Source: Amylibacter sp. (GTDB taxonomy: Bacteria > Pseudomonadota > Alphaproteobacteria > Rhodobacterales > Rhodobacteraceae). Taken from it: a stretch of 64,000 nt of DNA. The DNA lies in NCBI GenBank assembly GCA_021775355.1, contig JAJFHZ010000010.1, positions 1 to 64,000 of the forward strand. Reading direction: 5' to 3'. The notes below the pieces were generated by a model. It searched no databases and was not told the origin of the DNA. It saw only the letters and a list, made by a program, of their open reading frames with translations. The position numbers were made by a program, and so were the translations under genes. This document shows, one piece after another, positions 1 to 64,000 of this stretch. Each line of letters starts with the position of its first letter. Position 1 is the first letter of the stretch.

Positions 1-46
1 AATCATAATCCGCGTGTCGGGGGTTCAAGTCCCTCTCCCGCTACCA
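1..46 (+). tRNA. tRNA-Met (CAT), 3' part only
   Basis: The window opens inside a tRNA. Visible are the anticodon loop with CAT at about positions 4-6, the 3' side of the anticodon stem, a T-arm with TTCAAGT loop flanked by GGGGG and CCCTC, the 3' acceptor strand and an encoded CCA ending at 46. The T-arm and acceptor sequence resemble elongator tRNA-Met of Rhodobacterales rather than the CAT-anticodon tRNA-Ile; this distinction rests on memory of family sequences. The 5' half lies outside the window. Confidence 0.85.
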
Positions 47-196
47 ATACCTTCAACGAGTATGAATAGGCAGGCATCCGTACGGTATTCATGTGATGTT
101 GGCCCGCTTTGCCAAAATGGAAAACATACTTTTACTCTTACACATTCTAGCGTATGACGTTTTCATAAGGAAACACAGACTATATTAAGGGTTCGG

Positions 197-1441
197 ATGA
201 AGATTAGTATAATTATTCCAACGCGCGAACGCGCAGAGTATATGCGCTATTCTCTTCAGACAGCCCTTGAGATCCAAGATGCGAACATCGAAATTGTGGT
301 GTGCAACAATGCAAGTTGTGACGACTCCGAAGCAGTGGTTAAAAGCTTTTCCGATCCGCGAATTCATTATGTAAATACTGGTGCACGAATTTCAATGCGT
401 GAAAATTTCAATCACGCGCTAAAACAAAGCAGTGGCGAATATGTGATATTTTTTGGCGATGACGATGGTATTGTGCCAAGCCAGTTTAAATACCTGAGAT
501 ATCTGTTGGAAGCCCATCGCCCAGATGGCCTGTCATGGAACCGTGCAACATATGGCTGGCCAGTAGAGGGTTACGGACGCAAAACCGGCGGGGTGCGGTT
601 TTACCGACATAGCGCATATGGGATACCATTTTTCTACGACCCCAAAAACAAAAACCTTAATGCACTCATGGACTGTCAATTAAGCCACTTGATGCCCGTT
701 ACACCAAATATATATCACGGCTGCGTGTCACGTGCCTATCTGAACAAAATCGCCCCCAAGGGTGACGATTATTTCGATAGTGCCATTCCGGATGTTAACT
801 TTGAATATCGGGCTATTATGCTGGGCGGGAATTTTTTGCATGCTGATCATCCGTTTTCGATCAATGGATACAGCCCTGCCAGCACAGGCGGGGCACACAA
901 TAAAAACAAATCCGAATCTCCCGGCGCAAAAGCGGGTCATGCGTTTATCGCAGAAAACAAGGCTGACCCGCTTAAAGACGTAATGGATCACGCCCTAACC
1001 GTCCCATTGGTATTCTTTTCAACACTTGAAACGGTTATCAAGCGAATGGGTTATACTAAGCGTTTACCGGACTATTTGGCATGGTATCATTTCGGGTTAA
1101 GTACACGGAAAGACAATCTAGAACTTGCACCGCGTATAATGGAAATACTAACGCAGCATGCTAATACGACTGGCAGTGAAGAACAGCTTGCAGCTGCATT
1201 GGAAATGCCACGAAAACCCAAACGCACCTTTAAGGAAAGACTGACGCGGATAAACACGCAAATAAATAGCTTTCGCGTATCGGCGGCGTTTGAGGGTGAA
1301 AACACAATTCTGTCAGCAGCTCATGTGTATGATACGATCTTGGGCGACGACTATGAAGACGTCATTGATCAATCACTTTCACGCAACGCCGCGTGGAAAT
1401 TTGCGCGCCGCCGCGCAAAACCATTTGTGCGTCAATTGTAA
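197..1441 (+). CDS. Glycosyltransferase family 2 protein
   Basis: A 414-residue GT-A fold glycosyltransferase, probably transferring a sugar from an NDP-sugar during surface polysaccharide or O-antigen synthesis on the cytoplasmic face. The N-terminus has the typical GT2 beginning (SIIIPTRERAEYM) and a metal-binding DDD triad at residues 88-90 inside FFGDDDG. The C-terminal third, from about residue 280, has no recognisable domain. The start at 197 has AAGGG about six bases upstream. It is the first gene after the tRNA and sits convergently with the CmcI-like gene seven bases away. Its DNA is AT-richer than the genes after 8.3 kb. The acceptor and donor cannot be read from the sequence. Confidence 0.85.
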   Translation: MKISIIIPTRERAEYMRYSLQTALEIQDANIEIVVCNNASCDDSEAVVKSFSDPRIHYVNTGARISMRENFNHALKQSSGEYVIFFGDDDGIVPSQFKYLRYLLEAHRPDGLSWNRATYGWPVEGYGRKTGGVRFYRHSAYGIPFFYDPKNKNLNALMDCQLSHLMPVTPNIYHGCVSRAYLNKIAPKGDDYFDSAIPDVNFEYRAIMLGGNFLHADHPFSINGYSPASTGGAHNKNKSESPGAKAGHAFIAENKADPLKDVMDHALTVPLVFFSTLETVIKRMGYTKRLPDYLAWYHFGLSTRKDNLELAPRIMEILTQHANTTGSEEQLAAALEMPRKPKRTFKERLTRINTQINSFRVSAAFEGENTILSAAHVYDTILGDDYEDVIDQSLSRNAAWKFARRRAKPFVRQL

Positions 1442-1448
1442 ACTAGTT

Positions 1449-2219
1449 TTAAGAGATACGCTTTAGAAACCCGTCATGTGCCACTGTGATCAACAGCTTG
1501 TCCGCAATCGATTTATCGATTTCAAATTCTGCATGTGTTTTCAGGTAATCCCAAACCGCAGTCTTTGGATTGTCACCAGGGCCCCATGAACGGTCGGGGT
1601 ATTCATCCGCCGGCATGTCTTCGATTAGTGTGTCAAAAACAACGCAATAGCTGCCAACAGAGGTCAATGGCGCGTAGGCTTCAAGTTCGGCACGCACGTG
1701 ATCGTGGGTGTGATTGCTGTCAAGGCACACCAAAACTCTTTTATATTGGTCGGCAATTTTCTTGACCTGTGTAATAATATCATCGTCAATGCTTGATCCT
1801 TGGATCATCTCAATGCGGGAATACATCGGATGTGCTTCAATGGCTGCACGATTGTGTTCACGGATATCGATATCGATCCCAAGAACCTTGCGTTCTGACT
1901 TGGCCGGGTCGATTGTTGTACCCGCCTCAATCGCATCATTCATGTCCAGCAAGGCTAAAATGGAAGCGCTGAAAATCAACGAGCCGCCGTGTGCGATACC
2001 CGTTTCAATAATCAGGTCCGGCTTCACTTCCCAAATCAATTCCTGCATCGCAACAATGTCTTGGGGGTACTGGATTACCGGGCGGTCTTGCCAAGAAAAA
2101 TTATAGCAGTATTTCGGCTGTGTGGATGCACGCAGAAAATCCGCCGCCGTTTTACGCATTTCAGTTTCATTTGCGTAACTGGCAATACGGTCTTTTACTT
2201 CGTCTTTAAACTTGGTCAT
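1449..2219 (-). CDS. CmcI-like (cephalosporin hydroxylase family) methyltransferase-fold protein
   Basis: A 256-residue protein with the hallmarks of the CmcI / rhamnosyl O-methyltransferase family: the SAM-site-like motif ETGIAHGGSL, a GIDIDIR strand end, DSNHTHDHV and a following AELEAYAPL helix. Members of this family in polysaccharide loci are usually sugar O-methyltransferases; the hydroxylase name is historical. I place the start at the ATG at 2219 (MTKFKDEV), preceded by GGGA at suitable distance; an upstream in-frame ATG at 2234 would add five residues. Neighbouring C-methyltransferase and GT2 genes support a role in decorating a glycan. Substrate unknown. Confidence 0.8.
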   Translation of the reverse strand: MTKFKDEVKDRIASYANETEMRKTAADFLRASTQPKYCYNFSWQDRPVIQYPQDIVAMQELIWEVKPDLIIETGIAHGGSLIFSASILALLDMNDAIEAGTTIDPAKSERKVLGIDIDIREHNRAAIEAHPMYSRIEMIQGSSIDDDIITQVKKIADQYKRVLVCLDSNHTHDHVRAELEAYAPLTSVGSYCVVFDTLIEDMPADEYPDRSWGPGDNPKTAVWDYLKTHAEFEIDKSIADKLLITVAHDGFLKRIS

Positions 2220-2322
2220 TTGTAAACATCCCACATTTTCTGTTGTTTGACCCTATTTCAATAAATGTAAAACAGGTCAAGTTACTTAGTCATTTCACGC
2301 CAATTGGCGCAATAATTCCACC

Positions 2323-3528
2323 TTATTCGTTTAATGCCACAAATTCAGGTGACCACCCCATGCTAACTGCCATGTTCTTGATTTCATCAATGTAGTTAGG
2401 GTTCATAATTATAACAGTCGCAACGCCCATCTTTTGCGCAGCCTCAGGACTTATAATAGGAGTTCCGGTTATCGGCATAAAACACTTCTGCTTTGCCTCA
2501 TTCAAATCAATCGCGCAATCAATTCCAAGCAACGGGGCCTGTATCTGGGACATCAAAAGAGTGAATGTAACGCCCTTAGAGGCAGCCCCCCATATAGCGA
2601 CGGGGCCTTTTTGCGAACGTTTTCGAATAAATGAACTCCAGTCGTTCAACATACGCACACTTTCATCCACATATGTTTCAGCAAGTTCTTGCGCGGCTTT
2701 TAGGTCAAACTCATCTGATTCCAACGCCGACGTCTTTGCCAAAAGGTTGGCCTCAGTCCACATATATTGGCCACCATAGACAGCTGTTGTTTTTGCCGAC
2801 AACCCGTATTCGCCTAGAATTCTCGACATGGATTCCGGTGTGTAAATCGAACAATGTTCATAGAAAAAATCCTGAAACGCAGTATTCTTCAATATCCAGT
2901 TTGCGTCAGGTGTTTCAACAAAAAGCGTCCGCGCTTGCGTCGTCATGGGGGCAGCCAATGCACTGACAAACGAATGGACATCGGGCACATGTTCGATTGT
3001 ATGCCTAGAGCACACAACATTTGTGGCATCCGGCACCAGCTTCACCTGATCAGGGCCAAAAAACGTTTTGTGAACCACGGCCCCCTTAGGCAGTTTTTCT
3101 TCGCTGGTGAATGATGGATCAAAGCCTATCGCAGACACACATCTGCCTTTTGCGCGTTCAACGACCAGACGCAGAAAGTCAGCTTCGCCGCAACCTATTT
3201 CAACAAAATGAATATCTTCATCTGGCGGGACCGATTGGATGATCCGATCTGCCATTTCTTCCAAATGCGAAACATAGTAATTTGAAAATGTAACGTCGTT
3301 ATTGTAGCCATCATCATACAAGATTTTATCTTGTTCAAAATCTGCATTCCAAACGAAGCTGCATTTTGCACAGCGAATTATGGTCAATTTTCCGGTAGGA
3401 AAATCCATGGCCTTTTCACGACTACTTAGCGCAACGTTTTGCAAAGTTGGTATATTTTTACGCGCGACCAATACAATGTTTCCATCAAAATTTGCGCAAA
3501 TTGGGCAGGGGTTTTTCGCATTCGTCAT
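2323..3528 (-). CDS. NDP-sugar C-methyltransferase family protein
   Basis: A 401-residue three-part protein. The N-terminus carries two CxxC pairs (PCPIC and CAKC), matching the putative zinc-binding domain of deoxysugar C-methyltransferases. The middle is a class I SAM-binding domain with motif FVEIGCGEADFL. The C-terminal part contains AIWGAASKGVTF, the signature of the C-methyltransferase C-terminal domain seen in TylCIII/NovU-type enzymes. Such enzymes methylate a carbon of a keto-deoxysugar nucleotide to make branched sugars. The ATG at 3528 is chosen over 3546 because GAGATGG lies about ten bases upstream and the CPIC motif then follows at once. Next to the epimerase at 3750, it suggests a branched sugar in the surface glycan. 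Confidence 0.85.
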   Translation of the reverse strand: MTNAKNPCPICANFDGNIVLVARKNIPTLQNVALSSREKAMDFPTGKLTIIRCAKCSFVWNADFEQDKILYDDGYNNDVTFSNYYVSHLEEMADRIIQSVPPDEDIHFVEIGCGEADFLRLVVERAKGRCVSAIGFDPSFTSEEKLPKGAVVHKTFFGPDQVKLVPDATNVVCSRHTIEHVPDVHSFVSALAAPMTTQARTLFVETPDANWILKNTAFQDFFYEHCSIYTPESMSRILGEYGLSAKTTAVYGGQYMWTEANLLAKTSALESDEFDLKAAQELAETYVDESVRMLNDWSSFIRKRSQKGPVAIWGAASKGVTFTLLMSQIQAPLLGIDCAIDLNEAKQKCFMPITGTPIISPEAAQKMGVATVIIMNPNYIDEIKNMAVSMGWSPEFVALNE

Positions 3529-3749
3529 TATTGCCGACCATCTCAATAAGTTTCACTAATGTCTTTATCCTAACAGAATATTCTTAGGAACATCTATTTG
3601 GAAAACTATACCCACAAACCCCTTAAATGATAACACAAAACCTATGTGGAGCAGGCTTGCGAGTGCCAAGTATCAATAAAGCTTGTACCCAATTGCGTTG
3701 GCCTCTAAAATAAAGCTTCGTGACGGCAATGCCAGAATTGAAGATTTAA

Positions 3750-4583
3750 ATGCGACGTATTCTGCTTACTGGGGCTACTGGGTTTGTCGGAAGGCAAATT
3801 CTGAAAGTGTTGGAAAGCCAAGGTCATGAAACGCTTGTCATTGCGCGCCCGGATTGGCGAAATCGAATTGAAGTCGATGAAAAGCTTACGCAGATCAAAG
3901 AAACCCACGACATGTTTCAAGAAACGCATGATTGGTGGTGTAACGTTTTGCAAAACGTCGACATGGTTATACATGCCGCGTGGTATGCAGAGCCGGGGGC
4001 TTATCTGACGTCGCCCAAAAATCTGGACTGTCTCATCGGCACATTGCAACTGGCGAGAGCAGCAGTTGCATCGAATATAAAGCGTTTTGTAGGTTTGGGG
4101 ACTTGCATTGAGTATCAACTATCAGACAACATTTTAACCTTGGAAACCCCATTAGAGCCAACAACACCCTATTCCGCAGCTAAGGTTGCAGCCTATCAGT
4201 CATTGCTAGAGTATTTTGCCCATACCGATACTGGGTTTTTATGGTGTCGGCTGTTTTACCTATATGGCGAAGGCGAAGACCCAAAAAGATTGGTGCCTTT
4301 CCTGCATGAAAAATTAAGTAAAGGAGATGTCGCCGATCTATCCAGCGGTACGCAAATCCGTGATTTCATAGATGTTGGGGATGCGGCAGAAATGATTGTA
4401 GCCGGGGCCCTTGGTCAAACAAATGGCGCTGCAAATATTTGCACTGGTCATGGCCGGTCTGTGAAAGATTTGGCATATGAAATTGCTACTATTTACGGTC
4501 GTGAAGATTTGTTGAATTTCGGCGCGCGCCCGGATAACCTAGTGGACCCCCCAATTATTATTGGGCAACCAACAACGTTTTGA
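3750..4583 (+). CDS. NAD-dependent epimerase/dehydratase family protein
   Basis: A 277-residue extended SDR protein. The NAD-binding glycine motif GATGFVG is at residues 8-14 and the catalytic YxxxK (Y141, K145, in YSAAK) is present. A late RDFIDVGD segment is typical of nucleotide-sugar epimerases and 4-ketoreductases. It is somewhat short for the family (about 300-330). It diverges from the C-methyltransferase gene, so the pair may make one modified NDP-sugar; which reaction (epimerase or ketoreductase) is not decidable here. The preceding 220 bases hold no other gene. Confidence 0.85.
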   Translation: MRRILLTGATGFVGRQILKVLESQGHETLVIARPDWRNRIEVDEKLTQIKETHDMFQETHDWWCNVLQNVDMVIHAAWYAEPGAYLTSPKNLDCLIGTLQLARAAVASNIKRFVGLGTCIEYQLSDNILTLETPLEPTTPYSAAKVAAYQSLLEYFAHTDTGFLWCRLFYLYGEGEDPKRLVPFLHEKLSKGDVADLSSGTQIRDFIDVGDAAEMIVAGALGQTNGAANICTGHGRSVKDLAYEIATIYGREDLLNFGARPDNLVDPPIIIGQPTTF

Positions 4584-4753
4584 TTTTCAAATGACCTATC
4601 GTAAAATACGACAAACCTGTTCGGAAAATCAGGGGTACTACATTGAGCCCTATTACAACCTAAAGGAGGATTGCCGTTGTAATTGAACAAAAAATCAGTA
4701 ACATTATTTATAAGTTACAATTTATATTATGGCGATGGGAGTTTTATCATTAG
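4584..4753. other. AT-rich intergenic spacer
   Basis: No gene is visible. A strong Shine-Dalgarno-like AAAGGAGG at 4662-4669 is followed only by TTG-TAA, and a ten-codon ATG frame begins at 4734 and stops in front of the kinase. These may be decayed starts. Confidence 0.4.
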
Positions 4754-7366
4754 TTGTCCCCTAAATCGAGTGCCACTATAAGTAAATTAGGACATTGTTT
4801 GCATAAAGCTTTTGTCAAACCGAGCCGCGTGGACATAAACGCATTTTTAAGATCCGGTTGGATATTCTGGTCAGTCATGAGCCTTTGCGCCATCGTTACG
4901 GGGTATGCATATATGCTGGCAAAGTCACAGGTAGAGGCGCGAAACGATTCACTATTCAAAAGCATAACTGATGATAATCTTGAGGCACTTCGTGTGAGAA
5001 TGCAGTTGTATGGCCACAGTTTGGACGGGGCAGCCGGATTAATTGCTGCATCAGACAAAGTAACCTTGGCGGATTGGCAACATTATATTGAAACTCTGGA
5101 CATCAAAAATAAATTGCCGGGCATTCGTGGGATCGGGCTGATTATCGCAGTGCCATCGGGCGAAGAACTCCAATTTCTTGAAACTGCCCGCGCCGACGGG
5201 GTGGAAAATTTACAGATACATCCCGAAACACTTGTGGGTGAGAAATTTGTAATCAAATACATAGAACCATTATTGGGTAATGAAGGAATGGTCGGGTTTG
5301 ATATAGCCATAGAGGGCGGTAGAAGGTTGGCGGCAACCAAAGCGCGCGAAACAGGCTTGCCAACAATGACCCAGCACATTGAACTTTCACATGATAACAA
5401 GCATCAACCCGGTTTCCTTCTTTTACGCCCGTATTATGCCACTGGTATATCAATTGATACTGTTGAACAAAGACGTGCCGCAGCGAAAGGGTGGGTCTTC
5501 GCGCCATTTATCGGGAAACAGTTACTTGAAAAACTGACAATAGATCAACAGGTGACGTTTCATATGTCAGTGTTTGACGGCAATACCACCAACGCCAATA
5601 TTTTGATTTACAGCAGTGACAGCAATCAAACAGCGACAATTGATGCTAACTATCAAACATCTGAAAATATCAATATTTTTGGCCGGAATTGGACTGTAAC
5701 CTGGCGCAGCACCCCTGAATTTGATGCGTCTCACCAAAGTAATACACCAATTTTTGTCTTACTGGCAGGTCTACTGTTTAGCGCACTCTATACGTCAATC
5801 ATCGGGGCATTGACATATCGTGAACACAAAGTGCAACGCTTGGTTGACAAAAAAACCCTTGAATTAGCTACGATAGAAGAAAGATGGAATCTAGCGCTGA
5901 AAGGCGCTGAGATCGGAGTTTTCGACATTGATCTTCTCACAGGAAAATCGGTTGTTTCAGACACTTGGAAACGGTTGATGAATATCCCGCTTGATGATTT
6001 GTCCATCGATATGCAAGGCGAGTTTCTTAAAAAGGTTCACCCCAAGGATTTACCCGTGGTGTTGACAGCAGATGCAGCTTGTATTGAAGGAAAAACAGAC
6101 CGATCCGTTTCCGAATACCGGGTACAGACACATCCGGGTATTTACCGCTGGATGCAATCCGATGCTGTTGTGGCTACTCGGGGTGCGGAAGGGAAAGCTT
6201 TACGTCTGATCGGATCCCAAACCGATGTTACTGACTTACATGAGGCGCGTGCATCGCTACGCGCAAGTATAGAACGTTTTCAGGCATTATTTGCCCATGC
6301 TCCTGTCGGGATGGCACTTATCAACGAAAAAGCAACTTTCATAGGAGCCAATAAGGCCCTGTGTAATTTTCTGGAGCTTCCTGAACGAGAGCTGTTAAAT
6401 AAGAGATACTGGGATACCATGTTGCCTGAAGAATCTCATCAAATTATTGCTATAATAGAAGCCTTAAGGAATGGTGAATTAGAAACATATCAAAACGAAC
6501 ATCAATTTGTCGGGAAGAACGGACAAATTCGTTGGGGATTGGCAAGCGTATCACTAGACAAAGACCCCACAACCGGGCGCGAATTATACATCGCACAAAT
6601 ACAAGACATCAATGAGATAAAAGAGTTAGAAAAAGTCAAAGGGGAATTTGTGGCAACAGTTAGTCACGAATTACGCACCCCGCTTACCTCCGTCAAAGGT
6701 GCGTTGGGGCTTTTACATGCAACAATGAAGGTGCCTATACCGGAGACGACTGAGCGACTATTAAATATCGCTAATTCAAATTGTAGCAGGTTGACTTTAT
6801 TGGTGAACGATATTTTAGACATGGAAAAAATTTCTTCCGGGAACTTTGAAATTAACTGGACCAAAGGCAGTCTCAAATCAATCCTAATGACGTCGGTAGA
6901 ACATATGGGGCCGTATGCAAAAGAATGTAATGTTTCTATTAAATTGGATATGCCGCCAAGGGATTTGGATATATGGACTGACAGCGAACGCGTCGAACAA
7001 ATCATGGCTAATTTATTATCCAATGCCGCAAAATTTTCCAATGATAATAGTGAAATTCTTGTAGATTATGAACAAATTAAGGATACCATTCGAATATCGG
7101 TGCGTAACTTTGGCACTGGGATATCCGAAGATTTCAAGTCGGATATATTCAAACCGTTTTCCCAAGGAGACTCTTCTGCAACACGTAAAAAGGGTGGGAC
7201 GGGACTGGGGTTAAATATCTCTAAACAAATTATCGAACAGCTTGGTGGTCAGATTGGGTATGACTCGATCAAGGATTTACACACAACATTCTGGTTCACA
7301 TTACCGCTTATAAAGACTAACCCGACCTCCAAGGTTCCTCTAACTTCCGCAGAACCTCTGGCTTGA
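4754..7366 (+). CDS. CHASE-PAS-PAS sensor histidine kinase
   Basis: A membrane histidine kinase of up to 870 residues. Order: TM1 (about 34-56), periplasmic CHASE domain (about 70-290), TM2 (about 334-355), coiled linker, PAS (about 370-497), PAS (about 505-625), HisKA with phosphoacceptor H638 in SHELRTPL, and HATPase with N-box NLLSNAAKF and G2 box GTGLGLNIS. The G1 box reads NFGTGI, with Asn (about 785) where Asp is usual. There is no receiver domain and no response-regulator gene nearby, so the partner is unknown. The start is uncertain: TTG at 4754 opens the longest frame, but TTG at 4799 has AGGA six bases upstream. CHASE domains bind small extracellular ligands; the ligand cannot be inferred. 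Confidence 0.88.
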   Translation: MSPKSSATISKLGHCLHKAFVKPSRVDINAFLRSGWIFWSVMSLCAIVTGYAYMLAKSQVEARNDSLFKSITDDNLEALRVRMQLYGHSLDGAAGLIAASDKVTLADWQHYIETLDIKNKLPGIRGIGLIIAVPSGEELQFLETARADGVENLQIHPETLVGEKFVIKYIEPLLGNEGMVGFDIAIEGGRRLAATKARETGLPTMTQHIELSHDNKHQPGFLLLRPYYATGISIDTVEQRRAAAKGWVFAPFIGKQLLEKLTIDQQVTFHMSVFDGNTTNANILIYSSDSNQTATIDANYQTSENINIFGRNWTVTWRSTPEFDASHQSNTPIFVLLAGLLFSALYTSIIGALTYREHKVQRLVDKKTLELATIEERWNLALKGAEIGVFDIDLLTGKSVVSDTWKRLMNIPLDDLSIDMQGEFLKKVHPKDLPVVLTADAACIEGKTDRSVSEYRVQTHPGIYRWMQSDAVVATRGAEGKALRLIGSQTDVTDLHEARASLRASIERFQALFAHAPVGMALINEKATFIGANKALCNFLELPERELLNKRYWDTMLPEESHQIIAIIEALRNGELETYQNEHQFVGKNGQIRWGLASVSLDKDPTTGRELYIAQIQDINEIKELEKVKGEFVATVSHELRTPLTSVKGALGLLHATMKVPIPETTERLLNIANSNCSRLTLLVNDILDMEKISSGNFEINWTKGSLKSILMTSVEHMGPYAKECNVSIKLDMPPRDLDIWTDSERVEQIMANLLSNAAKFSNDNSEILVDYEQIKDTIRISVRNFGTGISEDFKSDIFKPFSQGDSSATRKKGGTGLGLNISKQIIEQLGGQIGYDSIKDLHTTFWFTLPLIKTNPTSKVPLTSAEPLA

Positions 7367-7505
7367 TTATAATGACCTTACACAGCAAATATCTCTATAT
7401 CTGAAACAGTGCTCTTCGCGATTAACCTTTTACGCAGAGTTCTTTATACCGATGGACAGAAAACGGATATATACTAGATTTAATTGACTATACGGGGCTA
7501 GACCA

Positions 7506-8312
7506 ATGCAACAAATTACTGTAAATGACAAATCGTTTTTCGTTGACTCTACAGATTACGAATACTTTTGGCCAGCCGTCAATGATGGCGCTTGGGAAAC
7601 AGATACTTATAGAATTTTCGATGAAAACATCGACACCGAAACACTGGTAATTGATATTGGTGCCTGGGTAGGACCAACGGTTCTTTACTCTGCCCAACTT
7701 GCAAAAAAATGCGTAGCCTATGAACCAGATCCTATCGCGTTTCCCCGATTGCAAGATAACCTTAAATTAAATGCAGACGCTTCATGGAGCAAAAACCTCA
7801 CAATCTATGATAAAGCTGTAAACGCTAAAGGCGGGGAAATTCCTTTCGGAAGCCAACATGATGGGGGCGATTCTATGTCCAGTGTCTTGTTTGCAGATTC
7901 TTCGACAAGTTGGGTCGTAGGCGCGGTAACACTGGAAGATGTTTTCGCAGAACACGCAAAACCTAATCAAAAGACTTTTTTGAAAATTGACATCGAGGGT
8001 GGAGAGTACGCATTAATACCGGAAATAAAGGACTTCCTAGCGGATCCAAGAGTGGTTGCATATATTTCCCTGCATCCTCATTTTTTGCGGCGATCCCTTA
8101 AAAAATCTGTCGGAACATTTTTGGGAATTCCAAGATTTATTCAAACAAGGATACAATATCTGCAGATCTACAAAGCATTAATCAAGGCCCTGCCCAGTAA
8201 TAAAAAAGTGACAATAGGTGGTAAAGAATACAAGACGTATACATGGTTTCTTATACATGCTTTCTTACGCCTTCGCACACCCAGCGACGTGTTAATTGTC
8301 AACCGTAAGTAG
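7506..8312 (+). CDS. FkbM family methyltransferase
   Basis: A 268-residue SAM-dependent methyltransferase of the FkbM family. Motif I appears as VIDIGAWVG followed by an acidic strand end (AYEPDP), and the family-typical KIDIEGGEY lies in the second half. FkbM proteins in glycan loci usually O-methylate sugars. It is the last AT-rich gene of the left-end glycan cluster. The C-terminal 75 residues are basic and hydrophobic and not assigned. Start at 7506 follows GGGGCTAGACCA, a weak ribosome site. Confidence 0.85.
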   Translation: MQQITVNDKSFFVDSTDYEYFWPAVNDGAWETDTYRIFDENIDTETLVIDIGAWVGPTVLYSAQLAKKCVAYEPDPIAFPRLQDNLKLNADASWSKNLTIYDKAVNAKGGEIPFGSQHDGGDSMSSVLFADSSTSWVVGAVTLEDVFAEHAKPNQKTFLKIDIEGGEYALIPEIKDFLADPRVVAYISLHPHFLRRSLKKSVGTFLGIPRFIQTRIQYLQIYKALIKALPSNKKVTIGGKEYKTYTWFLIHAFLRLRTPSDVLIVNRK

Positions 8313-8334
8313 AAAACAATATCTAAGCGTGACC

Positions 8335-8946
8335 ATGCCTTATATCGAATATTTCTACTCTGCCCATTCCGCATTCGCATATATCGGTGCCAAAAAGGCA
8401 TTGGAGATATGTAAGGCCAATGGACGCGTATTGCAGCATCGCCCGATTGCATTGAGCCCTGTGATTGAAGCGGTTGGCGGACTGCCTTTTGCAGAGCGCA
8501 CACAAGCGCATGTCGATTACTTTTTCGGCCGTGAGATTGCACGCTGGGCAGAGCTGCGCGATGTGTCTATCATTGATTTTCGCCCGACACATCACGACAA
8601 CCCGCTTGACCTGCCAAACGGCATGTTGATCGCCGCCATAGAACAGGAGGCCGATGTTGATACGCTGTCACATGCGATCCTTCAGGCACATTGGCGTGAT
8701 GACGCGGATATTGCGGATGTATCTTCACTGCACCGTATCGGAAAATCCGCAGGGCTTGATCCTAACCCGTTGCTGGACGCGGCTTTGTCACCTGTCATAC
8801 AGGACATTCACCGCGCAAACACGGATGAGGCGATCAAACGCAGTGTTTTCGGCTCGCCCACTTATTTCGTGGACGGTGATATGTTCTACGGGCAAGATCG
8901 GTTGGAGCTGGTTGAGCGCGCTTTATACAGGTGCTTCGCCAACTAG
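8335..8946 (+). CDS. 2-hydroxychromene-2-carboxylate isomerase / DsbA-family protein
   Basis: A 203-residue thioredoxin-fold protein of the DsbA/HCCA isomerase type. The N-terminus (IEYFYSAHSAFAYIG) carries Ser/Ala in place of the CxxC of true DsbA enzymes, and the C-terminus shows VFGSPTYFVDGDMFYGQDRL, the conserved cis-proline loop and substrate region of this family. These enzymes use glutathione for isomerisation in aromatic catabolism, but many members are of unknown function. I place the start at ATG 8335 because the family begins a few residues before the YFYS motif; a longer frame would overlap the FkbM gene. No aromatic-degradation genes are nearby. Confidence 0.85.
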   Translation: MPYIEYFYSAHSAFAYIGAKKALEICKANGRVLQHRPIALSPVIEAVGGLPFAERTQAHVDYFFGREIARWAELRDVSIIDFRPTHHDNPLDLPNGMLIAAIEQEADVDTLSHAILQAHWRDDADIADVSSLHRIGKSAGLDPNPLLDAALSPVIQDIHRANTDEAIKRSVFGSPTYFVDGDMFYGQDRLELVERALYRCFAN

Positions 8947-9008
8947 TCTGCACAGTAGTTGGATCATATGGCATAAGCGTAAATGGCAAAGACGAATGGA
9001 AATGTTAC

Positions 9009-9036
9009 TTGCAACGTAAAAAACATGCTACATAAT
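9009..9036 (+). promoter_or_regulatory. Possible promoter of the ABC importer operon
   Basis: TTGCAA at 9009-9014 and CATAAT at 9031-9036 are separated by 16 bases, a plausible -35/-10 pair. It points toward the operon starting at 9110. Weak evidence; no initiation data. Confidence 0.3.
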
Positions 9037-9059
9037 CTGGCAAAGGGGATGCCAGATTA
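9033..9059. repeat. Perfect 10-bp inverted repeat (hairpin or operator)
   Basis: TAATCTGGCA (9033-9042) and TGCCAGATTA (9050-9059) are exact inverted copies around a 7-nt AAGGGGA loop. No T-run follows, so it is not a canonical terminator. It lies between the isomerase gene and the ABC importer genes and could be an operator or 5' UTR hairpin. Confidence 0.55.
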
Positions 9060-9109
9060 CCGTTATATCCGAAATACGGATGTTACACTGACTTTGGCAC
9101 GGAAAATAT

Positions 9110-10882
9110 ATGACAGCATTCTTAGAAGTCAAAAACCTAACCATTGGGTTTAAAGCCCCCGAACCCACAATCGACGCTGTCAGTTTTTCTCTGGAAAAAG
9201 GTGAAACGCTTGCCATTGTAGGTGAAAGCGGGTCGGGAAAAACCCTAAGCTGCCGCGCCATATTGGGAATATTACCTAAAACCGCCCAAATACGTTCCGG
9301 TCAAATTCTGACCAACCAACAAGGTAAGCAGGTAGATATACTGACCTTGGGCGAACGTGATTTCCGCGCTATTCGCGGCGATTGTATTTCAATGATTTTT
9401 CAGGAACCCATGCGGTCATTATCACCACTGCACAAAGTAGGCCATCAAGTGGCCGAGGTTCTGGAATTGCATCGCAATTGTTCAAAACAACAGATCAAAC
9501 AAGATGTATTGGCCACGTTCAAACGTGTCGGATTCCCTGATCCCGAACGGGCTTATGCCGCCTACCCGTTTGAGATGTCAGGCGGAATGCTACAACGCGC
9601 AATGATAGCAATGGCAATGATTGCAAAGCCTGATTTACTGATCGCGGATGAGCCGACAACAGCATTGGACGTGACGACACAGGCACAAATTTTGGGATTG
9701 ATCAAAGACTTACAAGCAGAAACGGGTATGGCGGTAATTTTGGTTACACATGATCTGGGCGTTGTGGCCAACATGGCCGATCGGGTTGTGGTAATGAACA
9801 AAGGGCGGGTCATGGAGCGGGGCTGTGCAAATCTTGTACTTTCAACGCCGGTCCACCCATATACACAAAAATTATTCGCGGCGGCCCCTGTTATCCCTGA
9901 AACGGCAGAATTCGTAGCCCCGCCGCCCCATGACGATTTGATTTTGGATATGCAGAATATTTCAAAAACCTTTCAGGCCCGCAGCGCTTCACCTATGCAA
10001 TCGGCAACTCTGATAAAAGCCGTTTGTGATGTTAACCTGAAATTGGCACGCGGAAAAACCCTTGCCGTGGTCGGCGAAAGCGGTTCCGGCAAATCAACCT
10101 GCGCACGTATCGCACTGGGCGCCGAACTACCAGACGTGGGTGGGCGGGTCACATTTTGCGCGGGCACAGGCGAGACGCCGATAGAAGTACACTCTTTAAA
10201 TCGTGCAGACCGCGCCGCATTTCAAAAACAGGCGCAGATGGTGTTTCAAGACCCGTTTTCATCGCTTAGCCCACGGATGCAAATAATCGATACATTAACC
10301 GAACCCTTAGACATTCATGGACTTGACACAAAAGCAGAACGTCGCAATCGCGCCTGTGAAGTGTTGGAACTGGTCGGGTTGGATGGCAGCATGCTGCGCC
10401 GCTATCCGCACGCATTTTCAGGCGGCCAACGGCAACGTCTGTCTATTGCACGCGCCCTGACCCTAGACCCAAAGCTGCTGGTTTGCGATGAACCGACCTC
10501 GGCACTAGATGTTTCCGTTCAGGATCAAATTCTTGACTTGTTGGAAGAAATCCGCGATGCACGTGGCCTGTCTTATCTGTTCATATCCCACGACCTTGCC
10601 GTGGTATCGCGCATTGCCGATGAGGTGGCCGTAATGCGACAGGGGCGCGTTGTGGAACAGGCCCCGCCCTGCACATTGTTTGCAAATCCGAAACATCCTT
10701 ACACACGGGCCCTAATCGCAGCCCAACCCGAACCCGATATCAATCGTCCGATCGATTTGAATATAGTGGCATTGGGGGCAGGTGCATCAAGTACTTGGAC
10801 TGAAGAATTTCGTTTTGACGGCAATGATATCCCACCCCTGACAGAACTAGAACCTGGGCATATGGTGCGCTGTCATGGATAA
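9110..10882 (+). CDS. Dipeptide/oligosaccharide-type ABC transporter, fused double ATPase
   Basis: A 590-residue protein with two complete nucleotide-binding domains, equivalent to DppD and DppF fused as in YejF. Domain 1 has Walker A GESGSGKT (about residue 38) and signature SGGMLQR; domain 2 has GESGSGKS (about 322), signature SGGQRQR and Walker B LLVCDEPTSALD. Each domain ends with the HPYT segment of the oligopeptide-transporter C-terminal region. It energises import by the two permeases at 12791 and 13816. ATG 9110 has GGAAA upstream. The next gene overlaps its end by 8 nt, giving one operon in the order ATPase, binding protein, permease, permease. Confidence 0.92.
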   Translation: MTAFLEVKNLTIGFKAPEPTIDAVSFSLEKGETLAIVGESGSGKTLSCRAILGILPKTAQIRSGQILTNQQGKQVDILTLGERDFRAIRGDCISMIFQEPMRSLSPLHKVGHQVAEVLELHRNCSKQQIKQDVLATFKRVGFPDPERAYAAYPFEMSGGMLQRAMIAMAMIAKPDLLIADEPTTALDVTTQAQILGLIKDLQAETGMAVILVTHDLGVVANMADRVVVMNKGRVMERGCANLVLSTPVHPYTQKLFAAAPVIPETAEFVAPPPHDDLILDMQNISKTFQARSASPMQSATLIKAVCDVNLKLARGKTLAVVGESGSGKSTCARIALGAELPDVGGRVTFCAGTGETPIEVHSLNRADRAAFQKQAQMVFQDPFSSLSPRMQIIDTLTEPLDIHGLDTKAERRNRACEVLELVGLDGSMLRRYPHAFSGGQRQRLSIARALTLDPKLLVCDEPTSALDVSVQDQILDLLEEIRDARGLSYLFISHDLAVVSRIADEVAVMRQGRVVEQAPPCTLFANPKHPYTRALIAAQPEPDINRPIDLNIVALGAGASSTWTEEFRFDGNDIPPLTELEPGHMVRCHG

Positions 10883-12794
10883 ATTTCGGGTCTTTTGCCG
10901 CACAGTTTTCCTAGGCTTGATGCTTGCCCATGGCGTAAGTGCAGGACCGGTTCAAGAATGTGCATTTTTCAAGACTGATGTAGAGGCCGGTATTTTACCA
11001 CCTGTAGCGGAACGTATCCCCGACCAACCTCTGATCGTAGATCTACAAGCCAAAGGCCGTGAACTTGGCCGTCAGGGTGGTATGTTACGCACCATGATCA
11101 CACGATCAAAAGATACCCGCCAAATGGTGGTCTACGGTTATTCGCGCCTTGTGATTTACGATCAGAATTACACGCTACAACCCGATCTTTTAGCTAGTTT
11201 CGAAAACGTTGAAGACAAGGTTTTTACTTTCCATTTGCGCAAAGGCCACAAATGGTCGGATGGCGCGCCATTCGACTCTGCCGATTTTGAATACTGGTGG
11301 GATGATGTTGCAAATAATGACGAATTGATGCCCTCTGGCCCGCCCGAATTCCTGCGGGTAGAAGGTGAGTTGCCGCAGGTCTCTTTTCCCGATGATCTGA
11401 CCATTATCTATGCTTGGTCAAAGCCCAATCCACAGTTCCTACAAATACTGGCGCAAGCCCGCCCGCCTTTTATTTTTCGGCCTGCACATTATCTGAACAG
11501 TTATCATCTGGACTTTGCCGATGAAGAACAGCTTCAACTTGAAATAAAACAGAAAAAAGTGCGCAGTTGGGCATCACTGCACAACAAGGTCGATAATATG
11601 TACAAGTTCGACAATGCAGACCTGCCCACATTGCAACCATGGGTTATCGACCCGAAAAGCACCAAAAGCAGGCGCATTTTCACCCGCAATCCCTATTACC
11701 ACCGCATTGATAAAAACGGGATGCAACTGCCTTATATTGATCAGGTGGAAATGTCGGTTGTGGGCGCGGGACTGGTCGCTGCCAAAGCGAATGCCGCAGA
11801 GGTGGATTTACAAGCGCGCGGCTTAAGTTTTAAAGATATTTCGATCCTGAAGAAGGGTGAAAAGGACAGTGGGAAATACAAAACATTGCTTTGGGCAAAC
11901 GGTGTAGCCTCGCAAATCGCGATATATCCCAACCTGAATTTCGCAGACCCTATCTGGCGCGACGTGTTGCGCGATGTCCGCTTTCGCCGTGCATTATCCA
12001 TGTCCATAGACCGCCGTATGATCAATCGTGCCCTGTACTTCGGGCTTGCCAAAGAGGGCGCAATGACAGCCCTTCCCGCCAGCCCGTTTTATGACCCCGA
12101 AAATCGCACTGCTTGGGCGCAATATGACTTGGATGCCGCGAACGCTTTGTTGGATGACATGGGGTTGGTTGAACGTCGAGCCGACGGTATCCGCTTGTTA
12201 CCCGACGGGCGGCCCATGCTGTTTGTGGTTGAAACCGCAGGTGAACGCCAAGAGGTGGAAAATGCACTGCAAATCAACACGGACACTTGGCGCGATATTG
12301 GCGTGCAGTTGGTTATCCGTCCGCTTGACCGTGATATTTTGCGCAGCCGCGTGGGCGCAGGTGTTGCAATGGCCGCTGTCTGGTTCGGCTGGGACAATGG
12401 TATTCCGCAGCCCTATACATCGCCCGCTTATTTGGCCCCGCGTCAACAAGAATTTTTTGCTTGGCCCAAATGGGGGCAATATTTCCTGACCGAAGGGCAA
12501 GCGGGTGAAGAAATCGATATGCCCGCAGCACAAAAATTACTGGATTTATCATTGGAATGGGATCGTGCAACAGAAGATGCTAAACGCACGGATATTTGGC
12601 GGAAAATGTTGAAAATTCATGCAGAGCAGGTTTATGGCATCAGTATTCTGGCAGAGGCCCCACAACCTATTGTCGTATCAAACCGGCTGCACAATGTTCC
12701 CCAAAACGCCCTGTGGTCATGGGAGCCGGGTGCACATTTCGGCATTCACCGCATGGACGAGTTTTATTTTGACGAAAGTGGGGCGGCACAATGA
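10875..12794 (+). CDS. Family 5 ABC transporter substrate-binding protein
   Basis: A 639-residue periplasmic binding protein (SBP_bac_5 type) for the importer. A signal peptide covers about residues 1-23 (cleavage near VSAG). Family features include the LVIYDQNYTLQPDLLASFE region, FHLRKGHKWSDGAPFDSADF, and VRFRRALSMSIDRRMINRALYFGLA. The length is above the usual 500-550 of DppA and fits the larger subgroup found with YejBE-like or AgpA-like permeases; the ligand may be a peptide, opine-like compound or oligosaccharide. Its ATG overlaps the ATPase gene, and its stop overlaps the permease start (ATGA). Confidence 0.88.
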   Translation: MDKFRVFCRTVFLGLMLAHGVSAGPVQECAFFKTDVEAGILPPVAERIPDQPLIVDLQAKGRELGRQGGMLRTMITRSKDTRQMVVYGYSRLVIYDQNYTLQPDLLASFENVEDKVFTFHLRKGHKWSDGAPFDSADFEYWWDDVANNDELMPSGPPEFLRVEGELPQVSFPDDLTIIYAWSKPNPQFLQILAQARPPFIFRPAHYLNSYHLDFADEEQLQLEIKQKKVRSWASLHNKVDNMYKFDNADLPTLQPWVIDPKSTKSRRIFTRNPYYHRIDKNGMQLPYIDQVEMSVVGAGLVAAKANAAEVDLQARGLSFKDISILKKGEKDSGKYKTLLWANGVASQIAIYPNLNFADPIWRDVLRDVRFRRALSMSIDRRMINRALYFGLAKEGAMTALPASPFYDPENRTAWAQYDLDAANALLDDMGLVERRADGIRLLPDGRPMLFVVETAGERQEVENALQINTDTWRDIGVQLVIRPLDRDILRSRVGAGVAMAAVWFGWDNGIPQPYTSPAYLAPRQQEFFAWPKWGQYFLTEGQAGEEIDMPAAQKLLDLSLEWDRATEDAKRTDIWRKMLKIHAEQVYGISILAEAPQPIVVSNRLHNVPQNALWSWEPGAHFGIHRMDEFYFDESGAAQ

Positions 12795-13816
12795 TCATAT
12801 TGCGCTATGCATTCTACCGGTTGATCACCATGTTTCTGACCCTGTTGCTGGTCTCGGCCCTGATCTTTTTCATCATTAACCTACCGCCCGGAAATTACCT
12901 GACCAACCAGATCATGGAATTACAAGCCACGGGGCAGGATGCAGGTGTGGCCAAGGCCGAATTTTTACAACACGAATATGCACTGGATCGCCCATTGGTT
13001 GAGCAATACCTGATCTGGATCGGCGCATGGCCCGGCCCATATGGATTTTCGGGGATGCTTCAGGGCGATTTCGGTTGGTCATTTGAATTTGATCAGCCCG
13101 TTATCGACATTGTTGGGCAAGCCCTGTGGCTAACCGTTCTGGTCAATTTGGCTGCCGTGTTATTTGTCTATCTGGTTGCCCTACCGCTTGGCGTTCTGGC
13201 GGCGGCTAGATCGCAGACATGGGTCGACTATACATCATCCTTTATCGGTTATTTAGGGCTGGCCACACCCAATTTCCTGTTGGCCCTGATCTTGTTCTAC
13301 TACGGGCAAAAATACCTGCACCTGCCCATCGGTGGACTTATGGCCCCTGAATTAGAGGGCGAGCCAATGAGCTTGGCCAAGATGAACTCGATCCTGTTGC
13401 ACCTAATCATCCCGACCTTTGTGATCGGCACATCGGGGGCTGCTGCGATGATGCAACGCCTGCGGGCCAATATGCTGGACGAGCTGAACAAACCCTATGT
13501 GGAAACAGCACGCGCCAAAGGCCTGTCACCCACCAAGATGCTGATGAAATACCCGTTGCGCATGGCCTTGAATCCGTTCGTTGCGGACATCGGAAACCTG
13601 TTGCCGTCAATGATTTCCGGCTCGGTTCTGGTGTCGGTTGTGCTGGGGTTGCAAACCATTGGCCCTGCATTGCTGACCGCGTTGAAGTCGCAAGATCAGT
13701 TCCTTGCAGGCTTCATTCTACTGTTTGTTGCCCTGCTGACCCTGATCGGTACGATGATTTCCGACGTGCTGCTGATGTTGCTTGATCCGCGTATTCGTTA
13801 CGGGGAGCGCAAATAA
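12791..13816 (+). CDS. ABC transporter permease (DppB/YejB-like)
   Basis: A 341-residue inner-membrane permease with about six membrane segments and the binding-protein-dependent transport signature YVETARAKGLSPTKMLMKYPLR (EAA loop) near residues 235-256. The first 30 residues hold TM1. It begins within the ATGA overlap with the substrate-binding gene and ends one nt into the next permease gene, so expression is tightly coupled. It forms the heterodimeric channel with the 13816 product. Confidence 0.9.
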   Translation: MIILRYAFYRLITMFLTLLLVSALIFFIINLPPGNYLTNQIMELQATGQDAGVAKAEFLQHEYALDRPLVEQYLIWIGAWPGPYGFSGMLQGDFGWSFEFDQPVIDIVGQALWLTVLVNLAAVLFVYLVALPLGVLAAARSQTWVDYTSSFIGYLGLATPNFLLALILFYYGQKYLHLPIGGLMAPELEGEPMSLAKMNSILLHLIIPTFVIGTSGAAAMMQRLRANMLDELNKPYVETARAKGLSPTKMLMKYPLRMALNPFVADIGNLLPSMISGSVLVSVVLGLQTIGPALLTALKSQDQFLAGFILLFVALLTLIGTMISDVLLMLLDPRIRYGERK

Positions 13817-14970
13817 TGGCAGTACTTCCGGACGGACGCTATGTTGATGACGCCCCATATGATGAAAATATAGACGCCAGCGCTGCGGAACGACCAGATA
13901 TGGACGCACCAAACTGGCTGTTGATCTGGCGGCGGTTCAGACGGCACAAGCTTGCGTTGATCTCTGGCCTGTTTTTGTTGGTTTCTTACCTAATGCTACC
14001 TGTCACAGGCTTCGTCGCCCCATACACGCCAAATGAACGTCATGCAGATCACCTTTATGCTCCACCTCAGGGTATTCGTCTATTTAACAATGGAAAGTTT
14101 ATCGGGCCACATGTTCTGCCGATAACAGCCACAGCGGATCTGGAAAACTATCGCTGGCGTTATAGTGCAGATAAAACCCACCCAATGAAGCTAGAGTTCT
14201 TTTGCAGGCGCGGCAGTTATAACCTGTTCGGCCTGATCCCCACCGACCTGCACCTGATTTGCGCCCCCGCAGGGGCTACTATATTTCTACTGGGGTCTGA
14301 CCGTCTAGGGCGCGACGTGTTTTCACGCATCGTTTACGGGGCTCAATTATCGTTAACAGTCGGCGTTATCGGCATTACCGTATCCTTTGCGCTTGGTATT
14401 TTCTTTGGAAGTATCGCGGGTTATTTCGGCGGCAGAACCGATTGGCTGATCCAACGCACGATCGAGATTTTGCGTTCCCTGCCGGAGCTGCCCTTGTGGT
14501 TGGCACTCTCTGCTGCTGTCCCATCCCATTGGGGGCCTGTAACAGTGTTCTTTATCATCTCTATCATCTTGGGTATTCTGGACTGGCCGGGACTGGCGCG
14601 TGCGGTGCGATCCAAATTTCTGTCCCTGCGGGAAGAGGAATACGTCCGTGCTGCTGAAATGATGGGGGCAAAACCTGCGCGGATTATTGGTCGACACCTA
14701 TTACCAAATTTCTCCAGCCATCTGATTGCTAGTGCCATGCTATCCATCCCCGCAATGATCCTGGGCGAAACTGCCCTGTCATTTTTAGGGCTGGGTTTGC
14801 GGGCCCCCGCAGTCAGTTGGGGGGTGATGCTGAACGACGCGCAAAACCTTGCCGCGATAGAGATTTATCCGTGGACCGCATCACCGATGGTGATGATCAT
14901 TGTCGTGGTTCTGGCATTTAACTTTCTGGGCGACGGGTTGCGCGACTCGCTTGATCCTTACAAAAGTTAA
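13816..14970 (+). CDS. ABC transporter permease (DppC/YejE-like)
   Basis: A 384-residue permease. A long hydrophilic N-terminus precedes TM1 (about residues 47-68), followed by a roughly 100-residue periplasmic segment and the core of five membrane helices. The motif LGSDRLGRDVFSRIVYGAQLSL and the EAA loop EYVRAAEMMGAKPARIIGRHLLPN are typical of DppC/OppC. It starts on a TAATG overlap with the upstream permease and closes the operon. A hairpin at 14973-14998 follows and separates it from the convergent mscS gene. Confidence 0.9.
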   Translation: MAVLPDGRYVDDAPYDENIDASAAERPDMDAPNWLLIWRRFRRHKLALISGLFLLVSYLMLPVTGFVAPYTPNERHADHLYAPPQGIRLFNNGKFIGPHVLPITATADLENYRWRYSADKTHPMKLEFFCRRGSYNLFGLIPTDLHLICAPAGATIFLLGSDRLGRDVFSRIVYGAQLSLTVGVIGITVSFALGIFFGSIAGYFGGRTDWLIQRTIEILRSLPELPLWLALSAAVPSHWGPVTVFFIISIILGILDWPGLARAVRSKFLSLREEEYVRAAEMMGAKPARIIGRHLLPNFSSHLIASAMLSIPAMILGETALSFLGLGLRAPAVSWGVMLNDAQNLAAIEIYPWTASPMVMIIVVVLAFNFLGDGLRDSLDPYKS

Positions 14971-14972
14971 TC

Positions 14973-14998
14973 ATGGCGGGCATGCTATTCCCCGCCAT
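14973..14998. terminator. Hairpin between convergent permease and mscS genes
   Basis: ATGGCGGG (14973-14980) pairs with CCCGCCAT (14991-14998) around a 10-nt loop. One arm lies inside the last codons of mscS, whose stop is in the loop. Read on the minus strand it is followed by GATTAACTTTT, so it may terminate mscS transcription; on the plus strand no T-run follows. Confidence 0.5.
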
Positions 14999-17357
14999 CG
15001 TCACCCTGTTGTCCGGCGGCATCGGCCTGTTCTTCTTCAACACCTGACAGCGCCGCCCCTGCAAGGGCTGTTTTCTCGGCCAGTGTCATATCCTTTTCAG
15101 ACTTGCCATCGGCCAATCGCACGGTAACTTCACGGTGGGCAAATTTGATGCCTTCGCGAGCAAATAAATCTCGAATATCCTGAAACACACGCTTGCGGAT
15201 CACCCACTGATCGCCGGGCTTTGTCATGAATTTGACTCGGATGATCATTGCGGAATCCTGCATTTCAATCACACCTTGTGATTTCAACGGTTGCAGAAAA
15301 TTTTCCCCAATAATCGGGTCTTCCATCAATTCAAGGCCAAGTTTCTTGATCAGCTTACGCACCTTTTCAACATCGGTATCATAGGTCACACGCAGGGGAA
15401 GTTTCATCATAACCCAATCACGCGAATAATTCGTCAGCACTTTTATTTCACCAAACGGGATCGTGTGTAACGGTCCTAAGTGGTGGCGCAATTGAAATGA
15501 CCTGACAGAAATTTTTTCAACCGTTCCGCGCACATCACCCACATCGATATATTCGCCTTTTCGAAACGCATCGTCGACAAGGAAAAACGCACCGGAGAAT
15601 ATATCGCGCACAAGGGCCTGAGCACCAAAACCAATCGCCAAACCAGCTACACCGGCACCAGCAAACAAGGGGCTAACGTTGATACCGATTTGCAGCAGCG
15701 CAATCAAACCAATGGTCACAACGACAACCACAAGAATAAAGTTTCTGAACAACGGTAGCAATGTCGCCAAACGGCTGGCACCTGAAGCCCCCCCTTCATC
15801 ACCCGGTGCCACCTCTATCTCATCGCCGCCTTCGTCTTTGATTTTGGTATCAATCCAAATACGGAACAAATGATAAACGATGTAACCGATAAATATGATG
15901 GCAATAATGTCCAGACTACGTTCCACAAACGCAGTCTGTGACGTCATACGATTACCGACATCCCAAATTGACGCCAAAGCCCATAGCCCCGCGACAAAAG
16001 CCAGAATGCCGGCCACACGCCCTGCCAGGTCTTCAAAATTGTTCAGTGGATGTTGATAGGGGGAAATATCTGCGATCACATCCGCCTCATCTGTCTCTTC
16101 GGACGCATCTTCTTCTGAAAGTGCAACAATGTTGATCTCTTCCATAGCAGCAGAGCGTTGAAAAAACCGCTCAATCGAGTAATTGATGATGCCGTAGACA
16201 ACAATAATAGAGATCAGAATGGCATAAGCACCCAGAACCAACGGTGTTGAAAGCGGGATATTCAGAACCAGTCGATAGGTCAAATCCGCCCAAGCGAACA
16301 ATAGGTATATGATTGCTAAAGATGGCCAAGCAGAAGACACAAGCAGGCTTAATCTGCCCACTTTTTCCGGTTCTGCGCCATTGCGGATCGCCCGTGAAAT
16401 AGAGCGACGATTAACCAAGATCAGCGCAATATTCATAATAACGACAAAGCTTGTAAGGATCGCTGTAAACAGTGCGAAAACATCATAAGTCAGACCCAGT
16501 TCATTCAGCCATGCCCCGAATATCACTGCGCAAATATCAACCGACGCTGTAATCCACAGCCAATGATATAATTTGCTGGCATCTTTGTTGGAAAATTGCG
16601 AAATTCGGTATTGGCAGGCGTAAGGCGCCAAAACCATGCGCCAAAGTAAAGTCACAAAACGGCACCCGGCGTACCCGATATTTATAAGCGTGACAGTGAA
16701 CTGCATCGCAGAGTTATCCAAAGGCCCAAAAACAGTTGCGCCGATAACATAAGCCACAGCCATGGAAATCAGCACACCAATTCCCCGCAGAAAAAACCGC
16801 GACACTAAAAAGGGCAGTTTTTCCGTGTAACCTACGGGTTCTTCCTTGATGCGCAATTCAAAATATTTCAAGACAAAGCGCTTGCCGTAGATTTCCCGCT
16901 CGACGATATACCCTATTGCAAAGAACAATAACGACCAAAACAATGCGTCCAGATAGGCCCATAACTCACCCGTTGGGCTGTTTGCCTTTAGAATGAAATC
17001 AACTTCTTCGAATGATCCAGGTAATGCGTTTAGGCGTTTAAGTAGGGTTTTGCGAAACTGAACTGCTGACACTTGCAGTGACATCAGATTTGACATCCCG
17101 CCGTCAGTATTGGCTTCGGTTTCAGACACACTTGGCTGGCTTAACGACTTGCCATGGGTATCGACAACAATAACCTGTACACCGCTTTTAGCGGCATGAC
17201 GCATAACATCTGCAAAATTTTCAGCAGCAGTATCTAATTCCGCCTGACCTTCAGATGCAGCGCTTTGCGGAACAAGTGACATTTGTGCAGACACCGGAAA
17301 TGCCGCAAAAAGGAACAACGTAAAAACGATCAGAAACTGCGTAAATATTATTCGCAT
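14985..17357 (-). CDS. Large mechanosensitive channel (MscS family)
   Basis: A 790-residue MscS-superfamily protein. It begins with a signal peptide (about 1-24, cleavage near VSAQ), then a periplasmic domain of about 120 residues, roughly ten membrane helices, and the MscS pore and beta domain from about residue 555. The pore helix reads AGAGVAGLAIGFGAQALVRDIFSG, followed by VDDAFRKGEYIDVGDVRGTVEKI. The acidic C-terminal tail is typical. Such channels protect from hypo-osmotic shock; the long N-terminus resembles MscM/YbdG-like large members. It is divergent from the glycan operon at 17820 and shares a 460-bp AT-rich upstream region with it. Confidence 0.9.
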   Translation of the reverse strand: MRIIFTQFLIVFTLFLFAAFPVSAQMSLVPQSAASEGQAELDTAAENFADVMRHAAKSGVQVIVVDTHGKSLSQPSVSETEANTDGGMSNLMSLQVSAVQFRKTLLKRLNALPGSFEEVDFILKANSPTGELWAYLDALFWSLLFFAIGYIVEREIYGKRFVLKYFELRIKEEPVGYTEKLPFLVSRFFLRGIGVLISMAVAYVIGATVFGPLDNSAMQFTVTLINIGYAGCRFVTLLWRMVLAPYACQYRISQFSNKDASKLYHWLWITASVDICAVIFGAWLNELGLTYDVFALFTAILTSFVVIMNIALILVNRRSISRAIRNGAEPEKVGRLSLLVSSAWPSLAIIYLLFAWADLTYRLVLNIPLSTPLVLGAYAILISIIVVYGIINYSIERFFQRSAAMEEINIVALSEEDASEETDEADVIADISPYQHPLNNFEDLAGRVAGILAFVAGLWALASIWDVGNRMTSQTAFVERSLDIIAIIFIGYIVYHLFRIWIDTKIKDEGGDEIEVAPGDEGGASGASRLATLLPLFRNFILVVVVVTIGLIALLQIGINVSPLFAGAGVAGLAIGFGAQALVRDIFSGAFFLVDDAFRKGEYIDVGDVRGTVEKISVRSFQLRHHLGPLHTIPFGEIKVLTNYSRDWVMMKLPLRVTYDTDVEKVRKLIKKLGLELMEDPIIGENFLQPLKSQGVIEMQDSAMIIRVKFMTKPGDQWVIRKRVFQDIRDLFAREGIKFAHREVTVRLADGKSEKDMTLAEKTALAGAALSGVEEEQADAAGQQGDDGGE

Positions 17358-17819
17358 TATTTGTCAAATCCCTAAATATTCTTAATCATACAAGCTAAGG
17401 CATGGCCATTCACTGTGCAACCTTTGTGCCAGTCGCTGCGCGATTGTAATTTTATATTTCAGTCGTATAAATTGTATACTTCGCTTGTTACAGTTTGATT
17501 TCATGTATTTTATTCTATCTAAAAATCAATACTGTTTTCAAAATCAATCACAGCCATTTGAAATTTATTTCCGGATTGATGTTTTATATTGCAGTTAAAA
17601 ACCTATGTTGATCGCTATAACTGTCTTACGTTCAGGTGCCCAGAATGATCCCACAAATGCCGACAGATAAATTATGTGCATAAAAACATCTATATATAGC
17701 AAAAAATTTGATATCCTCTTGATTCAAGGGGCCTTCTTGACGCAAGAATATATATCTAGCATCTGTTGCATCACTGCGTCATTTTATTGTCGCCAACAAA
17801 AATTTGGAAAGACGGTTAA
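17358..17819. other. AT-rich divergent intergenic region
   Basis: A 462-bp region between divergent mscS and the glycan operon with no supportable gene. It is markedly AT-rich. It contains a 17-bp near-palindrome at 17715-17731 (CC-T-CTTGA / TCAAG-G-GG with one mismatch) that could bind a regulator of the downstream operon. No convincing -35/-10 pair was assigned. Confidence 0.5.
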
Positions 17820-19043
17820 ATGACAACACAGACACCCCCGTCAGACACAATGACATCGCCGAAATTCTCTCGTGTTCTGCTTTACAGTCACGATACCTTT
17901 GGTTTGGGGCATATCAGGCGGTCGCGCACCCTTGCAAATGCAATTACCGCTGCCAATCAAAATGCCACAGCCCTTATTCTGACAGGCTCGCCGGTTGCAG
18001 GGCGTTTTACCTTTCCCGAACGGGTCGATCATATCAGACTGCCCGGTGTTACCAAGATGACGGACGGGTCTTATATGTCCGAAACCCTTGGGATGGACAT
18101 TGACGACACAACCTCTTTACGTTCAGGCCTGATCACATCTACCCTACAACATTTCAGCCCAGATCTTGTGATTGTCGACAAAGAACCCACAGGGTTTCGC
18201 GGCGAATTGCTACCCAGCTTGAAATGGCTTAAAGAACACCGCCCGGACACACAGATTGTTCTGGGCTTACGCGATGTTTTGGATGACCCTAAACTGCTGG
18301 TCGCTGAATGGGCCCGTAAAGGGGCGATAGAAGCCGCTGAAGCTTTCTATAATGAAATATGGGTTTATGGCTTGAAATCCATCTACAACCCGATTGCGAG
18401 TTTGGCATTGTCGGAAACGGCCAAAGCCCGCATCCATTGGACAGGATACCTGTACCGTGAAGCCCTTGATGAACCCATCCCGACAGGTGCGCCATATGTG
18501 TTGATTACACCGGGCGGCGGTGGTGATGGTGCAGCAATGGTAGATCATGTTTTGTCAGCCTATGAACAAGACCCGGATCTACATCCCAATGCACTTTTGG
18601 TTTACGGGCCGTTCCTGACCGGGGATGATCGCGTTGCCTTTGAAAACAGAGTTTCCAAACTAAATGGCAGGGTCAAAACCGTGGGTTTTGACAGCCATAT
18701 GGAAACCCTGATGACGGGTGCTGTTGGCGTGGTTGCGATGGGTGGCTACAACACATTTTGTGAAATCCTATCTTTTGATAAACCCGCAGTAATTATCCCG
18801 CGTACAGTTCCACGCTTAGAGCAATATATCCGTGCCAAACGTGCCGAGGAATTGGGATTAATGCGGATGATCCACCCGAAACGGGATGGCAATGCAGCAA
18901 GTATTATGAGCAAAGCTATTCGCAGTCTCTCCACCCAAAAACCACCCTCTGCAGTGCAAATCGACGGGTTATTGGATGGTCTGGATGTTGTTGTAGAACG
19001 TACGAAACATCTTCTTGCAAAAGCAACACAGTCAGATAAATGA
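17820..19043 (+). CDS. MurG-like (GT-B, COG4671-type) predicted glycosyltransferase
   Basis: A 407-residue cytosolic GT-B glycosyltransferase without membrane segments. The N-terminus carries SHDTFGLGHIRRSRTLANAI, the GHxxR glycine-rich acceptor-side loop of MurG-like enzymes, and the C-terminal domain has the nucleotide-sugar motif VGVVAMGGYNTFCEIL. It resembles the group called predicted glycosyl transferase (COG4671). It starts with GGAAAG upstream and opens an eight-gene operon; the next gene overlaps by ATGA. A distant paralogue lies at 21955. Donor and acceptor unknown. Confidence 0.8.
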   Translation: MTTQTPPSDTMTSPKFSRVLLYSHDTFGLGHIRRSRTLANAITAANQNATALILTGSPVAGRFTFPERVDHIRLPGVTKMTDGSYMSETLGMDIDDTTSLRSGLITSTLQHFSPDLVIVDKEPTGFRGELLPSLKWLKEHRPDTQIVLGLRDVLDDPKLLVAEWARKGAIEAAEAFYNEIWVYGLKSIYNPIASLALSETAKARIHWTGYLYREALDEPIPTGAPYVLITPGGGGDGAAMVDHVLSAYEQDPDLHPNALLVYGPFLTGDDRVAFENRVSKLNGRVKTVGFDSHMETLMTGAVGVVAMGGYNTFCEILSFDKPAVIIPRTVPRLEQYIRAKRAEELGLMRMIHPKRDGNAASIMSKAIRSLSTQKPPSAVQIDGLLDGLDVVVERTKHLLAKATQSDK

Positions 19044-20287
19044 TCACCAAATCCCCCCCAACCCTTGCGGTTATTGTCAAAGGCTGGCCACGGCTTTCAG
19101 AAACATTTATAGCCCAGGAATTGCTGGCACTTCAAGAAAAAGGCCAGCAATTTGAAATTTGGTCTTTGCGGTTTCCAACTGATAAAAAAACCCACCCGCT
19201 GCACCGGAAAATCACTGCCCCTGTAAAATATCTGCCCGAATATTTGCATCAAGAACCGATGCGGGTTTGGCGTGCGTGGCGTGCTGCGCGCGTCTTACCG
19301 GGTTTTCAAAAAGCCAATGCTGTTTGGCGCAAAGATTTCGCCCGCGACAAATCCCGCAACCGTATCCGCCGTTTCGGGCAGGCCTGTGTTCTGGCAACGG
19401 AATTGCCCGATAGCGTATCGGGTTTATACGCCCATTTCATGCACACACCGTCATCGGTTGCGCGGTATGCGGCGATTATGACAGGTATGGGCTGGGGGTT
19501 TTCGGCCCATGCCAAAGACATCTGGACATCACCCGAATGGGAAAAGCGTGAAAAATTGACATCGGACACACATGGTGCCGCATTTGGCGTGACCTGCACC
19601 GCATATGGTGCCCAACATTTGCGCGATCTGGCAGATACACCCGACCGCATTGATCTGGTTTACCACGGGCTTGATCTGTCTCGTTTTCCAGCCCCCCCCG
19701 AACGCCCGGCAAAAAATCCAAACGGCCCTTTACAGTTCCTGTCTGTCGGCCGCTTGGTCGAAAAGAAAGGCTTTGACCGTCTGGTGGATGCACTGGCCCT
19801 ATTGCCAAAGGGTATGCAGTGGCAATGGGTGCATATTGGTGGCGGTGGGTTGAAACAAGCCTTGCAAACACAGGCTGAAAAGGCAGGCGTTCTGGATCGC
19901 ATCACGTGGCGCGGAGCTTGCGACCAGCCAGAGGTTATTCAAGCGATGCGCACTGCGGATATTTTCGTTCTGCCCAGCCGCATTGCCGATGATGGCGATC
20001 GTGACGGCTTGCCCAATGTGCTGATGGAAGCGGCTTCGCAAAAACTGCCGATCATATCCACCGATGTGTCCGCTATACCGGAATTTATCAACACGGGCGT
20101 GCAGGGATTGTTGGTGCATGATGACCCAACCAAGCTGGCCGATGCGATTATTGAATTAGCATCTGACCCTGCAAAACGCATAAGTTACGCTGAAGCGGCC
20201 TACACCCGTTTAACCACAGATTTCGGAATGGATGCAGGGATCACGAAGCTGATAGCACGCTTGCAAACCTTATGCGCATCTCGCTAA
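19040..20287 (+). CDS. Glycosyltransferase family 4 protein
   Basis: A 415-residue GT-B fold GT4 enzyme. The N-terminal half shows VIVKGWPRLSETFIAQELLAL, common in exopolysaccharide GT4 proteins of alphaproteobacteria. The C-terminal half has FLSVGRLVEKKGFDRLVDAL and the donor-binding E-x7-E motif region DGLPNVLMEAASQKLPIIST. Coupled by a 4-nt overlap to the gene before. The neighbouring GTs suggest stepwise assembly of one oligosaccharide. Confidence 0.88.
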   Translation: MITKSPPTLAVIVKGWPRLSETFIAQELLALQEKGQQFEIWSLRFPTDKKTHPLHRKITAPVKYLPEYLHQEPMRVWRAWRAARVLPGFQKANAVWRKDFARDKSRNRIRRFGQACVLATELPDSVSGLYAHFMHTPSSVARYAAIMTGMGWGFSAHAKDIWTSPEWEKREKLTSDTHGAAFGVTCTAYGAQHLRDLADTPDRIDLVYHGLDLSRFPAPPERPAKNPNGPLQFLSVGRLVEKKGFDRLVDALALLPKGMQWQWVHIGGGGLKQALQTQAEKAGVLDRITWRGACDQPEVIQAMRTADIFVLPSRIADDGDRDGLPNVLMEAASQKLPIISTDVSAIPEFINTGVQGLLVHDDPTKLADAIIELASDPAKRISYAEAAYTRLTTDFGMDAGITKLIARLQTLCASR

Positions 20288-20296
20288 GCTGACCCC

Positions 20297-21376
20297 ATGT
20301 CCCGCATCGCTTTTTATGCCCCGATGAAACCGCCGACCCACCCGATACCGTCGGGGGACCGCGCGATTGCACGGGCGTTGTTAAAAGCATTGGGGTCGCA
20401 AGCTGAACTGGCTTCAGAATTGCGGATATATGACGGGAAAGGTGATGCCGACACTCAAGCAGCTCTGATCTCTGTGGCGAAAATTGAAGCGCAGAAGTTG
20501 ATAGAACAGGGACACAAACAGGGTTGGAAAGTTTGGTTCACCTATCACAATTACTACAAATCCCCCGACCTGATCGGCCCAATCGTGTCCAAAACTATGG
20601 GAATTCCCTATATTTTACTGGAAGCCACGCGTGCCAAAAAGCGGCTTGATGGGCCATGGGCAAAATTTGCGTACCTTGCAGAATGGGCCTGTGATCAGGC
20701 AGATGTTATCCTTTATTTCACCCAGCAAGACCGTCAAGCGTTGGAAGCCTATCGCGCACAAGATCAGCAAATCATCCACCTGCCGCCTTTTCTGGCTGAA
20801 ACTGAAACCGCGTCATTCCGCGAAAAACCAAAAAACAACACAATCCTAAGCGTGGGCATGATGCGCAAAGGGGCAAAGGCCAAATCCTATGCCTTGATTG
20901 CACAGGCCCTTAATGCCCTGAAAACCAATGGCTGGCGTCTGATTATTATCGGTGATGGCCCTGCGCGAACCGAAATTGAAGCAATGTTCGCGCCCTTTGA
21001 TGAACGCGTTACCTTTCTGGGCCAACTGGATAAATCTGCAATTGCCGAACATTACGCAAATGCTGCGGTGTTTTTATGGCCGGGCGTGGATGAAGCCTTT
21101 GGTATGGCCTACTTGGAAGCCCAAGCGGTGGGCTTACCGATCGTGGCACAGGATCGACCGGGGCTGTGCGATGTTATCGCACCTTTGATAAAACTGTCTG
21201 CGGTGGGTCAGGTGGCTGACATGGCACATGATGTTGATCAACTTTTAAACGACGCAGAATATTGGCAAACCCGTAGTCAGGCGGGGCTTGAATATGTCAG
21301 GCAAAATCATCTGCTGGGGGCTGCTCGGAAAAACCTTATGACCGTATTGAATCCATTGATAGGATCACGACCATGA
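20297..21376 (+). CDS. Glycosyltransferase family 4 protein
   Basis: A 359-residue GT-B glycosyltransferase. The N-terminal part includes YAPMKPPTHPIPSGDRAIARALLKAL, and the donor-site region EAFGMAYLEAQAVGLPIVAQD contains the GT4 E-x7-E motif. It starts nine bases after the preceding GT4 gene and ends overlapping the phosphatase gene by 4 nt. It differs clearly from the 19040 product, so the pair probably makes different linkages. Confidence 0.87.
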   Translation: MSRIAFYAPMKPPTHPIPSGDRAIARALLKALGSQAELASELRIYDGKGDADTQAALISVAKIEAQKLIEQGHKQGWKVWFTYHNYYKSPDLIGPIVSKTMGIPYILLEATRAKKRLDGPWAKFAYLAEWACDQADVILYFTQQDRQALEAYRAQDQQIIHLPPFLAETETASFREKPKNNTILSVGMMRKGAKAKSYALIAQALNALKTNGWRLIIIGDGPARTEIEAMFAPFDERVTFLGQLDKSAIAEHYANAAVFLWPGVDEAFGMAYLEAQAVGLPIVAQDRPGLCDVIAPLIKLSAVGQVADMAHDVDQLLNDAEYWQTRSQAGLEYVRQNHLLGAARKNLMTVLNPLIGSRP

Positions 21377-21951
21377 CAAAACTTGCCCTTATCCGCCATG
21401 GTCACACACTATGGAATCGCGCTGGCCGCATTCAGGGACGCACCGACATTGCGCTTGATCCAGATGCGGTTACAGAGTTGTCAGGTTACAAGCTGCCCGC
21501 CGATTGGGCCGATGCAAATCTGGTTTCCAGCCCCTTGATGCGCGCCGCCCAAACCGCCGAGATTATTGCAGGACGCAAGCCCGAATTGGAAGACACCCTG
21601 ATCGAAATGAACTGGGGTGATTGGGAAGGTTTACGTGGCGTTGATCTAAAGCTGGACCCGAATTCGGGCTTTCGTGATATTGAATATTGGGGCTGGAATT
21701 ATCGCCCACCCAACGGCGAAAGCCCGCAAGACGTGTGGAACAGGATTGAACCGTGGGTGATGGAACTTGCAAACGATACCATTGCTGTGTGTCATATCGG
21801 AATTATGCGGATGATCTTGGCAAAGGCCATAGGTTGGGATTTTGACGGCCCTGCCCCGTTCAAAATCAAACGCAACCGTCTTTATGTGGTTGAGTTGGAT
21901 AAAGGTTTGCATATGGTGGGTGATGAGCCTGTTAGATTGGAAAAGCGGTAA
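21373..21951 (+). CDS. Histidine phosphatase family protein
   Basis: A 192-residue phosphoglycerate-mutase-fold phosphatase. The catalytic RHG motif is in ALIRHGHTLWNRAGRIQGRTD near the N-terminus, and the second catalytic His is in AVCHIGIMR (about residue 138). The position inside a glycosyltransferase operon suggests removal of phosphate from a sugar phosphate or lipid-linked intermediate rather than a role in glycolysis; this is inference. Overlaps the upstream gene (ATGA) and is three bases before the next. Confidence 0.87.
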   Translation: MTKLALIRHGHTLWNRAGRIQGRTDIALDPDAVTELSGYKLPADWADANLVSSPLMRAAQTAEIIAGRKPELEDTLIEMNWGDWEGLRGVDLKLDPNSGFRDIEYWGWNYRPPNGESPQDVWNRIEPWVMELANDTIAVCHIGIMRMILAKAIGWDFDGPAPFKIKRNRLYVVELDKGLHMVGDEPVRLEKR

Positions 21952-21954
21952 CGT

Positions 21955-23094
21955 ATGCAAGTTCTGATCGTCGTCACACATCTGTTAGGCACTGGCCATC
22001 TAAGCCGCATATTGACCCTTGCACGGGCCTTTTCGGCGGCGGGCCATAGTGTGACGGTTCTAAGCGGCGGCATGCATGCCCCACACTTGAAGACACATGG
22101 TGTGACATTGCACCAACTGCCCCCCGTCCGTTCTGACGGCACAAATTTCACCACGCTTTTAACGGCGGATAACAAGCTGGCAGATGCCGCCTATCTGGCC
22201 CAGCGCAAAGATGATATTCTAGACCTGTTTCACAAACTGAAGCCCGATGTTATCATAACCGAATTGTTCCCTTTTGGCCGCCGCATCCTGCGGGCAGAGT
22301 TTCTGACCCTGTTGACCGCTGCCAAAGCCCGCAAAAAACCCTGTCTGGTTTTAAGCTCGGTTCGCGATATTCTGGCCCCGCCATCAAAACCCGCCAAGGC
22401 GGAAAAGACCGATCAGATTATTAACCAATACTATGATGGCGTTTTGGTTCATTCCGATCCGAACACCACGCCGTTAAGCCAAAGCTGGCCATTATCCGAC
22501 ATGCTGGCCGACAAGCTGCATTACACGGGTTATGTCGCCCCCACCTCTGCCGGGTTGCATCCCGATCAATTAGGAAAGGATGCGATTATTGTCAGCGCGG
22601 GGGGCGGTTCCGTTGGCACTGCGCTATTCGAATGTGCTGTAAAAGCTGCCCTTCTGAACCCTGCCCTGAAATGGCGCATGTTGATAGGCGGAGCCAATCC
22701 TGACACTGAAATCACACGTTTGCAGGGCATGGCGATAGGTAGTGGATTGCATGTTGAACGTGCCAGACCTGACTTTAGGCAGCTTTTGCATCACGCCACA
22801 GCTTCTGTCAGCATGTGTGGTTATAACACTGCGCTTGATCTGTTGCAGGCAGGCACGCCCAGCGTATTTATCCCCTTTGATGATGGCGGTGAGGTGGAAC
22901 AAACCCTGCGGGCGGAAAGCCTAGCAAAGCATCCATCTTTTGCGGTTGTTCCAAGTAAGCATTTAACACCGCAGGTCTTGTTGGAAGCTATACAATCGGT
23001 GCAGAATGCGGGAAGATTTAATAGTGATGATCTGGAATTCAACGGTGCCGCCGAAACAGTCCGTATCACAACAGAACTGATGCAAAGCTTATGA
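21955..23094 (+). CDS. MurG-like glycosyltransferase (second copy)
   Basis: A 379-residue GT-B glycosyltransferase related to the 17820 product. It shares VVTHLLGTGHLSRILTLARAF at the N-terminus (GHxxR loop), ELFPFGRR in the middle, SAGGGSVGT after the linker, and the donor motif SMCGYNTALDLLQAGTPSVFIPF. No membrane segment. Two MurG-like enzymes plus two GT4 enzymes in one operon point to an oligosaccharide of at least four residues. Confidence 0.82.
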   Translation: MQVLIVVTHLLGTGHLSRILTLARAFSAAGHSVTVLSGGMHAPHLKTHGVTLHQLPPVRSDGTNFTTLLTADNKLADAAYLAQRKDDILDLFHKLKPDVIITELFPFGRRILRAEFLTLLTAAKARKKPCLVLSSVRDILAPPSKPAKAEKTDQIINQYYDGVLVHSDPNTTPLSQSWPLSDMLADKLHYTGYVAPTSAGLHPDQLGKDAIIVSAGGGSVGTALFECAVKAALLNPALKWRMLIGGANPDTEITRLQGMAIGSGLHVERARPDFRQLLHHATASVSMCGYNTALDLLQAGTPSVFIPFDDGGEVEQTLRAESLAKHPSFAVVPSKHLTPQVLLEAIQSVQNAGRFNSDDLEFNGAAETVRITTELMQSL

Positions 23095-23834
23095 CACAAA
23101 TCAACTGGCAACCCTTAACCGAAGAATTTCGACACTGGCAAGATGCTGGCCTGACACTGCCGTTCTGGTGGCGTGATGATGATGCAATAGAACCCACGCC
23201 CCAGTTGGAGATGCTGATCGCACTTGCCGATACTTTCGACATGTACTGCCATCTGGCCGTGATCCCGAAATTTGCAACCTCTGCCCTTGCCAAACGTGTT
23301 TCAACAACCGCACATATTATTCCAGTTGTGCATGGCTGGTCGCATATAAGCCATGCGCCTACCGGGCAGAAGAACGCCGAATTCGGCGCGACACGCCCTA
23401 TTGAAGAAACTGCCACGGATGCAATTTTGGGATTACAACGTCTTACTGATTTGTTTGGGGATCGGTTAAACCCTATGTTCGCACCACCGTGGAACCGGAT
23501 CGATCCTGAACTTGGCCAACACCTTGTGGCTATTGGCTATGATACGTTGTCGACCTATGGGCCGCGCCTATCCCGCTTTGCCGCCCCCGACCTGACCCGG
23601 ATAAACACCCATCTTGACCCAATTGCATGGCACGGCGACCGTTCACTGGTTGCACCCGATACGCTTGTGGCGCAAACTGTTGCACTGATGCAGGACCGCC
23701 GCTTAGGGCGCACGGACAACACAGAACCCTTCGGATTACTGACCCATCATCTTGTGCATGATGATGCGATATGGGACTTCGTGAAACAATTCCTCACAAT
23801 CATGCGAAAAGGGCCGGTAAAGCCTTTTCGATAA
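23091..23834 (+). CDS. Polysaccharide deacetylase-like protein
   Basis: A 247-residue NodB-fold protein. Metal and catalytic elements seen are the Asp cluster in FWWRDDDAIEPT (about residues 24-35), the HxxxH motif in VVHGWSHISH (about 82-91), and the PPWNRIDP loop. No signal peptide is visible, which is unusual for a deacetylase acting on exported polymer and suggests a cytoplasmic saccharide substrate. It overlaps the preceding GT gene by 4 nt. It could remove an acetyl group from an N-acetylated sugar after transfer. Confidence 0.78.
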   Translation: MTQINWQPLTEEFRHWQDAGLTLPFWWRDDDAIEPTPQLEMLIALADTFDMYCHLAVIPKFATSALAKRVSTTAHIIPVVHGWSHISHAPTGQKNAEFGATRPIEETATDAILGLQRLTDLFGDRLNPMFAPPWNRIDPELGQHLVAIGYDTLSTYGPRLSRFAAPDLTRINTHLDPIAWHGDRSLVAPDTLVAQTVALMQDRRLGRTDNTEPFGLLTHHLVHDDAIWDFVKQFLTIMRKGPVKPFR

Positions 23835-23874
23835 GTCTGCACCCCGTTATAGCAACCTAAAAAGGAACCTGATT

Positions 23875-24351
23875 ATGAGCCGTCTTGAAAGTATGATGCG
23901 CCGCCTGACCGCCCAGAAACTTGGGTTGGAATGGGCCGTTGGAATGACCGCTGGCCTTACGGGCGACGCGCTGGAAATCGGGTTGGGCAACGGGCGCAGT
24001 TATGATCACTTGCGCGAAATAGCCCCTGACCGCAGAATCTGGGTTATCGATCGCATCTTGCAATGCCACCATTCTTGCGTGCCACCCACGGAAAATTTTT
24101 TGCAAGGGGAAGCGGGTGACATGCTGGCACAACTTGCATCCAAAAATAACCGGATCGTTATAGCGCACTATGATTGCGGTATGGGGGTAAAGGAAAAAGA
24201 TGTCGCAGAGGCCGCCACGCTTAGCCCGATGATTGCTGCCGTTATGGCCCCGAACGGCATTATCATTTCCGGCCAACCACTGGTCGGGATCACCCAAGTC
24301 GACGGGCCTGACGGGATTGCGCCCGACCGCTACTACTTTTACAAGACCTGA
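23875..24351 (+). CDS. Small SAM-dependent methyltransferase-like protein
   Basis: A 158-residue protein with a class I SAM motif (ALEIGLGNGRSYDHLRE, about residues 33-49) and an acidic strand-end equivalent in WVIDRIL. It is short for the fold and lacks an obvious substrate-binding insertion. AAAAGGAA lies eight bases before the ATG. Its location suggests glycan methylation, but the substrate is unknown. Confidence 0.7.
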   Translation: MSRLESMMRRLTAQKLGLEWAVGMTAGLTGDALEIGLGNGRSYDHLREIAPDRRIWVIDRILQCHHSCVPPTENFLQGEAGDMLAQLASKNNRIVIAHYDCGMGVKEKDVAEAATLSPMIAAVMAPNGIIISGQPLVGITQVDGPDGIAPDRYYFYKT

Positions 24352-24364
24352 AAAGGATGGGCGC

Positions 24365-25639
24365 GTGCTGAATATAATGGATGCAAAAATCGCAGTAATT
24401 GGTCTGGGCTATGTCGGCCTGCCTTTGGCTGTGGAATTTGGCAAATCGCACTCGACGCTGGGTTTTGACATTAACGGCACCCGTATTGCGCAACTCAAAT
24501 CGGGCCATGATACAACGCTGGAAATCGGCAACTCTGATCTGGAGAAGGCAAAACATTTGCAATTCACGGATACGCTTACTGACCTACGCGATAGCAATGT
24601 TTATATTGTCACTGTTCCCACCCCTATCGACGCTTATAAGCGGCCAGATTTAACGGCATTGCTATCTGCCTCTGACACTGTCGGGCAGGTTATTTCCAAG
24701 GGCGATGTGGTGATCTTTGAAAGCACGGTTTATCCGGGCGCGACCGAGGATGATTGCATCCCCGTAATCGAAGTCACGTCCGGGCTGACATTCAACGTGG
24801 ATTTCTTTGCCGGCTACAGCCCTGAACGCATAAACCCCGGTGACAAGGCGCACCGTTTGCCTGACATCAAAAAGGTCACATCTGGGTCGACCCTCAAAAC
24901 CGCTGCATTCGTCGACGGGCTTTACCAGTGCATCATCACCGCTGGAACGTATTTAGCGCCATCCATCAAGGTGGCAGAAGCTGCCAAAGTGATTGAAAAC
25001 ACCCAGCGCGACGTCAATATTGCGCTGATCAATGAACTGGCATTGATTTTCAACAAATTGGATATTGATACGATGGACGTGCTGGAAGCCGCCCAAACAA
25101 AATGGAACTTCCTGCCCTTCCGCCCCGGGCTTGTCGGCGGGCATTGTATCGGAGTTGACCCCTATTACCTGACCCATAAAGCACAAGAGGTGGGCTATAC
25201 ACCCGAGGTTGTTTTGGCTGGACGGCGGATCAACGATGGCATGGGGACCTATGTTGTGACCCGCGTGGTGCGTGAAATGATCAACCGTGAAATACCTGTA
25301 AAAGGCGCGCGGGTCTTGGTTTTGGGTGCCACGTTCAAGGAAAATTGCCCAGACACCCGCAATTCTCGCGTGGTAGATATTATCAATGAATGTTGTGATT
25401 TCGGCATGCAGGTTGATGTGCATGACCCGTGGGTCAATGCCGTGCCCGAAACGAGTTGTGCTATCGACACCATCACAACCCCCGAAAACGGGCAATACGA
25501 TGCAATCATTTTGGCCGTAGGACATGACGTATTCAAAAAACTTGGGTTTGATAGCATTCAAGACTACGGCAAACCTGCCCATGTGTTCATGGATGTCAAA
25601 GCTATCTTTCCGAAAATGGACGGTATTTTGCGGATTTAG
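24365..25639 (+). CDS. Nucleotide-sugar dehydrogenase (TviB/WbpA-type)
   Basis: A UDP-sugar 6-dehydrogenase of about 424 residues that oxidises a UDP-hexose or UDP-N-acetylhexosamine to the uronate with two NAD. Seen are the N-terminal Rossmann motif IGLGYVGLPLA, the VPTPID loop, the catalytic Cys in VGGHCIGVDPYYLTHKA, and the C-terminal substrate-binding domain with LGATFKENCPDTRNSR. The GHCIGVDPYYL form favours the TviB/WbpA subgroup over plain UDP-glucose dehydrogenase. I prefer GTG 24365 because AAAAGGA ends seven bases upstream; ATG 24377 is the alternative. It supplies an acidic sugar for the operon's glycan. Confidence 0.88.
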   Translation: MLNIMDAKIAVIGLGYVGLPLAVEFGKSHSTLGFDINGTRIAQLKSGHDTTLEIGNSDLEKAKHLQFTDTLTDLRDSNVYIVTVPTPIDAYKRPDLTALLSASDTVGQVISKGDVVIFESTVYPGATEDDCIPVIEVTSGLTFNVDFFAGYSPERINPGDKAHRLPDIKKVTSGSTLKTAAFVDGLYQCIITAGTYLAPSIKVAEAAKVIENTQRDVNIALINELALIFNKLDIDTMDVLEAAQTKWNFLPFRPGLVGGHCIGVDPYYLTHKAQEVGYTPEVVLAGRRINDGMGTYVVTRVVREMINREIPVKGARVLVLGATFKENCPDTRNSRVVDIINECCDFGMQVDVHDPWVNAVPETSCAIDTITTPENGQYDAIILAVGHDVFKKLGFDSIQDYGKPAHVFMDVKAIFPKMDGILRI

Positions 25640-25719
25640 GATCAGTTGACATTCGTGCTATACAAACGGGTGCAAACCCTATAGCTGCCAGCCCCTGAAC
25701 TTATGAAAAGCCGAACACC

Positions 25720-27642
25720 GTGATAAAACCCCTGAATGATGCCCTTGAACAGCGCGGCTATAAAGCCCTGACCCCTGTGCAAGAAGCCGTGACAAATCCC
25801 GATCTTGAAACTGCCGATCTGCTAGTTTCAGCCCAGACGGGATCAGGTAAAACTGTTGGTTTCGGTCTGGCAATTGCCCCGACATTGCTGGGTGATGCGG
25901 AAAAGTTTGAACGTGCAAACAAACCTCTTGCGCTGATCATTGCACCAACACGCGAACTGGCATTACAGGTCAAACGCGAACTGGCATGGCTTTACGCCAA
26001 AACTGGTGTGGCCATGGCATCTTGTGTGGGTGGCATGGATATGCGCGAAGAACGCCGTGCACTGGGCAATGGCGCACATATCGTTGTCGCCACGCCGGGC
26101 CGATTGCGCGATCATATCATGCGCGGTTCATTGAATATGAACAACTTGCGTGCCGTTGTATTGGATGAAGCGGACGAAATGCTGGATTTGGGCTTTCGTG
26201 AAGATCTGGAGTTTATTTTAGGCGAAGCCCCCAAAGACCGCCGCACACTGATGTTCTCGGCCACGGTACCACGTTCCATTGCCGCTTTGGCGAAAAGCTA
26301 TCAAAAAGATGCAGTGCGTGTGGTGACGAAAGCCGAAGAAGCCCAGCATGCCGATATTGAATATCGCGCCATGAATGTGGCACCGCGTGACGGCGAAAAT
26401 GCAATCATCAATGTTTTACGTTTCTACGAAGCGCCGAATGCATTGGTGTTTTGCAACACGCGTGACATGGTCAATCGCTTGACGACACGTTTGTCCAACC
26501 GGGGTTTCTCGGTTGTGGCTTTGTCAGGCGAGTTATCCCAAAATGAACGAACTCACGCGTTGCAAGCCATGCGTGACGGGCGCGCACGGGTCTGTGTCGC
26601 CACCGACGTGGCGGCACGCGGCATCGATCTGCCGAGCCTTGATCTGGTTGTCCATGCAGACATACCACAAAGCCATGAAACCCTGCTGCACCGATCAGGG
26701 CGCACAGGTCGCGCAGGACGCAAAGGTGTCAGTGCACTGATCGTGCCGAGCAAAGTGCGCCGCAAAACCGAGCGGATTTTACAAGGCGCCAAGGTCAAAG
26801 CGGAATGGTGCGAAGCCCCGTCTGCCAATGCCGTCAGTCAGCGCGACGAAGAACGTCTGATGACTGACCCCACATGGGAACAAGAGATCACTTCGGCTGA
26901 AATTCTAGCGACGCAAAAGTTACTGGAACTGCACAGCCCTGAAAAAATTGCAGCCGCTTACCTTCGCCTGTATAAATCAGGCCAATCCGCACCCGAAGAA
27001 CTATCCGCGTCAGGTGCAGGCGGCGAACCGCGCCCGCGTGCCGCCTTTGGCCCAACGGTTTGGTTTGCCCTAACCGGCGGGCGCGAGGCAGGTGCCGAAC
27101 CACGTCGACTATTACCGATGCTTTGTAAAGCGGGCGATATTACCAAAGATGACATCGGTGCAATCCGTGTGCAAAAAAACGTGTCCTTCATCGAAATCCG
27201 CAAAGCCAGTGCCGCTAAATTTCTAAAAGCCATCGGACCGAACCTGAAGGTTGAAAATAACGCCACCCTCACGCAACTTGAAAAACCACCCGCCGTGGCA
27301 AACACACCACGTCCCAGTTTTTCCGAACGCCAGCGCAACCGCAAAGACAAAGAACCAAAGCGCAAATCATCCAAGCAGCAGGCCGCCGATTATACCGATC
27401 GCACTGAACGTAATAAAGGCAAGAAGCCAAAACGCCAGAAATCCAAAGGCATCCCGCATTCCAACGAAAACTGGGCGGACGAATTAAAACGCCTTGAAGG
27501 TGCTGTTGCAGAGTTTAAGCCAAAACGTAAAAGCGATACCCCCAAACATCCAGAGAAAAAACTAAAGGGTAAAACCGGGTCATCTAAGAGCCCAAGTGCC
27601 ACAAAGCGCGGTAAGGATTTTTCAAAACGTAAAAAACCTTAA
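25720..27642 (+). CDS. DEAD-box RNA helicase, DbpA-like
   Basis: A 640-residue ATP-dependent RNA helicase. Motifs in order: Q motif (YKALTPVQEAV), I SAQTGSGKT, II DEAD (within VLDEADEMLD), III SAT, and VI HRSGRTGRAGR. After the helicase core, residues about 445-515 (FGPTVWFALTGG ... SFIEIRKASAAKFLKAI) match the DbpA RNA-binding domain that targets 23S rRNA. A lysine/arginine-rich tail of about 110 residues follows, giving non-specific RNA affinity. The start is GTG at 25720. Likely role is large-subunit assembly. Its stop codon overlaps that of the convergent transporter gene (TTAA). Confidence 0.9.
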   Translation: MIKPLNDALEQRGYKALTPVQEAVTNPDLETADLLVSAQTGSGKTVGFGLAIAPTLLGDAEKFERANKPLALIIAPTRELALQVKRELAWLYAKTGVAMASCVGGMDMREERRALGNGAHIVVATPGRLRDHIMRGSLNMNNLRAVVLDEADEMLDLGFREDLEFILGEAPKDRRTLMFSATVPRSIAALAKSYQKDAVRVVTKAEEAQHADIEYRAMNVAPRDGENAIINVLRFYEAPNALVFCNTRDMVNRLTTRLSNRGFSVVALSGELSQNERTHALQAMRDGRARVCVATDVAARGIDLPSLDLVVHADIPQSHETLLHRSGRTGRAGRKGVSALIVPSKVRRKTERILQGAKVKAEWCEAPSANAVSQRDEERLMTDPTWEQEITSAEILATQKLLELHSPEKIAAAYLRLYKSGQSAPEELSASGAGGEPRPRAAFGPTVWFALTGGREAGAEPRRLLPMLCKAGDITKDDIGAIRVQKNVSFIEIRKASAAKFLKAIGPNLKVENNATLTQLEKPPAVANTPRPSFSERQRNRKDKEPKRKSSKQQAADYTDRTERNKGKKPKRQKSKGIPHSNENWADELKRLEGAVAEFKPKRKSDTPKHPEKKLKGKTGSSKSPSATKRGKDFSKRKKP

Positions 27643-29312
27643 TCCTCGTCGATTTCATCCACCAGACGTGTTTCCAACAATTGTCCATTACGAAATAATA
27701 TCGGATAAGCGATGGATGCGATTTGCGAATTCAGGTCTTTCAGCGCGCCCAGCGTTTCCAGATGCAGATCACTGCTTTCAAGGCTAACCTCTTCATTATG
27801 GCGAATGCGTTTCAGATGTTTTTTGCGACTGCGTCTTTCGCGCTTGGCCAGATCGTTCTTTTCTTCCATCAGCAAACGTGCCGCTTCCACGTCCTCTGAG
27901 ATCAACACATCAAAAGCAAAGATCATATTCGCCACAACCTTTTCATGCATGTTACGCAATTCTTCCCACCCGGCATTAGAAAACCGTACTTCTTGTTTTG
28001 ATTTTTCTGCTGCAAGACGCATTAACCGTTTCGCAACGATATCGCCCGCAGTTTCCAGATTGATCGCATACTCCGCCAACTCGCGTACTTTGCGCGTTTC
28101 GACCTTGTTCATTTTGGATGTCGGCATCGCAGCCACGTAGTGGCGAATATCGTCCAAGGCCTGATTGACATATTGATCTTCATGGCGCGTGAGTTTGATC
28201 TGCTCCAAATCGCCATCCGCATAACGGTCCATCACCGGGCGCATCATATGTTCGACCAGTTGACTCATGCGCAGAACTTCGCGACGCAAGCAGGCGAATG
28301 ATAATCTGGGTGAGTTCAATGCCGTATCATCAAGTGCCGAAATCATCATCACGCTCTTTTGCTCTTCATCTTCAACGGGAATTTCTTCGGCTGGGATGAA
28401 CTGCTCAAATGGTACTTTTAATAAGGCGGTAAAAGGCAGGAAAATCAATAAAAGAGCATTAAACGCTAAATGCGCGGAAACAACGCTTTGCTGTGGCCCG
28501 ACATCACCCAAATACTGGACCAGACCAAACGTGTTCACTGCAAACAGAACGATAACGGCCAACACCCCGCGCAATAACAGATTGGCAAGCGGAATACGTT
28601 TGGCCGCCGCATTCATATCACGCGATAACCAAACCGGAATAACTGCACTACCCAGATTTGCCCCCAGAACCAACGATATGCCGGCCGTCAGCGGAATAGC
28701 TTCGATAGCCACCAAGGTCACACACATCAAAACTACGGCGACACTGGAGTGCATCAAAACCGCAACAGCCCCGCCAATAAGGAAAGCCGTTAAAAAATCA
28801 CTTTCAAGATAAGCCGCAATAGCAGGTAGAAACGCGCTATCGCGGATAGGATCCATGGTTTCGCGCAAGAACCGCAAAGACAACAGGATAAAAGCAATCC
28901 CCAGCAATATGCGCCCTGCTTGTTTCAGAATGCGTCGATCGGTTTTAACAAAGAACCATCCGCCGATCGCAAGCAAAATCGGCACTAACCAGTCCAATCG
29001 AAACGATAGTAATTGCACAACGATAGCAGAGCCTAAATCAGCCCCCAGAACCACCGATAGACCAGCGGCAAAACCAAGTGTGCCGACACTGGCAAAGCCT
29101 GCCGTCAATAAAGCGACCGCAGCAGAGCTTTGTAAAACCATCGCCAGAACCGCACCCATTACAGCAGCCCTGAACGGGTTTCCATTTTTTGTAATAATCC
29201 GCTGAAAAGAGGCCCCGAACGCACGCTCAATACCCGTTTGAACCATGCGCACCGCATACAACAGCAACATGACTGCACCCATAAGCGAAATTAGAAACTG
29301 GATAATAACCAT
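27639..29312 (-). CDS. Na+/Pi cotransporter family protein (YjbB-like) with PhoU-like tail
   Basis: A 557-residue membrane protein with two Na_Pi_cotrans repeats. Each contains the QSS-type motif (LQSSAAVALLTAGF near residue 60; MHSSVAVVLMCVTL near 186). About eight to nine helices are followed from residue 340 by a soluble helical PhoU-like domain of about 210 residues rich in charged residues. E. coli YjbB of this architecture exports phosphate. The gene ends overlapping the helicase stop and stands 150 bp from ugpC on the same strand. No regulatory site was recognised. Confidence 0.88.
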   Translation of the reverse strand: MVIIQFLISLMGAVMLLLYAVRMVQTGIERAFGASFQRIITKNGNPFRAAVMGAVLAMVLQSSAAVALLTAGFASVGTLGFAAGLSVVLGADLGSAIVVQLLSFRLDWLVPILLAIGGWFFVKTDRRILKQAGRILLGIAFILLSLRFLRETMDPIRDSAFLPAIAAYLESDFLTAFLIGGAVAVLMHSSVAVVLMCVTLVAIEAIPLTAGISLVLGANLGSAVIPVWLSRDMNAAAKRIPLANLLLRGVLAVIVLFAVNTFGLVQYLGDVGPQQSVVSAHLAFNALLLIFLPFTALLKVPFEQFIPAEEIPVEDEEQKSVMMISALDDTALNSPRLSFACLRREVLRMSQLVEHMMRPVMDRYADGDLEQIKLTRHEDQYVNQALDDIRHYVAAMPTSKMNKVETRKVRELAEYAINLETAGDIVAKRLMRLAAEKSKQEVRFSNAGWEELRNMHEKVVANMIFAFDVLISEDVEAARLLMEEKNDLAKRERRSRKKHLKRIRHNEEVSLESSDLHLETLGALKDLNSQIASIAYPILFRNGQLLETRLVDEIDED

Positions 29313-29459
29313 GCGTCTTTTCTTTCAAAAGCGGCCCGCTGGCATTTTTCCGTCCAGACCCAAACAGCCTGTTATCATAGCTTACGGATAAAAGTCCACA
29401 AAGGTATCTTCAGAATACTCATTGTATTTAGATGCACGTTTAAATCGTATGGTTTAAAT

Positions 29460-30515
29460 CTAGTCGCTTAACCGCACACCCGTTTCAACATTGAATAGAT
29501 GCAATGCATTTTCAGGAGCATGAAAGGATAGTATTGAACCAATTTCTGCGGCCTGAATGCCGTCAAGACTGATCACAAATGGTATATCCGTCCCTCGCAA
29601 GGCACCATGCACCAATGTATTCGCACCAAGTTGTTCTAGCATGTCGACCTCAATTTTTATAACTCCGGATTTATCCAAAACCATATGTTCAGGACGAATA
29701 CCAAGGGTCACTTTTCCGGATGCTTTCAATCCGGTTTCAAGCTTTGTCCCATTTGCCAAAGTCACAACACCATTTGCAATGTCAGCAGGAATAAAGTTCA
29801 TTGACGGGCTACCGATAAACCCTGCCACAAACAGGCTGGCCGGGCGCTCATATAGCTCAATTGGCGTATCGAATTGTTCTACATAACCGCCGTTTAGAAC
29901 CATCAACCGGTCACCCAAAGTCATAGCCTCGACCTGATCATGGGTCACATAAATCGACGTTACCCCCAGACGCTTTTGCAGTTTTCGGATTTCTAGGCGC
30001 ATTTGCACCCGTAGTTTTGCATCCAAATTCGAAAGCGGTTCATCAAACAAAAATACTGACGGCTCACGCACAATCGCGCGGCCCATTGCAACCCGTTGGC
30101 GTTGTCCGCCAGACAGTTGCCGGGGTTTGCGGTCAAGATACTCGCTGATTTCGAGTATATCGGCCACCTCATCCACGCGCCGCGTGATCTCATCCTTCGG
30201 GATTTTGCGGATTTTCAACCCATAAGCCATATTATCACGTACCGTCATATGCGGATAAAGCGCATAATTCTGGAACACCATCGCAATATCACGGTCTGCA
30301 GGTTCCAGATCATTGACCACTTTCCCATTGATCGAAATCTGCCCCGAAGTAACAACCTCCAGCCCGGCAACCATACGCAGCAACGTGGATTTCCCACACC
30401 CCGACGGGCCGACGATAACGACAAATTCGCCGTCATTAATATCCCCTTCTATATGGTGCAGAACCTCTGTATCACCATAAGATTTTATCAGATTTTCAAG
30501 CTTAATCTCAGCCAT
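29460..30515 (-). CDS. ugpC: sn-Glycerol-3-phosphate ABC transporter ATPase UgpC
   Basis: A 351-residue ABC ATPase of the MalK/UgpC group. Walker [11 protein letters not shown]-loop [12 protein letters not shown], signature [16 protein letters not shown], Walker [16 protein letters not shown], and a C-terminal TOBE/regulatory domain (LGIRPEHMV). It is the last gene of ugpBAEC, 12 bases after ugpE. Family length is about 350. It powers import of glycerol-3-phosphate or glycerophosphodiesters. Confidence 0.88.
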
Positions 30516-30527
30516 ATTCAGGGCATC

Positions 30528-31376
30528 CTATTTATCAGTTTCCGTCAAGCCTTGCACAAACAGTTTTTGCATACCCACCACCACCAGAATGGGTGGTAGC
30601 ATCGCTAAAAACGCCGTCATCATAATTATATTCCATTGCGGGGTCTGCTCCGCCGACTCCAGCATCTGTTTGATGCTCATCACAATCGTTGTCATATCGG
30701 TATCGGTAGTGATCAGCAATGGCCACAAATATTGGTTCCAGCCGTAAATGAACAGGATCACAAAAAGGGCGGCAATGTTGGTACGGCTGAGCGGAATCAG
30801 AATATCCCAGAAAAACCGCATCGGCCCCGCACCGTCAATCCGCGCACTTTCCAGCATCTCGTCAGGGATTGTTAAAAACACCTGACGGAACATGAACGTG
30901 GCTGTGGCCGACGCGATCAGCGGGATCGATAATCCCCAATAGCTGTTCAGCAGTCCAAGGTTGGCCACCACTTCAAAGGTCGGTAATATACGCACCTCGA
31001 CAGGCAACATCAGTGTGATGAAAATCATCCAGAAAAAACCCATGCGGAAAGGGAATTTGAAATAAACGATAGCAAAAGCAGAAATCAGCGAAATCGCAAT
31101 TTTCCCGACCGAGATCATCATCGCCATCACCAGAGAGTTAAACATCATACGCCACACGGGCGTCTGATCACCAGAGAAGCCTGCGCCGAAAAGTGTCTGT
31201 TTCAGGTTCTCGACAAAATGCGTGCCCGGCCACAGCGGGATAGGAGCCTGCAGCATGCGGATTTCGTCGTGGCTTGCGGCGACCAAGGTGATCCAGATTG
31301 GTAAAGCAATCATCGCGACACCCAAGACTAAAACAAGATGGGTGATGAATGTCATCAAGGGGCGATTTTCAATCAT
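30528..31376 (-). CDS. ugpE: Glycerol-3-phosphate ABC transporter permease UgpE
   Basis: A 282-residue inner-membrane permease with six predicted helices. The EAA loop ESARIDGAGPMRFFWDILIPLSRTN is present (about residues 180-205). The N-terminal MIENRPLMTFITHLVLVLGVAMIALPI matches UgpE starts. It directly abuts ugpA (start 31376, ugpA end 31377). Confidence 0.88.
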   Translation of the reverse strand: MIENRPLMTFITHLVLVLGVAMIALPIWITLVAASHDEIRMLQAPIPLWPGTHFVENLKQTLFGAGFSGDQTPVWRMMFNSLVMAMMISVGKIAISLISAFAIVYFKFPFRMGFFWMIFITLMLPVEVRILPTFEVVANLGLLNSYWGLSIPLIASATATFMFRQVFLTIPDEMLESARIDGAGPMRFFWDILIPLSRTNIAALFVILFIYGWNQYLWPLLITTDTDMTTIVMSIKQMLESAEQTPQWNIIMMTAFLAMLPPILVVVGMQKLFVQGLTETDK

Positions 31377-32258
31377 CTAATATTCCACCTTTTTCTCAAC
31401 ATAACGGAATTGCACCACGGTCATCACAATCACGATCACCATCAGGATCACCGATTGCGCAGCTGAACCGCCCAGATCAAGCCCGACAAAACCGTCATTG
31501 AACACCTTGTAGACCAGAATAGTCGTAGCGTTTGCCGGGCCACCTTGTGTCACCACATGAATGATCCCAAAGGTTTCAAAGAAAGCGTAAACTACGTTCA
31601 CCACCACAAGAAAAAACGTTGTGGGTGAGATCAGCGGCATCACCTGCGTCCAGAACCGCCGCACAGGGCCGGCACCGTCTATTGCGGCGGCCTCAATGAT
31701 AGAGCGTGGAATTGATTGCATTGCAGCCAGATAGAACAAGAAGTTATAAGCCACCTGTTTCCAGGCAGCCGCACCAATGACCAACCCCATGGCTTGGCGG
31801 CCATTCAGGTAATGGTTCCATTTGATTCCAACCATTTCCAGAAAATACGGGAAAATTCCCAAAGTCGGGTTAAACATAAATACCCACAGCGCGCCCGCCA
31901 AAACGGGGGCGACGGCATAGGGCCAAATCAATAATGTACGGTACGTTGTGGCGCCTTTGACCACGCGGTCAGCAAAGCCCGCTAGGATCAGAGCTACAGA
32001 CATCGACAAGAATGCCACAAGCGATGAGAAAACCGCCGTGCGCCAGAATGTGCTAAGATATTGTTCATCCTCGACCAAAGCCGTGAAGTTTTCAAACCAG
32101 ACAAACTCGGTCGACAGCCCGAAGGCATCTTCAATCAACAATGATTGATACAGAGCCTGACTGGCAGGCCACATGAAAAAGACAAGGGTAATGATAATCT
32201 GCGGGGCCACTAACAGATAGGGTAATGGTGACGAGGGAAAATGCACACGCTTGAGCAT
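31377..32258 (-). CDS. ugpA: Glycerol-3-phosphate ABC transporter permease UgpA
   Basis: A 293-residue permease with six helices and the EAA loop [24 protein letters not shown] (about residues 190-213). The N-terminus [28 protein letters not shown] is typical of UgpA. It follows ugpB after a spacer containing a strong hairpin, which may lower permease expression relative to the binding protein. Confidence 0.88.
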
Positions 32259-32276
32259 CAGAGTCTCCGCAAAACA

Positions 32277-32310
32277 TCACCCGACAAAAGGCATAGCTTT
32301 CGTCGGGTGA
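32277..32310 (-). terminator. ugpB-ugpA intergenic hairpin (attenuating or stabilising)
   Basis: TCACCCGAC (32277-32285) and GTCGGGTGA (32302-32310) form a 9-bp stem, extendable by AAAG/CTTT inside. On the transcribed strand it is followed by TGTTTTGCGG, a short T-run, so partial termination or 3' protection of ugpB mRNA is likely. Confidence 0.6.
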
Positions 32311-32324
32311 GATAAGTTTATAGC

Positions 32325-33629
32325 TTACTTAACAGTACGTTCGAACTTACGCAGCAGGGTATTGCCGCGTGATGCCGCATCGTCCAGTGCTTGTGTGGCG
32401 TTTTTAGAACCACCCCACAAAGCTTCCATTTCTTCATTGATCACGTCACGGATCTGCACGAAGTTACCAAACCGCAGACCGCGCGAATTCGGTGTCGGTG
32501 TATTCAGGCTAAGCTGTGCGATTGCCGTATCTGTGCCAGGGTTGCTGTCATAGAACCCTTGGGTTTTTGACAATTCGTAAGCCGCAGTTGTGATCGGCAC
32601 ATATCCGGTTTCCTGATGCCACCAAGCTTGCACCTCTGGTGAAGACAGGTAAGTCATGAACTTGGCCACGCCTTTATACTGTTCATCACTACCACCTGAC
32701 AAAGCCCACAAAGTAGCCCCACCAATGATCGAGTTTTGCGGCGCGGGTGCCAGACCCTTATCCAACGGTAGCATGGTTTGGGCAAAGTTAAACGTTGCCT
32801 GTTTTTTGATCGAACCGTAATAGGCGGAAGAGTTCATCCACATACCGCATTCACCATTTGTGAACAACGGCAGGCTGTCACCACGACGACCACCATATTG
32901 GAACAGGTTACCTTCTTGCATGGATGCAATATCATCCAAACGGGCCGACACTTTGGCATTGTTGAATGTGAACTCTGTGTCAAAACCGGCAAAGCCGTTT
33001 TCTTTCGTGCCCATTTCCAGATTGTGCCAAGCTGAATAATTTTCAATCATCACCCAAGACTGCCAACCAAATGACACGCCGCATTTCATACCGTTATTAA
33101 CCAGCTTTTGTGAAACGGATTTCACGTCAGCCCAAGTTTCTGGCACATCCGCACCAGCCGCTTTCAAAGCGTCAGCGTTATACCACAAAACAGGGGTCGA
33201 ACTGTTGAACGGCATAGAAAGTAATTCGCCTTCCGGTGTTTGATAATACGAAATCACCGCCGGTAGAAAGTCTGATTTGTCAAACGGCTCGCCTGCATCT
33301 TTCATCAGTTGTTCAATCGGATAAACCGCCCCTTTGGCGGCCATCATAGTTGCGGTACCGACTTCAAACACCTGCACAATTTGTGGCTGCTCTTTTGCAC
33401 GGAAAGCCGCAATCGCCGCTGTCATTGTTTCGGTGTAGTTGCCTTTATAAGTCGGTACGACTTTATATTCAGACTGTGTTGCGTTGAAATCTTCCGCGAT
33501 TTTATTCACGCGCTCGCCGTTTGCCCCGCCCATTGCGTGCCACCACTGCACTTCAACCTCTGCATAAGCTGCAGATGTCGCCAGTGTCAAAGCCGCCGCT
33601 ATTGCGGTGCCGGTAAAGTTGAATGTCAT
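32325..33629 (-). CDS. ugpB: Glycerol-3-phosphate ABC transporter binding protein UgpB
   Basis: A 434-residue periplasmic binding protein. A signal peptide covers residues 1-23 (ATSAAYAEVE). The mature start EVEVQWWHAMGGANGERVNKIAEDFNATQ and the YKGNYTETMTAAIAAFRA segment are characteristic of UgpB. ATG 33629 is chosen because GGGAGG lies six bases upstream; the frame extends six codons further. First gene of ugpBAEC, divergent from a LysR regulator, with an operator candidate between. Import of G3P supplies carbon, phosphorus and lipid precursor. Confidence 0.9.
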   Translation of the reverse strand: MTFNFTGTAIAAALTLATSAAYAEVEVQWWHAMGGANGERVNKIAEDFNATQSEYKVVPTYKGNYTETMTAAIAAFRAKEQPQIVQVFEVGTATMMAAKGAVYPIEQLMKDAGEPFDKSDFLPAVISYYQTPEGELLSMPFNSSTPVLWYNADALKAAGADVPETWADVKSVSQKLVNNGMKCGVSFGWQSWVMIENYSAWHNLEMGTKENGFAGFDTEFTFNNAKVSARLDDIASMQEGNLFQYGGRRGDSLPLFTNGECGMWMNSSAYYGSIKKQATFNFAQTMLPLDKGLAPAPQNSIIGGATLWALSGGSDEQYKGVAKFMTYLSSPEVQAWWHQETGYVPITTAAYELSKTQGFYDSNPGTDTAIAQLSLNTPTPNSRGLRFGNFVQIRDVINEEMEALWGGSKNATQALDDAASRGNTLLRKFERTVK

Positions 33630-33732
33630 AAGATGCCTCCCAAGCAATTGTTAACGCGATATATAAGTGCCTGCACCGTTAGAATTTATCCTAAAAATGC
33701 TCACCATCCCTGTAAGGACACCATAGGATGTA

Positions 33733-33782
33733 TCATAATTCAAATGAAATTTTTATGACAATATTTATAACACTATGTTATA
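33733..33782. promoter_or_regulatory. Operator candidate between ugpB and lysR genes
   Basis: A perfect inverted repeat TATAACA-CTA-TGTTATA occupies 33766-33782, matching the LysR-type T-N11-A dyad format. A second dyad, TCATAA (33733-33738) and TTATGA (33753-33758), lies just beside it. Two adjacent dyads in a divergent intergenic region are the usual arrangement of LysR recognition and activation sites. Confidence 0.55.
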
Positions 33783-33840
33783 GGTGGACCACATCGGTAT
33801 TTTGTTCGAAATACATAACAAACAAAGGAGTTTAGGCACA

Positions 33841-34740
33841 GTGACACTTCGATTGCGACAATTAGAGGCTTTTAAATCCGTGGCCCAGCTTGGCAGTGTC
33901 ACCCTTGCCGCAGAACATTTGGGTATATCTCAACCCGCAGTCAGCCGATTATTGTCAAGCTTTTCCGATTCGGTCGGGTTTGAAGTCTTTGATCGTCGTG
34001 GGGGCCGATTGGTACCGACACAAGAATCGCGCTATCTGTTAAGCGAGGTCGGAAGATTGCTGGACAGTCTGGAGCATATCGAACAGCTCACCCATGACAT
34101 AACAGCCCGAAAGGCGGGCCATTTGCGCATCGCCTGCCTGCCCGGCTTTGCCACCAGCCATTTGCCCACCGTTTTGGCAAAATTTCTATACGAAAGACCC
34201 AGCATAACTGTAACATTGGAACCCGATCGCCCAGAGCGCATTTTGGAATGGATCATCGGCGAGCAATACGATTGCGGCATAACCGAAGGGTTTAGTGGGC
34301 ATCCGGCAGTTGAAAATCAACCTGTACGAATGCGCACGGTCTGCATTTTGCCGCCCGGGCATTCATTAGCCCAAAAAGACGAAATCAGCCCGGAAGACTT
34401 AAGCAAAGAACGTATGATTCACTCACGTCGAGATAGTATGTTTTACCGGGATCTGGAGGCTAGCTTCACACAGTGCGGGGTTAACATGCAATCTTGGATA
34501 GAAACGCGTCAATTCACTGCGGCATGTGAACTTGTGTCCAAAGGTGCAGGCGTATCGGTCGTAAGCGAAATGGACGCACGTGGACACGAATCCGGCGGCC
34601 TGATCATTCGCCCTTTCTCACCAAACATTGAACATCACTTGGCCATTGTACGCCCAACACACACACCGCCTTCGATGATCACATTGGAGTTCATCCAAAA
34701 CTTTGTCGACAGCTTGGAACCTTATCGGGTACGTACTTAA
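33841..34740 (+). CDS. LysR family transcriptional regulator
   Basis: A 299-residue LysR-type regulator. The N-terminal winged HTH reads LRQLEAFKSVAQLGSVTLAAEHLGISQPAVSRLL, and the effector domain runs from about residue 90 (GHLRIACLPGF). I place the start at GTG 33841 because AAAGGAG stands ten bases upstream and the HTH then begins at residue 4; an in-frame GTG at 33784 would lie against the palindrome and lacks a ribosome site. Divergent orientation suggests it controls ugpBAEC, which in other bacteria is under PhoB; this is inference. Confidence 0.88.
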   Translation: MTLRLRQLEAFKSVAQLGSVTLAAEHLGISQPAVSRLLSSFSDSVGFEVFDRRGGRLVPTQESRYLLSEVGRLLDSLEHIEQLTHDITARKAGHLRIACLPGFATSHLPTVLAKFLYERPSITVTLEPDRPERILEWIIGEQYDCGITEGFSGHPAVENQPVRMRTVCILPPGHSLAQKDEISPEDLSKERMIHSRRDSMFYRDLEASFTQCGVNMQSWIETRQFTAACELVSKGAGVSVVSEMDARGHESGGLIIRPFSPNIEHHLAIVRPTHTPPSMITLEFIQNFVDSLEPYRVRT

Positions 34741-34757
34741 AACCCCATCAATGCCGC

Positions 34758-34786
34758 TTGTGCCCAAGTCAGGATTAACCTAAAAG
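34758..34786 (+). promoter_or_regulatory. Possible promoter of the thi operon
   Basis: TTGTGC (34758-34763), 17-bp spacer, TAAAAG (34781-34786). Initiation about seven bases later would place the transcript start at the first base pairs of the riboswitch P1 stem (34795). Weak hexamers, but position fits. Confidence 0.4.
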
Positions 34787-34794
34787 ACTAATGA

Positions 34795-34882
34795 ACCGTT
34801 GGGGAGCCTGCACTGCAGGCTGAGACATGCATCCGCATAAACCCATCGAACCTGATCCGGGATAAACGGCGTAGGGAACGGT
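34795..34882 (+). ncRNA. TPP riboswitch (THI element)
   Basis: The aptamer is closed by P1 ACCGTT (34795-34800) with AACGGT (34877-34882). The conserved cores are present: GGGG-AGCC, CTGAGA at 34820-34825, ACCC, GAACCTGAT around 34848-34856, GGATAAACGGCGTAGGGA at 34859-34876. A perfect 8-bp AGCCTGCA/TGCAGGCT helix forms P3. It stands 70 bases before thiD, the first gene of a thiamin operon, and would repress the operon when thiamin pyrophosphate is abundant. Confidence 0.95.
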
Positions 34883-34920
34883 CACGACGCGCAATGTCAC
34901 CCGCTCTCCACCTCAGATAA

Positions 34921-34942
34921 CCTTGGTCCTTAAACCAAGGGA
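34921..34942 (+). promoter_or_regulatory. Hairpin covering the thiD ribosome binding site
   Basis: CCTTGGT (34921-34927) pairs with ACCAAGG (34934-34940) around CCTTAA. The 3' arm contains most of AAGGGA (34937-34942), the Shine-Dalgarno sequence seven bases before the thiD GTG. This is the likely expression platform: translation is blocked when the hairpin forms. Confidence 0.65.
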
Positions 34943-34949
34943 ATACACA

Positions 34950-35756
34950 GTGACGGCCATTGCTTTAACAATTGCAGGATCAGACAGCGGCGGCGGTGCC
35001 GGTATTCAGGCTGATCTGAAAGCATTCAGCGCACTTGGCGTGTACGGTGCCAGCGTGATCACGGCCATTACCGCGCAAAACACCCAAACCGTGACTGCCG
35101 TGCAAAAGGTGGCAACGAATGTGGTTGCCGCACAGATAAATGCGATTTTGGATGATTTGGCGGTAAATGCGATCAAGATCGGTATGCTGTCGTCGCCCGA
35201 AATCATTGCCACGGTCGCCACACAACTGAAAGATTGCTGCGCCCCGATTGTTCTGGATCCTGTGATGGTAGCCAAATCAGGTGATGCACTATTACAGCCC
35301 GAAGCGGCATCTACATTGATCACAGATCTTTTGCCCATCGCAACAGTCCTGACACCCAATTTGCCCGAAGCGGCCCGATTATTGGGTCAACCCGTTGCTG
35401 TCACAACCGATCAAATGCTGGTCCAGGGAACGGCATTGCTGGCTTTGGGCCCCAAAGCCGTATTGATGAAAGGCGGCCATGCAGACGGGCCATTTTGCAC
35501 TGACTTTCTTATCACTAAAGATAACCTCGTTGAACTGACAGCCCCGCGTATTGCAACCGGAAACACCCATGGCACCGGATGTACTTTATCCGCGTCCATC
35601 GCCGCAGGTCTGGCCAAAGGGCAGGGTTTAGAAAGTTCTGTGCGATACGCTCACAGCTATTTGCAAGGTGCCATTGCACAAGCGGACAAGCTAAACATCG
35701 GATCAGGCCACGGCCCCGTGCATCACTTTTATCAGGTTTGGAAAACACATGATTGA
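34950..35756 (+). CDS. thiD: Hydroxymethylpyrimidine/phosphomethylpyrimidine kinase ThiD
   Basis: A 268-residue ribokinase-fold enzyme phosphorylating HMP to HMP-P and HMP-PP. Family features: IAGSDSGGGAGIQADLKAF at the start, LDPVMVAKSGDALL, and the anion-hole region NTHGTGCTLSASIAAGLAKG with catalytic Asp equivalent replaced by the usual GTGC segment. GTG 34950 is the start: it follows AAGGGA at seven bases and opens directly into the conserved N-terminus. First gene behind the TPP riboswitch; overlaps thiO by 8 nt. Handles salvaged HMP delivered by ThiXYZ/TenA. Confidence 0.95.
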   Translation: MTAIALTIAGSDSGGGAGIQADLKAFSALGVYGASVITAITAQNTQTVTAVQKVATNVVAAQINAILDDLAVNAIKIGMLSSPEIIATVATQLKDCCAPIVLDPVMVAKSGDALLQPEAASTLITDLLPIATVLTPNLPEAARLLGQPVAVTTDQMLVQGTALLALGPKAVLMKGGHADGPFCTDFLITKDNLVELTAPRIATGNTHGTGCTLSASIAAGLAKGQGLESSVRYAHSYLQGAIAQADKLNIGSGHGPVHHFYQVWKTHD

Positions 35757-36723
35757 CGTATCAATCATAGGTGCTGGTGTTGCGGGCCTGTGCATAGCGA
35801 CCGAAATCGCTGAACGGGGCGGGACCGTACGGCTTTATGACCGCAAACCGTCCATAGGCGCACACGCCTGTTCATGGTGGGCAGGTGGTATGTTGGCCCC
35901 GTTTTGTGAAGGCATGAACGCCGAAGAACCCGTTGTGCGCTTGGGCCAACAGGCCGCTGACTGGTGGGACAAAACTGCAGGCGGGGTAAATCGCAACGGC
36001 TCACTGGTTCTGGCTTTGGGCCGTGACAGATCCGAATTAAGCCAGTTCGCACGCCGCACAACCGGCATGGATGTTGTTGATGGCAAACAAATAGCGGTTC
36101 TGGAACCGGATTTGGGCAATCACTTTAACACAGGCTTGTTTTGCGCCTCAGAAGCCCATTTAGATCCACGCAACGCATTGGCCACATTGCTTATAAAATT
36201 ACAGGCCAAAGGTGTTACAGTAAAAACAACCCCACCCACAATGGGGCCGAAAATGATCGACTGCCGCGGCCTGTCCGCCAGAGACGCACTAACGGACCTA
36301 CGTGGGGTCAAGGGCGAAATGCTGGTGCTGAAATGCCCGGACGTAATACTTTCGCGTCCCATCCGTCTGCTGCATCCGCGCATTCCGATCTATATCGTAC
36401 CGCGTGGGGATGGTGTTTTCATGCTGGGGGCCACCATGATCGAAGCGACGGAACGGGGGCGCATCACGGCACGTTCCATGCTGGAACTGCTTACTGCCGC
36501 CTACGCTTTGCACCCCGCGTTCGGCGAAGCCGAGGTTCTGGAAATCGGTGTCGATGCCCGTCCTGCTTTCCCTGACAATCTGCCGCGCATCCGCAAACGC
36601 GGAAACGTGATTTACGCCAACGGCCTATATCGCCACGGTTTTCTTTTGGCCCCCGCATTGGCCCGCATGACCGCAGATTATCTGTTTGACGGCAAACGTT
36701 CGGAGATGATGGATGAAGATTAA
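35749..36723 (+). CDS. thiO: Glycine oxidase-like FAD-dependent oxidoreductase ThiO
   Basis: A 324-residue DAO-family flavoenzyme. The FAD dinucleotide motif is SIIGAGVAGLCIATEIAERG (about residues 4-23), with WWAGGMLAPFCEG and a C-terminal YANGLYRHGFLLAPALA that closes the FAD site. ThiO oxidises glycine to iminoglycine (dehydroglycine) for thiazole formation by ThiG. Shorter than B. subtilis ThiO (369). Overlaps both thiD and thiS, consistent with coupling. Confidence 0.92.
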   Translation: MIDVSIIGAGVAGLCIATEIAERGGTVRLYDRKPSIGAHACSWWAGGMLAPFCEGMNAEEPVVRLGQQAADWWDKTAGGVNRNGSLVLALGRDRSELSQFARRTTGMDVVDGKQIAVLEPDLGNHFNTGLFCASEAHLDPRNALATLLIKLQAKGVTVKTTPPTMGPKMIDCRGLSARDALTDLRGVKGEMLVLKCPDVILSRPIRLLHPRIPIYIVPRGDGVFMLGATMIEATERGRITARSMLELLTAAYALHPAFGEAEVLEIGVDARPAFPDNLPRIRKRGNVIYANGLYRHGFLLAPALARMTADYLFDGKRSEMMDED

Positions 36724-36910
36724 CGTGAACGGAAAACCGCAAGAACTGAAATCCGGTAGTCTGTCCGATACTTTGGCAGAGCTGGGTTATGGTGATGCTA
36801 AGATAGCAACAGCCGTAAATGCAGAATTCATACCTGCCGCTTTGCGCGACACATACGCATTAACCGAAGGTGATGAATTGGAAATTCTTGCCCCGATGCA
36901 AGGTGGTTAA
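36713..36910 (+). CDS. thiS: Sulfur carrier protein ThiS
   Basis: A 65-residue ubiquitin-like sulfur carrier ending in Gly-Gly (APMQGG), whose C-terminus is adenylated by ThiF and turned into thiocarboxylate. The start [12 protein letters not shown] fits the family. It overlaps thiO by 11 nt and is four bases before thiG. Confidence 0.95.
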
Positions 36911-36914
36911 GCAT

Positions 36915-37688
36915 ATGAAACAATTTTACGGTGTAACCCTGAAAACCCCCCTGATGTTGGGTACCGCGCAATACCCTTCGCCCGCGATTTTGGCGGATGC
37001 GTTCAAAACCTCCTGCGCAAGTGTTGCAACCGTATCTTTACGTCGTGAAAGCGGGCGCGATAAATCAGGACAGGGATTCTGGTCAATAATTCGCAACCTA
37101 GATGTGCATATTCTACCCAATACCGCGGGTTGTTATACTGTCAAAGAGGCCGTTACCACAGCCCATATGGCCCGCGAAATATTTGACACAAAATGGATCA
37201 AGCTAGAGGTCATCGGCCATACCGACACTTTGCAACCAAATGTTTTTGGGCTTGTTGAGGCCGCTAAAATTCTAACGCAGGACGGTTTTGAGGTTTTCCC
37301 CTACACCACCGAAGATCTGGTTGTAGCCGATAAGTTATTGGATGCGGGATGTCAGGTCTTAATGCCGTGGGGCGCACCTATTGGATCAGGGCAAGGGCTG
37401 AACAACCTGCAAGGGTTACGCAGCTTACGCGCCCATTTCCCTGACATACCGTTGGTAGTTGACGCAGGCATTGGCCTGCCTTCACACGCGGCACACGCAA
37501 TGGAACTGGGCTACGACGCCGTACTTTTGAACACGGCTGTCGCCAAGGCGGGAAATCCTGTGGAAATGGCCCATGCAATGGCTTTGGCGGTTGAAGCGGG
37601 ACAGGCCGCCGCTATTGCCGATCCGATGGAACCGCGTGACATGGCAGCCCCTTCCACCCCTGTGATCGGAAAGGCATTCCTGACATGA
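36915..37688 (+). CDS. thiG: Thiazole synthase ThiG
   Basis: A 257-residue TIM-barrel enzyme forming the thiazole phosphate from DXP, dehydroglycine and ThiS-thiocarboxylate. Visible are the start [20 protein letters not shown], the Schiff-base lysine region [23 protein letters not shown], and the phosphate-binding [35 protein letters not shown] 36915 matches the family start; the frame is open 15 codons upstream across thiS. Overlaps thiE by 4 nt. Confidence 0.95.
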
Positions 37689-38281
37689 CTTTAGATCGTT
37701 TCTACCCGATTTTCGACCGCGCCGACTGGTTGCCTCGCATGTTGCCTTTGGGCGTAAAACTGGTGCAGTTACGAATAAAAGATCAGCCTTTGGACGTTGT
37801 GCGCGCCGATATTCGCATCGCGATGAAACTTTGCGCCAAACACCGCTGCACGCTTGTCATAAACGATTATTGGGGTATTGCCATCGATGAAGGCTGCGAC
37901 TTTATCCATCTGGGGCAAGAGGATTTGGATACTGCCGATATGCCCGCAATTGCAAAAGCAGGTCTGCGCGTGGGGCTTAGCACCCACGATGAAGCGGAAT
38001 TGGACCGCGCCCTGTCATTTAATCCTGCGTATGTTGCCCTTGGTCCGGTCTACCCGACCATTCTGAAACAGATGAAATGGCATGAACAGGGATTGGCGCA
38101 GGTTACGGAATGGAAAAAGCGGATCGGCCAAATACCCTTGGTCGGGATCGGCGGTATGACGGTTGACCGCGCAAAGGGCGTGTTCAATGCAGGGGCCGAC
38201 ATCGTTTCGGTTGTGACAGACATCACGTCGAACACCGATCCGGAAACGCGGTTGGCAGAATGGATCAAGGCGACCCGATGA
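37685..38281 (+). CDS. thiE: Thiamin-phosphate synthase ThiE
   Basis: A 198-residue TIM-barrel enzyme coupling HMP-PP and thiazole phosphate. Motifs: [10 protein letters not shown] (family QLREK region), [32 protein letters not shown] and the phosphate site [28 protein letters not shown]. Slightly shorter than the E. coli protein (211). Overlaps thiG and thiF by 4 nt each. Confidence 0.93.
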
Positions 38282-39252
38282 ACCGATATGCGCGTCAGAT
38301 GATATTGCCACAAGTCGGTGAAGAAGGGCAACAATCCTTACGAGACGCCCATATTCTGGTTGTTGGTGCAGGTGGACTGGCAAGCCCTGCCTTACAGTAT
38401 CTTGTCGGCGCGGGGATCGGGCGGATAACATTGCTTGATGCGGATCATGTCAATCAAAGCAATCTGCACCGCCAGACATTATTTGGGCAGTCTTGGGTCG
38501 GGCAGCCAAAGGTTAAAGCCGCCGCCAAGATTTTGGCCGATTTGAACCCAGACTGTAAAATCACACCCGTGGTCACATATCTTGACCCGCTAAATGTAGA
38601 TCAATACGTACAAAACGCCGATCTGGTGTTGGATTGTGCCGATAGTTTTGCCGCGACCTATATGCTTTCAGATAGTTGTTTTGCCCAAAGTACCCCGCTG
38701 ATCAGCGCATCTGTTCTTGGGTTATCCGGTTATGTCGGCGGGTTTTGCGCAAGCGCGCCCAGCCTGCGCGCTGTCTTTCCTGATCTACCAAACCACGCGG
38801 CCAGTTGTGCCACGGCAGGTGTTCTGGGGCCTGTTGTTGGCGTTATCGGGTCGTTGCAAGTACAAATGGCGTTGTCGGTTTTATTGGGGACCAATCCTTC
38901 GCCGCTTGGCCAGATAATACAGTTTGACGCAACAGATTTTCGCACATCCAGCTTCAGATTCGACACTGCCCCCGAACCCGTCGACACACCTTTTCAATTC
39001 ATTGCATCCGCACAAATCGAACCCACCGATTTTGTCGTGGAATTGCGCGATATGAATGAAGCCCCAACGCCCGCAACAGGCAATGCCTTGCGTAAAGAGG
39101 TCAGCGATTTTGGCGTTGGTGGACCAATACCCACTGCGGATCAACGCACGGTTATGTGCTGCAAAAGCGGGCTGCGCGCCTGGCAGGCAGCATCACGATT
39201 AAACGAAGTTTGGGATGGCCAAATCGTATTGGTCGCTCTTGGAAACACTTAA
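38278..39252 (+). CDS. thiF: ThiF/MoeB-type adenylyltransferase with rhodanese-like tail
   Basis: A 324-residue E1-like enzyme that adenylates the ThiS C-terminus. The ATP motif is HILVVGAGGLASPALQYLVGAGIG, followed by DADHVNQSNLHRQTLFG with the conserved Arg. The C-terminal 75 residues, from about VVELRDMNEA, end with MCCKSGLRAWQAASRL, matching a rhodanese active-site loop (C-x-x-G-x-R). The zinc-binding CxxC pairs of E. coli ThiF are not evident. The fusion would let one protein both activate and sulfurate ThiS. ATG 38278 overlaps thiE (ATGA). MoeB function in molybdopterin synthesis is an alternative or additional role. Confidence 0.88.
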   Translation: MNRYARQMILPQVGEEGQQSLRDAHILVVGAGGLASPALQYLVGAGIGRITLLDADHVNQSNLHRQTLFGQSWVGQPKVKAAAKILADLNPDCKITPVVTYLDPLNVDQYVQNADLVLDCADSFAATYMLSDSCFAQSTPLISASVLGLSGYVGGFCASAPSLRAVFPDLPNHAASCATAGVLGPVVGVIGSLQVQMALSVLLGTNPSPLGQIIQFDATDFRTSSFRFDTAPEPVDTPFQFIASAQIEPTDFVVELRDMNEAPTPATGNALRKEVSDFGVGGPIPTADQRTVMCCKSGLRAWQAASRLNEVWDGQIVLVALGNT

Positions 39253-39269
39253 CGCAAAAGGAAAATGAA

Positions 39270-40205
39270 ATGCGTATTATTGCTACTTTTTTGATGCTCA
39301 TTATGGCAGCCCCGGTAATGGCCACTGACAAAATGACCCTATTATTGGACTGGTTCGTGAACCCTGATCATGGCCCGATTATTGTGGCGCAGGAAAAAGG
39401 TTATTTCGCCGAGCAGGGGCTTGATGTCGAAATCATTGCCCCGGCCGATCCAGCCGATCCGCCAAAACTGGTGGCCGCAGGCCGCGGTGATCTGGCTATT
39501 TCCTATCAACCATCCTTGCATTTACAAGTCGCCGAAGGTCTGCCATTGAAACGCGTTGGTACATTGGTTGCAACCCCGTTGAATTGCCTTCTGGTATTGA
39601 AAGACGGCCCTGTCAAAACCATCGCTGACCTTAAGGGGCGCAAGGTTGGATTTTCAGTCGCCGGTGTTGAAGAGGCCCTTCTGGGGACAATCCTGAAAAC
39701 AAACGGACTGGCACTGGATGATGTTGAACTTGTCAATGTGAACTGGTCTTTGTCACCCGCATTGATGTCCAAACAGGTTGATGCCGTGATCGGTGCCTAC
39801 CGCAATTTTGAGTTGAACCAGATGGAGATTGAAGGCCATGAAGGCAAGTGTTTCTACATCGAAGAAGAAGGTATTCCCGCCTATGACGAATTGATTTATG
39901 TCGCGAACCCCGCCACGATGGACGCAGATAAAATCAAACGTTTTTTGGCCGCCACTGAAAAAGCCACGCAGTTCATCGTAAACCATCCCGTCGAAAGCTG
40001 GAATGTATTTTCCGCGACTGCCAAGGAATTGCAGGATGAACTGAACGCCAAAGCCTGGGTCGATACTCTGCCGCGGTTTGCCCTGCGACCGACCGCGTTG
40101 GATGTAGGTCGTTATGCACGTTATGAAGCTTTCATGGTCGATACCGGCTTGATCGATACGGTTCATCCCGTGTCTGACCTAGCGATTGATCTGAACGCCG
40201 AGTAA
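39270..40205 (+). CDS. thiY: Pyrimidine-precursor ABC transporter binding protein ThiY
   Basis: A 311-residue NMT1/THI5-like periplasmic binding protein. A signal peptide covers residues 1-18 (APVMATDK). The mature start TLLLDWFVNPDHGPIIVAQEKGYFAEQGLDVEI is the ThiY/THI5 hallmark, with two further conserved stretches FSVAGVEEALL and KIKRFLAATEKATQF. It binds N-formyl-4-amino-5-aminomethyl-2-methylpyrimidine (FAMP) in characterised ThiY. ATG 39270 follows AAAAGGAAAATGAA; a longer frame into thiF is spurious. One-nt overlap with tenA. Confidence 0.92.
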   Translation: MRIIATFLMLIMAAPVMATDKMTLLLDWFVNPDHGPIIVAQEKGYFAEQGLDVEIIAPADPADPPKLVAAGRGDLAISYQPSLHLQVAEGLPLKRVGTLVATPLNCLLVLKDGPVKTIADLKGRKVGFSVAGVEEALLGTILKTNGLALDDVELVNVNWSLSPALMSKQVDAVIGAYRNFELNQMEIEGHEGKCFYIEEEGIPAYDELIYVANPATMDADKIKRFLAATEKATQFIVNHPVESWNVFSATAKELQDELNAKAWVDTLPRFALRPTALDVGRYARYEAFMVDTGLIDTVHPVSDLAIDLNAE

Positions 40206-40903
40206 TGCAGACCAACCCGGAACCCACCGTCCCATATGGGCAAGCTTTCGCGTTATGGCGGGACAAAGCGATTGAGCCGTGGCGGGCCTATACCCGCCAC
40301 GCCTTCATACAGGGCTTAGGCGATGGAACATTGCCGGAAGTCGCGTTCATTCATTACTTGAAACAGGACTACATCTTTCTTGTTCACTTTGCCCGCGCGT
40401 GGGCTTTGGCAGTTGCCAAGGCCGACACATTGGATGAAATGAAAACCTGTGCAGCAACAGTAAACGCGCTGGTCAATGATGAAATGCAACTGCATGTGCA
40501 AACCTGCCTGGCAGCAGGAATTTCCGAAGATCAGTTATTCGGCGCTGTTGAAGAAACTGAAAACATTGCCTACACAAGATTTGTGCTAGAGGCCGGGTAT
40601 TCGGGCGATTTCCTTGATCTGATGGCAACGCTGGCCCCTTGTGTTTTGGGATATGGAGAGATCGGAAGACAACTGGCAACAAAACATAGCTCGCACACTT
40701 ATAATGACTGGATTGCATGTTATTCAGGTGCCGAATATCAACAGACATGCGCAGATGTCGGACACTTGATTGATTGCGCGTTAACATCGCGACTGGGAAC
40801 AGACTATACATCCGGACCGCGCTGGGCAACGTTGTCCCATAAATTTGAAACGGCAACACGGCTTGAAATAGGATTTTGGGATATGGGATTGCGCGGCAGA
40901 TGA
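40205..40903 (+). CDS. tenA: Aminopyrimidine aminohydrolase TenA
   Basis: A 232-residue all-helical TenA protein that hydrolyses amino-HMP (and possibly thiamin) to HMP. Family sequence is clear: RHAFIQGLGDGTLPEVAFIHYLKQDYIFL, DEMQLH, a central Cys in LAPCVLGYGEIG as the catalytic nucleophile candidate (about residue 142), and the C-terminal YQQTCADVGHLID. Between thiY and thiZ, it links uptake to ThiD. Overlaps thiZ by 4 nt. Confidence 0.93.
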   Translation: MQTNPEPTVPYGQAFALWRDKAIEPWRAYTRHAFIQGLGDGTLPEVAFIHYLKQDYIFLVHFARAWALAVAKADTLDEMKTCAATVNALVNDEMQLHVQTCLAAGISEDQLFGAVEETENIAYTRFVLEAGYSGDFLDLMATLAPCVLGYGEIGRQLATKHSSHTYNDWIACYSGAEYQQTCADVGHLIDCALTSRLGTDYTSGPRWATLSHKFETATRLEIGFWDMGLRGR

Positions 40904-41628
40904 ATGCAGCACCGGGTATAAGTTTTGCAGGGAAAGCTTCTATAGATGGGGCCGCACTATTTGCACAGATTACACTGGAAATACCGGCGTACCAATGGAC
41001 ATGTTTGTTGGGGTCTTCCGGCGTCGGCAAATCAACCGTGTTGCGTCTAATTGCGGGCTTGGAAACATATGTTGAGTTTAACGGAGATATTACCGCAAGC
41101 GACGCGCAACCCCTAACTGATCGTGTCGCCTATATGGCTCAAAGTGATTTGTTGTTTCCATGGTTAACCGTGACGAATAACGTCGGGATTGGCGCGTGCC
41201 TGCGCGGTGAAAAACCGGACACGGAACGCGCCGCACAAATGATTAAACGGGTCGGGTTATCTGATCACGCGAACAAAAAACCAGCCGCCCTGTCGGGGGG
41301 GCAACGCCAACGTGTCGCCCTCGCCCGCACCCTGATGGAAAACCGCCCCGTGATCCTGCTTGACGAACCATTCTCAGCCTTAGACGCCAAAACCCGCGCG
41401 GAAATGCAGGAACTGGCAGCGGAATTGCTGGCAGATCGCACTGTTCTCTTGGTCACGCATGATCCGGCAGAGGCCGCACGTTTGGCCCATTCAGGCTATG
41501 TCATGCAACCGGATCAGTTAATCCCGATGGACATGCCAACCACTTTACCCGCCAGATCAATCGATGACCCACAAACCTTAACCACCCAAAATGCATTATT
41601 TCACTTCTTGCGAACAGGTGCGCAATGA
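40900..41628 (+). CDS. thiZ: Pyrimidine-precursor ABC transporter ATPase ThiZ
   Basis: A 242-residue ABC ATPase of the nitrate/taurine/thiamin-precursor type. Walker A LGSSGVGKST, Q-loop MAQSDLLFPWLTV, signature [15 protein letters not shown], Walker B ILLDEPFSALDAK, H-loop VTHDPAEAA. ATG 40900 overlaps the tenA stop and the thiX start overlaps its own stop. Completes ThiXYZ with its neighbours. Confidence 0.9.
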   Translation: MNAAPGISFAGKASIDGAALFAQITLEIPAYQWTCLLGSSGVGKSTVLRLIAGLETYVEFNGDITASDAQPLTDRVAYMAQSDLLFPWLTVTNNVGIGACLRGEKPDTERAAQMIKRVGLSDHANKKPAALSGGQRQRVALARTLMENRPVILLDEPFSALDAKTRAEMQELAAELLADRTVLLVTHDPAEAARLAHSGYVMQPDQLIPMDMPTTLPARSIDDPQTLTTQNALFHFLRTGAQ

Positions 41629-42356
41629 ACTGGAAACACAGTATAATTTCAGCAGTTGCCCTGATTATTGTTTGGCAAGTAATTGTGATTACGACAGGCG
41701 TGCAATCCTTCATCTTGCCATCCCCCTTAAAGGTCGCCAAAGCCTTGTGGTTTTACCGTGAACTGATCGCGGAACACGCTTGGGTAACAATCATTGAAGT
41801 GTTCTTGGGAATGGTTATTGGTACAACTTTGGGCATTCTGACCGCGATCCATCTGGCAACGTCCGCCGCAGCCCGCGCTATATTGCGCCCAATACTGGTA
41901 TTTTCACAAGCTGTACCTGTTTTCGCGCTTGCCCCAATCCTGGTACTTTGGTTCGGTTACGGCATCTGGTCAAAAATTATTATGGCAGTTCTAATCATCT
42001 ATTTTCCCGTCACATCCGCGTTTTTCGACGGGCTGATGAAAACCCCAGCAGGCTATCTGGATTTGGCGAAAACCATGGGGGCAACACGCGTGCGCACCTT
42101 GTGGCACATCCGCTTCAAAGCCGCATTACCCTCACTTGGGTCAGGCCTGCGGCTGGCTGCGGTTTATGCCCCCATCGGGGCCGTGATCGGTGAATGGGTT
42201 GGTGCGTCCAAGGGCTTGGGCTACCTGATGCTTTTGGCCAATGGGCGTGTAAAAATAGATCTGATGTTCGCCACTCTTATCGTTCTTGCTGTTCTGACGG
42301 TCTGCCTGCATCTGTCAGTGGATATTCTGGCCCGCAGGTTGGCGAAAGATCACTAA
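41625..42356 (+). CDS. thiX: Pyrimidine-precursor ABC transporter permease ThiX
   Basis: A 243-residue permease with six helices and an EAA loop (LDLAKTMGATRVRTLWHIRFKAALPS, about residues 143-168). The sequence resembles SsuC/TauC/ThiX permeases; assignment as ThiX rests on the operon. Its stop overlaps the stop of the convergent dehydrogenase gene (CTAA). Last gene of the riboswitch operon. Confidence 0.9.
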   Translation: MNWKHSIISAVALIIVWQVIVITTGVQSFILPSPLKVAKALWFYRELIAEHAWVTIIEVFLGMVIGTTLGILTAIHLATSAAARAILRPILVFSQAVPVFALAPILVLWFGYGIWSKIIMAVLIIYFPVTSAFFDGLMKTPAGYLDLAKTMGATRVRTLWHIRFKAALPSLGSGLRLAAVYAPIGAVIGEWVGASKGLGYLMLLANGRVKIDLMFATLIVLAVLTVCLHLSVDILARRLAKDH

Positions 42357-43270
42357 CCCCGCACAAGGTTCGGCGGCGTTTTCCCGTCAAAAAAGGCGCG
42401 CGCATTATCGACAGCCATATGCCCCATTGCTTCGCGCGTGGCACCCGTGGCACTGCCCAAATGCGGGGCCAGCACCACATTCTCTAATGCTATAAGATCA
42501 GATGGAACATTCGGCTCTTGGGCGTAAACATCCAACCCCGCCCCGGCAATTCCACCGTTTTTCAAGGCGGCAATAAGAGCTGTTTCATCCACAACATCAC
42601 CGCGCGCCGTATTGATCAGAAAGCTTGTAGATTTCATCACGGCCAATGCATCCGCATCAATCACATGACGGGTCTCGTCACCACCTGGGCAATGCAATGA
42701 CACAAAATCGGAAGCCGCCATAACTTCCGTCACCGACCCCAATTGTTGTGCCCCTGTCAGTGCAGTAATTTCTGGCGCAACAGTTGATCGGTTGTAAAAC
42801 ACGATCTTCATCCCAAAGCCATGATGCGCACGCTGTGCTACCGCTTGTCCGATACGTCCAAACCCAATAATCCCAAGTGTCGCCCCTGTAACTTTGGCCC
42901 CGATCATATGGGTTGGGCGCCAGCCAACCCACTTGCCGCTGCGCAATTCCCGTTCACCTTCACCGATACGCCTTGCCACACATAACAATAGTCCCATTGC
43001 AAGATCGGCCGTACAATCCGTCAATACGCCCGGTGTATTGGTGACGGCAATACCCGCGGCATGTGCGGCAGGAATATGGATGTGATTGTAACCGACCCCA
43101 AAGTTCGCCAATAGCTTGACGCGCCTGTTTTCCACACCATACGCATCCGCAGGTATGCTATCCGACACGGTTGGAAAGACCGCATCATAGTTCTGAAATG
43201 CAGCGCGGATATCATCCTGTGTCATTGGCGTATCGGATGTGTTGAACGTAACATCAAAAATTTCGCTCAT
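42353..43270 (-). CDS. D-2-hydroxyacid dehydrogenase (glyoxylate/hydroxypyruvate reductase-like)
   Basis: A 305-residue NAD(P)-dependent dehydrogenase. It has the N-terminal catalytic domain with LLANFGVGYNHI, Rossmann motif GATLGIIGFGRIGQAVAQRA, catalytic Arg in LINTARGDVVDETALIAAL, Glu in YAQEP and His in LAPHLGSAT. ATG 43270 is chosen because the catalytic-domain start then matches the family; the frame runs 114 codons further upstream into M48 and intergenic DNA without similarity. Likely reduces glyoxylate or hydroxypyruvate. A weak ribosome site precedes it. Confidence 0.88.
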   Translation of the reverse strand: MSEIFDVTFNTSDTPMTQDDIRAAFQNYDAVFPTVSDSIPADAYGVENRRVKLLANFGVGYNHIHIPAAHAAGIAVTNTPGVLTDCTADLAMGLLLCVARRIGEGERELRSGKWVGWRPTHMIGAKVTGATLGIIGFGRIGQAVAQRAHHGFGMKIVFYNRSTVAPEITALTGAQQLGSVTEVMAASDFVSLHCPGGDETRHVIDADALAVMKSTSFLINTARGDVVDETALIAALKNGGIAGAGLDVYAQEPNVPSDLIALENVVLAPHLGSATGATREAMGHMAVDNARAFFDGKTPPNLVRG

Positions 43271-43448
43271 CTTACGCTCTATTACTTGTGGCCACTGCCT
43301 TGTGACCAGTACTTTTGCCTGTTTCAATGCTTTTTCCCCTCTTGAACACATGTCCGATCTTGCCGATTTACATAAAAACCCACTGCCGACTTCACATACA
43401 TTATGACTTGGTATAACATTTTCGGAAACAGTTATTATATGGTGTTTT

Positions 43449-44210
43449 ATGTACATAAAAATTATCTCTCTTGCTTTACTTCCTTTCCTTGCAGCTTGTG
43501 TGGAAACAACCACGCCGCCCGCACAAAAGAAAGCACCGCCAAAACCGACCGCTGCTAAACCCGCAGTGGTTAGAAGCAGCCAATCAGCGCTTAGTGCATT
43601 CAGCCGCGTCACACGCCGTATGGAGCCAGTGGCCGAACGGTCTTGTCGGGAAGTTCATAGAAACGCACCGACAAAATTTTGTGATTTTGTCATTAAAATC
43701 GATAAAAACCCAAAAACGCCACCCAACGCAATGCAATCTATCGGCAAAGATGGAAGGCCCGTAATCACGTTCAATATCAACCTGATGCGCACATTGCGAA
43801 ACGATCATGAATTTGCCTTTATCTTCGGGCATGAGGCAGGCCATCAAATCGGGCAACATCTGTCCAGGGTGCGGGGAAATGTAACCGCCGGTGCCATCCT
43901 TGGGGGTATTCTAGCAGGTGCCTTGGGTGCCAGTGTAGATTCAGGTGCCGAATTAGGCAGCCAAATCGGCTTTTTCAGCTACGCAAAAGAGCATGAGTTG
44001 CAAGCGGATCGTATTGGAACCCACATCACATATCGCGGTGGTTATGATCCCATTATCGGGGCCAGATCATTTGCTGGCCGTGGTGGCTCCAACGCTTTTC
44101 TAAGCACCCACCCGCCATCGCAAGATCGCGTCAACACGGTACACCGGACGGCAGCACAGATCAGGGCGTCTAGGGCCAAAGGGGTAACGCCGCCGATCAC
44201 ATGGAAATAA
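43449..44210 (+). CDS. M48 family metalloprotease, lipoprotein
   Basis: A 253-residue peptidase. A lipoprotein signal ends in LAAC (Cys17), followed by a Pro/Lys-rich linker. The zinc motif HEAGH occurs in FIFGHEAGHQIGQHL (about residue 124), with the third ligand Glu in AKEHELQADRIG and a glycine-rich GGILAGALGA segment between. It resembles the LoiP/BepA-type small M48 proteins that survey the outer membrane. Its last codons overlap the GGCT-like gene by 10 nt. Confidence 0.9.
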   Translation: MYIKIISLALLPFLAACVETTTPPAQKKAPPKPTAAKPAVVRSSQSALSAFSRVTRRMEPVAERSCREVHRNAPTKFCDFVIKIDKNPKTPPNAMQSIGKDGRPVITFNINLMRTLRNDHEFAFIFGHEAGHQIGQHLSRVRGNVTAGAILGGILAGALGASVDSGAELGSQIGFFSYAKEHELQADRIGTHITYRGGYDPIIGARSFAGRGGSNAFLSTHPPSQDRVNTVHRTAAQIRASRAKGVTPPITWK

Positions 44211-44752
44211 CGAAAACCCAGTTTTTCGGTTACGGCTCGCTGGTTAATCTAGCGACACACGACTATCATAACCCACGCAAGGCAAATGCGCAGGGTTGGC
44301 GACGTCAGTGGGTTTATTCATTAAAACGCGACGTTTCATTTCTAACTGTCACCAAAGACCCCCACACATCCATTCAGGGCATGATTGCGGATGTGGCAAA
44401 CATAGGCTGGGACGCACTGGATAAACGCGAAGCTGCCTATAATCGATTTGAACTACAAAACAATGATACTGCAGGTGTGCAGATTTATGTGGCAGACCCC
44501 AAACACATCGACCACGCAGGTCAAAATAAACCGATATTGCTAAGCTACCTGGATTGCGTGGTGCAGGGCTTTCTTGCACAATTCGGGGAACAGGGCGTTT
44601 CGGCATTTTTCAATAGTACGTCGGGATGGAACCACCTGATCAGAAACGATCGCGCAGCCCCGATTTATCCACGTGCGCAAACACTCAGTAAAAGTGAAAC
44701 GCAACTGGTCAATCATCATCTTGATCAATTATCTGTGGTGTTTGAAACCTAG
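44201..44752 (+). CDS. Gamma-glutamylcyclotransferase-like protein
   Basis: A 183-residue protein with the GGCT-fold signature FFGYGSLVN near the N-terminus and the putative catalytic Glu in DKREAAYNR (about residue 72). GGCT-like enzymes cleave gamma-glutamyl groups from small molecules; the exact substrate is unknown. Translation is probably coupled to the M48 gene by the 10-nt overlap. The stop overlaps that of gltX on the other strand (CTAG). Confidence 0.82.
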   Translation: MEITKTQFFGYGSLVNLATHDYHNPRKANAQGWRRQWVYSLKRDVSFLTVTKDPHTSIQGMIADVANIGWDALDKREAAYNRFELQNNDTAGVQIYVADPKHIDHAGQNKPILLSYLDCVVQGFLAQFGEQGVSAFFNSTSGWNHLIRNDRAAPIYPRAQTLSKSETQLVNHHLDQLSVVFET

Positions 44753-46065
44753 AAATTCACTTTTTGCAAAAGTGGCATCAGTTTTGACATGTCAGGCCCG
44801 TGTTCCATGCCTGTCATCGCTTTGCGCAACGGCATGAACAAACCCTTGCCTTTACGGCCCGTTGCATCCTTAACCGCACCTGTCCAGGCCTTCCAAGATA
44901 CCTCGGTCCACGGCTGTTGCGGCAGCAGTGATTTAGCGGTCTCGACAAACGCTTTATCTTCGTCATCGATCAACGGTGTCACACCTTGCGAACAAAGTTC
45001 CCACCATTTCGCAGCGTCGGCACGGGTTGCAATATTTTCGCGGACAACATCCCAGAAATCAGACTGCAACGTGCTTGGCACACCCATATCAGCCAACTGA
45101 TTTGCCATATCTTCAACAGACAGGCCGGCCACGTATCTTGACGTCAATGGACCAAGATCCGCGACATCAAACTTCGTCGGCGCCGCCCCAAAATTTGTCA
45201 AATCGAACCCTGCGATCAATTCATCCAATGAGCTGCATAATTCGATCGGCTCGGATGACCCTAAACGCGCCATATGGGACAAGACCGCCATCGGTTCAAT
45301 ACCTTGGGTACGCAGATCGCGCAGTGCCAAAGTACCCAGTCGTTTGGAAAGGGCCTCACCTTGCGGGCCAGTCAATAACGAATGGTGGGCAAAACTTGGC
45401 ACAGTCCCGCCAAGTGCTTGAATAATCTGAATTTGTGTAGCCGTATTGGTCACGTGATCCGCACCGCGCACCACATGCGTGATATCAAAATCAATGTCGT
45501 CGCAGACACTGGCCATCGTGTATAGAAACTGACCGTCACCTTTGATCAAAACCGGATCGGAAACGGTTGACCCGTCGATAGAACGATCCCCCAATATGCC
45601 GTCTGTCCATTCAATTGGCTTCCAATCCAGCTTGAAACGCCAATGACTTTCGCGGGTTTTGCACAGCTCTGCTTTTTCCGCTTCGGACAAGTTCAAAGCC
45701 GAACGATCATAGACGGGCGGTTTACCCATATTCAGCTGTTTTTTACGCTTCAAATCCAACTCAATCGGGGTTTCGAAACATTCGTATAACCGCCCCATAT
45801 CGCGTAGGTTTTGTGCGGCTTCTTCATACCGTGCCAAACGGTCGGATTGCTTTTCAATACGGTCCCACGTCAGGCCCAACCAAGTCAGATCATCCATGAT
45901 CCCGTCGACATACTCCTGCTTTGATCGCACCGGATCGGTGTCATCCAGACGCAGGATAAACTGACCGCCGGACTTGCGGGCAATCATGTAATTAAACAGT
46001 GCCGTGCGCAGGTTTCCGACATGAATATAACCGGTAGGGCTGGGGGCGAAACGCGTGATGGTCAT
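44749..46065 (-). CDS. gltX: Glutamate-tRNA ligase
   Basis: A 438-residue class I aminoacyl-tRNA synthetase. The HIGH-equivalent signature is in TRFAPSPTGYIHVGNLRTALFNY, followed by GGQFILRLDDTDPVRS; the KMSKS-equivalent is LSKRLGTLALRDL. The C-terminal anticodon-binding helical domain starts around residue 320. ATG 46065 gives the standard start MTITRF; the long upstream frame is not conserved. Alphaproteobacteria often carry two GltX copies; which one this is cannot be told here. Confidence 0.93.
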   Translation of the reverse strand: MTITRFAPSPTGYIHVGNLRTALFNYMIARKSGGQFILRLDDTDPVRSKQEYVDGIMDDLTWLGLTWDRIEKQSDRLARYEEAAQNLRDMGRLYECFETPIELDLKRKKQLNMGKPPVYDRSALNLSEAEKAELCKTRESHWRFKLDWKPIEWTDGILGDRSIDGSTVSDPVLIKGDGQFLYTMASVCDDIDFDITHVVRGADHVTNTATQIQIIQALGGTVPSFAHHSLLTGPQGEALSKRLGTLALRDLRTQGIEPMAVLSHMARLGSSEPIELCSSLDELIAGFDLTNFGAAPTKFDVADLGPLTSRYVAGLSVEDMANQLADMGVPSTLQSDFWDVVRENIATRADAAKWWELCSQGVTPLIDDEDKAFVETAKSLLPQQPWTEVSWKAWTGAVKDATGRKGKGLFMPLRKAMTGMEHGPDMSKLMPLLQKVNF

Positions 46066-46240
46066 AGGACAGGATTCCATTTGAATTTGGGCTGATATAA
46101 CGTGCATATTCCAAAACGCCAAGGGGACATTCGGTTTTGCCGATTGGTACAATTTAAGGGTATGATTTACGTATGATCGGCGTATGACTTGCGTATGACA
46201 ATTGTCACACCCTGAAAATGAATGAATTGGGCGCAAGCGC

Positions 46241-47110
46241 ATGAAATCAAAAACCGTAACCGCACTGATCCCGTTTCTGTTCGTTTGGCTTTGGTCAACA
46301 GGCTTTGTCGGTGCGCGGTTCGGCCTGCCCTATATCGAACCATTCTATATCCTGACATGGCGGTTTGCACTGACCATACCGTGTTTCTTGATCCTGATCG
46401 TGATCTTGCGCAGACGTTGGCTTCGCCCGGATCAGATCGGGGTGCAGATAGCGGTCGGGGCAATTTTGCACGGGCTGTATCTGGGCGGTGTGTTTTACGC
46501 CGTTAGCATCGGCACGCCTGCGGGGATTGCCGCGATTATTGTCGGCATTCAGCCAATCCTGACAGCAGCGATCAACCGTGTGCTGTTCGGACAATCCGTA
46601 TCAACGCGCCAAATGGTGGGGCTTGTGCTGGGGTTTGCGGGATTGTTGGCGGTAATTTTGGGCAGCGCCGAAATAAGCGGTTCCAATGTTGGATTGCTGG
46701 GGCTGGCGGCCTGTATTGTGTCGTTGTTCGGCATCACCGTTGCCACGATCATCCAAAAGCGTTTTGGCGCCGGAACACCGTTAATGGCTGGCACGATGTG
46801 GCAATATGTCGGGTCGTTGGTTGTTGTCGCCATTGCTTCAATGCTGCTTGAAACCCATCAAGTTGATGCGCAGTGGCAACTATATGCTGCCCTTTTCTGG
46901 ATGGTTATCCCGCTATCCACCGCCGCCGTGTTGCTGCTGATGTATATGATCAGTGTCGGCGAAGTGGCCAAAGTCACAAGTTATTTCTATCTGGTACCGC
47001 CCGTGGCTGTTGTGCAAACATGGTGGCTGTTCGGGGAAACGCTGAGTTTGGTTTCACTGGTAGGATGTTTGGTTGTGGTTTTGGGCGTGGCACTTGTGGT
47101 GCGGGATTGA
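46241..47110 (+). CDS. EamA/DMT family transporter
   Basis: A 289-residue inner-membrane protein with ten predicted helices formed by two EamA repeats. The N-terminal PFLFVWLWSTGFVGARFGLPYIEPF is typical of RhaT/YdcZ-like DMT exporters. Possible role is export of amino acids or metabolites; no specific substrate evidence. It diverges from gltX. Confidence 0.87.
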   Translation: MKSKTVTALIPFLFVWLWSTGFVGARFGLPYIEPFYILTWRFALTIPCFLILIVILRRRWLRPDQIGVQIAVGAILHGLYLGGVFYAVSIGTPAGIAAIIVGIQPILTAAINRVLFGQSVSTRQMVGLVLGFAGLLAVILGSAEISGSNVGLLGLAACIVSLFGITVATIIQKRFGAGTPLMAGTMWQYVGSLVVVAIASMLLETHQVDAQWQLYAALFWMVIPLSTAAVLLLMYMISVGEVAKVTSYFYLVPPVAVVQTWWLFGETLSLVSLVGCLVVVLGVALVVRD

Positions 47111-47145
47111 TGACATCCCAATAACACACGTAGCGCCCGAGACTA

Positions 47146-47188
47146 GGGTGGGCGCAGTGCGCCCTCCCGTGGGGAGGGTCGGGCGCGG
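47146..47188. repeat. GC-rich REP-like palindromic element
   Basis: GGGTGGGCGCA (47146-47156) pairs with TGCGCCCTCCC (47158-47168) with one mismatch; the right arm GCGCCCTCCC can instead pair with the following GGGAGGG-TC-GGGCGC (47173-47187). The GC-richness contrasts with the surroundings and lies in the convergent gap between EamA and a small gene, typical of repetitive extragenic palindromes. Only one copy was seen in the window. Confidence 0.5.
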
Positions 47189-47245
47189 CCTTCGTCTATC
47201 GACGGCGGCCATGATGGAGGATAGGTATGTGGCTTCCAGTTTGCT

Positions 47246-47491
47246 TTATTCCAAACCAAAGTTTTTAGGTAATGAAATAACAAAATCTCTATGATCAGGA
47301 TTGTCGTAAGACTTCGACAAATCGTTCAGTAACTTCCGCAACTCAGATAACTCGTTCTTGTTAAGCTGCATTAGTTCAGCACCTGTAGTTTCGAAAATTT
47401 TAATCGCAAAATCTGAATCAATTAGCGTATCATCAGAAAACTCTAGTGCGATCAACTGATCCACAAGACATTGCGTTAATCTAGCTTTCAT
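47246..47491 (-). CDS. Small protein of unknown function
   Basis: An 81-residue acidic, leucine-rich protein without recognised domain, signal or membrane segment. It has mostly helical character (IALEFSDDTLIDSDFAIKIFE, NKNELSELRKLLNDLS). Its ATG lies within the last codons of nadE with an 11-nt overlap, suggesting translational coupling. Not recognised. Confidence 0.55.
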   Translation of the reverse strand: MKARLTQCLVDQLIALEFSDDTLIDSDFAIKIFETTGAELMQLNKNELSELRKLLNDLSKSYDNPDHRDFVISLPKNFGLE

Positions 47492-49139
47492 CCCGCCACC
47501 TGTTCACAATAGGATACCTGCGATCCAGCCAGAACGCTTTCAGGCTAAGCCGTGCCCCCGGGGCCGACTGGAAGCGTTTATATTCCGAGATGTACAGCAG
47601 GTGTTCCACCCTTTTGACATCCTCCCGCGCATAACCAGACGCCACGCATTCAGCCACGCTAGCGTCCTGATCCATCAGCATTTCCAGAATACCATCCAGC
47701 ACTTCATACTCAGGCAGGCTGTCACTATCCTTCTGATCGTCGCGCAGTTCGGCCGTTGGCGGTTTGTCGATGACATTGGGGGGGATCACAACACCGCTCG
47801 GCCCTTTCATCCAGTCGCGGTGGTTCTTGTTCCGCCAGCGGCAGGTTTCAAACACGCGCATTTTATAGACGTCCTTGATCGGGTTATAGCCCCCCGCCAT
47901 ATCGCCGTAGATGGTGGCGTAGCCCACGGCAACTTCGGATTTATTGCCCGTGGTCAGCAGCATTTCACCGAATTTATTGGACATAGCCATCAACAGCAAG
48001 CCGCGCAGGCGGGATTGGATGTTCTCTTCGGTAACATCCGCCTCCAACCCTTCAAACATTGGGGCCAGCGTGTTGGTGATCGCATCGCGGCCCTCAGAAA
48101 TCGGTACGTTGTGGTATTGGCAACCCAGTGCATCCGCAACGGCAACGGCATCATCCAGACTTTCTTGTGACGTATATTCCGACGGCATCATCACGCAACG
48201 CACGTTTTGGGCACCCAGCGCATCAACCGCAATTGTAGCCACAATCGCACTGTCGATCCCGCCTGAAAGCCCCAGCAAAACCTTTTCAAACCCCGTCTTC
48301 GCCATGTAATCACGCAAAGCCGTGACCATAACATGATAATCTTGTTCCCATTCATCTGGAAAATGTGCCTTGGGGCCGTGGATTGCACGCCAACCGTCAT
48401 CCCTTTGGGTGAAATCGACATGTTCTATCGCTTCGTCGAACAGTGGCAGTTGCACGGCCAACTCACCGCCAGGGTTCAAAACGAAAGACCCACCGTCGAA
48501 CACTTGGTCATCCTGCCCGCCGATCAGGTTCAGATAAACCATCGGCAGGCCCGTTTCCACAACGCGGGCAACCATAGTGTTGATACGTTTTTCGAATTTG
48601 CCGCGATAATACGGTGAAGCATTAGGGGACACTAAGATTTCAGCCCCGGTTTCCTCTAACGTTTCGCAAACATCTTCATACCAGGCATCTTCGCAAATCG
48701 GTGTGCCAATGCGCGCGTTACCGATTGTATATGGTCCGCTCATATCGCCACTGCTAAACGTGCGCGGCTCATCGAAAACCTTGTAATTGGGCAGATGATG
48801 CTTGCGGATAACGGTTGCGATTTTGCCGCCCTTCAGAATGGCGTAGCAGTTGTAAACCTTGTCATCCTTGCGCATGGGCAGCCCTATACCGATGGCAGGG
48901 CCGTCTTTGCAATCAGCGGCAAAAGCTTCCAATTTGGCCAATGCATCGGCTGTGAATGCGGGCTTTTGCACCAAATCCTGCGCCTGATAACCCGACAGAA
49001 ACATCTCAGGCAGCACCAGCATATCGGATTTAGCCACTTTCGCCTGATCCCACGCATCCCGCGCCTTGGCCAGATTGCCGTTAAAATCACCCAAGGTCGG
49101 GTTCAATTGTGCCAATGTTAACCTTAATTTCTCGGTCAT
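47481..49139 (-). CDS. nadE: Glutamine-dependent NAD+ synthetase
   Basis: A 552-residue two-domain enzyme converting nicotinate adenine dinucleotide to NAD. The N-terminal nitrilase-type glutaminase has catalytic Glu in LPEMFLSGY, Lys in RKHHLPNY and Cys in TPICEDAWYED. The C-terminal synthetase has the PP-loop LGLSGGIDSAIVA and TGNKSEVAVGYATIYGDMAGGYNPIKDV. ATG 49139 (MTEKLR) is preceded by AGGATG; an in-frame start 30 nt upstream lacks a ribosome site. Family length is about 550. Confidence 0.95.
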   Translation of the reverse strand: MTEKLRLTLAQLNPTLGDFNGNLAKARDAWDQAKVAKSDMLVLPEMFLSGYQAQDLVQKPAFTADALAKLEAFAADCKDGPAIGIGLPMRKDDKVYNCYAILKGGKIATVIRKHHLPNYKVFDEPRTFSSGDMSGPYTIGNARIGTPICEDAWYEDVCETLEETGAEILVSPNASPYYRGKFEKRINTMVARVVETGLPMVYLNLIGGQDDQVFDGGSFVLNPGGELAVQLPLFDEAIEHVDFTQRDDGWRAIHGPKAHFPDEWEQDYHVMVTALRDYMAKTGFEKVLLGLSGGIDSAIVATIAVDALGAQNVRCVMMPSEYTSQESLDDAVAVADALGCQYHNVPISEGRDAITNTLAPMFEGLEADVTEENIQSRLRGLLLMAMSNKFGEMLLTTGNKSEVAVGYATIYGDMAGGYNPIKDVYKMRVFETCRWRNKNHRDWMKGPSGVVIPPNVIDKPPTAELRDDQKDSDSLPEYEVLDGILEMLMDQDASVAECVASGYAREDVKRVEHLLYISEYKRFQSAPGARLSLKAFWLDRRYPIVNRWRDES

Positions 49140-49296
49140 TTCGCATCCTGTAAAACAAACTACCCACAAGCGGGTTTACCCAAGTTTTAACAGATCAGCG
49201 AAACATGGAAAGCGAAAGCTTGTCAGAATGTAAGTCACACCGTAAAGTCCAGTTTGACAACCTGCAAACCCGAAGCCGTAATAAGGAATTTGGCGC

Positions 49297-50700
49297 GTGA
49301 AGATTAATGGACTACTCATTCTAACAACAGCCGTAAACCTTGGGCTTGGCACAATCACCTTTGCACAATCATCACAAGTTTTGACCAAACAATATGATAC
49401 AGGCGGCGTTTATACCGGGACATTCAAGGATGGCCGCCAGCATGGGCAAGGCACATATGTTTTGCCGAATGGATATGAGTATTCAGGTATGTGGTTTGAA
49501 GGGCAAATTCAGGGCGAAGGCACCGCAAGATTTTCAAACGGTTCTTTTTATGAAGGTATGTTTCAGGCAGGCAAGCCCGAAGGTATGGGGAAGATCACAT
49601 TTGCCGATGGCGGGACTTATGTCGGGACATGGAAGAATGGTAAAATAGACGGAACCGGTATGGCGCGTTATGCCAATGGCGAGGTTTATGACGGCCAGTT
49701 CAAAGCGGCCAATCATCATGGTGTCGGCACCCTGATCAACGAAAACGGATATCGCTACGAAGGCGATTGGGTTGACGGCAAGAAAACCGGAAAGGCCAAG
49801 ATCACCTATCCCGATGGCGCAACTTACGAAGGTGATGTTCTTGACGGGAAACGGCACGGATCCGGCCTTGTGACCTTATCCGACAGCTCCACCTACGAAG
49901 GTGACTGGCAACAGGGGCAGATCACCGGGTCCGGCACCTTGGTTCTGGCCAATGGCGACAGCTACACGGGCGATATGCTTAAAGGCCAGAAAAACGGCCA
50001 AGGCAAACTGACCTTTGCCAATGGCAATATTTATACAGGCGGGTTCAGCAAAGGCCAACGTGACGGGGCGGGTACATTGGTACGTCAGGATGGCTACAAA
50101 TTTTCAGGCCATTGGGTTGCCGGAAAATTACAGGGCGAAGGCCAGATCACCTATCCAAACGGGTCACATTATGCGGGTATGGTAAAAGATGACCTGCCAG
50201 ACGGGAAAGGCAAAGTAACTTATGCGGATGGCGGCAGTTACGACGGCGACTGGATCAAGGGGGTTATACAGGGCAAAGGACTGGCAACCTATGCCAATGG
50301 CACGGTTTACGAGGGTGATTTCGATCAAGCCCGCAACCACGGACAGGGCAAAATCGTTTATCCGCAAGGCTTTACATATACAGGCACATGGGTGAACGGC
50401 ATTCGTGAAGGCAAAGGCATTGCCACGTTTGCCGACGGCAGTACCTATGACGGCATGTTCAAAGCGGGCAAACGCCACGGGATCGGCACACATTCGACTA
50501 ATGATGGTTTCGTCTATGAAGGCGCATGGGTTGACGGGCAAATGCACGGGGTTGGCCACGCAATTTATGCCAATGGCGACGATTACGTTGGAAGTTTCAC
50601 GAACGGTTTACGCGAAGGCCGGGGAACCATGACTTTTGCCGATGGTGAAATTCTCGACGGAATGTGGAAAGCCGGCGAAGCGGCCCTTGTGGCTGAATAA
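49297..50700 (+). CDS. Secreted MORN-repeat protein
   Basis: A 467-residue protein made of a signal peptide (about 1-23, cleavage near TFAQ) and about 19 tandem MORN repeats of 23 residues from residue 39 to the end. The consensus is Y-x-G-x-(W/F)-x-x-G-x-x-x-G-x-G-x-x-x-x-x-(N/D)-G; most units are intact and the last begins LDGMWKAG. MORN repeats form extended beta-hairpin ladders that bind lipids or proteins. Function is unknown; the length and regularity suggest recent repeat amplification. The short first ribosome site region is weak. Confidence 0.9.
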   Translation: MKINGLLILTTAVNLGLGTITFAQSSQVLTKQYDTGGVYTGTFKDGRQHGQGTYVLPNGYEYSGMWFEGQIQGEGTARFSNGSFYEGMFQAGKPEGMGKITFADGGTYVGTWKNGKIDGTGMARYANGEVYDGQFKAANHHGVGTLINENGYRYEGDWVDGKKTGKAKITYPDGATYEGDVLDGKRHGSGLVTLSDSSTYEGDWQQGQITGSGTLVLANGDSYTGDMLKGQKNGQGKLTFANGNIYTGGFSKGQRDGAGTLVRQDGYKFSGHWVAGKLQGEGQITYPNGSHYAGMVKDDLPDGKGKVTYADGGSYDGDWIKGVIQGKGLATYANGTVYEGDFDQARNHGQGKIVYPQGFTYTGTWVNGIREGKGIATFADGSTYDGMFKAGKRHGIGTHSTNDGFVYEGAWVDGQMHGVGHAIYANGDDYVGSFTNGLREGRGTMTFADGEILDGMWKAGEAALVAE

Positions 50701-50720
50701 TTGGAATAGCACGTAAAAGT

Positions 50721-50987
50721 ATGGCTAAATCCAAAACAGTAGAACCCGTGCCGAAAAATCGGCTTGAAGGCATGCACACGGGTTCACTAATAAAAAGGTT
50801 AGAGCGACTTCGGGCACTGAACGAAAGTTTTCTAAAGTCTGACTGGACGGATCAGGAAAAGATAGAAAACAGCCACTTGATTTCATTTAAAGATACAAAT
50901 CTTTGGGTCACAGCTTGGGCAGACGTTAAAGAAGTTCTTTCTAGGCGCGAACATATCAAACGTAGTAATAAAAGGACGAAAAGCTAA
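50721..50987 (+). CDS. Small basic protein of unknown function
   Basis: An 88-residue lysine/arginine-rich protein with a central helix (HTGSLIKRLERLRALNESF) and an SDW-TDQEKIEN segment. No signal, membrane segment or recognised domain. It starts 20 bases after the MORN gene. Possibly co-transcribed with it. Support is limited to the intact frame and its position; not recognised. Confidence 0.5.
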   Translation: MAKSKTVEPVPKNRLEGMHTGSLIKRLERLRALNESFLKSDWTDQEKIENSHLISFKDTNLWVTAWADVKEVLSRREHIKRSNKRTKS

Positions 50988-51021
50988 GCTGGCTAAGCGG
51001 CCCCTGTAGCTGAATAAAGCA

Positions 51022-51699
51022 TCACCAAACCGCCTGTTTCCCCGTCCAATTCAGGAAATGCCCTGTGTCACGGGGTGACAAGCTTTCGACAACATCCAAC
51101 AAATCCATCACGGCATCTTTCGGCAAGACGGATGTCTTGTCTTTCAGGTATTTGCGGGTCATGTCGGTTAGCACTGTACCGGGGTGATAGGCAATGCAAA
51201 TTGCTTTCGGGTTCTTATGTCCCAACTCGATCGCCGTGGTGCGCACAATCTGGTTCAACGCGGCTTTTGCGGCCCGATAAGACACCCACCCGCCCAAATA
51301 GTTTTCACCGATGGAACCGACACGCGATGATAACACAACAAAGATTGCACGGCGGGCTTTGGTTAATTTCGGGGCGAAATGCTTTAGCAATAACGCAGGG
51401 CCCAGCGCGTTGGTCCGGAACTGTTTTAACAGATGGTCGGTTGATATGTTCTGAATGGATTTTTCGGGGCGCAAACCGTCCACCTCTAGCGCGCCTGTGG
51501 CGACCACAATCAAATCCAGCCCGCCTTTGATGGTTTTGGCATGATGGCTGACACTATCCTCGTCGGTAATATCCAACCCATCCGTGCGGCGCGACAAGGT
51601 CAAAACCTTGTAGCCACGTGCGACGCATAATGCGGCCAGAGCCGAGCCAATGCCGCCCGATGCCCCGATGATCAGGGCAGTTTTCGGTTTTTTGGTCAT
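51022..51699 (-). CDS. SDR family oxidoreductase
   Basis: A 225-residue short-chain dehydrogenase. Cofactor motif IIGASGGIGSAL near the N-terminus, and catalytic YxxxK in VSYRAAKAALNQ (about residues 142-147) with the preceding Ser in LSSRVGSIG. The short size and the layout resemble CsgA-like SDRs. Substrate unknown. It is divergent from leuA; the 240-bp gap holds the leu leader. Confidence 0.87.
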   Translation of the reverse strand: MTKKPKTALIIGASGGIGSALAALCVARGYKVLTLSRRTDGLDITDEDSVSHHAKTIKGGLDLIVVATGALEVDGLRPEKSIQNISTDHLLKQFRTNALGPALLLKHFAPKLTKARRAIFVVLSSRVGSIGENYLGGWVSYRAAKAALNQIVRTTAIELGHKNPKAICIAYHPGTVLTDMTRKYLKDKTSVLPKDAVMDLLDVVESLSPRDTGHFLNWTGKQAVW

Positions 51700-51772
51700 T
51701 GTGCAAGATTACTCTGCAAACAGTAAGTGTCAAAGCCCTTTTCTTTTTTCCAATTCGTCGTATAAAGCAAGC

Positions 51773-51856
51773 ATGGTAAAAAACGCGCATATAATTTCCG
51801 GAACGGGCTCTTTGGGCCTGACCAGCCGTGCGCTTCTTCTACTTAGCTGCCTCTGA
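51773..51856 (+). CDS. leuL: leuA leader peptide (27 aa)
   Basis: ATG at 51773 to TGA at 51856 encodes 27 residues with seven Leu codons, four of them consecutive (CTT CTT CTA CTT at 51833-51844) and one just before the stop. It lies about 90 bases before leuA and overlaps alternative RNA hairpins. This is the composition expected for a leucine attenuator. No strong ribosome site is seen upstream of the ATG. Confidence 0.75.
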   Translation: MVKNAHIISGTGSLGLTSRALLLLSCL

Positions 51857-51913
51857 GCGTGCCTTTTCTTGGGCGCGGGCGCTCAGGGGGTGACAAACGC
51901 GCCGCAGACTTTT
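51828..51913 (+). promoter_or_regulatory. Leucine attenuator with alternative stems
   Basis: Three mutually exclusive pairings are visible. Stem 1:2 is GTGCGCT (51828-51834) with AGCGTGC (51856-51862), enclosing the Leu codons. Stem 2:3 is TGAGCG (51854-51859) with CGCTCA (51880-51885). Stem 3:4 is GGCGCG (51872-51877) with CGCGCC (51898-51903), followed by a short TTTT at 51910-51913 as terminator. Ribosome stalling at Leu codons would break 1:2, allow 2:3 and prevent 3:4. Confidence 0.65.
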
Positions 51914-51943
51914 AAAGCAAGCTAAGACAAAAGAGATACCGAT

Positions 51944-53497
51944 ATGACTGATAGTTCTACAACAAAACAAGACCGCGTCTTGATTTTCGACACCACGTTG
52001 CGTGACGGCGAACAAAGCCCGGGTGCAACCATGAGCCATAATGAAAAGCTGGAAATCGCCGAGCTGCTGGATGAAATGGGTGTGGACATCATCGAAGCGG
52101 GTTTCCCGATTGCCAGCGAGGGTGATTTTGCCGCTGTCAGTGCGATTGCCGCACAAGCCAAGAACGCGGTAATCTGCGGGTTAAGCCGCGCGATTATCAA
52201 AGATATTGATCGTTGCTGGGAAGCTGTGAAACATGCGGCGCGACCGCGTATTCATACATTCATCGGCACCAGTCCGCAGCACCGTGCCATTCCAGATATG
52301 ACCAAAGACGAGATGATCGTGCGTATTCACGACACGGTCAGCCACGCGCGCAACCTGTGTGACAATGTGCAATGGTCGGCAATGGATGCCACCCGCACGG
52401 AACCCGATTATCTGTGCCGCACAGTAGAAACCGCGATTCTGGCGGGGGCAACGACAATCAATATCCCCGACACTGTGGGCTTTACCGCGCCGCGCGAAAG
52501 CGCCGATCTGATCGAGATGCTGATCAATAATGTTCTGGGTGCCGATGCGGTGACTTTCGCTACCCATTGCCACAATGATCTGGGTATGGCGACGGCAAAC
52601 GCACTTGCAGCTGTTGAAGGGGGTGCGCGGCAAATCGAATGTACGATCAACGGTTTGGGTGAGCGCGCGGGTAACACAGCCCTTGAAGAGGTCGTGATGG
52701 CCTTGCGCGTACGCAATGACATAATGCCGTTTCATACGGATATCGATACCACCAAAATCATGAACATCAGCCGCCGTGTGGCAACGGTTTCGGGCTTTGC
52801 GGTGCAGAACAACAAAGCGATTGTCGGCAAAAACGCCTTTGCCCACGAAAGCGGCATTCATCAGGACGGCATGCTGAAATCGGCTGACACGTTCGAGATT
52901 ATGCGCCCACAGGACATAGGCCTGAAAGAAACCAATCTGGTGATGGGTAAACATTCGGGGCGTGCGGCGTTGCGATCCAAGTTGGCCGATCTGGGCTATG
53001 ACTTGGGTGACAATCAGCTAAAGGACGTGTTCGTGCGGTTCAAGGCTTTGGCCGATCGCAAGAAGGAAGTCTATGATGACGATCTGATCGCATTGGTGTC
53101 CGATGAAGGCACGCATCAGGCCTATGATTATCTGCAAGTAAAGTTCCTGCGGGTGATTTGCGGCACCGAAGCCCCCCAATCTGCAGATCTGACACTGTCC
53201 ATAGACGGGGTAGATCATCAGGTAACAGCCACGGGCGACGGACCTGTGGATGCAGTTTTCAATGCCGTTAAAGCGTTGTTCCCGCATGATGCGCGTTTAG
53301 CCGTATATCAGGTACATGCAGTTACCGAAGGCACTGACGCACAGGCGACCGTGAGCGTGCGCATGGAAGAAAACGGTAAAATCGTAAATGGGCAATCTGC
53401 GGATACCGATACGGTTGTGGCATCCGCCAAGGCTTATGTTAATGCGTTGAACAAGCTGATGGTAAGACGTGAAAAAACGGCGCCCGAGGCAGAATAA
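51944..53497 (+). CDS. leuA: 2-isopropylmalate synthase
   Basis: A 517-residue enzyme committing 2-oxoisovalerate and acetyl-CoA to leucine synthesis. The TIM-barrel catalytic domain begins FDTTLRDGEQSPGATM and carries metal ligands in THCHNDLGMATAN; HESGIHQDGMLK marks the linker. The C-terminal leucine-binding regulatory domain spans about residues 380-500. The length matches the family. Transcription is probably controlled by the leader attenuator and activity by leucine feedback. Confidence 0.95.
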   Translation: MTDSSTTKQDRVLIFDTTLRDGEQSPGATMSHNEKLEIAELLDEMGVDIIEAGFPIASEGDFAAVSAIAAQAKNAVICGLSRAIIKDIDRCWEAVKHAARPRIHTFIGTSPQHRAIPDMTKDEMIVRIHDTVSHARNLCDNVQWSAMDATRTEPDYLCRTVETAILAGATTINIPDTVGFTAPRESADLIEMLINNVLGADAVTFATHCHNDLGMATANALAAVEGGARQIECTINGLGERAGNTALEEVVMALRVRNDIMPFHTDIDTTKIMNISRRVATVSGFAVQNNKAIVGKNAFAHESGIHQDGMLKSADTFEIMRPQDIGLKETNLVMGKHSGRAALRSKLADLGYDLGDNQLKDVFVRFKALADRKKEVYDDDLIALVSDEGTHQAYDYLQVKFLRVICGTEAPQSADLTLSIDGVDHQVTATGDGPVDAVFNAVKALFPHDARLAVYQVHAVTEGTDAQATVSVRMEENGKIVNGQSADTDTVVASAKAYVNALNKLMVRREKTAPEAE

Positions 53498-53508
53498 CCA
53501 TTTATTAA

Positions 53509-53542
53509 AAATCGAACGCCGCCTTTAATCGGCGTTCGATTT
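53509..53542 (+). terminator. leuA terminator hairpin
   Basis: AATCGAACGCCG (53510-53521) and CGGCGTTCGATT (53530-53541) form a perfect 12-bp stem with an 8-nt loop, extendable by one A-T. It is followed by TAGG, so the T-run is short, but it starts only 12 bases after the leuA stop. Confidence 0.75.
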
Positions 53543-53660
53543 AGGTAATTTTAGCGATCTGGGGCGAAACTTCGCCTAAAACTTCGAATAAATGACGATC
53601 TAACCCACGAACCCGTTTATACCCCTTTACGGACAAGCCCTGCCGCACCTATAAGAATAT

Positions 53661-54739
<1,079 letters not shown>

Positions 54740-54775
54740 GACCTAGGTTCAGCTGTGATCCCCAAGGTGTAGGAA

Positions 54776-55681
54776 ATGGCAGGACATAAAGGACAAGATT
54801 ACGACTTTGGGCGATCCATTCGTAGGGTCTTGTTTGGGCTGGCATTTTTTTTCCTGCTCTCTACCTTTTTGTTCTGGCGCATTGATAATCCACGTGCCGA
54901 ACAAATGCGGATATCAATACTGGACAAGGTCATTCCTAACATGGAATGGGCAATGGCCCCGATCACACGTGTTTCACAGATTGTGGAAGATTTTCAATCG
55001 TATGGGCGTATTTATGAGCAAAATCAGGAATTGCGCCGTGAATTGCAACAGATGAAAGCATGGCGCGAAGCAGCCATTCAACTGGAACAGGAAAAAGCCC
55101 GTTTGCTGGATTTGAACAACCTCAGACTGCCACCCAAATTATCCATTATCTCCGGTGTTGTCTTGACCGACAGCGGCAGCCCATTTCGGCAATCGGCCCT
55201 GATCAACCTTGGTAAGCGGGATGGTATTGTCGACGGTTGGGCTGCAATGGATGGATTGGGGCTATTGGGGCGTATATCCGGGGTTGGCGAAAATTCTTCC
55301 CGTGTTGTATTCCTGATCGACAGCAACAGCCGCGTGCCCGTTACCATCAAACCATCAAATCAAAAGGCTATTTTAAGTGGCGACAACACGTTGTTACCCG
55401 TACTGGATTTCATAGAAAACACCGATCTGGTGCAACCGGGGGATCGTATCGTAACCTCAGGCGACGGCGGGGTTTTTCCGCCGGATCTATTAGTGGGACA
55501 AGCGGTTTTAACTTCTGACAATCGTTTCCGCACGCGGCTGTCGGCAGATTATAAACGGTTGGAATTCATGCGGATCGTTCGTCATTCCCCCGGGTTGCCA
55601 ATCACAGACCCTGATCGTTTAGTCGGACCGGCATTGCCATCCGAAACGATAGCATTTCCCGCCACGGATGCGAACAGATGA
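54776..55681 (+). CDS. mreC: Rod shape-determining protein MreC
   Basis: A 301-residue bitopic protein with TM helix at about residues 18-37, a coiled coil (about 70-110, NQELRRELQQMKAWREAAIQLEQEKARLLDL) and the periplasmic beta domains including GVGENSSRVVFLIDSNSRVPV and PGDRIVTSGDGGVFPPDLLVG. It links MreB to PBP2/RodA. Overlaps mreD by 4 nt. Confidence 0.93.
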   Translation: MAGHKGQDYDFGRSIRRVLFGLAFFFLLSTFLFWRIDNPRAEQMRISILDKVIPNMEWAMAPITRVSQIVEDFQSYGRIYEQNQELRRELQQMKAWREAAIQLEQEKARLLDLNNLRLPPKLSIISGVVLTDSGSPFRQSALINLGKRDGIVDGWAAMDGLGLLGRISGVGENSSRVVFLIDSNSRVPVTIKPSNQKAILSGDNTLLPVLDFIENTDLVQPGDRIVTSGDGGVFPPDLLVGQAVLTSDNRFRTRLSADYKRLEFMRIVRHSPGLPITDPDRLVGPALPSETIAFPATDANR

Positions 55682-56208
55682 GCACTACCAAACTTCATCA
55701 TACCTGGCTATTTCAACTGGCATTGATCCTGTTTTCGGCACTGATCATATTTTTTCATTTGATCCCATTTTCGCTTACACCAACCCCGCTTCCCACACCG
55801 GACATTCTATTTTGCGTTATTAGTGCATTGATCATAAGGCGCCCGGAGATTGTGCCATTTTGGATTGTTGGCCTGATCTACTTTGGGTTTGATGTTTTTT
55901 TAATGCGTCCGCTTGGGGCCTGGACCATATGTATTTTAGGTGCGGCAATGGTCTTGCGCAGCAACAGAGATGCATTTCGTGAAAACCCGTTTCTGTTTGA
56001 ATGGCTCTACACCTCTTTGATTTTTTTACTGGCGCTAATTGTGCAGCAAACTTTTTTGGCTGTTTCTTTTGTCCCAACCCCACCTGCCTTAAGTCTGGTG
56101 TGGGAATTTGTTTTTACCGCTGCGGCCTACCCGATCGTCTTATTCGTCATAACTTATATTCTGCGCATCAAAAAACCCGCATTGGGCGCACTTGGTTATA
56201 AGGGGTAG
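55678..56208 (+). CDS. mreD: Rod shape-determining protein MreD
   Basis: A 176-residue inner-membrane protein with about five helices; its place between mreC and mrdA and the PDILFCVISALIIRRPEIVP segment support MreD. Conserved sequence is otherwise low, as usual in this family. ATGA overlap with mreC. Confidence 0.88.
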   Translation: MSTTKLHHTWLFQLALILFSALIIFFHLIPFSLTPTPLPTPDILFCVISALIIRRPEIVPFWIVGLIYFGFDVFLMRPLGAWTICILGAAMVLRSNRDAFRENPFLFEWLYTSLIFLLALIVQQTFLAVSFVPTPPALSLVWEFVFTAAAYPIVLFVITYILRIKKPALGALGYKG

Positions 56209-56213
56209 ATGTT

Positions 56214-58139
56214 ATGAGATGGGCAAATGATAAAAAACTGAAACCCAAAAAGCTATCTCGACGCGCCTTTATTATGCTGGGTATGCAAGTGGGACTTATG
56301 GGGCTTCTTGGGTTTCGAATGCGGCAGTTGGGTGTTGAGCAAACTAAACAGTTTCGGCTACTGGCCGAAGAAAACCGCATAAACCTGCAATTGGTTCCCC
56401 CCGCACGTGGTTTGATTTATGACCGTTTGGGCAATATTGTTGCAAATAATACACCACTTTACCGCATACAAATCGTGCGCGAACAGGCCATTAACTCGAC
56501 GCAAGTCTTGCGCAAACTTTCCGACATTATCCCGATTTCCGAAGATGAAATGGCACAGGTTCTGGACAATATGGCAAAACGCAGACCCTGGGTTCCCGTG
56601 ACGATAACTGAAAACCTTGACTGGGCACAGGTAGCAGCTGTTGCAGCGAATGCACCTTCTCTGCCCGGTATTTCGCCCATTGTCGGGGCATATAGAAACT
56701 ATCCGAAAGCGGAAGAATTTTGCCATATCGTAGGTTATGTTGGCCCTGTCAGTGACTATGACCTCAGTAAAATCGAAGACGACGATCCTTTGTTGCATAT
56801 TCCCCGATTTCAAATCGGCAAAAACGGCATTGAAACGCGTGCAGAACATGCTTTGCGCGGCAAGGCCGGGATCAAACGCATTGAAGTTAATGCCGTCGGG
56901 CGGGTGATGCGCGAGATCGACAATAAAGCCAGTGAGCCCGGCAAGAACCTGCAGCTGACTGTCGACACAGAATTGCAGAGCGCAGCTCTGGAACGCATCA
57001 GTGATGAAAGTGCTGCGGTTGTGTTAATGGATGTACAGAGCGGGGATATTCTGGCGCTGGCTTCAGCCCCTGCGTTTGACCCCAATAAGTTTGTGACAGG
57101 CATTTCTGTGAGCGATTGGAAAGATTTGAACGAAAACGAATATCGCCCACTTGCCAACAAAACCGTATCGGGCACTTATCCGCCCGGCTCCACTTTTAAA
57201 ATGGTCGTGGCACTGGCAGCCCTTGAAGCAGGTGTCATTGATGCAAATGAACAGGTGCGCTGTACGGGTAGTGTAAAGCTGTTTGGCAGCAAGTTCCATT
57301 GCTGGCGCAGAGGTGGGCATGGGCAGGTTAGTCTGGTACGGTCGTTGCGTGAAAGTTGCGATGTATATTTCTACGAAATTGCCCAGCGTGTCGGCATAGA
57401 GAAAATATCGGAAATGGCACGCAAACTGGGTCTGGGCATACGCCATGATTTACCGCTTCCCGCCATTCGCAAAGGACTGACCCCGACAAAGGAATGGAAG
57501 CGTACGGTTAAAGGTGCCGACTGGGTTATTGGTGACACGTTGAATGCGGGTATCGGACAAGGGTTTACACTAGCTTCCCCTTTACAGCTGGCGATCATGG
57601 CCGCACGCATTGCAACGGGCACCGCAATTGATCCACGCCTGATCAACACGGTCGGTGAAGATTTGATGCCCGTAAAAGGCAACACACCGCTGGATATCAA
57701 TCCGGAACACTTGGCTTTGGTACGCCGCGGTATGTTTGAAGTGGTAAACGGCGCGCGGGGCACGGCACGGGGTTCCAAAATCACCACCAAAGGCATGGAA
57801 ATGGCCGGAAAAACCGGCACAAGCCAAGTGCGCCGCATCACCAAGAAAGAACGTGCAAGCGGTGTTATCCGCAACAAGGATTTACCATGGAATCGCCGTG
57901 ACCACGCGCTATTTGTTGCCTTTGCCCCATATGACAATCCAAAATATGCGGTTGCGGTTATTGTCGAACATGGCGGCGGCGGATCAAAAGCAGCAGCCCC
58001 TATCGCCCGCGATGTTATGCTTGCCGCACTGGAAAAAGACGATACCGGCTATGGCAAACTACCATCACAGAAAAGGCGCACCGGTGATCCTGACGAACAG
58101 ACCCCGCAAACGCCCCTAAAACCACGTGACCGCGCATGA
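56214..58139 (+). CDS. mrdA: Penicillin-binding protein 2
   Basis: A 641-residue elongation transpeptidase. It has an N-terminal TM helix (about 20-40), a pedestal domain with PARGLIYDRLGNIVANN, and the transpeptidase domain with active-site Ser326 in GSTFK, SCD as the SxN-equivalent, and KTGT in MAGKTGTSQVR. It forms periplasmic cross-links with RodA. AAGGGG lies about ten bases before the ATG. The basic C-terminal 25 residues are not conserved. Overlaps rodA by 4 nt. Confidence 0.95.
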   Translation: MRWANDKKLKPKKLSRRAFIMLGMQVGLMGLLGFRMRQLGVEQTKQFRLLAEENRINLQLVPPARGLIYDRLGNIVANNTPLYRIQIVREQAINSTQVLRKLSDIIPISEDEMAQVLDNMAKRRPWVPVTITENLDWAQVAAVAANAPSLPGISPIVGAYRNYPKAEEFCHIVGYVGPVSDYDLSKIEDDDPLLHIPRFQIGKNGIETRAEHALRGKAGIKRIEVNAVGRVMREIDNKASEPGKNLQLTVDTELQSAALERISDESAAVVLMDVQSGDILALASAPAFDPNKFVTGISVSDWKDLNENEYRPLANKTVSGTYPPGSTFKMVVALAALEAGVIDANEQVRCTGSVKLFGSKFHCWRRGGHGQVSLVRSLRESCDVYFYEIAQRVGIEKISEMARKLGLGIRHDLPLPAIRKGLTPTKEWKRTVKGADWVIGDTLNAGIGQGFTLASPLQLAIMAARIATGTAIDPRLINTVGEDLMPVKGNTPLDINPEHLALVRRGMFEVVNGARGTARGSKITTKGMEMAGKTGTSQVRRITKKERASGVIRNKDLPWNRRDHALFVAFAPYDNPKYAVAVIVEHGGGGSKAAAPIARDVMLAALEKDDTGYGKLPSQKRRTGDPDEQTPQTPLKPRDRA

Positions 58140-59275
58140 GTTCTTACGACAGACAAATGGAAGATTTGCCAACCGGTTTTGGCAAGGTACTGGCCTATCA
58201 CTGGGCTTTGACACTGTTGATTATTGCCGCAAGCTCTATCGGGTTTCTGATGTTGTTTTCCGTGGCGGATGGTGACATCAGCCGTTGGGCGCAACCGCAG
58301 ATGATAAGGTTTGCACTTGGGCTAACCGTGATGACCATTATGGCATTTATTCCGATCCATACCTTTCGCAACCTGTCGTTTTTCGTCTATCTTTTCGCAT
58401 TGGTCCTGCTTGTCGTGGTGGAATTTGCAGGCAACTCCAGCAAAGGATCACAGCGTTGGATTGATCTGGGCTTTATGCGATTGCAACCATCGGAACTGAT
58501 GAAAATCGCTTTGGTCATGGTACTGGCATTTTACTACTCGTGGTTGGATCGCGACCGCGTTTCCAAACCGCTTTGGCTGCTGCCGCCACTGATATTAACG
58601 CTTATTCCAATGGCTTTGGTATTGCGCCAACCGGACCTTGGCACGGCTGTATTGCTATTTGCAGGTGCTGTTGTAGTGATGTTTTTGGCAGGTGTCAGCT
58701 GGTGGTATTTTGCAACCGGGGCCAGCGCCGTGGCTGGCCTGGTGTTTGCGGTTTTTTATTCCAAAGGCCAGTCTTGGCAACTGTTGAAAGATTACCAATA
58801 TAAACGTATTGCCACGTTTTTGGACCCATCGAACGATCCTTTGGGGGCGGGGTATCATATCACCCAATCCAAGATAGCACTTGGTTCCGGCGGCTTGTCG
58901 GGGCGCGGGTTCATGCAAGGCACTCAAGGGCGCCTGAATTTTTTACCCGAAAAACACACAGACTTTATTTTCACCACACTGGCCGAAGAGTTCGGCTTTA
59001 TCGGTGGCGCGACCCTGTTGCTGATCTATTTGCTGATTGTGGTGTTTTGCGTCGCCTCGGCGGTGTCCAACACCAATCGGTACGGGGCTTTGGTCACATT
59101 GGGGGTTTCGGCCACGTTCTTTTTCTATTTTGCCGTAAACATGTCGATGGTCATGGGCATGGCTCCTGTTGTCGGCGTGCCTTTGCCGCTAGTCAGCTAT
59201 GGCGGTTCTGCCATGTTGGTCTTGCTGGCGGGTTTTGGTCTGGTACAATCCGCACATATCCACAGACCAAGGTGA
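58136..59275 (+). CDS. rodA: Peptidoglycan glycosyltransferase RodA
   Basis: A 379-residue SEDS-family polymerase with ten helices. Family features are KGSQRWIDLGFMRLQPSELMKIALVM, LRQPDLGTAVLL, the NFLPEKHTDFIFTTLAEEFGFIG loop and the terminal GVPLPLVSYGGSAMLVLLAGFGL. It polymerises glycan strands together with PBP2. Last gene of the operon; the reductase gene begins five bases later and may be co-transcribed. Confidence 0.95.
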   Translation: MSSYDRQMEDLPTGFGKVLAYHWALTLLIIAASSIGFLMLFSVADGDISRWAQPQMIRFALGLTVMTIMAFIPIHTFRNLSFFVYLFALVLLVVVEFAGNSSKGSQRWIDLGFMRLQPSELMKIALVMVLAFYYSWLDRDRVSKPLWLLPPLILTLIPMALVLRQPDLGTAVLLFAGAVVVMFLAGVSWWYFATGASAVAGLVFAVFYSKGQSWQLLKDYQYKRIATFLDPSNDPLGAGYHITQSKIALGSGGLSGRGFMQGTQGRLNFLPEKHTDFIFTTLAEEFGFIGGATLLLIYLLIVVFCVASAVSNTNRYGALVTLGVSATFFFYFAVNMSMVMGMAPVVGVPLPLVSYGGSAMLVLLAGFGLVQSAHIHRPR

Positions 59276-59279
59276 CAAC

Positions 59280-60218
59280 ATGACAAAAACCGTATTATTT
59301 TCTGCCCCCGCTGCAAGTTGGGAAAGTTACGCACCATTTTTAAAAAACCTGTTCGACAAGGTGGGACTGAACATAAACCTTGTTCAGGACACAAATAACC
59401 CATTGAATGTGGACTATATCATCTATGCCCCAAACGGCCCCGTGCAGGATTTTGCACCCTATAAAAACGTAAAACTTATTCAAAGCCTATGGGCGGGGGT
59501 TGAAACCGCATTACAAAACAAAACCCTGACCCAGCCGCTGGCCCGTATGGTTGACCCCGGCATGAGTGCTGGCATGGCGGACTACGTTTTGGGCCATGTG
59601 ATGCGGCATCATTTGGGTATGGCTTTACATGGCTCTGTTCAGCCCGGTGAATGGCGCAATGACACGGCGGCACCCTTGGCATGCAATCGTACAGTCGGAT
59701 TTCTGGGCATTGGTGCATTGGGGATGTATTGCGCCCATGCGGTAGCCAAACAGGGGTTCAATGTGCTGGGCTGGTCACGCAATCTGAAGTCGGATGATGT
59801 GGTGAAATGTTATGCAGGGGCGGATGGTTTTGCACAGGTCTTGGGGCAATCCGATATTCTTGTTTTGCTGATGCCTGACACACCCGAAACCCTTAACCTG
59901 ATTAACGCAGATACCATAGCGCAGATGAAAGATGGTGCTGCCATTATCAACCCAGGTCGCGGACCGTTGATTGATGACGCGGCCCTGCTGGTTGCGCTAG
60001 ACAGCGACAAACTTTCAGGGGCGACTTTAGATGTTTTCCGCATAGAACCCCTGCCAGCCGATGACCCCTACTGGACACACCCAAAGGTGTTGGTCACACC
60101 GCATATCGCGTCTGAAACCCGTCTGGAAACCTCGGCCGCCGTTGTGGTGGAAAATATCGGGCGCGGTGAGACCGGCAAACCGTTTTTGCATTTGGTAGAC
60201 AGAAGCGCGGGTTACTAA
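59280..60218 (+). CDS. Glyoxylate/hydroxypyruvate reductase A-like dehydrogenase
   Basis: A 312-residue D-2-hydroxyacid dehydrogenase of the GhrA subgroup. It has LIQSLWAGVETAL, the Rossmann motif VGFLGIGALGMYCAHAV, catalytic Arg in IINPGRGPLIDDAALLVAL, Glu near RIEPLPADDPYW and His in TPHIASET. ATG 59280 directly follows the rodA stop. The frame is open into rodA but without similarity. Its stop overlaps the SseB-like gene stop (CTAA). Confidence 0.9.
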   Translation: MTKTVLFSAPAASWESYAPFLKNLFDKVGLNINLVQDTNNPLNVDYIIYAPNGPVQDFAPYKNVKLIQSLWAGVETALQNKTLTQPLARMVDPGMSAGMADYVLGHVMRHHLGMALHGSVQPGEWRNDTAAPLACNRTVGFLGIGALGMYCAHAVAKQGFNVLGWSRNLKSDDVVKCYAGADGFAQVLGQSDILVLLMPDTPETLNLINADTIAQMKDGAAIINPGRGPLIDDAALLVALDSDKLSGATLDVFRIEPLPADDPYWTHPKVLVTPHIASETRLETSAAVVVENIGRGETGKPFLHLVDRSAGY

Positions 60219-60997
60219 CGTAGCTTAGGCGGCTTGTTCGGGTTTGACCCCGGTGCTGCAATTGTCCGTGCTTTGGGTTCCAACAATTCCGGCAGATCAA
60301 AGCGCAGGGCGACTTTAGCAAGTTCTGCACAAATCGGGTCAGATGCGCGCAGGAACATAACATCCAATGTACCTGCCTCTATACCACTGAACGTCAGGGC
60401 TTCGGACACGGCGGTCGTGATTGCGCTTTGTGCTTGTTCAATCGCTTCGATAAAGGCAATGACGTGGGTTCGGGGCGCATCTTCATAGGACACTTCAGCC
60501 AGATAGGCGGCTTTTGCCACGCCTGCCATTGCGGCAAGTTTGGTATCCAGTGATGTCAACAAAACTTCCGGGACGGCACTGGGGGCGTATATCGCAACGG
60601 GTTTGGCCTGTGACGTCTCCGGTTTGACCGACAGTGTTTTCGCAAGCCAAGTCACGGCCGTGTCGGGTAATAGTATCGATGATGGTGCCACCGACAGGTT
60701 CACGCCCAGCCCGATGCCCTGTCCGTTTAGCATATTGGCAATCATCCGACCGCTTAGGCTGACAAACGGGGTCGGTGTTTTGGAAAACGCCACAAGCCGT
60801 TCTTCGCTATCGAATACAAGCGCGAATTGTTGATCTTCCACAGGGAAAATCATCGGTTTGGCGATATCGTCTGTGGGTTCATCTTCCAACAGCAAAAACA
60901 GCTCACTGTCGGCAAGACGTTCATAGAACCGCAAGCGCATGGCATCATCGTCGGGGTTGGCTTCCATTGCGGCGTGAGCTTGGTCAAGCGGGGTCAT
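60215..60997 (-). CDS. SseB family protein
   Basis: A 260-residue protein with two SseB-type domains: an N-terminal ELFLLLEDEPTD... FALVFDSEERLVAFS region and a C-terminal CIELA-like DPICAELAKVALRFDLPELLEP segment. SseB-domain proteins have no settled function; some relate to serine-sensitivity or stress. It lies one base after the UDG stop and may be co-transcribed with it. Confidence 0.82.
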   Translation of the reverse strand: MTPLDQAHAAMEANPDDDAMRLRFYERLADSELFLLLEDEPTDDIAKPMIFPVEDQQFALVFDSEERLVAFSKTPTPFVSLSGRMIANMLNGQGIGLGVNLSVAPSSILLPDTAVTWLAKTLSVKPETSQAKPVAIYAPSAVPEVLLTSLDTKLAAMAGVAKAAYLAEVSYEDAPRTHVIAFIEAIEQAQSAITTAVSEALTFSGIEAGTLDVMFLRASDPICAELAKVALRFDLPELLEPKARTIAAPGSNPNKPPKLR

Positions 60998-60998
60998 G

Positions 60999-61607
60999 TC
61001 AGTCTTTCAACAGGTTTGCGACACGGTTTTGCAGGGTAGGCAACAGGTCGGTTTCAAACCACGGGTTTTGTTTCAACCACCCACTATTGCGCCAGGAAGG
61101 ATGTGGCAATGAAAATATGGCAGGCGCATGGCCGCGCCAGTTTTCGACCCGTGCGGTAACAGACAATTTCTTGGTCTTCGGCATGTGCCATTTCTGGGCG
61201 TAAGCACCGATTAACAGGGTCAGTTTGATCTGGGGCATATGGGCCATAGCCATTTCCTGCCATGTAGCGGCGCAAATCTTTGGCGGTGGTAAATCAGAAC
61301 CTTTGGCGTCATAGCCCGGAAAACAAAATGCCATTGGCAAGACCGCGAACTTATCACGGTCATAAAAAGCCGTTTCATCCACGCCCAGCCAATCGCGCAA
61401 CCTGTCGCCCGACGGATCAGTGAAAGGGCGGCCACTGATCTGTACACGCGCACCCGGTGCCTGCCCTACAATCAAGATGGGTGCCGTTGTTGATAACCAT
61501 GCCACGGGGCGTGGCTGATGGGCGGTTTTCGTGGCCGCGAACCGCGCGGCACAAAGTGTGCAGGATGTGATGTTGGTTTGCAGTGTTTTTAATGCATCTG
61601 TCATCAT
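60999..61607 (-). CDS. Uracil-DNA glycosylase family protein (Fe-S type)
   Basis: A 202-residue UDG-fold protein. Four cysteines at 16, 19 (CTLC), 95 and 112 fit the 4Fe-4S ligand spacing of family 4/5-type enzymes. The active-site region reads IVGQAPGARVQISGRPFTDPSGDRLRDWLG and motif B is LPHPSWRN. The Q in GQAPG replaces the acidic residue of typical family-4 GEAPG motifs, so base specificity is uncertain. Probably removes deaminated bases from DNA. Confidence 0.85.
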   Translation of the reverse strand: MMTDALKTLQTNITSCTLCAARFAATKTAHQPRPVAWLSTTAPILIVGQAPGARVQISGRPFTDPSGDRLRDWLGVDETAFYDRDKFAVLPMAFCFPGYDAKGSDLPPPKICAATWQEMAMAHMPQIKLTLLIGAYAQKWHMPKTKKLSVTARVENWRGHAPAIFSLPHPSWRNSGWLKQNPWFETDLLPTLQNRVANLLKD

Positions 61608-61678
61608 GGAACTAAGTTTGGAAATTCAATCTGATCATTATGCTAATTGGTTTCCTGCGGCTTGTAAAATCATGCGCC

Positions 61679-62941
61679 TTATTCAGCGGCCGTTACATGG
61701 GGTACATATGAAACATCTTCCGTTTCCACCACATTATAACTTGCACGGTCTTTCCCAAGACGGGGGTGTAGTTTGCCTGCAATAGCCCAAGCCCCAAACA
61801 AGGCAAAGCCAGCCGTTGCGAATATACCGGAAACCGGTGCAACCAGTAAGACAAGCCATGCGGCACCCGGTGTCAGGATACCGGATATATCCCGGAAACT
61901 GGAATAAATCGCTGACATCTCTGTGCGTTCGGATGGTTTGACAGCCATCAGGAACGGTAGGCCTGCACATATATCCAGCAAGATAAGAAAAAACGACGCT
62001 GCAATCAGGCAGGCAACAGTCATCACCGGCAAGAACGCAACCAACGGTGCGGCACAAAATAACAGCCCGCTACCCAAAAAACCAAATCTAACCGCGTAAC
62101 GCACGGATCGGTTTTGCATCCAACGCAACATAAACGGTGTCAGGAAAAGTGCGGCATTGCTGATTGAAAGCACAATGCCGCCCAGCTGATCCCCAAGGCC
62201 GTTTTCTATCGCAAAAATCGGAAGATAAACGACATAGACCCACCATCCACAAGACCGAATAACGGCGAACAACCATCCTGCGATCAGGCGCGGTTGTGCT
62301 ATAAATCTAGGCAGAAATATCGCAGGGTTAAGTGGTTTTTGTGAGCTGCGCATAATAAGTTTACCGTTTCCAAGGCGCATGGAAAGAAAAACAATCAGCA
62401 ATATGACGGCAGCACAGGCAGAAATGATAAAGGGCGCGGGGGGCCACCATTTCATCAATATCACACCAACCGCAGGGCCGAATGTCCATCCGGCAGCACT
62501 ATAGAACATGCGTGACGTTTCACATTTACCAAGTTCAATTTTGCCAATGTAGTCCAATATATATGCGTTAAAGCAGACGAAGGTTGTCACCGTTGCGATT
62601 GTATTCAGGAACAACCCCAGAATGATGGCAAGCGGGCTACCGGTCATTGCCAAAGATGACCCCAGTATAAAAAACACCGTGCCGATGGAATACATCCAGC
62701 GCCTTGGTATGAATGTAATAAGCCACGGTACTACAAGGCCGAAAAGAAGTGATATGATGCCTACGAAAAAGTATACCTCAGAGACAATTTTAGCATCCTG
62801 CAAAGCCTGATACATCGCCAGCGGATATGCAGAAATCAGAATACCCCGTATGACAGCCTCAATCGCTGCAAGAACCGAAAATCCGCGAATACTGGGCGCA
62901 GGTGCATGGCGAAGCCACTCAGGTATACGACGTTGAAGCAT
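61679..62941 (-). CDS. Major facilitator superfamily transporter
   Basis: A 420-residue membrane protein with twelve predicted helices in two halves, a central basic loop (about 200-225, MRLGNGKLIMRSSQKPLNP) and a hydrophilic C-terminal tail. The N-terminal half lacks a perfect MFS motif A. Substrate unknown; no neighbouring pathway gene helps. Transcribed leftward ahead of the UDG gene with a 70-bp gap. Confidence 0.82.
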   Translation of the reverse strand: MLQRRIPEWLRHAPAPSIRGFSVLAAIEAVIRGILISAYPLAMYQALQDAKIVSEVYFFVGIISLLFGLVVPWLITFIPRRWMYSIGTVFFILGSSLAMTGSPLAIILGLFLNTIATVTTFVCFNAYILDYIGKIELGKCETSRMFYSAAGWTFGPAVGVILMKWWPPAPFIISACAAVILLIVFLSMRLGNGKLIMRSSQKPLNPAIFLPRFIAQPRLIAGWLFAVIRSCGWWVYVVYLPIFAIENGLGDQLGGIVLSISNAALFLTPFMLRWMQNRSVRYAVRFGFLGSGLLFCAAPLVAFLPVMTVACLIAASFFLILLDICAGLPFLMAVKPSERTEMSAIYSSFRDISGILTPGAAWLVLLVAPVSGIFATAGFALFGAWAIAGKLHPRLGKDRASYNVVETEDVSYVPHVTAAE

Positions 62942-63065
62942 GGGAAACTCTTTTAATAAATTAGTTCCACGCTAGCACCAAAATGATTTAAAACATTTCC
63001 GTTTACGACAAAATTTTTGACGCAAATGCGCAAATATAGTGACATAGTTCAATGCCCGAATATGG

Positions 63066-63884
63066 TCAAAATACCCCTGCATCTTTAAAGGTTTCCCATG
63101 CGAATTTCACATATTTACTGCTGAATTGATGACGGCCCGGGAACAGGCAGAAATCCAAAATATCGCCCTTGGCATTTTTACGATTGAGACAGGACAAATT
63201 ATCGGTTGATTGTTTCCTAGCGCCACCAAACTTGCCATATTTTCGATACATATCCAGCGTTTCCATAACATCACCCTGATGCGTGTTGCGGATTTTTCGC
63301 CCCTTCAATGGAACGGTTCGATCGGTCGTCCCGTGAATATGGATCACATTGGCCACAGGACCTTCGCAGGTTTTGGGGATTTTCAGCCAGAACGTTCCAG
63401 CCATCGGCGCAAATGCCGCAAACTTATTGCTGCGCGCACAGGCCAAGCTCCAAACCATCATGCCGCCTGCAGAAAACCCTGTGGCCATCATGCGTTTGGT
63501 ATCAATCGGGAACCGTGCAGAGGCATCTTTGATCACCGCATCAAAATATTCAAACTCTGCAGAACCGTCAGAGTTGTAATTCATCGGGGAATAAGGCAGG
63601 TCCCAACCGCCACCAACAGATTTCACCGCGATCAGGGCAAGACCTAAGTTTGAAACCGTACGCCGCAGCGTTTTGTTGCGCATAACCCCTGCCGCAGACC
63701 CCTGATAACCATGGGCAAACACAATTGCACCAATAGGAGTTTTGCCATCATGGCCTTTCGGCATGGCAATGCGGTAATGGCGATCACCGATCCGGCAGTG
63801 AGTGTTGGCACCGCATGCCAATGCGGCGGTTGTAGTTACGGCCAAGACAAGGATACTTATGAAGGTCTGTTTCAAATATTTCAT
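63066..63884 (-). CDS. Secreted alpha/beta hydrolase (LpqC/PHB depolymerase/feruloyl esterase-like)
   Basis: A 272-residue secreted esterase. A signal peptide covers about 1-23 (AALAC). The oxyanion region is IVFAHGYQGSA, the nucleophile Ser is in the GFSAGG elbow (about residue 140), and HIHGTTDRTVP supplies the Asp region; a C-terminal His lies in FPGRHQFS. Six cysteines suggest disulfides. Similar proteins are annotated as polyhydroxybutyrate depolymerase or feruloyl esterase; the polymer substrate is not determinable. Confidence 0.83.
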   Translation of the reverse strand: MKYLKQTFISILVLAVTTTAALACGANTHCRIGDRHYRIAMPKGHDGKTPIGAIVFAHGYQGSAAGVMRNKTLRRTVSNLGLALIAVKSVGGGWDLPYSPMNYNSDGSAEFEYFDAVIKDASARFPIDTKRMMATGFSAGGMMVWSLACARSNKFAAFAPMAGTFWLKIPKTCEGPVANVIHIHGTTDRTVPLKGRKIRNTHQGDVMETLDMYRKYGKFGGARKQSTDNLSCLNRKNAKGDILDFCLFPGRHQFSSKYVKFAWETFKDAGVF

Positions 63885-63934
63885 ATTGGTTCCGTTTCAG
63901 ATTGCCTGTGCCAGTGATGCAATTATTCATCAAA

Positions 63935-63959
63935 ACCCACAAATCACAAACTTGTGGGT
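63935..63959. terminator. Hairpin near the right window edge
   Basis: ACCCACAA (63935-63942) and TTGTGGGT (63952-63959) form an 8-bp stem with a 9-nt loop. On the minus strand it is followed by TTTGATG, so it may end a leftward transcript from a gene beyond the window; on the plus strand CTTT follows. Confidence 0.55.
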
Positions 63960-64000
63960 CTTTGGTAAAGCAAATTACCGCCTGATGTTGCTATGCGTTG

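Follow-up and report, generated by a model that had tools for sequence, protein, structure and literature searches.

In this study, we found that the leuA gene of Amylibacter sp. is preceded by a Leu-rich leader whose last control codons can pair with the leuA start region. On the basis of computation, we consider it probable, at roughly 0.7, that this element is a ribosome-operated translational attenuator of leuA with LEU-element architecture. The DNA that was analysed is a stretch of 64,000 nucleotides (contig JAJFHZ010000010.1), which is called the window here in its whole length, and the features of the element are given in Table 1. The computation supports the leader, the helices S1, S2 and A, the lack of a U-tract and the promoter geometry. 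An earlier note on this DNA, made from the sequence alone, had assumed a textbook terminator, and this guess is now replaced by a different switch at nearly every leuA locus of the family that was examined.

The direction of control, the roles of S2 and of the upper stem U, and 30S binding as the controlled step are the parts that we infer. A leaderless transcript would begin at the leader ATG, on the presumption of leaderless initiation. When leucine is ample, the ribosomes would translate through the four Leu codons and come off at the TGA stop codon, after which the leader would fold with S1 at the stop codon, and the S1 loop would enter either the S2 pseudoknot or stem U. The freed codons of the fourth Leu and the following Ser (Leu4-Ser) would pair with A' beside the leuA ribosome site, or on this site in other lineages, and would hinder initiation. 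When leucine is scarce, a ribosome stalled on the Leu codons would occupy the 5' arm of helix A; this would leave A' and the ribosome-binding site open and allow translation of leuA. In this way the sensor codons would double as the repressing strand.

Table 1. Features of the leader element and its surroundings, in positions of the window.
Feature	Position	Strand	Basis
-35-like CTTTTC	51738..51743	+	position of the conserved CTTTnC of relatives (consensus from an alignment of 73 relatives), 17 nt before the -10 box
-10 box TATAAA, 6 nt upstream of the leader start codon	51761..51766	+	TATAAT-like hexamer in relatives
Leu-rich leader ORF, 27 codons, probably leaderless	51773..51856	+	ORF and comparison with relatives
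Four control Leu codons CTT CTT CTA CTT (putative sensor), codons 21-24	51833..51844	+	Leu run conserved
Helix A, 5' arm, CTTAGCT (Leu4-Ser codons and one base)	51842..51848	+	z 13.6; fold probability
Helix S1, 5' arm (segment 2 of the earlier note; includes the leader stop)	51850..51859	+	conserved pairing, covariation
Upper stem U, 5' arm (partner 51872-51875; alternative to S2)	51860..51863	+	pairing kept in relatives
Helix S2, 5' arm, within the S1 loop (pseudoknot)	51872..51877	+	covariation
Helix S1, 3' arm (segment 3)	51880..51889	+	conserved pairing, covariation
Helix S2, 3' arm (segment 4 of the earlier note)	51898..51903	+	covariation
Helix A, 3' arm (A'; AGCTAAG), 17 nt upstream of the leuA start codon	51920..51926	+	complementarity, covariation, fold
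leuA ribosome-binding site AAGAGA	51931..51936	+	by eye
leuA, 2-isopropylmalate synthase, putative regulated gene	51944..53497	+	Pfam HMGL-like, HCS_D2, LeuA_dimer

The Leu-rich leader and its start site

The leader peptide, MVKNAHIISGTGSLGLTSRALLLLSCL, ends at a TGA stop codon upstream of leuA and carries Leu at codons 14, 16, 21-24 and 27, which makes seven in total with four consecutive. Such a leader had been noticed in the earlier note, and both the sequence and the relatives confirmed it. The upstream regions of leuA were taken from 148 related genomes that were searched (30 loci, then 78 regions) and from 80 named contigs; 4 of the 188 loci had no leuA motif and were dropped, leaving 184. 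A Leu-rich leader was detected by an automatic rule in 147 of the 184 loci, reduced to 137 by a redundancy filter (identity over 90%). The covariance model R1, described below, found the element in 28 of the 37 loci that failed this rule (18/20 in the first batch, the exceptions being L096 and L158, and 10/17 in the second). A few loci had been given a wrong leuA start; L030, L111, L138 and L152 look truncated.

A comparison of these regions showed that the Leu run and the reading frame are conserved among the relatives. The C-terminal forms of the leader include LLLLSRL and LLLLSCL, with LLLLSCP outside the family. For Leu4, 110 of 112 relatives use CTT or CTA, although these two codons together account for 8.7% of the Leu codons in their leuA genes.

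No Shine-Dalgarno (SD) sequence was seen before the leader in the window, which agrees with the caveat of the earlier note that a strong ribosome site is missing there, and the geometry of a leaderless start would explain this absence. Among the 77 leaders with a single possible ATG, 63 have a TATAAT-like hexamer (5/6 or better) that ends 6-8 nt upstream of it, compared with 0 of 113 leuA ATGs and 2.0% of the 5723 ATGs in the loci. SD-like words preceded 1 of the 77 leaders, against 40 of the 113 leuA starts and 13% of ATGs overall. The other 48 of the 125 leaders had more than one possible ATG and were set aside. A generic sigma-70 scan found no promoter at the leader; its -10 rule wants a T at the last position, where the TATAAA of the window has an A. 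Our comparison of sequences suggests that the leader ORF is probably leaderless, with a transcript that starts at its ATG, and the transcription start is predicted at or beside 51773.

By eye, the 10-mer TAAAGCAAGC was seen twice in this region, at 51763-51772 just before the leader ATG and at 51913-51922, where it runs into A'.

Pairing of the Leu codons and the helices at the stop codon

The pairings listed in the earlier note did not include helix A. For the analysis of pairing, 122 loci were kept by a spacing of 85-175 nt (L124 was removed by hand), and the permutation tests used the 120 of them with at least 8 S1 pairs. The cognate arms of helix A scored 16.4 compared with 13.4 for permuted arms (sd 0.22, z 13.6, n = 120), which was above all 5000 permutations. 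When arms were swapped with the nearest relative, 89 loci were better, 16 worse and 15 equal. A perfect 6-nt complement of Leu4-Ser was present downstream in 50 of the 122 loci, the remaining 72 being without it, and the controls gave 0 (reversed), 2 (unreversed complement) and 0 (same-sense). In only 39 of the 122 loci did the cognate region rank within the top tenth.

Of the 50 loci that could be scored, 37 have a synonymous wobble base in the third Leu codon of the run (Leu3) that makes a Watson-Crick pair with the next A' base (A-T 9/11, C-G 10/14, G-C 2/3, T-A 16/22), with a chi-square p of 3e-9 that is not corrected for relatedness among the loci. It suggests that codons may be both sensor and repressing strand, which becomes visible as covariation at a synonymous site. 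The whole of helix A is replaced in some loci, for example by TCCTAAGCC/GGCTTAGGA in L061 and by TTCTTACGCT/AGCGTAAGAA in L073. A tree-based test of independent pairs on 43 loci went in the right direction for helix A, with at most 5 pairs and no power.

In the window, A' adjoins the leuA ribosome site on its 5' side, and reading by eye placed it 5' of the SD, not on it, in many Rhodobacteraceae as well. The fold of the window gave helix A a probability of 0.99-1.0 for 51842-51847 and 0.57 for 51848, and it also predicted pairing of 51932-51934 of the leuA ribosome site with the Leu bases 51835-51837 (P about 0.55). Direct pairing of Leu1-3 with the SD showed no significant covariation in Rhodobacteraceae (z 1.6, n = 101). 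A conserved helix between the Leu codons and the ribosome-binding region of leuA points to control of translation.

Five loci of the window's genus (L012, L014, L017, L018 and L021) have the leader stop about 190 nt before the leuA codons for DTTLRDGEQ, which exceeds the usual genus spacing of 110-145 nt. Their enlarged spacer contains an AT-rich stretch, and helix A is short or unclear.

The earlier note had described three pairings, namely 51828-51834 with 51856-51862 (1:2), 51854-51859 with 51880-51885 (2:3) and 51872-51877 with 51898-51903 (3:4), and all of them are present in the window. The pairing 2:3 turned out to be part of the longer 10-bp helix S1. All 10 pairs of S1 are intact in 105 of the 122 loci and 97.8% of cells are paired, and the proposed covariation check supported S1 (z 13.4 for cognate against permuted arms) and the 6 bp of S2, which is the pairing 3:4 (z 10.9; nearest-relative swap 63 better, 16 worse, 41 equal). 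A pairing that begins at the leader stop codon had seemed an unusual detail, and it makes sense now that the TGA, which is the stop codon in 111 of 112 relatives, is found inside S1. The three pairings had also been called mutually exclusive. This holds for 1:2 and 2:3, which overlap at 51856-51859, but not for 2:3 and 3:4, which are disjoint.

Judged from the pairing pattern, the crossing helices S1 and S2 have the topology of an H-type pseudoknot, and we suggest that they could coexist in this form. The gap between the 5' arm of S2 and the 3' arm of S1 is 0-4 nt in 113 of the 122 loci. Stem U, in which 95.1% of cells are paired (z 5.3, cognate against permuted), competes with S2 for 51872-51875. 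The window fold contained stem U at 51861-51863 together with helix A, and not S2; the folding program cannot model pseudoknots.

On the other hand, the pairing 1:2, which has 7 bp with two G-U, was not clearly supported, and its reality in the family is regarded as unproven. Its z was 1.6 (cognate against permuted), and its nearest-relative swap gave 58 better and 23 worse (42 and 15 in a second version) with a mean gain of 0.4, compared with 2.4 for helix A. At this place, 43 of 120 loci had helices of at least 6 bp, where shuffles gave about 22.

The free leader of the window folded into helix A, S1 and U at -39.4 kcal/mol. We also carried out the folding with a stalled ribosome that had been proposed in the earlier note. 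Masking of the Leu codons removed helix A, and the mean unpaired probability of leuA from -26 to +3 rose from 0.39 to 0.72 in the window. Among the 101 loci with the leuA ATG 62-110 nt after the leader stop, this mean increased from 0.52 to 0.64, and with a shift of more than 0.05 the start region was more open in 71 loci and less open in 6. A ribosome placed at the stop codon also opened the leuA start region (mean 0.62), indicating that the off state requires that this ribosome has gone.

Alternatives to translational control

The T-run of the window, TTTT at 51910-51913, had been called weak and unusual in the earlier note; it is four T's long and lies six nt past the 3:4 stem. Four consecutive T's within 12 nt after S2 were limited to 2 of 122 loci, of which the window is one, and five consecutive T's anywhere between the leader stop and leuA were found in 0 of 113 loci. 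Runs of at least four T's beyond 40 nt after the stop occurred in 9 of 113 loci, and a terminator scan of 51690-51990 gave none on the + strand.

Rho-dependent termination would agree with the missing U-tract. In this case, the leader ribosome, stalled or released, would hide or expose unstructured Rho-loading RNA before leuA, and a role of Rho in other leaders that lack a terminator, those of actinobacterial cys operons, is suggested in the passages of PMC1262725 cited here. A covarying helix between Leu codons and A' at the start of the next gene is, however, not predicted by such a mechanism, and we consider it unlikely.

Classical transcription attenuation, in which 1:2 is the protector, 2:3 the antiterminator and 3:4 the intrinsic terminator, was the logic read from the window in the earlier note. 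A Leu leader before leuA, the conserved S1 and S2, the TTTT of the window and some 1:2 signal in the swaps and in the helix counts are what one would expect from it. This logic did not hold among the relatives: the U-tract is rare, 1:2 is weak, the disjoint 2:3 and 3:4 leave no segment common to an antiterminator and a terminator, and only stem U competes with S2. Moreover, classical attenuation leaves helix A, which can form only once the polymerase has passed, unexplained. It is thus regarded as very unlikely.

A binding site for a trans-acting protein with an incidental peptide would fit a compact conserved element with nearly invariant bases, but it is highly improbable, as the Leu run and its frame are conserved, the promoter stands in a fixed position relative to the start codon, and Leu4 uses rare codons, which pairing explains too.

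In the enterobacterial leu attenuator, which has the Rfam name Leu_leader, the leuL leader with its Leu run lies before leuA and an intrinsic terminator is used. The translational attenuator proposed here resembles it in the Leu run of a leader before leuA and differs from it in having no U-tract and no Rfam match at the element. Attenuators in general use an intrinsic terminator, according to the passage of PMC6123439 cited here. In Sinorhizobium meliloti, the cited parts of PMC7298713 and PMC10117765 report that the trpL leader peptide is encoded on a leaderless transcript that starts at the AUG, and that this system works by transcription termination, releases an sRNA and senses Trp. Both are alphaproteobacterial leader peptides on leaderless transcripts, which is a prediction in our case, whereas we propose control of translation.

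In translation attenuators of the erm type, which respond to antibiotics, a ribosome that stalls in the leader frees the start region of the gene that follows. A stalled leader ribosome would likewise free the next start region here; unlike in the erm type, amino-acid supply would be sensed, and the control codons themselves would form the pairing strand.

Distribution of the element and its likeness to the LEU element

The covariance model R1 was made from 96 relatives, including the window. From the relatives, 11 loci outside the family type were removed by hand, leaving 113, of which 105 were within 110 nt, and loci that were more than 85% identical or longer than 100 nt were then dropped. 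The element that R1 describes is compact and has nearly invariant bases. In the genome of the window, R1 gave a single match at 51833-51915 (73.1 bits, E 3.4e-16).

In the family, R1 matched 85 of 86 leuA loci, the exception being L158. The model had been built with 45 of these 86, and 40 of the 41 others matched, some of them close to members. The 86 loci came from 91 family genomes; in the other five (G013, G019, G020, G025 and G065), leuA was seen only as fragments or weak matches. Among the 75 named contigs L031-L105, of which 51 were members of R1, the model matched 73 and missed L096 and L101, the latter being without upstream DNA. L158 and L096 are leuA loci that have upstream DNA and no match to the element.

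The element is also present in other alphaproteobacterial families. R1 matched 19 of 27 loci from other parts of the class, at least 25 of 385 genomes in a sample of the class and at least 33 of 299 in a sample of the phylum, the last two counts being lower bounds obtained with strict filters. Of the 33 genomes, 32 are Alphaproteobacteria, and the single match outside them (E 0.005) was taken as chance. In 40 loci outside the family, the cognate Leu run and start region paired better than permuted ones (z 4.9). L172 and L173 had been dropped from this set by score and 5 duplicates removed; L172 later matched R1. A helix of at least 7 bp that covers at least 3 nt of an SD word was found in 12 of the 40 loci, for example TGGTCCTTCG/CGAAGGACCA in L215 and TCCTTCGACT/AGTCGAAGGA in L202, and the best helix of any length touched an SD word in only 21 of the 40. 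A further example of a start-region arm is CGAAGGAC in L170.

In nine loci (L007, L033, L054, L059, L091, L147, L155, L192 and L195) another gene lies between the element and leuA, and R1 placed the element upstream of this gene in all nine. In the five sequences inspected (L007, L033, L059, L147 and L192), A' is located just before the start of the intervening gene. The position of A' thus moves with whichever start site comes next, which is what translation initiation as the target would predict. The small intervening gene encodes a cupin in L007 (Pfam Cupin_2), and the other eight looked alike by eye; these loci are scattered over Rhodobacteraceae and include one from the genus of the window.

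Seliverstov et al. (2005, PMC1262725) described the LEU element upstream of leuA in Actinobacteria and, in the passages cited here, favoured a binding protein for it. The same passages state that mutations in the leuA leader of S. coelicolor had effects not consistent with classical attenuation, and conclude that mutations of the Leu codons do not influence regulation, which speaks against our translational attenuator.

The element reported here is like the LEU element, as far as these passages describe it, in its leader peptide with a run of Leu codons before leuA and in its predicted pseudoknot. The pseudoknot is supported here in that S1 and S2 covary and cross, and the alternative hairpin is seen in stem U with helix A. 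As to the LEU base stem between the Leu run and the SD of leuA, the 12 of 40 outside loci mentioned above have the SD covered, and helix A lies 5' of it in the window. Our element is unlike the LEU element so described in belonging to another phylum, in the leader stop that lies inside S1 and in the base stem that is placed 5' of the SD in the window. The architecture thus appears to match that of the actinobacterial LEU element in outline, a likeness by description and not by sequence.

LeuL1 of S. lividans, MRFGLLLLSCRGEGL, is given as leaderless and without a typical terminator in the part of PMC8079986 cited here, and it has LLLLSC in common with the window leader. Of the Streptomyces matches in a plasmid collection, the two listed were citramalate synthases, and no actinobacterial leuA loci were found in the control genomes. 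We found no description of an alphaproteobacterial LEU-type element in the titles, abstracts and passages searched. Two papers that might well contain one, Vitreschak et al. (2004) and Lopatovskaya et al. (2010), were covered through reference lists only.

We tentatively suggest, at somewhat less than even odds, that the LEU element is a single RNA class common to Alphaproteobacteria and Actinobacteria. In this class, the sensing codons would be the strand that blocks the next ribosome site, and the pseudoknot at the stop codon may brake the ribosome on the Leu codons, with neither a terminator nor a protein. The workings of the actinobacterial LEU element were left open in 2005, and an alphaproteobacterial element of the same design makes them testable in laboratory strains that are tractable.

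A search with Rfam gave no meaningful match at the leader element. Its sole match in the window was a TPP riboswitch (RF00059, 34790-34894, 64.5 bits), which is located just upstream of the ORF 34923-35756, a thiD-type kinase by eye. In addition, the window encodes at 49297-50700 a protein of 467 aa with 11 matches to MORN repeats (Pfam).
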